This document shows positions 1 through 34,312 of a stretch of DNA of 34,312 nucleotides, one piece after another (the first letter of the stretch is position 1; each line of letters begins with the position of its first letter). Both the position numbers and the translations under genes were made by a program. This DNA comes from Planctomycetaceae bacterium. GTDB taxonomy: Bacteria > Planctomycetota > Planctomycetia > Planctomycetales > Planctomycetaceae. Location: contig JAKFWA010000033.1 in the NCBI GenBank assembly GCA_021732995.1, positions 1-34,312 of the forward strand, written 5' to 3'. The notes under the pieces are model-generated. The model did no database searches and was not told where the DNA came from. It saw nothing but the letters and a program-made list of their open reading frames with translations.

Positions 1-28
1 CCCTCTCCCCGGATTACCGGGGCGAGGG
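1..28. repeat. G/C-rich palindrome at the 3' end of the glycosyltransferase
   Basis: Arms CCCTCTCCCCGG (1-12) and CCGGGGCGAGGG (17-28) pair with one mismatch around the loop ATTA. It lies inside the open frame of the glycosyltransferase, beyond the conserved fold (residues 401-410). No T tract is visible in the window. It may be a dispersed repeat that has moved into the gene end, or the start of a terminator. Confidence 0.6.
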
Positions 29-1230
29 GAGACGTCAGGATGGGATGGTTCATTGGAGTAATGACTCTCTTCAGCCGCCTCGAACAGTCGCACCGGGCGT
101 CCGAGCAACTCGTCGTATAGCGCAACCATTTTCTGCATGCGAAAGCGGAAGCTGAACCGGGTCTCGATCGTCTGACGTCCGGCTTGAGCCAGTGACTGCT
201 GTAACGCATCGTTATTCAGCAGCCGAGTGAGCGATGAGGCAAGTGCGTTGGGATCGTCGACAGGCACCAGTAACCCATTCTGCTCATCCGAGAGGACTTG
301 CGGGACACCTCCGACAGGTGTTGCGATGGTCGGGATGCCGCAGGCGAAGGCTTCCAGCAGGACATTCGGCAGACCTTCAGCCCGACTGCTCAGCACGAAC
401 GCGTCGAGGGCGTTAAACAAGCGTCGCGAATCCGCGACATGTCCCAGCAGCCGAATCTCATTCTGACGACCGAGTTGATCAATCAAACTTTGCAGTTCGT
501 CGCGCAAGCTCCCTTCGCCTGCGATGGCCAACGTTACCGGAGTGCCGGCCTCGATGAGTTGATCGACTGCTCGAATCAGAACATCGAATCCCTTTTCGGG
601 CGACAGTCGACCGACGGCGCCGATCAACGGACGATCGGTCGGCAGGTTGAGTGCCTGCTTGGCCGCCGTGCGATCCGGCTTGGCTTCATAGGCCGAGGCA
701 TCAATCGCGTTCTCAATCAAACTGCAGGTCGAAACCGGAACTCCGGCAGCCAGGCATTCAGCGAGCAGCGTTTCCGACACGCAGACCACGCGTTCGTAGC
801 GCCGCAGGCAGGCGCGATCGACAGCATAATACAGGTCTGTCTTCTTAGAATGGTACACCCAGCCATGCACTGTCGTCACGAGTCGCATGGGATGAAAACG
901 ATTCACCAGCAGTCCGAGCGCGTTCGACTTGTAGTCGTGCCCGTGCCAGATCTTGATGTTCCGCTCACGGCAGACTTTGACCAGTGCCGATACGACGCTC
1001 AGGTCACGAATGCCGCGATCGGGAATCGACAATAACTCGGCACCGAGTTCGGCGGCCCGCGACTTCAATACGTCGAAGCCGGGATCACCGGGTGGATGCA
1101 GATAGGCACACACCGCGTCGTAACCAAACTGACGCAGGAAACGCGGCGAGTTGAGAATGGTCTTCTCGGGCCCTCCGCCCGCACCGGTCACAACGCGCAC
1201 ATGCAACACCAATGAGTCGTTCGATTCCAC
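1..1230 (-). CDS. GT4 family glycosyltransferase, 3' end beyond window
   Basis: This gene probably transfers a sugar from a nucleotide-sugar donor to a surface glycan or lipid acceptor in the cytoplasm. The frame is open for 410 codons from a GTG at 1230 to the window edge, directly after an in-frame TGA. The N-terminal Rossmann half starts with VVTGAGGGPEKT (residues 13-24). The C-terminal GT-B half has GAVGRLSPEKGFDVL (204-218), an AGEG segment near 237-240, and the EX7E motif of GT4 enzymes at E285 and E293, followed by ATPVGGVPQV. These features are typical of retaining GT4 enzymes. The start is uncertain: TTG or GTG codons at residues 7-11 would put the first strand in the usual position. 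There is no good Shine-Dalgarno sequence. The last ten codons run through a G/C palindrome, so the stop lies outside. The substrate cannot be told. Confidence 0.88.
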   Translation of the reverse strand, partial: MESNDSLVLHVRVVTGAGGGPEKTILNSPRFLRQFGYDAVCAYLHPPGDPGFDVLKSRAAELGAELLSIPDRGIRDLSVVSALVKVCRERNIKIWHGHDYKSNALGLLVNRFHPMRLVTTVHGWVYHSKKTDLYYAVDRACLRRYERVVCVSETLLAECLAAGVPVSTCSLIENAIDASAYEAKPDRTAAKQALNLPTDRPLIGAVGRLSPEKGFDVLIRAVDQLIEAGTPVTLAIAGEGSLRDELQSLIDQLGRQNEIRLLGHVADSRRLFNALDAFVLSSRAEGLPNVLLEAFACGIPTIATPVGGVPQVLSDEQNGLLVPVDDPNALASSLTRLLNNDALQQSLAQAGRQTIETRFSFRFRMQKMVALYDELLGRPVRLFEAAEESHYSNEPSHPDVSPRPGNPGRG

Positions 1231-1756
1231 CTGTCAAAGCCCTGTCTTCGCGCCCTGGGAAACTGGCCGTGACGTTCACTGCGCACGGCAAGACGGCGGG
1301 ATGGCCTCCCGACACCTCGCCTAAGACTTATCACCCGGCAGCTTGCACCCGGACGAAATCCGGCTGGGGCGACGCGGTCGCGATAACTCGTTGTTAACAC
1401 CACTCGGTCAGGGCGAACTGTCACGAGCGATGTCCAGCATTCTTCGAGGCACAACCAGAGCGACCTGACAATCCAACCGGCTGCAACTTTGGAAGGTAGG
1501 ACGGACAATCCTGTCCGTCATTATTTTCGACGGACAGGATTGTCCGTTCTACATCGTTACCATCGCACGGGCAGATTCATCGAACTCCCGGTTTGACGAG
1601 TCGCAGGGTCTTAATCCACACTGCTGACCCACAAAGATTCGTTGATCTATCTGGTCTGCGGCCGATACTTCTTAAGAATTGATCGCTGCAGACTTCCCGC
1701 AATCCTCGCCCCGCCCGCCTCGCTTCCCGCCGACAGTCGCAAAGGACTTTCTCACA
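1231..1756. other. Gene-free region between divergent genes
   Basis: This stretch separates the glycosyltransferase (minus) from the first DUF1501 gene (plus). No convincing coding frame was found; the short ORFs here lack homology signals and good start sites. It contains the nested palindrome at 1496-1552 and must hold promoters for both neighbours, but no clear promoter boxes could be picked out. Confidence 0.6.
1496..1552. repeat. Nested inverted repeat (REP/MITE-like)
   Basis: The arms 1501-1519 (ACGGACAATCCTGTCCGTC) and 1529-1547 are perfect 19-bp inverted copies. They extend to 24 bp each (1496-1519 and 1529-1552) with a single G/T mismatch at 1500/1548. The spacer is 9 bp and A/T-rich. 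Each arm is itself a palindrome (ACGGACA, 4 bases, TGTCCGT), so the element can fold either as one long hairpin or as two small ones. It encodes nothing and has no transposase nearby. It could be a REP or MITE-like dispersed element. Confidence 0.85.
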
Positions 1757-3094
1757 ATGTTCCAATTCGACCTTGGACTCGCCCGCAATTGCGAAGGACT
1801 TAACCGCCGTCAGTTTCTACAGGTAGGCGGTGCTGGCGTTGCCGGGCTGTCGCTGCCCACTCTGCTGCGTGCCGAACAGCAGGCGAAGTCGACCGGAAAG
1901 ACGCTGGGCGAAGATCTGAACATCGTCGTTTTGTGGATGCAGGGTGGTGTTTCTCATCAGGATTCCTTCGATCCGAAACCTAATGCTCCCGCCGAGATCC
2001 GTGGCGAGTTCGACGTCATTCAAACCAGCCTGCCGGGCGTGCAGATCTGCGAGCACCTGCCGCGCATGGCTCAGAGTCTCGACAAGTACTCCATCATTCG
2101 AAACGGCTATTCGTACAACGGCGGTCACGGCCTCGCGGACGCCTACATGCTGTCCGGTTGGCGCTTCAATCCGACGACGGTGTTCCCGTCCTACGGTTCG
2201 GTGATCTCGAAGGAACTGGGCTACCGCAACGGCATGCCGCCTTATGTGCAGCTTGGTCCGTGGGTAGATAAGCAGAGCGCGGGTGGCACGGCGGGATACC
2301 TCGGCAACGAACATAATCCGTTCGTCGTCAACGACGACCCGAACGCGAACGTCTTCAACATCGACGGCATCACGTTGCCCGGTGGCATGCAGGTGTCGCG
2401 GTTCAGCCGTCGGCGGCGCATGCTGGAGAAGCTCGACTCGTGGCAACGCAAGGTTGAGCAACAAGTCAACGACGTCGGTGCGATGGATGCCTTCTATGAA
2501 AAGGCGTTTGGCATCGTGACGTCACCGCGAGCCAAAGAGGCGTTCGATCTCGGTAAAGAAGACCCCAAGCTGCGCGATAAGTACGGTCGTCATCGTTTTG
2601 GCCAGTCGTGTCTGCTCGCCCGCCGTTTGCTGCAGGCCGGCGTGCGAATGGTCAACGTCAGCTTTGGTAGCTGGGACACGCACGCTCAGAACTTCACCTC
2701 GCTCAAGCAGCATCTGTTGCCGCCGCTCGATGCGGGTTACTCGGCGCTGCTGGATGATCTGGATCGGCTCGGCATGCTGGAAAAGACCATTGTGCTGTGG
2801 CTCGGCGACTTCGGCCGCACGCCCAAGATCAATTCGGCGGCAGGCCGTGATCACTGGGTGGGCTCGATGTCGTTCTGCGTCGGTGGCGGTGGCTTCAAGA
2901 CTGGCGAGGTCGTCGGCGCCAGCGATCAGTATGCGGAGAATCCCGTCGGTCGCGCTATTGAAGTCGAAGACATTGCTGCGACGATGTACTCACAGCTCGG
3001 GTTCAATCTGGAGAAGCACTACTCCAGCCCGGACGGACGTCCGTTCAAGGTTTCGCCCGAGCGAGGTCGGATCTTAAGTGAGTTGCTGACTTAA
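1757..3094 (+). CDS. DUF1501 family secreted protein
   Basis: This is a 445-residue DUF1501 protein, a family very abundant in Planctomycetota with an alkaline-phosphatase/sulfatase-like fold relationship and no settled activity. The N-terminus LNRRQFLQVGGAGVAGLSL (residues 15-33) is a twin-arginine signal, so the folded protein is probably exported by Tat. Family-typical segments include LWMQGGVSHQDSFDPKP, the STPY-like NGYSYNGGHG region, and the C-terminal VLWLGDFGRTP followed by GRDHW. The ATG at 1757 was chosen over an upstream in-frame start at 1679 because it gives a proper signal peptide and has AAGGA about 10 bases upstream. It lies 12 bp before a second DUF1501 gene, so the two are probably one operon. 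These genes often occur with PSCyt/PSD1 proteins such as the one at 5759. Confidence 0.93.
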   Translation: MFQFDLGLARNCEGLNRRQFLQVGGAGVAGLSLPTLLRAEQQAKSTGKTLGEDLNIVVLWMQGGVSHQDSFDPKPNAPAEIRGEFDVIQTSLPGVQICEHLPRMAQSLDKYSIIRNGYSYNGGHGLADAYMLSGWRFNPTTVFPSYGSVISKELGYRNGMPPYVQLGPWVDKQSAGGTAGYLGNEHNPFVVNDDPNANVFNIDGITLPGGMQVSRFSRRRRMLEKLDSWQRKVEQQVNDVGAMDAFYEKAFGIVTSPRAKEAFDLGKEDPKLRDKYGRHRFGQSCLLARRLLQAGVRMVNVSFGSWDTHAQNFTSLKQHLLPPLDAGYSALLDDLDRLGMLEKTIVLWLGDFGRTPKINSAAGRDHWVGSMSFCVGGGGFKTGEVVGASDQYAENPVGRAIEVEDIAATMYSQLGFNLEKHYSSPDGRPFKVSPERGRILSELLT

Positions 3095-3106
3095 TCTGAG
3101 CACGCC

Positions 3107-4525
3107 ATGAGTCTCTCGCTGCAGACGCAAATCAATCGCCGTTCGTTCCTGTCGCGATCCGGAATCGGGTTGGGAGCGACAGCGCTCGGGTTGATGGCCC
3201 AGCAGAGCAACAGCTTCGGTGCCGAGTCTCGGGCAACCGGCTTGCCGCATTTCGCGCCGCGCGTGAAGCGGGTTATCTACCTCTATATGTCCGGCGGACC
3301 GTCTCAGTTCGAGACGTTCGATTACCGTCCGACACTGGCCAAAATGAATGGCCAGCCGATGCCTGAATCCTTCACCAAGGGCCAGCCGATCGCGCAACTG
3401 CAGGGCCAGCAGTTGAAGTGTCAGGGACCGATGGTCCGCTTTCAAAAGCATGGCGAAAGCGGTCAGGAAATCAGCGACTTCATGCCGTGGACCGCAAAGG
3501 TCGCGGACGAGCTATGCATCATCCGCTCGATGGTGACCGAGCAGATCAACCACGATCCCGCTCACACGTTCATGAACACGGGCACGGCGTTGAATGGCCG
3601 ACCGGCGATGGGCTCGTGGGTGAATTATGGACTCGGCAGCGAATGCGAGGATCTGCCCGGCTTCATCGTGCTGACGAGTTTCGCGGGTCGAAATCCGCAG
3701 CCGATTTCCTCACGCCAGTGGTCAGCCGGGTTCTTGCCCAGCGAGTATCAAGGCGTGCATTTCGAGACCACCGGCGATGCCGTGCAGTATCTCGGCAACC
3801 CGCGCGGCGTGACGGAGGGCCAACAGCAGCGGCTCATTCAGTCATTAAGCCAGCTTGATCGGCTGCGTAATCAGACGGCTCATGACCCCGAGGTGGAATC
3901 GCGACTGGCGTCTTATGAGATGGCCTTTCGCATGCAATCGTCGGTGCCGGACCTGCTCAATGTGAAAGATGAATCGAAGTCTGTTCTGGACATGTATGGC
4001 GCGCAGCCGGGCGATGGATCCTTCGCGAGCAACTGCCTGCTGGCGCGTCGTATGGCCGAACGCGGCGTGCGATTCATTCAGCTCTATCATCGTGACTGGG
4101 ATCATCACGGCGACCTGGTTCGCTTTATGAATATCTGCTGCAACGCAACGGATCGGGCGGTGTGGGCATTGCTGACCGATCTGAAGTTGCGCGGCATGCA
4201 GGATGAGACACTGGTCATCTGGGGCGGCGAGTTCGGTCGCACGCCGATGTTCCAAGGCAAAGGCGGCCCTGGTCGCGACCATCACATCAAGAGTTTTTCC
4301 ATGTGGATGGCCGGCGGCGGCATTAAGCGTGGCATCACGTACGGTTCAACGGATGAGCTGGGCTACAACTCCGTGGAGAACGTCGTCCACGTCCGCGACC
4401 TGCATGCAACCATCCTGCAGCAACTCGGCATTCATCACGAGCACTTCACCGTGAAGCATCAGGGACTCGACTCTAAACTCACCGGAGTCGAACCCGCTCA
4501 CGTCGTGACGGATATCTTGAGCTAG
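3107..4525 (+). CDS. DUF1501 family secreted protein, second copy
   Basis: This is a 472-residue DUF1501 protein, diverged from the upstream copy. A Tat signal starts INRRSFLSRSGIGLGATAL (residues 9-27). Conserved family segments are YLYMSGGPSQFETFDYRP, the HDPAHTFMNTG region, LYHRDWDHHG, and VIWGGEFGRTP followed by GRDHH near the C-terminus. It starts 12 bp after the first copy with only a weak ribosome binding site, which fits translation as part of one transcript. Its 3' end is only 15 bp from the stop of the convergent dehydrogenase gene, with no visible terminator. The reaction is unknown; exported or envelope location is inferred from the signal. Two DUF1501 genes side by side suggest divergent roles rather than a recent duplication. 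Confidence 0.93.
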   Translation: MSLSLQTQINRRSFLSRSGIGLGATALGLMAQQSNSFGAESRATGLPHFAPRVKRVIYLYMSGGPSQFETFDYRPTLAKMNGQPMPESFTKGQPIAQLQGQQLKCQGPMVRFQKHGESGQEISDFMPWTAKVADELCIIRSMVTEQINHDPAHTFMNTGTALNGRPAMGSWVNYGLGSECEDLPGFIVLTSFAGRNPQPISSRQWSAGFLPSEYQGVHFETTGDAVQYLGNPRGVTEGQQQRLIQSLSQLDRLRNQTAHDPEVESRLASYEMAFRMQSSVPDLLNVKDESKSVLDMYGAQPGDGSFASNCLLARRMAERGVRFIQLYHRDWDHHGDLVRFMNICCNATDRAVWALLTDLKLRGMQDETLVIWGGEFGRTPMFQGKGGPGRDHHIKSFSMWMAGGGIKRGITYGSTDELGYNSVENVVHVRDLHATILQQLGIHHEHFTVKHQGLDSKLTGVEPAHVVTDILS

Positions 4526-4540
4526 TGCGGCGCCGAGCGG

Positions 4541-5542
4541 TTAATACCACTTGGTTTTGTCGACGAGGTTCGTCGGCTGCTGGCCTGCGGCGAAGAGGCG
4601 GATGTTTTCCAGCAGCGTGGCCAGATGCCGTTCTGCGATGTGGCGTGACGCAGCGGCGATGTGCGGGGTGAGAATCACATTCTCAAACTTCCAGAGCGGA
4701 TGATTCGCGGGCAGCGGTTCGATTTCGAAGACATCCAGCGCGGCTCCGGCGATCTGGCGAGCCTGCAACGCGGCTGTCAGGTCCGCGAGATCGACGATGA
4801 CTCCGCGACCGATGTTGATCAGATACGCGCCGCGTTTCATGCGGCGAATGCGGTCGCGATTGAAAAGTTTGTAGGTCTCGGGAGTGTGCGGAGCGGCGAT
4901 CACGACGAAGTCCGAGGCCGCGACCAATTCATCCAAACGATCTGTGGGCCAGACGTCATCGACGACGCCCGGAATACTCCGACAAATGGGATCGGTGGCG
5001 AGGACTCGCATGTTGAATGCGGCGGCGCGGAGGCAGATCTCCTTGCCGATGGCTCCGGCTCCGATGACGCCCAGAGTGGCATCAGACAGGTGCATGTGAC
5101 TGTGGTCGATGGAGCTGACCACCGCCGGCCCCATCACGAAGTTGGAACGCTCGCCTTCGCCGCCGACGGGCATCCATTCCGCCCGCATCTGGCGACGCAG
5201 GTAGGTGTGAAGCTGCCGCGCGAACATCAGCACGTAACCCATCACATGGTCGGCGATCACGTCCGAGAACAGCCCCCGCATGTTGCTCAAGAGACAGGTG
5301 TGAGCCACCAGCTCGGGAAACAGATAGTGCTCGAGTGATGCCGTCGGGGCTTGTACCCAGCGCAGGCGTTGAGATGCCGAGAGCAGTTCAACCGAAAGTT
5401 TGCCGAAGAATGCGTCCGCGTCGCAGATCTCGGTCATCGCCGTTTCCGCGTCCAAGGCGTTGACGACCTGCATCTCTCCGGCGGCTTCCTGCACCTGGAG
5501 CAGTCGGGCTTGCTCAATCGCGGGGTAGATCACGAGTTTCAT
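4541..5542 (-). CDS. D-2-hydroxyacid dehydrogenase (NAD-dependent)
   Basis: This 333-residue cytoplasmic enzyme should interconvert a 2-hydroxyacid and a 2-oxoacid with NAD(P). It has the family's two-domain order. The nucleotide-binding motif GAGAIG is at residues 161-166. The catalytic Arg is R246 in INIGRG, the Glu is E275 in VFEIEPLP, and the His is H294 in TPHIAA. All three catalytic residues are present and the length is normal. The ATG at 5542 was chosen because upstream in-frame sequence, open to 5956, does not resemble the family. No strong ribosome binding site is seen. It lies on the opposite strand between the DUF1501 pair and the PSD1 gene. The substrate (glycerate, phosphoglycerate-like or other) cannot be decided; the hydrophobic and unusual N-terminal domain favours a broad or unknown one. 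Confidence 0.9.
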   Translation of the reverse strand: MKLVIYPAIEQARLLQVQEAAGEMQVVNALDAETAMTEICDADAFFGKLSVELLSASQRLRWVQAPTASLEHYLFPELVAHTCLLSNMRGLFSDVIADHVMGYVLMFARQLHTYLRRQMRAEWMPVGGEGERSNFVMGPAVVSSIDHSHMHLSDATLGVIGAGAIGKEICLRAAAFNMRVLATDPICRSIPGVVDDVWPTDRLDELVAASDFVVIAAPHTPETYKLFNRDRIRRMKRGAYLINIGRGVIVDLADLTAALQARQIAGAALDVFEIEPLPANHPLWKFENVILTPHIAAASRHIAERHLATLLENIRLFAAGQQPTNLVDKTKWY

Positions 5543-5758
5543 GCGAACCAGTTTCTGATGAGGACGAATCGAGCGGGATGCTTCGCGAAGCCGGTCGGCT
5601 GGCCTACGATCGTGGCGGATGTGCGGCCAATTGGAAACGGACTGAAACGTCTGCCCGCGAGTGGTAGTGCGCGTGAGGTTCGCTGTTTCAATTCTCGTTT
5701 GCGTCAGCAGCGCCGGTGCGCTCTCTGACGGAGCGTCTTGCGGTTTGGGAGACACACA
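5543..5758. promoter_or_regulatory. Divergent intergenic region, dehydrogenase / PSD1 gene
   Basis: This 216-bp gap separates two genes transcribed away from each other, so it should carry both promoters. No clear -35/-10 pair was found. Near its right end GGGAGA (about 5747-5752) is a plausible ribosome binding site for the ATG at 5759. Confidence 0.4.
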
Positions 5759-8700
5759 ATGGACGCCTGGCGTCTTTGGTTCAGCGTGGTGTTGAGTTTG
5801 GCTGCGGGGCAGTATGCCGCAGCGGCCGAACCCGCTGTGGACTTCAACCGCGACATTCGACCCATCCTGTCGGAGAACTGCTTTCATTGTCACGGGCCTG
5901 ATGAAGGGACTCGTGAAGCTGGCTTGCGCCTGGACACGATCGATGGGCTCCAGCACGAAGCTGATGGTCGCCGGGCCGTCGTGGCTGGTGAGCCGGACAA
6001 GAGCGAGTTGATTCGGCGTCTGATCTCTTCAGATTCCGACGAAAAGATGCCGCCGCCGAAGTCCGGCAAGACGCTGACGGCGCGGCAGATCGAATTGATT
6101 CGTCGCTGGATCAAAGAGGGAGCCGCGTGGAAACAGCATTGGTCGTTTGTGCCGCCTCAACGACCGGCGTTGCCGGATGTAAAGTCTGCGGCATGGGTCA
6201 AAACGCCGATCGATCAGTTTGTGCTGGCGAAACTCGAACGAGCTGGAGCGAAGCCATCGCCCGCAGCCGCCCGGCACACCTTGTTAAGACGCCTGACGTT
6301 TGATCTGACGGGGCTGCCACCAACTTCTGAGGATGCTCAAGCCTTTGTGGCAGAGGGATCTGATGCTGCCTATGAGCGGGCTGTTGATCGACTGCTGGCA
6401 TCTCCGCGTTTTGGAGAACGCATGGCGTATCGGTGGCTGGAAGCGGCCCGGTTTGCCGACACCAGCGGCTATCAATCAGATGGCTATCGCGAGATGTGGC
6501 GCTGGCGAGACTGGGTGATCGAAGCGCTCAACAAGAACATGCCGTTCGATCAGTTCACGATCGAACAACTCGCGGGCGACATGTTGCAGAATCCGACTTT
6601 GGATCAGCAGATTGCGACGGCTTTCAATCGGAACCACCGGGCGAACTCAGAAGGCGGCATCGTTCCGGAAGAGTTTCAGGTGGAGTACGTCGTCGATCGA
6701 GTGGACACGACGATGACGGTGTGGCAGGGGCTGACCTTCGGCTGCGCTCGTTGCCATTCGCACAAGTATGATCCGCTCAGCCAGACCGACTATTACCGGG
6801 CATATGCATTCTTCAACAACATTCCGGAGTTCGGTCGAGCGATCAAAGAGGGGCCATCGCCGCCGTTCATTCAGGCGCCGACTCGCGAGCAGCAGGTCGA
6901 ACTGGCGAGCCGCGAGTCGCAACTGCTTAAAGCGCGGCAGCGGGTTGCGGAACTGACGAAGCGGTTGCCGGAAGAACTCAGCAAGTGGGAGGCCAGCCGC
7001 CGCGAACCGCTGCCGGACACGGCAACTCCGCTGTGTGAGTCCGACGGCCTGGTCGTTCATCTGAAGCTGGACGGCAATTTGACGAACACACCGGCGCAGG
7101 CAGAAGGTGAGATTCAGCGCAGCGCCACAACGGTTCCGACGGCGGGGGCTCGCACCGATGCACTTCCGACGTATGAACCCAAGTTCGCTGACGAGGGATC
7201 GAAGCCGTCGGCGTTCGTGACAGGGCGGTTGAATCAGGCCGCTCAATTTGACGGCGAGCGCTTCGTCGACGCGGGTTCGATCGGCAAGCTCGGGTACTTT
7301 GAACGCTTTTCATTTGCAGCGTGGATCAGGCAGCCGGAACACGCGGCTGGTTCCATTTTGTCGAAGATGGAGCACATCGAGCAGGGTTCAGGCTATTGCT
7401 TTGATGTGACGAAGACGGGCGCGGTTCAGCTCAACCTGGTGAAACGCTGGCTGGATGATTCGTTGCGCGTGGAAACCGTCGAACCGATTCCCACGGGCCG
7501 CTGGGTACATGTCTGCGTGACCTACGATGGCTCGCGCGCGGCCAAGGGAATTCAGTTCTACTTCGATGGCCGCCCGGTTGCGTTGAAGGCGAATCTGGAC
7601 TTCATCAATCAAAGTTTTGATGTGTTGGAGCCACTGCGAATTGGCAGCGGCAGCGCGCGCTTCAAAGGCGAGATTGATGACGTCCGCATCTATCGCCGAT
7701 GGTTGTCCGAGGCGGATGTTCGCGTCCTGGCGGAACCTGCGACGGTTGCCGAAATCCTGCGGGGAAGCGAGACGAAACGCAGCGAGTCTCAGCAACACAA
7801 GCTGCGACAGTTCTTCATCGAAGTGGCCGGGCCTGCCGAGTTCCGTGACGCCTGGCGCGATCTCCAGCAACTGGAACGCGAACATGTGCGCTTCTTGGCG
7901 ACTCTGCCGACCGTCATGGTGATGGATGAACTTCAGCAGCCGCGCGCGACGCATGTGCTGCTGCGCGGTCAATACGATCGACCGGGCGAACGCGTGCAAC
8001 CCGGCGTGCCGACGAGCCTGCCTCCGTTGCCGCGAGATGCGGCTGCCAACCGTCTGGCTTTGGCAAAGTGGTTGGTCAGCCGTGAGAACCCTCTGACGGC
8101 ACGTGTCATCGTCAATCGCTTCTGGCGGGACCTGTTCGGTGTCGGGTTGGTGAAGACGACCGAAGACTTCGGTTCACAGGGTGAAGCGCCGAGCCACCCT
8201 GAGTTACTCGACTGGCTCGCCGTCGAGTTCATGGAAGGCACTCATTCCAGTGCGAACGAAAAGACTGCGTCGCCGTGGGATGTGAAGCGGTTGCTTAAGC
8301 TAATTGTGATGAGCAACACCTATCGTCAGTCTTCCGATGTCGCGCCGACGAATGCTGCGTCACCTGGAGATCCTGAGAATCGATTGCTCAGCCGTGGTCC
8401 GCGCCATCGACTCACGGGCGAAATGGTTCGCGATCAAGCGTTGTTCGTCAGTGGTCTGCTGACGGAAAAGCAGGGCGGTCCCAGCGTGAAGCCTTATCAG
8501 CCGGATGGTCTGTGGGCGGAACTCGCGACAGACACGTTGTACGAGCAGGCTCACGGTCCCGATTTGTATCGGCGGAGCCTCTACGTCTACTGGAAACGGA
8601 CCGTCCCGTTTCCGATGCTCATGAACTTTGATTCGTCAGGCCGCGAGATGTGCGAGGTGCGGCAGTCGCGCACCAACACGCCGCTGCAGGCACTCAATCT

Positions 8701-9022
8701 GCTGAATGACGTCACCTTTGTGGAAGCCGCTCGCGGACTCGCTCAACGATTGCTGAGCACTGAAGGGACAGATGAGTCGCGGTTGCGTCGCGCCTATTGG
8801 CTGGTGGTCTCAAGGGAACCGACGGCGCGCGAGTCCGAGCTGTTGTTGAAGAGCTTGGCTCGCTATCGAGCGTCTTATTCCGCCAATCTCAAGCGGGCGG
8901 AAGCACTGCTGAAAACCGGCGAAGCCGCGCCGCTGACGTCGGTGGCTCCGGCTGAGCTGGCTGCCTGGACCACATTGAGCAGCACGCTACTTAATCTGGA
9001 CGAAACGGTGACCAAGGAATGA
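5759..9022 (+). CDS. PSCyt1-PSCyt2(DUF1549)-LamG-PSD1(DUF1553) protein
   Basis: This is a 1087-residue exported planctomycete protein. It starts with a signal peptide (residues 1-23, ending AAAA). PSCyt1 follows with a c-type heme motif CFHCH at 41-45. The PSCyt2/DUF1549 region spans about 145-360 and carries a second CxxCH, CARCH at 329-333, followed by HKYDPLSQTDYYRAYAFF. A coiled, charged stretch lies at 375-415. A LamG/concanavalin-like domain (about 430-670) contains FDGERFVDAG and GEIDDVRIYRR. PSD1/DUF1553 (about 755-1040) contains NPLTARVIVNRFW and QSRTNTPLQALNLLND. Heme binding is inferred from the motifs; the LamG insert suggests binding of a sugar polymer. The family often occurs with DUF1501 proteins, and two lie upstream. 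The ATG at 5759 is preferred to a TTG at 5738 because it starts a clean signal peptide behind GGGAGA. Confidence 0.95.
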   Translation: MDAWRLWFSVVLSLAAGQYAAAAEPAVDFNRDIRPILSENCFHCHGPDEGTREAGLRLDTIDGLQHEADGRRAVVAGEPDKSELIRRLISSDSDEKMPPPKSGKTLTARQIELIRRWIKEGAAWKQHWSFVPPQRPALPDVKSAAWVKTPIDQFVLAKLERAGAKPSPAAARHTLLRRLTFDLTGLPPTSEDAQAFVAEGSDAAYERAVDRLLASPRFGERMAYRWLEAARFADTSGYQSDGYREMWRWRDWVIEALNKNMPFDQFTIEQLAGDMLQNPTLDQQIATAFNRNHRANSEGGIVPEEFQVEYVVDRVDTTMTVWQGLTFGCARCHSHKYDPLSQTDYYRAYAFFNNIPEFGRAIKEGPSPPFIQAPTREQQVELASRESQLLKARQRVAELTKRLPEELSKWEASRREPLPDTATPLCESDGLVVHLKLDGNLTNTPAQAEGEIQRSATTVPTAGARTDALPTYEPKFADEGSKPSAFVTGRLNQAAQFDGERFVDAGSIGKLGYFERFSFAAWIRQPEHAAGSILSKMEHIEQGSGYCFDVTKTGAVQLNLVKRWLDDSLRVETVEPIPTGRWVHVCVTYDGSRAAKGIQFYFDGRPVALKANLDFINQSFDVLEPLRIGSGSARFKGEIDDVRIYRRWLSEADVRVLAEPATVAEILRGSETKRSESQQHKLRQFFIEVAGPAEFRDAWRDLQQLEREHVRFLATLPTVMVMDELQQPRATHVLLRGQYDRPGERVQPGVPTSLPPLPRDAAANRLALAKWLVSRENPLTARVIVNRFWRDLFGVGLVKTTEDFGSQGEAPSHPELLDWLAVEFMEGTHSSANEKTASPWDVKRLLKLIVMSNTYRQSSDVAPTNAASPGDPENRLLSRGPRHRLTGEMVRDQALFVSGLLTEKQGGPSVKPYQPDGLWAELATDTLYEQAHGPDLYRRSLYVYWKRTVPFPMLMNFDSSGREMCEVRQSRTNTPLQALNLLNDVTFVEAARGLAQRLLSTEGTDESRLRRAYWLVVSREPTARESELLLKSLARYRASYSANLKRAEALLKTGEAAPLTSVAPAELAAWTTLSSTLLNLDETVTKE

Positions 9023-9107
9023 GATTGCGTCTTCATTCTTAAGCCGGAGCGGCATCTAAAGGAATGATGAGACCAGAGGTGTTCACAAGCCAGGATCGGG
9101 GGCAAGG

Positions 9108-9995
9108 ATGTCTCACTGCAGATGGTTAGCAGTATTACTACTCGCCGTGAGCGTCATGATCACCGGATGCGGTGAAAGCCATGAGCCGGCGCCGATCGAG
9201 TCACCAATCTTGGTGATGAATTCCAGTTTCCCTGTTGTCTCGACGGAGTCTGCAAGCTGGAAGTTTCTATCATTGCCTCCGATGACCACGGAACAAACGG
9301 AGCAGCCCATTCGATTTCAAGACCTGCCGCCACTGCAGCCTCACATATTGACCGTCGAGGAGGCTGCGAAATGTCAGCCGTTCCAGTATCGATGGCATCG
9401 GGAATTTGAGGACTTGGGTGTCAGGGCGCGGGTTGTTTGTCACGACTATCCATGCCGGGAAGAGTGCTGTGGGGTGTGCTTGCGATTCTTCGTGGAAACC
9501 GAGGGGAAATGGCAACCTGCCTATGAGTATGACATTCGGTCCGCTTTGCACGCATTCGAGTCATTCGAAGTCGTTCGCGCCAAAGAGACGCCGACGAATC
9601 GATCGGGGCACTCAGAGGGTAGACCGATGTTTTTCAGTTGTGTGAATACGCCCGGAGCCTCTCAATCGCATCTGAACTACTTGCTGGTAAGCATCGACCC
9701 TAAACATGAGACCAAACTCAGCGTTGTTCCAATCGAGCGGCCGACCGAGACCCTTAAATCTCTCCTCGGAACCGGTCAGCACAGCGAGTCTGACAGAACC
9801 TGGATCCATTTTGCGAACGGCCGATTTTGGTTCTCGTTCGAGATCTGGAACGAGGGTGACCGCGGCAATTTTCCAACAGGTGGAGGTGTGGCGGGAAGCA
9901 TGAAGCTGGTGTTGGACGCTGACGGCCAGCCTTCGCGGCTTGTTGTTGCTGACTGGAAGCAGTATTTCGACGAGCCGGCGCCGGCGGATGAATAG
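9108..9995 (+). CDS. Predicted lipoprotein with a cysteine cluster
   Basis: I do not recognise this family. The 295-residue product starts with a lipoprotein signal: a hydrophobic core and lipobox ITGC with the acylated Cys at position 21, so it should be anchored in a membrane facing the periplasm. A striking feature is five cysteines in fourteen residues: C111, C116, C120, C121 and C124, with a His at 112. This could bind a metal or form disulfides. The rest is a mixed, probably beta-rich domain ending GSMKLVLDADGQPSRLVVADW, which resembles the end of a substrate-free extracellular domain but matches no motif I know. It follows the PSD1 gene by 85 bp on the same strand and ends 263 bp before the convergent dps gene. 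A purine-rich stretch with GGGGG lies just ahead of the ATG. Confidence 0.75.
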   Translation: MSHCRWLAVLLLAVSVMITGCGESHEPAPIESPILVMNSSFPVVSTESASWKFLSLPPMTTEQTEQPIRFQDLPPLQPHILTVEEAAKCQPFQYRWHREFEDLGVRARVVCHDYPCREECCGVCLRFFVETEGKWQPAYEYDIRSALHAFESFEVVRAKETPTNRSGHSEGRPMFFSCVNTPGASQSHLNYLLVSIDPKHETKLSVVPIERPTETLKSLLGTGQHSESDRTWIHFANGRFWFSFEIWNEGDRGNFPTGGGVAGSMKLVLDADGQPSRLVVADWKQYFDEPAPADE

Positions 9996-10258
9996 CCGAA
10001 CTGTTGGGAGTCCTTTGTTGTGGCCGGTCTCCGACCGAGCCACACGGCGGCTGTAATTTTTCGTGGAGCACGATTCCATCGTGCTTGCTTTCAGGCACGT
10101 TGGAAACGTGCTCCACGTTCCGGCAGCAAATACTCACAGCCTCGGCGTGGCCGTAGGTCTCCCGAACGGGACCGCGCGGCGCTGAAGACCTTCGGTCGCC
10201 GGCTGTGGCTCGGGCTGGAGGCCGGCCACAACTTGGTGTTGGCCACAGCTTGCTTCGA
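9996..10258. repeat. Cluster of palindromic repeats between convergent genes
   Basis: At least three inverted-repeat units are packed in 263 bp. An outer pair, 10017-10043 and 10205-10232, are imperfect inverted copies sharing GTTGTGGCCGG and GAGCCAC. Inside lies the nested element at 10062-10117. A third, around 10155-10195, combines GGTCTCCCG/CGGGACC with GACCTTCGGTC. A further GGCCA/TGGCC pair lies at about 10225-10244. No coding frame is credible here. The cluster may end transcription from both sides, or mark insertion of dispersed repeats. Confidence 0.7.
10062..10117. repeat. Nested inverted repeat, second element of same design
   Basis: Outer arms CGTGGAGCACG (10062-10072) and CGTGCTCCACG (10107-10117) are perfect. 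Allowing a few mismatches, pairing continues inward for about 24 bp. Each half is again its own hairpin: GCACGA/TCGTGC around TTCCA on the left, and GCACGTT/AACGTGC on the right. The layout matches the element at 1496-1552, although the stem sequence differs. Confidence 0.8.
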
Positions 10259-10741
10259 TTAACTATCCGCCTGCAAGTGCGCTTCGAGGAACCACAGGTG
10301 CTTGTCGAGGTCGCGCGAAATGCCGGTGAAGAGGTCGGCGGTGTCGGCGTCTCCGAGTTCTGTGGAGCGATCAATCGCTGCGCGAATTGATTTGCCGGCG
10401 GTGGCGACGGCGGTCGAGAGTGCGTCCACGTGGTCACGACCGGCTGAGAGTTTGACGGAGAAAGCGGGCAGCGAGGTCCGTTTTCCGACGGTGGCCAAGG
10501 TGCCTTCGGCGACGCCACCTAAGGCTGTGATCCGCTCGGCAACGTCGTCAATCGGTTCCCCGAGGCTGCCGGCGATGTCGTCAAACAGCTCGTGCAGAGC
10601 GATGAAGTTCGGCCCCTTCACATTCCAGTGAGCCTGCTTGGTCTGCAGTTGCAGGTCGATGAGATCGGCCAGCCGATCGTTGAGCAGAGCTACCAAAGGT
10701 TCTCGTTTCTCCAGCGGAATATCGATCTTCGTGCGATGCAT
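10259..10741 (-). CDS. dps: Dps-family DNA-binding ferritin-like protein
   Basis: This 160-residue protein belongs to the Dps/ferritin-like family, whose dodecamers oxidise and store iron and protect DNA in starvation or oxidative stress. It has the family's helical bundle, with QTKQAHWNVKGPNFIALH early. Candidate ferroxidase ligands are H38, H50, D65 and E69, spaced as in characterised Dps proteins. The ATG at 10741 has AGGAG eight bases upstream and gives the normal family length. The same frame is open up to an ATG at 10918, which would add 59 non-conserved residues; I reject that start. A short basic N-terminus (MHRTKI) might help DNA contact, but there is no long Lys-rich tail. It lies convergent to the lipoprotein gene and downstream of the acetyltransferase on the same strand. 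Confidence 0.92.
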   Translation of the reverse strand: MHRTKIDIPLEKREPLVALLNDRLADLIDLQLQTKQAHWNVKGPNFIALHELFDDIAGSLGEPIDDVAERITALGGVAEGTLATVGKRTSLPAFSVKLSAGRDHVDALSTAVATAGKSIRAAIDRSTELGDADTADLFTGISRDLDKHLWFLEAHLQADS

Positions 10742-10762
10742 ATTGAACTCCTGACTTTGTTG

Positions 10763-10791
10763 AATAGCGCTTGTGGATTCTGATACGTCAA
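10763..10791 (-). promoter_or_regulatory. Possible dps promoter
   Basis: On the minus strand TTGACG (10791-10786) is a good -35 box. At the right distance there is only a weak -10 candidate (CTATTC, 10768-10763). It lies 22 bp upstream of the dps ATG, which leaves a very short leader. This is a guess from consensus only. Confidence 0.25.
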
Positions 10792-10914
10792 TCGCGATGG
10801 ATTCGTGAGGCGCCGCATCCTGCCACACAAGAATTGGTTTCAGGAGGACACGCCGACCGGATTTTCGGTTGATCAAAACTTCCGATTTGACGGGTTGGCA
10901 ATCGACGAGCCGCG

Positions 10915-11418
10915 TCATCCGAGTGCTGCGAACGGTGGCGAGTATTCCACACGCCCCGCGACTCCGCGCAGGGCCTCGGGAACCAGTTCCAAGGCCATGA
11001 AGTAGTCGCCGGCGTACTCCGACTGCAGGGGACGCGCGAGTTCCACGGAGAAACCGAATCGCCGGTAGTACTCAGGTTCGCCCAGCACGATCACAATCGA
11101 GTGACCTTGCTCGCGGCAGAGCTTCAGGCCCGCTTCAACCAGGGCTGAGCCAATCCCGCGACGTTGCCGCTGCGGACTCACTGCGACGGGTGCCAGAGAC
11201 AGCGCGGGAATCGCCCGGTCGGGCAGCACGATGGCGAGATTGCTGAAGAGGACGTGGCCGACGATTTCATCGCCCTCGATCGCGACCAATGAGATTCGTG
11301 AGAAGCCGCCGGCGCGCAGAGCGTCAACCAGCCGCGCTTCAACATCGCCTTGAAACGCTGCCTGATGAACCTTGCGGATAGCGTCGCAGTCGCAGGCTTG
11401 TTCCGGGCGGATGAGCAT
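10915..11418 (-). CDS. GNAT family N-acetyltransferase
   Basis: This 167-residue GNAT enzyme should move an acetyl group from acetyl-CoA to an amine; it resembles the YhbS-like branch (COG3153). The acetyl-CoA binding segment is LAPVAVSPQRQRRGIGSALVEAG in the middle of the protein, with the signature Q/R-x-x-G-x-G/A seen as RRGIGS. Next comes VIVLGEPEYYRRFGF, a hallmark of this subfamily. The C-terminus EYAGDYFMALEL is also typical. The ATG at 11418 gives the family length and begins MLIRPEQACDCDAIRKVH, a usual GNAT opening. It lies between hsp20 and dps on the same strand, with 56 bp to hsp20 and about 170 bp to dps. The acceptor is unknown. Its stop overlaps an ATG (ATGA) of the rejected long dps frame. 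Confidence 0.9.
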   Translation of the reverse strand: MLIRPEQACDCDAIRKVHQAAFQGDVEARLVDALRAGGFSRISLVAIEGDEIVGHVLFSNLAIVLPDRAIPALSLAPVAVSPQRQRRGIGSALVEAGLKLCREQGHSIVIVLGEPEYYRRFGFSVELARPLQSEYAGDYFMALELVPEALRGVAGRVEYSPPFAALG

Positions 11419-11474
11419 GGATCTTGATTATGAGGACGTTGGTGCCGCCGATCTCTCGTTCCGGATGATCGGCC

Positions 11475-11909
11475 TTACTGGCCGCTGACCTGAATCTTGC
11501 GCGGCTGCGCTTTGGGGGCGTGCGGCAGGAACACTTCGAGCACGCCGTTATTCAGCTTCGCGATGATGCGTTCGTGATCGACGGTGTCGCTCAGAATGAA
11601 GGACCGCAGGAAGTCGCCTTCGTGATACTCCTGATGCAGCAGGCGAGCATCAGACGGAACCGGCATGCCAACGCGGCCAAACAGCGTCAGCTTGTTGTTC
11701 TGGACCTGCAGTTCCAGCGTATCGAGCGTGACGCCGGGCAGATCCGCACGCAGCATCAATCCATCGGGAACTTCGTAGATGTCGATCGGTGGATTGAAGA
11801 CATACCGCTCCATGGGCGGTGGTGGCACAACAGAGGGTTGCGAGGTAACCGGCACCGGAACAGGCACGGAAGCCGATTCGTCAGAAGCTCGTGAGATTTC
11901 ATTGCTCAT
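11475..11909 (-). CDS. Small heat shock protein, Hsp20/alpha-crystallin family
   Basis: This 144-residue protein is an ATP-independent holdase chaperone that binds unfolding proteins. The first 38 residues are a flexible Pro/Val-rich arm (PVPVPV, VVPPPPM). The alpha-crystallin domain follows at about 40-135, starting [21 protein letters not shown] and ending with the conserved [10 protein letters not shown]. The C-terminal tail is short, and the IxI-type contact motif may be KIQV. The ATG at 11909 has GAGGAA upstream at good spacing; an alternative at 11933 would only add eight residues. Upstream lies a 10-bp inverted repeat (11981-12026) that could be an operator. No CIRCE element was seen, so HrcA control is not supported. 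Confidence 0.93.
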
Positions 11910-11980
11910 GACCGTTTCCTCGAAGCATTGCATACCCGCCGGGACAGACTCCCAGCCAGCCGTGATTTCCGCAGAGTAAT

Positions 11981-12026
11981 ACTCCTCTTCTATACGCCCC
12001 GATTGATCCGGACCATGAAGAGGAGT
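11981..12026. promoter_or_regulatory. Inverted repeat between purH and hsp20
   Basis: ACTCCTCTTC (11981-11990) and GAAGAGGAGT (12017-12026) are perfect inverted 10-mers with a 26-bp spacer. The spacer holds TATAGA on the minus strand, a possible -10 for hsp20, but no matching -35. It may be an operator, or a hairpin ending the purH transcript, although no U tract follows on the minus strand. Confidence 0.45.
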
Positions 12027-12044
12027 GTGCGACTGCGGTTGGAC

Positions 12045-13628
12045 CTAGTGCTTGAAGTGGCGGCGGCCGGTGAAAATCATGGCCATGCCGTGTTCGTTCG
12101 CGGCGGCGATGACTTCTTCGTCCTTGACCGATCCACCCGGCTGGATGACAGCTCGAATACCCGCTTTCGCGGCGGCGTCGATGCCATCGCGGAACGGGAA
12201 GAAGGCGTCAGAGGCCACGATGCCACCCTGGCTGCGTTCGCCGGATTTCTTCGCGGCGATTTCGGCGGAGTCGAGACGGCTCATCTGACCGGCACCCACG
12301 CCCACGGCCATGCCGTCCTTCACGTAGACGATGGCGTTTGACTTCACGTGCTTGCAGACCAGCCAGCCAAACTTGAGATCGGTCAGCTCGGCATCGGTCG
12401 GTGTCCGCTTGGTGACGAACTTCCAATCCGCCTGCGGATCGGGGCGATCGTCGCGATCCTGCACGAGCAGCCCGCCGGAAACGCGGCGGTACTCCAGCAT
12501 GGTCTCGCCAGCCGCAGTCAGGCTCGGCAGCTTCAGCAGGCGGACGTTGTTCTTCCACTTGGGTTTCGTCGTCAGTGCCTCGAACGCACTTGCTGCATAG
12601 CCGGGGCAAATGATCGCTTCGACGAATCGTCCCGGTTCGCAAAGCAGCTCAGCAGTGGCGAGATCGATTTCGCGATTGAAGCCGATGACCGAACCAAACG
12701 CGCTGACGGGGTCGCCGTCGTAGGCTTTGCGGAACGCCTCGGCGAGCGTGCTACCAATGGCACAGCCGCAAGGGTTGTTGTGCTTGATGACCACCGCCGC
12801 GGGTTGATCGAACTCGCGGACGATCGCCAGTGCCGCGTCCACATCGAGCAGATTGTTGTAGGACAACTCTTTGCCATTAAGTTGCTCAGCGGCGGCGAGC
12901 GTGTGACTCGCAAAGGTTGGTTCGACGAAGAACGCGGCCTTCTGATGCGGGTTCTCGCCGTAACGCAGTTCGAATCGCTTCTTGAACTGCAGGTTCAGCG
13001 AGTCATCGAACGCGGCTTGAGTCGCTTCGGCTGGGGCGTCGAGCTTCGTCATGTAGTCGGCAATCGCGCGGTCGTAGCGAGCCGTCATTTCGAAGGCGGA
13101 CGCTGCCAACTGGCGGCGGAATTCCGGAGTCAGCTTGCCGGTTTGCAGTTGTTCGAGCACTCGTCCGTACTGGCTGGGGGAACTCACCACACCGACATAC
13201 GCATGATTCTTGGCCGACGATCGCACCATGCTGGGGCCGCCGATGTCGATGTTCTCGATCGCTTCGGCCACGGTGACGCCGGGCTTCGCAATCGTCTGCT
13301 CGAACGGGTACAGGTTCACGACGACCAGTTCGAACGGCACGATACCGTGTTCGCGAATTGCGACCGCGTCTTCGGCCAGATCGGGACGGCCGAGAATCGC
13401 GCCGTGCACTTTGGGATGCAGCGTCTTCACGCGGCCGTCCATGATCTCGGGAAAGCCGGTGTAGCTGGAGATGTCCATCACCGGAACATTCGCCTGCTCC
13501 AGGAACTTGCGCGTTCCGCCGGTCGAGATGATCTCGAAGCCAAGCTGTACGAGTCCCTTGATAAAGGGCTCCAGTCCAGACTTATCACTGACACTGACCA
13601 GGGCACGACGCGGGAAATTCTGAGACAT
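12045..13628 (-). CDS. purH: Bifunctional AICAR formyltransferase/IMP cyclohydrolase
   Basis: PurH carries out the last two steps of de novo IMP synthesis: formyl transfer from 10-formyl-THF to AICAR, then ring closure. The 527-residue product has the usual order. The N-terminal MGS-like cyclohydrolase starts [15 protein letters not shown] and contains STGGTRKFL and [13 protein letters not shown]. The transformylase part contains [27 protein letters not shown] and the catalytic KHNNPCG. It ends with [25 protein letters not shown] and [12 protein letters not shown], with the normal C-terminus. The ATG at 13628 ([10 protein letters not shown]) was preferred over 13655 on family length; neither has a clear ribosome binding site. 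It is divergent from the ATP-grasp gene. No other purine gene is close. Confidence 0.97.
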
Positions 13629-13867
13629 GGGACGCAATCGACAATTGAAGGGCAAAGCGGTGAGCCTGTCGCTTCCGACACGACCGGCGGCACGCGGGTC
13701 ATTCTAGGGATCGCCACAAGCCACGAAAGCGACCGCGATTCGCATCAACGGTCACGATTCAGTCGGCGAGTGACTCGCCGCAGGTTGGTGCGGGACTTAT
13801 ATGTCAGTCTGCAAACGGAAACATGATGTTGCACTCGCGGGCGCTGCCCGAATGAATAGGCTAAGTG
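13629..13867. promoter_or_regulatory. Divergent region between purH and the ATP-grasp gene
   Basis: This 239-bp gap should hold promoters for both genes. It contains a perfect palindrome, CGGCGAGT-G-ACTCGCCG (13764-13780), which is a possible operator. Further on CGGGC-GCT-GCCCG (about 13838-13850) is a small hairpin. No PurR-like box or purine riboswitch was recognised. Confidence 0.45.
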
Positions 13868-14746
13868 ATGCGCCGCTGTGTGTTTTTATCGATGGACGAT
13901 CTTGGCGATTTCATCGCCGACGAGAATCTGCTGGTCGAGCCGCTCGCTCGGCGCGGCTGGTCCGTCGAAACGATCTCTTGGCGCCGCCCCGACGTCGATT
14001 GGAATCTGTTCGATGCTGTGATTGTGCGTTCGACTTGGGATTATCAGCGGGATGTCGAGGCTTTTCTGAAGGTGCTGGAACGGATTGACGCCTCGCGGGC
14101 GATGCTGATCAACCCGCTGAGCCTGATGCGTTGGAACGTGCGCAAGACGTATTTGGGGGATCTGGAGAAACATGGAGTTCCCATCATCCCGACGGCGTTC
14201 GGTTGCAGTGTTGACGAGCCAAAGTTCCGGCGGCATTTCGAGGAATTGGATGCCGAGGAACTGGTCATTAAGCCCGTAATCAGTGCGACGGCCGAGCGGA
14301 CATTTCGAGTCCATCGCAATCGGTTGGCCGATTTGAGTGCAGAACTCACCGCGACGTTTCGTGGCGTGGATTACCTCGTGCAGCCCTTCATGCGGCACAT
14401 TCAGGATGAGGGTGAATACTCCGTGATGCTGTTCAACGGGGACGTCAGCCACACGATTCTGAAGACGCCCAAATCGGGAGACTTTCGTTCGCAGGAAGAT
14501 CATGGCGGGTCGCTGACACTGGTGACGCCGGAATCGGCGCTGCTCGCCTGTGCGTTTCAGGTCAGTTCCGTGCTCGACCCGCTGCCGCTCTATGCCCGAG
14601 TCGATTTCGTGCGGGGCGAGGGCAACAGTTTTCATCTGATGGAAGTGGAAGTCATCGAGCCTGCTCTTTATTTCCGGGTGGCTCCGCAGTCGGACGAGCG
14701 GTTCGCGACGGCGTTTGACAATTACTTCTCGGCTTTGGACGGCTGA
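13868..14746 (+). CDS. ATP-grasp domain protein (RimK/glutathione-synthetase-like)
   Basis: The 292-residue product looks like a small ATP-grasp ligase, which joins a carboxylate to an amine or thiol using ATP. The N-terminal part (DAVIVRSTWDY, residues about 48-58) matches the pre-ATP-grasp region of the RimK/glutathione synthetase-like group, close to D-cycloserine-ligase-type proteins. NPLSLMRWNVRKTYL and the basic EELVIKPVISATAERTF mark the ATP-binding strands. The YLVQPFMRHIQDEGEYSVMLF strand and ARVDFVRGEGNSFHLMEVEVIEPALYF carry the Mg-binding Glu residues. It thus looks intact. The ATG at 13868 has AGG about seven bases upstream; a GTG at 13865 is equally possible. It stands alone, between divergent purH and the flagellar genes. 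The substrate is unknown. Confidence 0.82.
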   Translation: MRRCVFLSMDDLGDFIADENLLVEPLARRGWSVETISWRRPDVDWNLFDAVIVRSTWDYQRDVEAFLKVLERIDASRAMLINPLSLMRWNVRKTYLGDLEKHGVPIIPTAFGCSVDEPKFRRHFEELDAEELVIKPVISATAERTFRVHRNRLADLSAELTATFRGVDYLVQPFMRHIQDEGEYSVMLFNGDVSHTILKTPKSGDFRSQEDHGGSLTLVTPESALLACAFQVSSVLDPLPLYARVDFVRGEGNSFHLMEVEVIEPALYFRVAPQSDERFATAFDNYFSALDG

Positions 14747-14799
14747 GCGTTCGGGCGTGTGTCTATGCATGCCCATTCGACGGCGTAAGCTGGGAAGAG

Positions 14800-14830
14800 T
14801 TTTCCGGTTACGAAAACTTTTCCGATTACG
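14800..14830 (+). repeat. Direct repeat upstream of flgF
   Basis: TTTTCCGGTTACG (14800-14812) and TTTTCCGATTACG (14818-14830) differ at one base and start 18 bp apart, so both lie on nearly the same helix face. They sit ahead of the flagellar gene block and could bind a regulator. No sigma-28 or sigma-54 consensus was found beside them. Confidence 0.45.
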
Positions 14831-14871
14831 TTGAAGTTAACGCGCCTGGATGGTCGATGAATGAGAGTGGT

Positions 14872-14889
14872 GCGAAGTGTGGACTTCGC
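14872..14889 (+). promoter_or_regulatory. Hairpin in the flgF leader
   Basis: GCGAAGT (14872-14878) and ACTTCGC (14883-14889) are perfect arms around GTGG. It lies 25 bases before the chosen flgF ATG and could affect translation. If flgF starts at 14861, this would be coding sequence. Confidence 0.35.
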
Positions 14890-14914
14890 TCAGCTTTCAG
14901 TCACGGACGACACC

Positions 14915-15679
14915 ATGCTGTACGGCATCTATCTTTCAGCTCAGGGCGCGAACGTCCAATCGATCCGGAACGACGTGCTGGCCAATAACTTGGCGAACGC
15001 GTCGACGACGGCTTACAAGCGTGACGTGCCGGTCTTTCAGGCTCACCAGCCGTTTGACATGCGGAAAGGCCTGGAGATCAAGAATTCGGCTCCGTGGAAA
15101 GAAGCCAGCGGCGGGGTTTCACTGGAAACCATTGCAACCAACCACAGCACGGCCGCTCAAGAGAAAACCGGACGTCAGTTTGATGTCGCCATCACCGGTC
15201 GTGGCTTCATGCGCGTGCGTGACGAAGAGCAGGAGTTCCTCACACGTAACGGTCGGCTGACGCGCAACCGAGTTGGCGAACTGGTGACGGAAGACCACGG
15301 CTTGCCGGTGATCAGCACTGCGAACACCCCGATTGTGGTTCCGGACATCTTTTCTGAAGTCAGCATCAGCGAGAACGGCATGGTGACTGGCCATCGCGAA
15401 GGTGGAGTTGCCTTTCTGGGGCGCATCGATCTGGTGGATACCGATCTACAGCAACTGGAGAAGACCGGCCGCAACATGTATTTGCCCAACGCACCGGTGG
15501 AGCCGATCGCGGACGGGCAGGCTCAACTGCGACAGGGACATATCGAAGTTTCGGGCGTGCAACCCATCTACGAGATGATCCAGATGGTGGATGCCAGCCG
15601 GGCCTTCGAAGCGAATATCAACTTGATCCGCATGCAGGAAGAGTCGCTGGGGCGACTGCTGCAGTCTGCGGGTGCTTAA
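14915..15679 (+). CDS. flgF: Flagellar basal-body rod protein FlgF
   Basis: FlgF forms part of the flagellar proximal rod in the periplasm, exported by the flagellar type III system. The 254-residue product begins MLYGIYLSAQGANVQSIRNDVLANNLANASTTAYKRD, containing the N-terminal rod signature ANNLANASTTAYK (about residues 26-38). The middle part has the usual FDVAITGRGFMRVRDEEQEFLTRNG, and the C-terminus ends with QPIYEMIQMVDASRAFEANINLIRMQEESLGRLLQS. It lacks any signal peptide, as expected. I chose ATG 14915 over a longer start at 14861 because the family starts just before this segment. It leads a gene block whose next member, flgG, follows after 42 bp. FlgF and FlgG are paralogs; order supports FlgF here. 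Confidence 0.9.
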   Translation: MLYGIYLSAQGANVQSIRNDVLANNLANASTTAYKRDVPVFQAHQPFDMRKGLEIKNSAPWKEASGGVSLETIATNHSTAAQEKTGRQFDVAITGRGFMRVRDEEQEFLTRNGRLTRNRVGELVTEDHGLPVISTANTPIVVPDIFSEVSISENGMVTGHREGGVAFLGRIDLVDTDLQQLEKTGRNMYLPNAPVEPIADGQAQLRQGHIEVSGVQPIYEMIQMVDASRAFEANINLIRMQEESLGRLLQSAGA

Positions 15680-15721
15680 TTTTGCGAAACAGATGGCGTC
15701 AGTGGTTAAGGAGAACCGGAC

Positions 15722-16516
15722 ATGAGTCTTCGAGCATTGCATTCGGCAGCGACGGGCATGGAATCGCACCAGTTCGCTCTCGATACCATTGCCAACAACC
15801 TGGCCAATGCCAGCACCACCGCCTTCAAGCGGTCTCGCGCCAACTTCGAGGACTTGTACTACGAGCACCCGAAGTTGCCGGGTACTCAAGCGACGGCGGG
15901 GCAGACCGGTATTGGAACGGCGGTTGGTCTGGGAACTCGTATTTCCAGCACGTCGGTCGACTATCGCACTGGTTCGGCGTTGCAGACGGAATCACCGCTG
16001 GACCTGATGGTGGTCGGCGAAGGCTTCTTTGAAGTCGATGACGGTGGGCGTCCGGCCTACACACGCATGGGCAATTTCACCAAGAACGCGGACGGGAATC
16101 TGGTGTTGGCATCTGCGGATTCCGGTCGAGTCCTGCAGCCGCCGATTCAGCTTCCCGCCAACGCGATGAATATCACGATCTCAGGTGACGGCCAGGTCGT
16201 CTACGACGACGGACAGGGCAACTACCAGCAAGCGGGACAACTGAAGCTGGTGCGGTTTATCAACAACCAGGGTCTGATGCAGAAGGGTGAGTCGCTCTAT
16301 GTCCCCACTCTGGCATCGGGGCAGCCGGTTGAAGGTCAACCGGGTTTGGATGGCTTTGGCCAGATCCGGCAGGGTTATTTGGAAGCGTCCAACGTCGAAC
16401 CGGTGCGCGAGCTGGTTGATCTCATCAAGACGCAGCGCAACTTTGAATTGAACAGCCAGATCATTCAGGCGGCGGATCAGATGCTGCAGCTCGTTTCGAA
16501 TCTCCGACGGTTCTAG
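15722..16516 (+). CDS. flgG: Flagellar distal rod protein FlgG
   Basis: FlgG builds the distal rod that passes through the P and L rings. The 264-residue length is normal. The N-terminal region MSLRALHSAATGMESHQF and the following IANNLANASTTAFKRSRANFEDLYYE are classic FlgG. The insert GTAVGLGTRISSTSVDYRTGSALQTESPLDLMVVGEGFFEV matches the FlgG-specific middle part, which tells it from FlgF. The C-terminus ends VRELVDLIKTQRNFELNSQIIQAADQMLQLVSNLRRF. AAGGAG stands eight bases ahead of the ATG at 15722, a strong ribosome binding site that fixes the start. It lies between flgF and flgA on the same strand. Confidence 0.96.
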   Translation: MSLRALHSAATGMESHQFALDTIANNLANASTTAFKRSRANFEDLYYEHPKLPGTQATAGQTGIGTAVGLGTRISSTSVDYRTGSALQTESPLDLMVVGEGFFEVDDGGRPAYTRMGNFTKNADGNLVLASADSGRVLQPPIQLPANAMNITISGDGQVVYDDGQGNYQQAGQLKLVRFINNQGLMQKGESLYVPTLASGQPVEGQPGLDGFGQIRQGYLEASNVEPVRELVDLIKTQRNFELNSQIIQAADQMLQLVSNLRRF

Positions 16517-16564
16517 TTCGCGAGTTCTGCGGCGGTTCGTTTGCTCTCACACTAGTTCTCGAAG

Positions 16565-17893
16565 ATGCGTTTCATGGTCAGTCTCATTCCTCACAATTCG
16601 TTGCGCCTGCTGTGCGGGTTACTGGCCTGGCTGCTGGTCTGGACCGGTGGTAGCTCGTTCTGCACTGCAGCAACCGTGCGGCTGCGCAGCAGCGTTGTTG
16701 CTGAAAGCTCCATCCTCAAACTGGGCGACGTGGCCGACGTCTTTGATGACGATGCGGACTTCGTGGAGTCATTGAATGCGATCACACTGCAACCTGCTCC
16801 AGCACCGGGCCAGCAGTTGCGACTGAATCTGGACATCATTCGCGACCGCATGCGTGCGCACCGCATTGATCCTTCGCAGATCGATTTCAATGGCAGCATC
16901 AATGTGGTGGTAACTCGCAAGCACGACCCCGCTGAACCGGCGCGGCACGTCCCACTGGCTACGATGCCTCATCGACCAGTGGCCAGCGTTCCTCAGAACA
17001 GCCTGAGCCTGACATCTGCTGGTTCCAAGCCCATTGGGTCTCATCCCGAGTTGACCGTCACCACGAAACAGCAGAACGCGGCTCGCCAGATGGTGATGCA
17101 TGCGATCGAGGACGAACTGGCCCGCAGCGGTCAGGACTGGGGCAAGCCGAATATCTTCATCCGTCTGACGCCAACGCAGGTACTGGAAGTGTTGAGTGCG
17201 GTTGACGGCCTGCGCGTCGCCGAGGGCCGCACCCTTCGGGATGATCGATTTGAGCTGGTGCTGGCGTTTCATACCGCGGACGGCACATCGGACTCGATCA
17301 GTATTGTGGCTGATGTCAAGCAGCGTCCGCGCGTGGTGGCGGCGCGATACAACATTCCGCGCGGTTCGGTCATCACCGCGAGCGATGTCGAGTTCCTGGA
17401 AGTTGACGACGTGCGGAACGGTGTCACCAATCCGGAGATCGTCCTTGGAAAAGAAGCACGCAGCGATATACGCGCGGGTTCGTCCATCAAGGCCGACGCT
17501 GTGGTGGAGCCGTTGATGATTCGCAAAGGCGACTTGTGCAACGTGGTCACACGCGTTGGTGGCACTCAGGTGTCTGTGCAGTGTCGGTCCCTGAAGGACG
17601 GGCGGCTCGGTGACAACATCACTTTTGAAAGCAGTGATCGTCGCGATCCGCTGTATGCCCGAGTGGTGGGCGTGAAGCAGGCGGAAACCGGCATCAACAC
17701 GCGACGTCCGCCGCAGAGAATTCCGGACGCAGCTCCGAGCGAATCGGATGATGCCGAGTTCGACATGGTCTCGAAGCCCGCGTCGACCTTTCCGGAGATT
17801 CCGTCGCCAGCGAAGGGCTTTGCGGTCGCGGATCAGAAGCCTTCGGCGTTGCAGCGGAATACCCCCGGCAGGGCGTCTTTGAAAGCCAGATAG
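16565..17893 (+). CDS. flgA: Flagellar P-ring assembly chaperone FlgA, long form
   Basis: FlgA is a periplasmic chaperone for assembly of the FlgI P-ring. The product is 442 residues, about twice the enterobacterial length. A signal peptide spans about 1-35 (ending FCTA). The N-terminal FlgA region (36-118) has ILKLGDVADVF and ITLQPAPAPGQQL. A linker rich in Pro and Ser covers about 120-165. A SAF/ChapFlgA region at about 253-372 contains RYNIPRGSVITASDVEF and KGDLCNVVTRVGGTQVSVQC. The last 70 residues look disordered and have no FlgA match. Long FlgA proteins with this N-terminal region are known in other bacteria. The start at 16565 is uncertain; 16574 (MVSLIP) would also work. The gene fits the order flgG-flgA-flgH. 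Confidence 0.88.
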   Translation: MRFMVSLIPHNSLRLLCGLLAWLLVWTGGSSFCTAATVRLRSSVVAESSILKLGDVADVFDDDADFVESLNAITLQPAPAPGQQLRLNLDIIRDRMRAHRIDPSQIDFNGSINVVVTRKHDPAEPARHVPLATMPHRPVASVPQNSLSLTSAGSKPIGSHPELTVTTKQQNAARQMVMHAIEDELARSGQDWGKPNIFIRLTPTQVLEVLSAVDGLRVAEGRTLRDDRFELVLAFHTADGTSDSISIVADVKQRPRVVAARYNIPRGSVITASDVEFLEVDDVRNGVTNPEIVLGKEARSDIRAGSSIKADAVVEPLMIRKGDLCNVVTRVGGTQVSVQCRSLKDGRLGDNITFESSDRRDPLYARVVGVKQAETGINTRRPPQRIPDAAPSESDDAEFDMVSKPASTFPEIPSPAKGFAVADQKPSALQRNTPGRASLKAR

Positions 17894-17929
17894 TTCACGA
17901 AGTCAGGCGAATGGCCTGAGGAATACGCT

Positions 17930-18772
17930 ATGTCCCGGATCACAATCATGACTGCCTGTGTCGTCGCGGCGACGGCTGCGAGCGCGCACGCTCAAAGCCG
18001 AGTATCGACGACTGCGCAGCGTCCGAGCGCTGCGGCTCTCGAAGCCTGGCCCGGAAAGGCGAAGGCGACGACTGCCACCAGAAACGTGCTGCCGGTGGCG
18101 AATCTGAAGTCTCGCCAACTGACTGACGATCCCGGTTTTGTACCGGAGCCGCCGCAACCGATGCCGCCTCTACCACCTCAGGGCGCGCCGCTGGGACCTT
18201 TCATCGACGACCGGGGACCGCCGATTCGCGTGCGGGACTGCTCACGCATCTACATTGAGGCTATTCCACCTGCCGAGATCAAGGTGCACGACATCGTGTC
18301 GATCGTCGTCGACGAGAAGTCCGAAGTGATCATGAACCAGCGGTTCAATCGCCAGAAGAACATGAAGCTGAAAGCGGAACTGAAGGACTTTATTCGACTC
18401 AACAATGGCAAACTGGATAACGCGGCGGGCAATTCCCCGACGATCGATAGCCAGTTGCAGGCGGCGATGTTGGCCTCAGGTACGTTGACTGATCAAGAAG
18501 GCATCAAGTACCGGATTGCGGCGACCGTGAAAGACGTCAAACCAAACGGCACGATCACGCTCGAGGCCAGAAAGGTCATTCGAAACGAAGACGATGCGTC
18601 CGAGTATCTGCTGACCGGAGAAATTCGCGCTCAGGACATCAAGCCGGACAACACTGCCAGCAGCGAAGATATTGCCAATCTTTCAATCACCAAGCACGCC
18701 AAGGGCCGCGTTTACGACAGCACCAAGCGCGGCTGGGGCGTGCGGTTGCTGGACCTCCTGTCGCCGTTCTGA
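17930..18772 (+). CDS. flgH: Flagellar L-ring protein FlgH
   Basis: FlgH forms the L-ring in the outer membrane. The 280-residue product has an N-terminal signal peptide ending near AHAQS, then a Pro-rich stretch (QPMPPLPPQ, about residues 77-85). The conserved FlgH core is at about 120-280: PAEIKVHDIVSIVVDEKSEV, then IRAQDIKPDNTASSEDIANLSI and the end GRVYDSTKRGWGVRLLDLLSPF. GAGGAA upstream supports the ATG at 17930. Most FlgH proteins are lipoproteins; here the only early Cys, C10 in MTAC, is too close to the N-terminus for a convincing lipobox. The stop is almost joined to the next start (ATG at 18775), so translation of flgI may be coupled. Confidence 0.9.
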   Translation: MSRITIMTACVVAATAASAHAQSRVSTTAQRPSAAALEAWPGKAKATTATRNVLPVANLKSRQLTDDPGFVPEPPQPMPPLPPQGAPLGPFIDDRGPPIRVRDCSRIYIEAIPPAEIKVHDIVSIVVDEKSEVIMNQRFNRQKNMKLKAELKDFIRLNNGKLDNAAGNSPTIDSQLQAAMLASGTLTDQEGIKYRIAATVKDVKPNGTITLEARKVIRNEDDASEYLLTGEIRAQDIKPDNTASSEDIANLSITKHAKGRVYDSTKRGWGVRLLDLLSPF

Positions 18773-18825
18773 TCATGACTCATGAGTTCAATCGCCGTTC
18801 TGATTTCTCTGGAAGCGTGACGATC

Positions 18826-19878
18826 ATGTGCATTCCTCGCCGATTCTGGTTCACCGTTGTCATGGCTGCGGTTGCGGTGCTGGCCTCGTCCGCAGACGCC
18901 GTTGCGATGCTGCGCGTCGGGCAGATCTCGACGATCGAAGGTGAAACGCGCGTGCGACTGGAAGGCACCGGGCTAGTGGTTGGTCTCAAGGCGACCGGTG
19001 ATGGTCCGAATCCCGTCACGTTGCGCGCGTTCCGCAAGTACTTGGAGAACAACGGTCTGCCGATCGATAAGCCCGACGAGCTCATCAAGCACAGCACGAG
19101 TGTCGCTCTGGTCTCGGTCAGTGCCGAAGTCCCGATTACAGGTATTCGCGCCGGACAGATGATCGATTGCCAGGTGAGCGTCTTGTTCAACTGCAAGAGC
19201 CTCGCGAATGGCGAACTCATTCAAACGCCGCTAACCGGCGAGCTTACTGCGGATGATGGCGTGATTGCGTTTGCTTCTGGTCGCCGGATTCTGGTGGAAG
19301 ATCAACTGCATCCGACGGTGGGCATTGTTCGCCAGGGGGCACAGATCAAACGCGATATCAAGATCAATCGCACACGCAAGAATCAATTGCGGCTGCTGAT
19401 CAATCCCGAACGGGCATCGTCGGAAATGGCTCAGGAAATGGTGCGGGCGATTAACGAAAAGTTCTCGGTGGACGCGGGCGGCGTCGATATCGCGTCGGCG
19501 GTGTCGGACACCGAGATCTCGGTGAATATTCCGAAGCAGTACGACAATTCGACGCAGTTCATCAGCCTGCTGAAACAGGTGTCGCTGAAGGACCCCTCGC
19601 GGCCGACCGTGACAGTTAACGAGAAGTCCGGCACGATTGTGATTACGGATGATGTGGAACTGCGGCCGACGGTCTTCAGTCATAAGAACCTGGCTGTGAA
19701 CGTGGGCGGCGAGCCGTTCGTGTCGCTGCCTGAGCCCGGCAAGGGTGGATCGCCGCAACGGCTCGCGGACCTGCTGGAAGCCCTGAATAACCTCAAGGTG
19801 CCGCCGCAGGACAAGATTGCGGTGCTGAGGGCTCTGCATCAGAACGGCAGCCTGCAGGCTGAGTTCATCGAAAAATAG
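18826..19878 (+). CDS. flgI: Flagellar P-ring protein FlgI
   Basis: FlgI polymerises into the periplasmic P-ring around the rod. The chosen ATG at 18826 gives 350 residues and a clear signal peptide, MCIPRRFW followed by a hydrophobic core and SSADAVA. An alternative ATG at 18775, two bases after the flgH stop, would add 17 residues and lengthen the N-terminus. Conserved family blocks follow the cleavage site: EGETRVRLEGTGLVVGLKATGDG, then NNGLPIDKPDELIKHSTSVALVSVSAEVP and GQMIDCQVSVLFNCKSLANGELIQTPL. It ends LADLLEALNNLKVPPQDKIAVLRALHQNGSLQAEFIEK, typical of full-length FlgI. It closes the visible flagellar set; flgJ and hook genes are absent from the window. Confidence 0.93.
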   Translation: MCIPRRFWFTVVMAAVAVLASSADAVAMLRVGQISTIEGETRVRLEGTGLVVGLKATGDGPNPVTLRAFRKYLENNGLPIDKPDELIKHSTSVALVSVSAEVPITGIRAGQMIDCQVSVLFNCKSLANGELIQTPLTGELTADDGVIAFASGRRILVEDQLHPTVGIVRQGAQIKRDIKINRTRKNQLRLLINPERASSEMAQEMVRAINEKFSVDAGGVDIASAVSDTEISVNIPKQYDNSTQFISLLKQVSLKDPSRPTVTVNEKSGTIVITDDVELRPTVFSHKNLAVNVGGEPFVSLPEPGKGGSPQRLADLLEALNNLKVPPQDKIAVLRALHQNGSLQAEFIEK

Positions 19879-20152
19879 ACCGGTCGCAGAGTTGTCTCGA
19901 ACCCACCAGCGTCGCATCGTACGCCAGAGCCGCCGCCAGTCTTGGCTCTGACAATCGATGAGAATGTTCGCGCCGCGGGTCATTCAGTTGGCTGCTGGAA
20001 ATCATTTTGCCAGTTCGTGGCAATCCGCTTTCAGCAGCGCAAGACTCCCCAAAAAGTTTGGGAGGAAGCCAAAACAGTGCTGAACCTTTCGTGCGGCGCG
20101 GCATCTGCAGGCGTATCAAACACCTGACCCCGAACCAAACGAAGAGGCTGGC
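19879..20152. other. Intergenic region with two small hairpins
   Basis: This 274-bp gap between flgI and the first antiporter shows no coding frame. A hairpin CAGAGCC/GGCTCTG (19925-19950) with a 12-base loop might end the flagellar transcript, but no T tract follows. A second one, CTCCCCAAA/TTTGGGAG (20045-20064) with one bulge, lies in the likely leader of the antiporter gene. Confidence 0.4.
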
Positions 20153-22795
20153 ATGCACGATCTCCCGCTGATCACGACCATCGCTGTTGCATTCACTTCT
20201 GCCTGGCTGTTGGGCTTGTTGACGCAGAAGTTGGGGCTGTCGCCGATCGTGGGGTATCTGGTTGCAGGCGTGCTGATCGGACCGCACACGCCGGGCTTTG
20301 TGGGCGATGTGCATATCGCCCAGCAGTTGGCCGAAGTCGGCATCATCCTGCTGATGTTCGGTGTCGGCCTGCACTTTCATGTGAAGGATCTGGTGGCCGT
20401 GAAGTCGGTCGCCATTCCGGGGGCGCTGGGGCAAAGTCTGGTTGCGACCGCGATGGGCGCAGTTGTCTTTACCGCGTTCGGATTACCGTTGCCGGCGGCG
20501 ACAGTGGTCGGCATCTCGATGGCTGTGGCCAGCACCGTGGTCCTGATGCGTGTGCTGTTGGATGATGACGCGCTCAACACTCCGCAAGGTCATGCGGCCG
20601 TCGGCTGGCTCCTGGTCGAAGATATTTTCACCGTCGTCGTACTGGTGCTGATCCCTGTTCTGGGTGGGGATGCGGCTAAAGCCGAATCTCCGCTGGGAAC
20701 TGGCCTCTGGGCAGCACTGGGGTGGGCGTTGTTGAAGCTGGCCGTGCTGGTGGTGGTCGTGGTGCTGGCCGGCGCTCGCCTGATTCCGTGGGTTCTGGTG
20801 CAAGTAGCTCGGCTGCGGTCGCGCGAGTTGTTTACGCTGACCGTGCTGGTCTTCTCGATTGCCGTCGCGGCTGGAGCATTCGCGATCTTCGGAGCCTCAA
20901 TGGCTCTGGGAGCGTTCCTGGCCGGGATGATGGTCGCTCAGTCTCCCGTGAGTCATCAGGCCGCTGCGGACGCCTTACCGATGCGCGACGCCTTCGCGGT
21001 GCTGTTCTTTGTATCGGTCGGAATGCTCTTTGATCCGGCATTCCTGCTGCGCGAACCGCTGATGATCGCGGCGGCTCTCGGCATCATCCTGATCATCAAG
21101 CCGCTGACGGCGCTGGTGATTGTGGCGGTCTTGGGGCATTCGGCGCGCACGGCTCTGACCGTAGCGTTGGGGCTGGCACAGATCGGCGAGTTCTCGTTCA
21201 TTCTCTCCGAGCTGGCTCGCAAGCATGATTTGATGCCGGATGCGGGACATCATGTTCTGGTCGCGGCGGCGATTATCTCGATCACCCTCAACCCGATTTT
21301 GTTCCGCTCGTTGCGACCGATTGAGAACTGGCTGAAAGCTCGTCCTCAACTGTGGCGACTGATCAATGGCCGCGCGGAAAGCCGCGCCCGCAGTCTCAAT
21401 CTGGCCACTGAAGGGGCCGTTGCTCAGACGCTCGACAAGACGGATCGTCTGGCGATCGTGGTGGGGTTTGGTCCAGTCGGACGCTCGGTGCATGACCTGC
21501 TGCGCGACGCGGGTATCGCAACCGTAGTGATCGACATGAACATGGACACGGTGTCTGAACTGACTTCGCAGGGGCAACATGCGGTCTTCGGCGACGCCTC
21601 GCAGGACTCCATCTTGGAACAGGCGGGCATGAAGCGAGCTTCACATCTCGTGCTGACTTTACCCGACACCGCGGCGCGGTTGTCAGTTGTGGCAGCAGCG
21701 AGGAATCTCAACCCAGCGGCTCGCATCTTGGTGCGGGCTCACTATCTGCGAGAGAGAAAAGCATTGGAGGAAGCCGGTGCAACGGGAGCCGTTTTTGAGG
21801 AAGGCGAAGCCGCCATCGCGCTGACCCGACTGGTCTTGGCTGACACCGGCGCGGCTCGGGAAGTGGTTGAGCGGAAGGTGCGTGATCTGCGGATGCAGTT
21901 GTTCTTGGAGAACATGTCCAACATCCGCTCACAGCGCGTGCGCAGCATCATGGTGCCGTGGACTCGCGTGCGGAGGTTGTCCAGTTCCGCGACGCGGCAG
22001 GAAGTGTTCCAGCAGGTTGCCGAGCAGCGTTTCTCACGTTGGCCGGTAGTTGAGTCCGGTACGGGTAACGTCATGGGGTACCTGCTGACGAAGGACTTGA
22101 TTGCCAGGAATTCAGCCGATGCGGCTTGGATCCACTTGGTGCGTCCGTTGCGAGTGGTCAGTTCGGACGATGATCTGGAATCGACTCTGATGGAGATTCA
22201 GAGCGAAGGCGCGACAGTCTGTCTCGTCGTTGATGCGGGTGTGCCCGTTGGGCTGATCACGCTGGAAGACATTCTGGAGCAGGTCGTCGGGCGAATCGAA
22301 GACGAATACCCCCACGAGCCCACGTTGTCTTTGCGAGACGCGTTGTCGGCTGGTGGCGTGATTCTCGAATTGAGCGGCCGCACGTCGGAGCAGGTCATTG
22401 CCGAACTGGCAGCGGCAATACCCGAGGGCAAGCTGCCGACAGGGGCACAGGTTTCGCAACTGGCGTTGGCGCGGGAAGCCGAGGTCTCAACGGACCTCGG
22501 CGTCGGCGTGGCTATTCCGCACGCGCGCTGCCCAAATCTGACATCGGCGCTCGTTGTTTTCGGCCGAGCTTCCGAAGGTATTCTGTTCTCGCCGCAGTCA
22601 CCCGAGTTGGTACGTCTCGTGTTCTTGCTGGTGACTCCGGCTGAACAGCCTGACTTGCAACTTCTGCTGCTGGCGCGGCTCGCTCGAGTGGCCGGCGATC
22701 ACTCTTTGAGAGACCGTCTTTTGAACGCGACCTCGGACGCGGAAGTCATCGATTTGATCTCCAGAACGGCGTCTGACCTTGAAGGTCTGAATTGA
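20153..22795 (+). CDS. RosB/YbaL-like CPA2 antiporter fused to TrkA-N, CBS pair and PTS EIIA-like domain
   Basis: This 880-residue inner-membrane protein should exchange K+ or Na+ for H+. Residues 1-390 are a CPA2 Na_H_Exchanger domain with LLMFGVGLHFHVKDLVAVKSVAIPG and the acidic pair E156-D157 in GWLLVEDI, closest in style to YbaL/RosB. A TrkA-N nucleotide-binding domain (433-550) has GFGPVGRS at 438-445. A CBS pair of CorC/HlyC style lies at about 595-717, ending LEDILEQVVGRIEDEY. A PTS EIIA type-2 domain fills 720-880, with the phospho-His candidate H790 in VAIPHA. GAGG upstream supports the ATG at 20153. YbaL-like proteins usually stop after TrkA-N. The extra domains suggest control by adenine nucleotides and by a phosphorylation relay. 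A second antiporter follows 191 bp downstream. Confidence 0.9.
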   Translation: MHDLPLITTIAVAFTSAWLLGLLTQKLGLSPIVGYLVAGVLIGPHTPGFVGDVHIAQQLAEVGIILLMFGVGLHFHVKDLVAVKSVAIPGALGQSLVATAMGAVVFTAFGLPLPAATVVGISMAVASTVVLMRVLLDDDALNTPQGHAAVGWLLVEDIFTVVVLVLIPVLGGDAAKAESPLGTGLWAALGWALLKLAVLVVVVVLAGARLIPWVLVQVARLRSRELFTLTVLVFSIAVAAGAFAIFGASMALGAFLAGMMVAQSPVSHQAAADALPMRDAFAVLFFVSVGMLFDPAFLLREPLMIAAALGIILIIKPLTALVIVAVLGHSARTALTVALGLAQIGEFSFILSELARKHDLMPDAGHHVLVAAAIISITLNPILFRSLRPIENWLKARPQLWRLINGRAESRARSLNLATEGAVAQTLDKTDRLAIVVGFGPVGRSVHDLLRDAGIATVVIDMNMDTVSELTSQGQHAVFGDASQDSILEQAGMKRASHLVLTLPDTAARLSVVAAARNLNPAARILVRAHYLRERKALEEAGATGAVFEEGEAAIALTRLVLADTGAAREVVERKVRDLRMQLFLENMSNIRSQRVRSIMVPWTRVRRLSSSATRQEVFQQVAEQRFSRWPVVESGTGNVMGYLLTKDLIARNSADAAWIHLVRPLRVVSSDDDLESTLMEIQSEGATVCLVVDAGVPVGLITLEDILEQVVGRIEDEYPHEPTLSLRDALSAGGVILELSGRTSEQVIAELAAAIPEGKLPTGAQVSQLALAREAEVSTDLGVGVAIPHARCPNLTSALVVFGRASEGILFSPQSPELVRLVFLLVTPAEQPDLQLLLLARLARVAGDHSLRDRLLNATSDAEVIDLISRTASDLEGLN

Positions 22796-22986
22796 ACTCG
22801 ACTTCCGGCGAGTGTTCGGTCGATTGATGTCAGCCGCCTTACGAAACGTCTTTCGAGTGCACAGTGACTGTCTGGGAGAACGCGTGGACTCCGGTATTTC
22901 TCAGAATGCCCGCGAGTGCTCCAATACGGATCTGCGGGCCTCCGGCGCACGTGATTGATTGAACCGCTAACAGGAACTGAGACGGA

Positions 22987-24660
22987 ATGGATTCCTGGAG
23001 ACTCTTGCTAGAGATCGTGTTGCTGCTGGGGGCGTGCGTTACGTTCGGAGCGATTTGCTCGTGGCTGAAACAAAGCCCATTGGTCGGTTATCTGGCGGCC
23101 GGAATGCTGCTGGGTGGACCGGGTAGTCTCGGCCTGATTCGCGCCGAGCATGAAATTGAATCGGTGGCCGAACTTGGCGTCGCGCTTTTCCTTTTCAGCC
23201 TCGGGCTGGAGTTCTCTTGGAAGCGGCTGATGGGACTCGGCGGGAAGATTCTGGCGAGCGGCGCCATTCAGGTTGCGCTGACGCTGATCGCTGCTGCGGC
23301 GGTGTCCATGCTGTTCGGCATCGGCGCCAAAGAGGCGGTCGTCATCGGTGCGATGCTGAGCCTTAGCAGCACGGCAGCCGTGTTGCGCGTGTTCATGGAG
23401 CGCGGCGACATCGACAGCCTCTATGCCCGGAATTCGGTTGCGATTCTGTTAATTCAAGACATGGCCGTCGTTCCGCTGGCTGTGCTGATGACGCTGGTTT
23501 CGGAGGGTGGTACGCCGGTTGAGATCGCAACGTCGCTGGTCAAGATTACCGGCATGGCATTGGGCCTGGTTGCCGTGCTGCACGTGTTGCTCAACAAGAT
23601 CGCGGTGCGTGTTTTGAATGCGCTCACGGCCGAGCAGAACCGTGAGCTGACTGTGGTGCTGGCGATTGTGGCTGGTTTGGGAGCCGCCTGGGCCGCTCAT
23701 GCTGTGAATCTGTCACCCGCGCTAGGAGCTTTCATTGCTGGAATGTTCCTGGGCAGCTCGCCCTTTGCGGTGCAGTTGCGATCGGACATTGCTTCCTTGC
23801 GAACCATCCTGCTGACACTGTTCTTCGGCACGGTCGGCATGGTTGCCAATCCGATCTGGATCGCCGAGCACCTGCCGTTCGTTTTGGGCGTCGCCAGCCT
23901 GATCATCGTGCTGAAGGCGGCGATCACCTGCGGCATCCTCAGAGCGTTCGGGCAATTGCCGTCGGTGGCAGTGGCGACGGGCCTGTGTATCTCGCAGGTG
24001 GGCGAGTTCGCCTTTGTGCTGGGCAGTACCGGGCGTGAAAAGGGCGTCGTCTCCGAGCAGATCTACATGGTCATTGTGTCGTCGACGATCGCCACGTTGT
24101 TCTTGACGCCGTACCTCGTGCGAGTTGCCCCGCTCATGGCCAATTGGCTGGAGCGACGGCGATCTCTGGCAACTGGACCGGTGGAGCATGCGGAATCAGA
24201 CGAACCTCATCCCGAAGTGATTCTGGTCGGCTTCGGCCCCGCTGGTCAGGCGGTAGGGCGGGCATTGGCTGACAAAGGTCGAAACGTCTTGGTTATCGAC
24301 GTGAATCCTCAGGCGAAGCTGCTGGCGGAATCACTGGGCTTGCACGGTCAGATTGGTGACGGCACGCAGATTGACGTACTGGAACACGCTCACATTCATA
24401 CGGCGAAAATGATTGTGGTCACGCTTCCCGCGAGGGAACCCGCGATGATGGTGCTGCATCATGTGAAGCGGCTGGCTCCGACAGCGCACGTGGTGGTGCG
24501 ATCGCGATATCAGTTGCACCTCAGCGATTTCGAGCAGGCCGGAGCCGACGCCGTCATTGGTGATGAAGAGCAGGTAGGCTACCGCCTTTCCGCGTACGTC
24601 GGCGTGCAACTGACGATGCTTGATGAGGCCGGGCCGCACAGGGACGCTGCGGCGTCGTAG
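22987..24660 (+). CDS. KefB/KefC-like CPA2 cation/proton antiporter with TrkA-N domain
   Basis: This 557-residue membrane protein is a K+- or Na+-coupled antiporter of the CPA2/Kef group. Residues 1-390 form the exchanger domain with PLVGYLAAGMLLGGPG and SLGLEFSWKRLMGLGG. The key pair is Q157-D158 (LLIQDMAVVPL), the form typical of KefC, whereas its upstream neighbour has E-D. The cytoplasmic TrkA-N domain (410-530) begins VILVGFGPAGQAVGRAL and continues VIDVNPQ, a nucleotide-binding motif. There is no CBS or EIIA domain and only a weak C-terminal tail. The ATG at 22987 has a purine-rich AGGAAC about a dozen bases upstream. The 191-bp gap makes a shared transcript with the first antiporter possible but unproven. 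Ion and activation signals are unknown; no KefF/KefG partner is nearby. Confidence 0.9.
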   Translation: MDSWRLLLEIVLLLGACVTFGAICSWLKQSPLVGYLAAGMLLGGPGSLGLIRAEHEIESVAELGVALFLFSLGLEFSWKRLMGLGGKILASGAIQVALTLIAAAAVSMLFGIGAKEAVVIGAMLSLSSTAAVLRVFMERGDIDSLYARNSVAILLIQDMAVVPLAVLMTLVSEGGTPVEIATSLVKITGMALGLVAVLHVLLNKIAVRVLNALTAEQNRELTVVLAIVAGLGAAWAAHAVNLSPALGAFIAGMFLGSSPFAVQLRSDIASLRTILLTLFFGTVGMVANPIWIAEHLPFVLGVASLIIVLKAAITCGILRAFGQLPSVAVATGLCISQVGEFAFVLGSTGREKGVVSEQIYMVIVSSTIATLFLTPYLVRVAPLMANWLERRRSLATGPVEHAESDEPHPEVILVGFGPAGQAVGRALADKGRNVLVIDVNPQAKLLAESLGLHGQIGDGTQIDVLEHAHIHTAKMIVVTLPAREPAMMVLHHVKRLAPTAHVVVRSRYQLHLSDFEQAGADAVIGDEEQVGYRLSAYVGVQLTMLDEAGPHRDAAAS

Positions 24661-24830
24661 TCAAACTCTTTGCGGCATGGGCTTCGTGCTTCCCACAAAT
24701 CGCAGTGGTGCTTGGGCATCACGCTTTGTGAGGTCGGGGGCGCGTGTTACAAGGGCCGCTGAACCCCCGGAAACAACGGTTCACAGTCTGGCCCATCAAC
24801 CGATCCGTCGATCACATCGGAGCATGAATC

Positions 24831-26141
24831 ATGCGTCGTCATTTTTGCAGCCTGCTGCTGGCTGCCAGCGTCTGCGGCATCAGCAGTCCCCTCGTGGCTC
24901 AAGAGCCCGAGAAGAAAGTCACAGCTCCCGTTGGCAAGTCCGAAGGGACGCTGGTGATGCGGGGCAAGCCGTACAAGCTCGAACACGCCGTTGCGTATGA
25001 ATCGAAGGTGTTCGACGACAATTTGATCTCGGTAACGCTCAGCGAAAAACCTCTGCAGATCGACAAGATCAAGTCGTCGTTGCGCGAGGGCAAGGGCACC
25101 GATGACAAGATCTTCATGTTCCATCCGCACGTGAAAGTCACCTTCGGCAAAGATGGTAAGCCGATGTTTTCGAACTCATACGCCGACAACGGCTCGCTGA
25201 GCGTCAGTGGATCATTGAAGGGCGAGTTGAAGGCCAAGGATGGTCGAGTTATCGGCACCGCTTCGATGAAGACCGGCGACGATGAGAAGGGTGTGTCGAG
25301 CTTTGATATCAAGTTCGATCTGGAACTCATTCCTGCTGTCGTGGTGCCAGCGGATCCCAAACCGGAACCGGGTGACAAGCCGAAGACCAAGTCGACCAGC
25401 AAGTCCAAGGGCAAGGATGATGCTCCCAAGGGCGATGCCAAGTCCGGCGGCGATCGGCCGAACGTGCAGGACCTGCTGCTCAAAGACGCGACGGACGTGC
25501 AACTGAAGAAGCTGGTTGAGCAGCTTAACTTCAAGAGTTCGACAGACGTGAAGGCCACGGCCGAAGCGCTCTCGAAGCATCTCGAAGAGCAGAAGTGGAC
25601 GAAGTCCGGATCGGACCTGATTACTCCGAAGTCGGCGATTCTGAAACGGGACAACGGCGCGGCGTCGCTGACAATCTTCGTGAAGCCCGCCGATACCGGT
25701 AGCACCGTGTCGATGATGACCAAGGGGTTGTCGTGGGAAGAAAAGAAGGCCGCCAAACCCGAGCCCGTCGAAGAGGAAACTGTTTCCGCGAAGGGCGTGT
25801 CAGCCAGCAAGTTCCCCGTTCCGGACAAGGCGACGGAAGTCGAGCGCAATGCTGATATTCAAATGGTCATTTTTCGATCCCAATTGGGAGCGAAGGAACT
25901 CGCGGACTTCTATCGCGCCAAGCTGAAGGCGTTGGGCTGGAAAGAAGACAAAGACGAAACGCTTTTGATTGAGGAAGCCGGAACCGGCGCCTTGGTCTTC
26001 ACGAAGGGCAAGGACGCTCTACGGGTACTCATTCAGCCCGGTAAACCTAAATCCGCCTCCCGAGTCGTGATTCAAGGCGAGGGCAGCGCGTTGACGGCAG
26101 ACGCAGATTCCGAAGACACCAAGCCAGCCAAGAAGGAATAA
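24831..26141 (+). CDS. Secreted Lys-rich two-domain protein of unknown function
   Basis: I do not recognise a named family. The 436-residue product has a signal peptide of about 23 residues (ending LVAQ). The first domain (about 24-170) is beta-rich, with KPYKLEHAVAYESKVFDDN and a run of alternating polar/apolar strands. A flexible linker at about 172-215 is rich in Lys, Pro, Ser and Asp. The C-terminal third has VPDKATEVERNADIQMVIFRS followed by LADFYRAKLKALGWKEDKDE, similar to a small domain seen after PVP-type starts in many planctomycete secreted proteins. It ends in a short charged tail (TKPAKKE). The codon use matches its neighbours. GGAG about 12 bases upstream gives a moderate start at 24831. 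It ends just before a strong terminator. Confidence 0.8.
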   Translation: MRRHFCSLLLAASVCGISSPLVAQEPEKKVTAPVGKSEGTLVMRGKPYKLEHAVAYESKVFDDNLISVTLSEKPLQIDKIKSSLREGKGTDDKIFMFHPHVKVTFGKDGKPMFSNSYADNGSLSVSGSLKGELKAKDGRVIGTASMKTGDDEKGVSSFDIKFDLELIPAVVVPADPKPEPGDKPKTKSTSKSKGKDDAPKGDAKSGGDRPNVQDLLLKDATDVQLKKLVEQLNFKSSTDVKATAEALSKHLEEQKWTKSGSDLITPKSAILKRDNGAASLTIFVKPADTGSTVSMMTKGLSWEEKKAAKPEPVEEETVSAKGVSASKFPVPDKATEVERNADIQMVIFRSQLGAKELADFYRAKLKALGWKEDKDETLLIEEAGTGALVFTKGKDALRVLIQPGKPKSASRVVIQGEGSALTADADSEDTKPAKKE

Positions 26142-26165
26142 TAGGTTGTCGAGAAGTTCAAATCA

Positions 26166-26217
26166 CGAGGGCACTGATTGAGTCGGACAGAGACTCGACC
26201 AGTGCCCTCGGACTTTT
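26166..26217 (+). terminator. Rho-independent terminator
   Basis: CGAGGGCACTG (26166-26176) pairs perfectly with CAGTGCCCTCG (26200-26210), with an inner GAGTC/GACTC stem, and is followed by GACTTTT. It lies 24 bp after the secreted protein's stop and between convergent genes, so it could serve both directions, although the reverse side lacks a good U tract. Confidence 0.85.
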
Positions 26218-26249
26218 GGCGACGGCTTTGAAACTTCGTGGCGCTTCGC

Positions 26250-27002
26250 TCAGCGGAAGCCACCGGAGATATGCAGCGTCTGAGCGGTGACCCAGGCGGC
26301 TTCGTCGGAGGCCAGGAAGACTGCGGCGCCGGCGATGTCTTGAGGTTGGCCGATGCGGCCGAGCGGGGTTTGCGATTCGACCACTTTGCGGAAATCGCTT
26401 TCCGTGATGCCTGCGGCGTGCACGCCTTCTGTCTCAACCATACCGGGGTTGATCGCGTTGACTCGTACGCCGCGTGGGCCGAGTTCTTGGGCGAGCGATC
26501 TCGTAATGGCGTCTACGGCTGCCTTGGTGGCACTGTAGACGGAAGTGTTCGCTGGCGTGGCGGTGGCGACGACCGAGCTGATGTTGATGATGTTGCCGCC
26601 CTTCGGTGGGAAGTATTTCACGGCTTCCTGCGATGTCAGCAGCAGGCCCAGCACATTCAGGTCGAACAGCTTATGGAAGTGCTCGGAAGTGACTTCTGAC
26701 AGCGGCGCGAATTCATAGATGCCCGCGTTGTTGACCAGAACGTCGAGGCCTCCAAACGCTTTCTTCGTCTCGGCGAGCAAACGCTGGATGTCGGCCTGCT
26801 GGGAGACATTCGCCTGCACTGCGACGGCCTTGCCGCCCTTGCTCTGAATCTCTTTGACGACGGCGTCCGCTCCGGATTTGCTGGACGAGTAGTTGACGAC
26901 GACCGAGGCGCCTGCGGCGGCCAGATGCTTGGCGATGGCGGCTCCAATGCCCTTGGATGCACCTGTAACGAGAGCGACTTTACCCGCGAGTTTCTGAGAC
27001 AT
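26250..27002 (-). CDS. SDR oxidoreductase, FabG-like
   Basis: This 250-residue short-chain dehydrogenase should reduce a carbonyl or oxidise an alcohol with NAD(P)H. It carries the full classical SDR set. The coenzyme motif TGASKGIG is near residues 14-21, the structural NNAG is near 88-91, the catalytic Ser lies in NIISSVVATATP, and the YxxxK catalytic pair is in SVYSATKAA. The end DEAAWVTAQTLHISGGFR is normal. The sequence looks like the glucose/3-ketoacyl reductase branch, so 3-oxoacyl-ACP reductase is only one possibility. The ATG at 27002 has AAGGA eight bases upstream. It is not with other fatty-acid genes, so a role in fatty-acid synthesis is not supported by context. Confidence 0.93.
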   Translation of the reverse strand: MSQKLAGKVALVTGASKGIGAAIAKHLAAAGASVVVNYSSSKSGADAVVKEIQSKGGKAVAVQANVSQQADIQRLLAETKKAFGGLDVLVNNAGIYEFAPLSEVTSEHFHKLFDLNVLGLLLTSQEAVKYFPPKGGNIINISSVVATATPANTSVYSATKAAVDAITRSLAQELGPRGVRVNAINPGMVETEGVHAAGITESDFRKVVESQTPLGRIGQPQDIAGAAVFLASDEAAWVTAQTLHISGGFR

Positions 27003-27199
27003 GACTAGAATCCTTCATGCTGCATGCGTTGATTTAGTGGTTTGTGCGTGAGTCTGGCGACGCAGGTTGCAGCGGTGAGTTGTTGCGTCGGTTCGACTGA
27101 CACTGGGAATACCTGCGTGTCAGCCGAGCCTTACAAGAAATCTGCGTTTTGTTTTGTCGCCGCACCTGTCATTGAGCGCGGTGCTGAGTGTGCAGCGGT
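27003..27199. other. Intergenic region with a small hairpin
   Basis: No gene is seen in this gap. CTGACAC (27097-27103) and GTGTCAG (27117-27123) form a perfect 7-bp inverted repeat with a 13-base loop. It could be the end of the upstream minus-strand transcript or an operator for the SDR gene. No T tract supports the terminator reading. Confidence 0.35.
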
Positions 27200-29731
27200 T
27201 TATTGGTAGGTCAATTTGGCCGTGGCCGAGCAGTCCTTGTCTGCGATGACCCGCAACCAGCGCGCCTGGAAGCTCGCCGGGAAGGCGTAGTTTGCGGACT
27301 GACCGGGCTCGACGGTGAACGATTTGTGCGCCACCCAATCGCCTTCGCCCGTCAGATCGACCTCGACGCGGAAGGACACCGGCTCGCTCGATGAATGACT
27401 CAGCGTCAGGCGGCGATTGTCATAGCCCCACAGCAGGTAGGCATCACTGGGCTTACCGGCCTTTGCTGCTGAGTTCTGCCAAGGGCCACCCACGCCGGTG
27501 GGTTTGCCAAGCTTCCAGAGATCATCAATCGTGCCGAGCCACACGGCTGCCTTGCCGTCCTCGCTGCGGACGATGTGTAGATTAGCGGTCGCGTTGGCAC
27601 TGACTCCCGCCAGCACCAGCATGCCGCGATACGAGCAGTAATCCATCACCTGCAGGCGGTGAGTCGCAACGGGCCTGACTTTCGCGAAGCCGTCTGCATT
27701 CTCGGCGGGCAGTTCGTAGAACGTGCCATGCGCGCTGAAGAGATCTCGTTCGGTGGCGACTTCACGAGACAACCGCAGGCGACCTTCCAGCGTGGGCAGA
27801 TCGTAAGCCGCGTCGGTCTTCGGCAAACGCCAACGGCGCCCGCGATCATCAATGACCAGCACCGAGGCTTCGTCGATCGAGATGACATCACGCGGAATTG
27901 CCACCTTCGAACGCAACCAGTCCTGAGCTTTGGGATCGTCCATAGGTCGCAGCTTCAGATCCGCTCCGAGTTCATAGCTGCCAACCTGCTGAGCAACCCC
28001 GTTCTCAACTCGAACTGCCGCGAGTTGCAGCGTCCGCTTATTCTCGCCACGGGCGCGTACCAGACCTGCCAGTGTCGGACCTGCATCATCAACCTTCGCC
28101 AAGCCTGCGAACATGGCGTCGGGTTGCGTGTTCCGAGTGTCGGCGTTGCTGAATGTGAAATGCACCGAAGCTGCCGCACAGTCCGAGTTCGCTTTGACGC
28201 GAATCCATTCGCCGCGTTCTTCTTCGCTGAACTCCAGCCACAGGGCTTCGCCGACAGCAACCGTCACGTCGTGGAGAGGTGTCCAACTTCCCTGTCCGCT
28301 GGCGTTCATCTCCAAGGCAAATGTTGCGGGAGCTTTTCCGCTATTCACCACATGAACTGACCGACGCTGCCAGCCGGTGAACAAAAACGGGTCGGAGACG
28401 TCGCCCGACTTCACGGAGTCCCTCAGCCAGACAGCGCCGCTGGCATACGCCGGGCCGAGGCGGTCGGGCGTGTCGGGGGTCGCAAACCACAGGTTCGACT
28501 GTGACTGGCCGGGACCTTCGATCTCGCCCTTGACTTTTCGCTTGTTGAGGAATTCCGATTTCGCGGTGTCGTCGCAACCGAGGACGAGCTGATCGTTCCA
28601 GCGGCAGAAGTCGCCAACGACTTTGAGATACGCCGAACGTGGCCGAATTCCCGCCGTGTTGGCGGCGCTGAAGGTGCGCGGAAACTTCCAGAACAGGCCG
28701 TGCATGGTCATCAGCAGATCCTGCTCGCCGACGTCGCGAATGCGCGGCCATTCAGTGTTCCAGCCGTGAGCACCGTCATAGCTGTGGCTGCCTTTGGGGA
28801 GCCGGAACGAGTGCCAGCGACCGCCGTCCAGCAGCATCAGAATCAGTGAGCGATGGTCCCAGCCGAGACTCCAGATGGGATCAGTCGCTGGTTTTTCATT
28901 CCCCGTCAGCCCGCCCGGTCCGGTGACTTCGGTGAACTGGTTGCGGCGCGTGATGGTCCAGTTGGGAGCAGTCCCATCCCATTCGGCCAGTACGCCCGAG
29001 GGAACTCGCGGATTGCTCAACGCCTCGCGCGCATGATCGCCGTTGTTCGCGTAAATGATGCGGCCTTGTCCGGAAAACAAACCCTTGCCGTGATAGCCCG
29101 GCAGGTCGGCGTGGCGTCCCTGCTTCCGCTGTTCGTCGGCCCAGAGTTCCGTCACAGCCAATGTCTGGACATCGACTTCGTAGAGGCCTTCCTCCATCGT
29201 CGCGAAGTAGATCTTGTCTGCTGGCTGAGTCAGATGGCGCGCGTTGCCGGTGAGGCGTCCAAACATTTTCGAGGATGGGATCGCTCTCACGTTGCGCTTG
29301 GCATCGACAGCGTAAGCACCGATGAAAAGCTGTTGAGACTCGCGGTGAATCATGCGATTCGCATGAGTGCCGCCGACGCTTTCCGGACGCACAATCTGCT
29401 GCAGGTCCGGCGTGATTTCGTAGAGCTTGTCTGAAGAACCGGTGGGACGATGAGGTGGGTACGTCACAACCCACAGACGATCCGCCCAAGGAACGACGGC
29501 GCCAGTGCCGCACTCACCATCGTCGTTGAACATGGCGAGATGCGGGTAGATTCCCGAGACAGAAACTGCCGGTGCTTTGTCGTCTGCTCGAGTTTCTGCT
29601 GCTCCGACGGCCGCCAGCAAGAGTGTGGGAGCAAGAACTTGGCGATTGATCACGCGGAATGCCCGGCAGGACAAAGTGACGCGGCTGGTGAGATCACGAA
29701 TCCAACAACGAACGCTTGGCAGAAGACGCAT
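27200..29731 (-). CDS. Large secreted propeller-like protein of unknown function
   Basis: I do not recognise a named family; the 843-residue product is probably exported. The N-terminus has a long basic region and then a hydrophobic stretch ending AETRADD at about 48, an unusually long signal. The mature part has repeats of Trp- and Gly-rich strands (WADRLWVVTYPPHRPTGSSDKLYE, FGRLTGNARHL, DKIYFATMEEGLYEVD), which suggest a beta-propeller in the first half. A beta-sandwich-like part in the second half has two similar segments: GQGSWTPLHDVTVAVGEALWLEF and GEGDWVAHKSFTVEPGQSANY, a likely internal duplication. The ATG at 29731 (MRLLPS) was chosen over 29770 because AAAGGA lies just upstream. It is divergent from the SDR at 29949. 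It may bind or degrade sugars, but no catalytic motif is seen. Confidence 0.78.
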   Translation of the reverse strand: MRLLPSVRCWIRDLTSRVTLSCRAFRVINRQVLAPTLLLAAVGAAETRADDKAPAVSVSGIYPHLAMFNDDGECGTGAVVPWADRLWVVTYPPHRPTGSSDKLYEITPDLQQIVRPESVGGTHANRMIHRESQQLFIGAYAVDAKRNVRAIPSSKMFGRLTGNARHLTQPADKIYFATMEEGLYEVDVQTLAVTELWADEQRKQGRHADLPGYHGKGLFSGQGRIIYANNGDHAREALSNPRVPSGVLAEWDGTAPNWTITRRNQFTEVTGPGGLTGNEKPATDPIWSLGWDHRSLILMLLDGGRWHSFRLPKGSHSYDGAHGWNTEWPRIRDVGEQDLLMTMHGLFWKFPRTFSAANTAGIRPRSAYLKVVGDFCRWNDQLVLGCDDTAKSEFLNKRKVKGEIEGPGQSQSNLWFATPDTPDRLGPAYASGAVWLRDSVKSGDVSDPFLFTGWQRRSVHVVNSGKAPATFALEMNASGQGSWTPLHDVTVAVGEALWLEFSEEERGEWIRVKANSDCAAASVHFTFSNADTRNTQPDAMFAGLAKVDDAGPTLAGLVRARGENKRTLQLAAVRVENGVAQQVGSYELGADLKLRPMDDPKAQDWLRSKVAIPRDVISIDEASVLVIDDRGRRWRLPKTDAAYDLPTLEGRLRLSREVATERDLFSAHGTFYELPAENADGFAKVRPVATHRLQVMDYCSYRGMLVLAGVSANATANLHIVRSEDGKAAVWLGTIDDLWKLGKPTGVGGPWQNSAAKAGKPSDAYLLWGYDNRRLTLSHSSSEPVSFRVEVDLTGEGDWVAHKSFTVEPGQSANYAFPASFQARWLRVIADKDCSATAKLTYQ

Positions 29732-29948
29732 GCTGATCCTTTTCAATGGTCGCAGAATCAACCGGCGCACTGCGATCCGTGGGTATTCGACTCTGAACTC
29801 TCCGGCGGATCAAACGCGAGAGATTCCGGATCAGACGCCAATCTGCTGGCTGCAGGGCTGACACGTTTGACCTGCGCGGGGCGACTGCTCGAAAGTCTCA
29901 CTCGAACGCGACAACTCGCCGTACATCATCTTCAGCGTTGGGAACTTC

Positions 29949-30740
29949 ATGGACTTACTTCTGAAAGACAAAGTCGTACTGGTTACGGGTGGATCCAAGG
30001 GCATCGGGCAGGGGATCGTCCGCTCCTTTCTGGCTGAAGGTACTCGCGTTGCGAACGTGAACCGTAGCCCTGAGGAAGGTCGCGCACTGGAAGCTGAGTT
30101 CGCAGCTTCGGGTCAGGAATGCGTCTTCATCCAGGCGGACCTCAGCGACGTGACTACCTGTCAGCGGGCTGTTGAACAGACGATCGCGAAGTTTGGTCGA
30201 CTGGATGTGCTGGTGAACAATGCCGGCGTGAATGACGGGGTGGGTCTCACCGCCGGGCCAGACGCATTTTTGGGCTCGCTGCAACGCAACCTGCTGCATG
30301 TCTACGCGATGGCTCACTACTCATTGCCCGAGCTCAAGAAGTCACGCGGTTCGATCATCAACATCGGATCGAAGGTCAGTGTCACGGGGCAGGGCGGAAC
30401 TTCAGGCTATGCTGCGGCGAAAGGGGCGATCAATGGCCTGACGCGCGAATGGGCCTTGGATCTGGCTGAGCATCACATCCGAGTTAACACCGTGATCCCG
30501 GCGGAAGTCTGGACGCCGCTCTACGAGAACTGGCTCAACACGATGCCTGATCCTGCTGGCAAGCGACGCGAAATCGAAGCCATGATTCCTTTCGAGCAAC
30601 GTTTCACGACCTGCGCCGAAATCGCCGATGCAGTCGTGTTCCTGGCCTCGGAGCGATCAAGTCACACGACGGGGCAGATTATCTTCGTCGATGGTGGCTA
30701 CACCCACTTTGACCGCAAGTACTCACTGGGTTCGAAGTGA
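29949..30740 (+). CDS. SDR oxidoreductase, L-fucose-dehydrogenase-like
   Basis: This 263-residue short-chain dehydrogenase is of classical type. The coenzyme motif is TGGSKGIG (residues about 14-21), NNAG is near 90, and the catalytic GSK/Y-AAAK region is near 140-160 (SGYAAAKGA). The C-terminal half, VIPAEVWTPLYENWL followed by FEQRFTTCAEIADAVVFLASERSSHTTGQIIFVDGGYTHFDR, resembles sugar dehydrogenases of the L-fucose/L-rhamnose kind. That assignment is from memory of family features and is moderate. The substrate is not proven. The start has no strong ribosome binding site, but MDLLLKDKVVLVTGG is the normal family opening. It is divergent from the propeller-like protein, and a shared role in fucose-containing polymer use is a speculation. 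Confidence 0.85.
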   Translation: MDLLLKDKVVLVTGGSKGIGQGIVRSFLAEGTRVANVNRSPEEGRALEAEFAASGQECVFIQADLSDVTTCQRAVEQTIAKFGRLDVLVNNAGVNDGVGLTAGPDAFLGSLQRNLLHVYAMAHYSLPELKKSRGSIINIGSKVSVTGQGGTSGYAAAKGAINGLTREWALDLAEHHIRVNTVIPAEVWTPLYENWLNTMPDPAGKRREIEAMIPFEQRFTTCAEIADAVVFLASERSSHTTGQIIFVDGGYTHFDRKYSLGSK

Positions 30741-30815
30741 GTCGGGCTGGTACGACCTCCCGCGAAAGCGGAGCACCGCAATCTCCGTCGAATTTACAAA
30801 CATCAACGTAATGTC

Positions 30816-30843
30816 TTGACTGATACAAAACCGATGGCAGAAT
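30816..30843 (+). promoter_or_regulatory. Candidate sigma-70-type promoter
   Basis: TTGACT (30816-30821) matches five of six bases of the -35 consensus, and CAGAAT (30838-30843), 16 bp on, matches four of six of the -10. It precedes the hairpin, the small ORF and the membrane protein gene, all on plus. Confidence 0.4.
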
Positions 30844-30860
30844 GCAACGCGGATTTGTCC

Positions 30861-30878
30861 ATCACGCGTTAGCGTGAT
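30861..30878 (+). promoter_or_regulatory. Perfect hairpin in the leader
   Basis: ATCACGC and GCGTGAT pair perfectly around GTTA. It lies about 20 bp after the candidate -10 box and 36 bp before the small ORF. It could be an operator or an RNA hairpin; no T tract follows, so it is not a simple terminator. Confidence 0.5.
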
Positions 30879-30914
30879 CTGATTGCAACGACGGCGATCT
30901 TGCGGAGGCCAGCG

Positions 30915-30959
30915 ATGAAGCGAGCCATACGAAGACGACGTGCCCGTGACCCGCCGTGA
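30915..30959 (+). CDS. Possible basic leader peptide, 14 residues
   Basis: ATG at 30915 opens MKRAIRRRRARDPP and a TGA. GGAGG stands about seven bases ahead, one of the better ribosome binding sites in the window. Seven of 14 residues are Lys or Arg. It might be a leader peptide for the downstream membrane protein gene, but 270 bp separate them and no attenuator was found. Chance occurrence is quite possible. Confidence 0.25.
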   Translation: MKRAIRRRRARDPP

Positions 30960-31228
30960 ATAGTCCGGACAGATAACGCAGTCGTTGGCGGTTCTTCATT
31001 TCTTAAAAGCCTGAATTAACCCCGTCTCTCAGGCACCCGCGACGACTTGAAAGCACTTCTATGGCTTCCTCGTTCCGTGAGAAGTGCGCCGGCGTTCCGC
31101 CGTGTGCTGGCGGACGTTCTGCGCTTGGAGCAACCCCTCTGTAAGGACTCCTATGGCGAGTTCCTGTCTTTGCTCATCCCTTTTTGGCGCTGCGGGCTCA
31201 GTGCAGCACTGCGATCTGGAGGTGCGGC

Positions 31229-32929
31229 ATGTCACGTTCACAAGTTCCGTGGTTATTGAAACTCCTCTACAACCATAATCCCTTTTATTTAATTAGCGCT
31301 GGCTTGAGTGTGTACGGCCTGAAGATGTTCTTCAAACCCTTCGAGGTCGAGTACATCGAGCCGTGGAACCTGATGGGCGCTTTGAGCGCTCTGACACTGC
31401 TGATGGCATTTACTGCCTACTGCATTGTGAAGTTTGGACGGGTGTGGGAGGACGCCCGCTCTATCGTTCTGGTATTATTATTGATGTTTTTTGCGATCTC
31501 GGTCAGCTTTGATGAGATCGTCACGTTGGTGTCCTGGGAAGCCAACACAGCCGTTGATGCGCTGGCGTTGATGGGTTCTGGGCTGTTGCTTTCCGTCAGT
31601 GTTACGGAAGCGTTGCTATCTGGCCTGAAGATTCGGTTGCCCTGGTCTTACCGCTTGCCCTTTTATGGGCTGCTGGCATTGTTCTTTGGTTTTCCGTTGT
31701 GGGTTTCACCCGAAGTTTCAGGCTGCGCGCCCGCGATGGCGACGTATCGAGTGGCGCTATTTCCGAGTTTCGCGGGGCTGATCACGCTTGGCCTCTTGCC
31801 TGCCGTGCGAAGTGGCCGGAGCGCAGTCGTTGAAAATGGAACTCCCTGGAAATGGCCTTGTTTTCCGTGGTGTTTGTTCGTGTTTATGGGGCTCGCGGTT
31901 TGCTTGAGATCCTATTCATTGGCAATTTCATTTGATCGAGCCAATGCTCGAGCCCACTTCTGGGACACATCCTTTGGAATGTATTATCTCGTCCCATTTC
32001 TGGGGGCGGTGTTACTCGTGTTGCTCGAACTGGGCCTCGTCGAGCGGATCAGGAAGTTACAGGACGGGGTGTTACTGGCCGCGCCTTTGCTGGTTGCGAT
32101 GTCACGTCCCTGGCTCGAGAACCGGAGTTGGCATTACTCGCGGAATTTGTTTTTGCAGGACGTCATCTCAACCATAGGGTCGCCTGTGGCGATTGCTATG
32201 TGTGGTCTGATGGTGTTTTATGGCTACGCATGGCTGCGTGGCGTGCGGAGAGCCGAACTGGGGTTCATCGCGGCGTCGATGATGAATTTGTTTGTGGGAC
32301 CGCAGTCGTTGAGCTTGTCGACACATATGCAACAGTATTGGCCGCTCGTGGGCTTGGGCATTGTGGAACTGGCCTACGGGCTGATCTTCCGACAGAGCCC
32401 GCGCACGTTGCTCGGCGCGGGCAGTCTGACGCTCGGGGGCACGTGGTTGGGAGTACAAGCGGGCCTGACTCCAGCTGAACCATTTGTGATATGGCATGCG
32501 TTGCTATTCGGGGTAATAGCGATCACGACTCTCTATCGTGATTTCTGGGCAATTGCTTTGCGTCCGGTGGCCGGAGTGTTGCTCGGACTGGCCTCCCTGA
32601 TGGTTCTTGCCTCAGAGACTCACTTTGGTCTGACGGGATTACTCTTCGCTGCTTACGTGGCCGTGATGATTTTGATGGCGATTTCTCTCGGACTGATGCT
32701 GCGTGAGCGGTGGTATCTGATCGCAGGCGGATCAACAGCCGCTGCCAGCGTGGCTGCGGTGGGCTGGCAGTTTTGTGTGCGACTCTATGAGATTGACGGC
32801 GGAATTCCGCTGGCAGCGGCAGGATTCTGTTTTGTGACCGCTGTATTGATCAGCGTTCTGAAAGCCGGTCGAAGTCAGAACGAGAACTCAGAGCCTGCCG
32901 TTCAGCGTTTGGGGCATCTGGACGAGTAG
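31229..32929 (+). CDS. Multi-pass integral membrane protein of unknown function
   Basis: I do not recognise the function of this 566-residue protein. It has roughly 14-16 hydrophobic stretches of membrane-spanning length spread evenly from residue 17 to 545, with short loops. There is no signal peptide or soluble domain except a polar C-terminal tail of about 25 residues. The N-terminus MSRSQVPWLLKLLYNHNPFY opens close to the first segment. Notable loop motifs are RANARAHFWDTSFGMYYL and MSRPWLENRSWHYSRNLFLQD. The overall shape recalls polytopic transport or glycan-assembly proteins but no family signature is visible. The ATG at 31229 was chosen over 31184 because GGAGG is six bases ahead and the upstream residues are not hydrophobic. 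Next to it, convergent, are two sugar/surface-type genes. Confidence 0.82.
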   Translation: MSRSQVPWLLKLLYNHNPFYLISAGLSVYGLKMFFKPFEVEYIEPWNLMGALSALTLLMAFTAYCIVKFGRVWEDARSIVLVLLLMFFAISVSFDEIVTLVSWEANTAVDALALMGSGLLLSVSVTEALLSGLKIRLPWSYRLPFYGLLALFFGFPLWVSPEVSGCAPAMATYRVALFPSFAGLITLGLLPAVRSGRSAVVENGTPWKWPCFPWCLFVFMGLAVCLRSYSLAISFDRANARAHFWDTSFGMYYLVPFLGAVLLVLLELGLVERIRKLQDGVLLAAPLLVAMSRPWLENRSWHYSRNLFLQDVISTIGSPVAIAMCGLMVFYGYAWLRGVRRAELGFIAASMMNLFVGPQSLSLSTHMQQYWPLVGLGIVELAYGLIFRQSPRTLLGAGSLTLGGTWLGVQAGLTPAEPFVIWHALLFGVIAITTLYRDFWAIALRPVAGVLLGLASLMVLASETHFGLTGLLFAAYVAVMILMAISLGLMLRERWYLIAGGSTAAASVAAVGWQFCVRLYEIDGGIPLAAAGFCFVTAVLISVLKAGRSQNENSEPAVQRLGHLDE

Positions 32930-32953
32930 TTATCTTGTGGAGTCATGATCGGT

Positions 32954-32987
32954 GGCCGGTGGATAGCTTCCGCAGCTTCCATCGGCC
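32954..32987. terminator. Candidate bidirectional hairpin terminator
   Basis: GGCCGGTGGA (32954-32963) pairs with TCCATCGGCC (32978-32987) with one G/U, and continues after one bulged T as AGCT/AGCT around TCCGC. It lies between the membrane protein's stop and the convergent FkbM stop. The plus side is followed by CATTTCT, a weak U tract. Confidence 0.5.
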
Positions 32988-32998
32988 CATTTCTACAC

Positions 32999-33673
32999 TC
33001 ATTTCGGTTGCGCGAAGAACGCTCCCCAAGGAAACTCGTGGCGGTAAATGCTTACCGTATGCGTGGCGGCCAACGCCCGCTCGATTCGGGGGATGCTGTC
33101 GAAGTAGTGCCACTCACCGACGATGTAGCCTACGCGCTGCAGGTAGTTGTGGTGGCACAGATCTTCGAGGATGTCGGCTTCTGCTCCTTCACAGTCAAGC
33201 TTCAACAAGTCCAATTGCGGCGAATTGTACTGTGATAGCAGTTGCAGGACATCGCCGGCGCGGACGGTATATGACTGCCGATCTGTTGGAATTGGCGTAA
33301 ACTGTGAAACAACCTCAGCAATGAAATTGGCTGCCGGATTCTGATCTGAGGACGACATCAAAGTGACCGATGACGGTCCGCCGACGGGCACCAATGCCTG
33401 GGGATGCCAGTGTTGTCCTTTGGCAGGTGCTGTGTTGAGATGCCAGTAGGGTGCGGCGCTCGGATCGGGCTCGACCGCGATAACTTGGGCAGCCGGCCAG
33501 AGCTGTTTGACAAGTCGCGTAAATGATCCGATGTGCGCGCCGACGTCCAACGCCCACGTCACTGAAACACCACTTTTATGCAGGACGCGAAGGCGATACT
33601 CGTCTCTGACGAAGACCGATGTAGCAATTTCCTGATCCCACGCGTTACGAATCCACATCTTCTGCATGGACAT
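32999..33673 (-). CDS. FkbM family SAM-dependent methyltransferase
   Basis: This 224-residue protein is an FkbM-type methyltransferase, a family that often O-methylates sugars or small molecules using S-adenosylmethionine. Motif I is ALDVGAHIGSFT at residues 41-52, followed by the acidic VEPDPS at 67-72 that should bind the ribose of SAM. The family's late motif is LLKLDCEGAEADIL at about 157-170. The ATG at 33673 (MSMQKM) and one two codons later are both possible; neither has a strong ribosome binding site, and the start lies just six bases after the stop of the upstream glycosyltransferase, so translation is probably coupled. Its neighbour suggests a glycan substrate; this is inference. 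Confidence 0.9.
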   Translation of the reverse strand: MSMQKMWIRNAWDQEIATSVFVRDEYRLRVLHKSGVSVTWALDVGAHIGSFTRLVKQLWPAAQVIAVEPDPSAAPYWHLNTAPAKGQHWHPQALVPVGGPSSVTLMSSSDQNPAANFIAEVVSQFTPIPTDRQSYTVRAGDVLQLLSQYNSPQLDLLKLDCEGAEADILEDLCHHNYLQRVGYIVGEWHYFDSIPRIERALAATHTVSIYRHEFPWGAFFAQPK

Positions 33674-33679
33674 GTTGTT

Positions 33680-34312
33680 TTAGGTCTGATTGAGCCAATG
33701 AGAATTCAGCCTCAGCGAGGCTAGTTCATGGACGGTTCGAAAACAGAAAGCTTCGAGTGGGAACTGAGGGTGAAATTGGTTCTGCCGATTTCGTTGGGGA
33801 GTCGCCTGAAACTTCAAATCAGGCAGTCGAAATTTGTCGTGTACGCGATGAATGAATAATGTTTGGCCGCGGTCATCGAACTGGCGAATCGCGACGGAAT
33901 CGAATCTGGAATGTGGCCAGCAGCGGGCATGAGTGCGGCCGATCCGTTGCCATGCCATGGGGAAGGTGTCTTTATCACCATACAGAATGCGATACACAAA
34001 GTCGGCTTGTTCGTTGTAAAGTCCGGCGATATGTAATTCGCGCCAGCACGCTATTTTATTGATGAGCAACTGACCTGATTCCGTCGGCAGACCATCAAAT
34101 GGTTTCACTCCGAAGATCTCCCATGCACACTCGGGAATCATTAGCGAGTTGGTGGGGAGATCCGGCCAGAAGATGGCGCCCTGATCCCGATACTGCGGCC
34201 AGTCGAAGAGGAATTCCGGGTTGCGTGTGGGGTAGCTGTCTGCATCCAGCAATAATACCTCTTGGAAAGAGCAGTTCAGTAGCGCAAACGACTTGAGCTG
34301 CCAGCCTTTCCA
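33680..34312 (-). CDS. MNN1-like glycosyltransferase, partial (5' end outside)
   Basis: Only the last 210 codons lie in the window; the start is beyond 34312. The visible part begins WKGWQLKSFALLNCSFQEVLLLDADSYP, which holds a DxD-type metal site (DAD) as in GT-A enzymes, followed by NPEFLFDWPQYRDQGAIFWPDL. This arrangement is typical of the fungal-style alpha-1,3-mannosyltransferase (MNN1) family, which also occurs in some bacteria. The middle has FGVKPFDGLPTESGQLLINK, matching the family's acceptor region. The C-terminal 60 residues are less conserved. It precedes the FkbM gene by six bases on the same strand, so the two are likely co-transcribed and work on the same glycan. Donor and acceptor are unknown; 'mannosyl' is only by family. 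Confidence 0.82.
   Translation of the reverse strand, partial: WKGWQLKSFALLNCSFQEVLLLDADSYPTRNPEFLFDWPQYRDQGAIFWPDLPTNSLMIPECAWEIFGVKPFDGLPTESGQLLINKIACWRELHIAGLYNEQADFVYRILYGDKDTFPMAWQRIGRTHARCWPHSRFDSVAIRQFDDRGQTLFIHRVHDKFRLPDLKFQATPQRNRQNQFHPQFPLEAFCFRTVHELASLRLNSHWLNQT

Follow-up and report, generated by a model that had tools for sequence, protein, structure and literature searches.

A single open reading frame in a Planctomycetaceae bacterium encodes, in one 880-residue chain, a CPA2-type exchanger domain, a TrkA-N (RCK) domain, a CBS pair of the CorC/CNNM type and a PTS EIIA type-2 domain. The initial annotation had read this combination from motifs, and profile searches of the 880-aa chain confirmed it, with all four Pfam families exceeding their curated cut-offs by whole-protein score. 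Our favored reading, in which we place slightly more belief than doubt, is that the protein exchanges monovalent cations for H+ as a YbaL-type antiporter and is controlled by its own PTS EIIA domain, with the CBS pair serving as a second input. The gene lies in a window, by which we mean the whole stretch of DNA analyzed, of 34,312 nucleotides, and its parts and its neighbor are as follows.

20153..22795, + strand: fused antiporter gene, 880 aa; open reading frame with ATG start, four Pfam families above cut-off
20198..21304, + strand: Na_H_Exchanger (CPA2, YbaL-like) transmembrane domain, residues 16-384; PF00999, E 3e-49
21455..21793, + strand: TrkA_N (RCK), residues 435-547; PF02254, E 3.9e-25; match to the YbaL RCK structure in the PDB (3fwz)
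21932..22303, + strand: CorC/CNNM-type CBS pair, about residues 594-717; PF00571; CorC-type pairs in the PDB (4hg0, E 7.8e-19)
22352..22762, + strand: PTS_EIIA_2 (PtsN-like), residues 734-870; PF00359, E 3.3e-21; PtsN in the PDB, best E 1.2e-11
22520..22522, + strand: His790 codon, predicted phospho-acceptor, aligned to E. coli PtsN H73
22987-24660, + strand: another CPA2 antiporter, Kef-like, carrying TrkA_N but lacking a C-terminal extension, 191 bases downstream of the fused gene

Domain architecture and genomic setting

The EIIA assignment was secured by PTS_EIIA_2 at 76.2 bits against a cut-off of 27, and the proposed CorC-type CBS pair held as well. The Pfam CBS signal came from the whole-protein score (E 3.8e-9), with two stretches at E 0.1 and neither below 0.001 by itself, and the pair as a whole was evident from the CorC structures. 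Solved structures matched by sequence comprised KefC for the exchanger, the RCK domain of YbaL, CorC CBS pairs, and PtsN. Among NCBIfam models, residues 570-729 matched CorC (PRK15094), residues about 727-874 matched the fruA/PtsN EIIA models, and residues 2-559 gave YbaL (PRK10669) as the best match at 498.5 bits, below the cut-off of 700, which leaves the fused antiporter YbaL-like rather than filed as YbaL itself. The order of Na_H_Exchanger followed by TrkA_N is that of YbaL/Kef-type CPA2 proteins. A Glu156-Asp157 pair at the transmembrane motif, which we take to be the ion site of the exchanger, was invariant in 19 of the 19 aligned rows, fused and unfused alike, and E. coli YbaL carries the same Glu-Asp. 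E. coli YbaL consists of Na_H_Exchanger and TrkA_N only and ends there, whereas the fused antiporter extends with the CBS pair and EIIA. The unfused antiporters L015 and L016, 64-65% identical to the window protein, also stop near residue 580, in agreement with the earlier statement that YbaL relatives usually end after TrkA-N. We found no report of an antiporter-TrkA_N-CBS-EIIA fusion in the open-licence PMC literature; annotation databases may list the architecture.

The neighboring antiporter has Gln-Asp at the transmembrane motif, in contrast to the Glu-Asp of the fused antiporter, and it was not found at the other eight fused loci as far as their flanks reach; the contig of L012 offers nothing downstream of the gene, and that of L007 only about 1.2 kb. 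A comparison of flanking open reading frames at nine fused loci revealed two weak pairs and no conserved operon partner. In the window, the flagellar genes FlgG, FlgA, FlgH, and FlgI (15722-19878, + strand) lie directly upstream of the fused gene, and a 436-aa open reading frame downstream of both antiporters (24831-26141, + strand) had no Pfam match at E 0.1 and no NCBIfam match at E 0.01. A betaproteobacterial MAG (L020, 5818-9731, + strand) carries a YbaL-like antiporter with a second antiporter directly after it, and the match of that second antiporter to the window protein reaches residue 697, into the CBS region.

Distribution and selective constraint

The initial annotation proposed a survey of planctomycete genomes; searches of genomes and contigs, in which either the CBS-EIIA part or the complete chain served as query, recovered the fused chain in 17 distinct genomes among the matches listed, duplicates removed, and the fusion is therefore more than a chance event. 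An assembly or frameshift artefact was ruled out by the presence of the chain in single open frames across these 17 genomes. A scan of GTDB contigs added eight further fused chains (L007-L014) among the best 80 of 507 relatives, originating from Pirellulaceae, Planctomycetaceae, Phycisphaerales, an uncultured bacterium, Gemmataceae, Planctomycetota (two), and Verrucomicrobiales. The surveyed genomes were species representatives, several of them MAGs. The fusion was present in 4/59 genomes of relatives (own genome included), in 10/148 genomes of the class (own genome included; one chain ends at a contig end), and in 1/145 genomes of the phylum of L014, the one being that of L014 itself. Duplicates were recognized by matching coordinates, and G411/G433 (L008) and G435 (L011)/G479 were each counted as one. 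L012, L013, and L187 end at contig ends, and the partial chains L012 and G529 (L187) stay among the 17; in L183, L184, L186, L188, and L189 the chain was covered only from about residue 86-109 on. All four Pfam families were detected in 16 of the 17 fused proteins, the exception being L012, which lacks EIIA only and has lost its end at the contig end.

Pairwise dN/dS values (NG86, seven pairs) fell between 0.06 and 0.39 in every domain: 0.11-0.29 for the transmembrane part, 0.06-0.21 for RCK, 0.12-0.23 for CBS, and 0.18-0.39 for EIIA, the last being the highest of the four parts in six of the seven pairs. In the four more distant pairs dS exceeded 1 for most values, so that dN/dS is rough there. 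All four parts thus look constrained at the sequence level, EIIA least in six of the seven pairs.

A CNNM-CBS-EIIA family and the origin of the module

The same genome encodes a CNNM-CBS-EIIA protein (C36; L119, 6685-8244, - strand) that is 49% identical to the CBS-EIIA module of the window protein; neither this paralogue nor the E. coli YcgO/PtsN precedent discussed below is part of the first, sequence-only reading. In the phylum sample, where up to six candidates were scored per genome, at least 39 of 392 genomes, own genome included, had a match that extended across CBS to EIIA. Among the matches listed, the antiporter form appeared only in the own genome, and the other 38 genomes had CNNM proteins, 37 identified by Pfam and the last (G130) from its N-terminal sequence. 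Scanning 40 CNNM-CBS-EIIA proteins, two of them from other surveys, detected CNNM in 40/40, EIIA in 40/40, and CBS in 39/40; the long frame of G211 is a CNNM protein as well. Within the class, the antiporter form outnumbered the CNNM form: 10 genomes carried it, and four (G000, G353, G512, and G520) had a match of CNNM length, that of G520 being interrupted by a stop. By Pfam, the window protein has no CNNM (DUF21) membrane domain and the exchanger domain stands there instead. E. coli CorC (YbeX) is laid out in Pfam as CBS-CBS-CorC_HlyC and YcgO as exchanger-TrkA_C-CorC_HlyC. CorC_HlyC (PF03471), present in both, was found at E 0.001 in none of the 17 fused proteins and none of the 40 CNNM-CBS-EIIA proteins; in both groups, EIIA after the CBS pair occupies the place that CorC_HlyC holds in E. 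coli CorC.

Our trees included 11 of the 17 fused genomes. In the antiporter-core tree (30 rows), the 11 fused rows clustered together (96/95) to the exclusion of unfused antiporters from planctomycetes and others, and the branching around the window protein within this cluster did not resolve. In the CBS-EIIA tree (41 rows), the 11 fused rows again formed one group (100/97), which joined C36 and the CNNM-CBS-EIIA protein of G353 (100/99) before the other 28. The set of L007, L011, L012, L013, L121, and L123 recurred in both trees. These topologies speak for a single origin of the fusions sampled, and the simplest history would be a single transfer of CBS-EIIA onto a YbaL-like antiporter followed by joint inheritance of the parts. 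The donor was probably a CNNM-CBS-EIIA protein, given the CNNM-type CBS pair and the greater frequency of CNNM forms across the phylum sample; we infer this direction, which depends on the tree root. The occurrence of the fusion in several planctomycete groups, and also in a Verrucomicrobiales MAG, suggests that it was later transferred horizontally.

A predicted phosphotransfer relay without a PTS_EIIC match

The EI and HPr genes on which the proposed phosphorelay depends were both found in the own genome, adjoining ptsN, with the genes for PtsN, HPr, and EI adjacent to one another and a ribosome hibernation factor gene ahead of them, an arrangement resembling the hpf-ptsN order of E. coli. 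Four EIIA_2 domains are encoded there, in PtsN, an HTH_17-EIIA protein, the CNNM-CBS-EIIA protein, and the window protein. EI exceeded its cut-off in 16 of the 17 fused genomes and HPr was present in 10 of the 11 tested; the small MAG G436, which carries the fusion, had no HPr and EI at sub-cut-off level only. The PTS_EIIC profile matched neither in the own genome nor in any of the 17 fused genomes, and the same search found it in 7 of 14 control genomes. A role in a sugar PTS was rejected on the basis of PTS_EIIC in 0/17, with PTS_EIIC as the EIIC class and EIIA_2 as the EIIA class covered. A 2008 study assigned planctomycete EI to a regulatory group R without PTS transporters and described functional information on EI-R as nonexistent at that time (PMC2405797). 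The own-genome EI without PTS_EIIC agrees with that part of the account, and its membership in group R is putative.

EIIA_2 domains also occur in other settings. The HTH_17-EIIA_2 protein of the own genome (L118, 7336-8049, - strand; 237 aa), with EIIA frames of similar length in several relatives, is possibly a PTS-controlled DNA-binding protein. In two relatives (G216 and G373), EIIA_2 is fused to DAC, the c-di-AMP synthase (L171, 2011-3441, + strand; L173, 1060-2484, - strand), and a DacZ_P match close to its cut-off lies between the two domains. Such EIIA-DAC proteins might place c-di-AMP, a K+ signal in other bacteria, under direct PTS control.

Predicted phosphorylation and nucleotide sites

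His790, the His of 'VAIPHAR', corresponds in the alignment to H73, the phospho-His of E. coli PtsN, and R774 corresponds to PtsN R57; we take H73 and R57 to be active-site residues of EIIA. Retention of this His in relatives, on which the earlier phosphorelay idea hinged, was observed in 16 of the 17 fused proteins, and the Arg was present in all 17. The single exception, L008 (6001-8673), has Asn at position 790 and a weaker EIIA match (59 bits), and its genome encodes EI, HPr, and four other EIIA matches; L008 is possibly a natural locked form. Among CNNM-CBS-EIIA proteins, the equivalent position is His in 29/30 and Arg in one. The position of PtsN H120, presumably the second active-site His, is occupied by Gln836 in the window protein; across the 17 fused proteins it is Gln in 14, His in two, and missing in one; Gln was also found there in 11/30 CNNM-CBS-EIIA proteins and in 2/3 aligned Na_H_Exchanger-EIIA proteins. 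This substitution may slow phosphotransfer.

For the CBS pair, the Mg-ATP-site residues F233, S234, R235, T313, and D316 and Thr207 of MtCorB (PMC8242095) served as reference. By motif mapping only, F627, S628, R629, T703, and D706 of the window protein were equated with the first five, and each of them is conserved in 10 or all of the 11 fused proteins compared; the Thr207 position, mapped in the same way, is Val in the window protein and Val or Ile across the fused proteins. Several CBS positions are lost in L014, which has a long branch in the CBS-EIIA tree. With the EIIA match, the retained His, EI and HPr present, and the CBS positions equated with the ATP site mostly kept, the prerequisites for tying ion flux to both nucleotide level and a phosphorelay, as first proposed, are in place, and the tie itself is putative.

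Proposed mechanism and alternatives

In the mechanism that we favor, PEP would charge EI and then HPr, and HPr would phosphorylate His790. Unphosphorylated EIIA, positioned beside RCK and CBS, would hold the exchanger quiet and phosphorylation would free it, an uncertain direction borrowed from YcgO/PtsN. The CNNM-type CBS pair would supply the second input, most likely by binding (Mg-)ATP or AMP. Because the module is probably CNNM-derived and the genome has one CNNM-CBS-EIIA protein, the same relay probably reaches a Mg2+ transporter as well as a K+/Na+ antiporter. Phosphotransfer, nucleotide binding, the transported ion (K+/Na+), the antiport activity, and the direction of control are what we infer. 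Since the exchanger is joined to CBS and EIIA, the phosphate donors are present, and PTS_EIIC has no match, the energy state of the cell may directly switch ion flow.

The EIIA domain could instead be a structural or docking module that stabilizes the dimer or recruits a partner, with no phosphotransfer to His790. The existence of L008 without the His, the prevalent Gln at the PtsN H120 position, and the weaker constraint on EIIA in six of the seven pairs would all fit such a role, but the near-universal retention of H790 and R774, the His shared by 29 of the 30 CNNM-CBS-EIIA proteins, and a donor EI over cut-off in all but one of the fused genomes argue against it, and we regard it as unlikely. 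EIIA might also be phosphorylated and act outward, sensing or draining HPr~P or signaling to other partners while its own exchanger goes ungated. The three other EIIA_2 domains in the genome, which would share the single HPr found, lend themselves to this idea; EIIA_2 nevertheless occurs in this group on ion transporters of three kinds, as would be expected if the carrier were the target, and our credence in outward signaling is accordingly low.

That the CBS pair is the main regulator, with EIIA a passenger of little function inherited from a CNNM-CBS-EIIA protein, appears quite improbable to us. The module did apparently move as one block, and dN/dS of EIIA is above that of CBS in six of the seven pairs, yet even these EIIA values remain those of a constrained domain (0.18-0.39 over the seven pairs), and the active-site His and Arg are conserved.

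Beyond control of the antiporter by its own EIIA domain, we entertain a broader reading, for now with rather more reservation than conviction, in which the PTS of this group has turned into an ion-control system. PEP-derived phosphate would pass to EIIA on the K+/Na+ antiporter, the CNNM Mg2+ transporter, and further exchangers, as well as on a c-di-AMP synthase in relatives, and the glycolytic state would thereby directly set the balance of K+, Mg2+, and H+. We give this reading the weight that we do because EIIA recurs on cation transport and c-di-AMP synthesis in the group. The EIIA domains on ion transporters are likely outputs, visible in the genome, of an EI-R-like relay, group R being a putative assignment here. 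If this is true, a phospho-His switch would be covalently part of cation transporters, and the sugarless EI-R relay would gain a physiological output.

Comparison with known systems

The closest functional parallel is the E. coli pair YcgO/CvrA and PtsN (EIIANtr), a K+/H+ antiporter with an RCK-like part under EIIA control by phosphorylation state. In the published account (PMC11808508), unphosphorylated PtsN binds YcgO and inhibits it, and phosphorylation weakens the binding; YcgO without its CorC domain did not co-purify with PtsN, which made the putative CorC domain the probable binding site, and PtsN binding was proposed to block RCK-driven activation. The RCK and CorC assignments of YcgO are predictions according to its authors (PMC11808508). 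YcgO/CvrA is of the CPA1 type and meets its EIIA in trans on CorC_HlyC, whereas in the fused chain EIIA is covalent and CorC_HlyC has no match. By this analogy the fused chain looks like a covalent, cis version of YcgO/PtsN control, a form that makes the E. coli model testable within one polypeptide.

The CorC/CNNM Mg2+ transporters share a CBS pair of the same type with the fused chain, and the planctomycete CNNM-CBS-EIIA proteins share the whole C-terminal module; in both the membrane domain differs. The Na_H_Exchanger-EIIA proteins of relatives (L170, L172, L174, and L175) combine the exchanger and EIIA_2 but have no TrkA_N or CBS match. LacS offers a precedent from sugar transport, being a secondary transporter regulated through HPr phosphorylation of its own EIIA-like domain (PMC10710835). 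It is a sugar carrier with a domain of the EIIA-Glc class, whereas the fused chain is of the cation antiporter type and carries EIIA_2. To our knowledge, LacS has neither an RCK nor a CBS domain. The fused antiporter and its CNNM cousin could be further cases of the kind that LacS represents, with cations in place of sugars.
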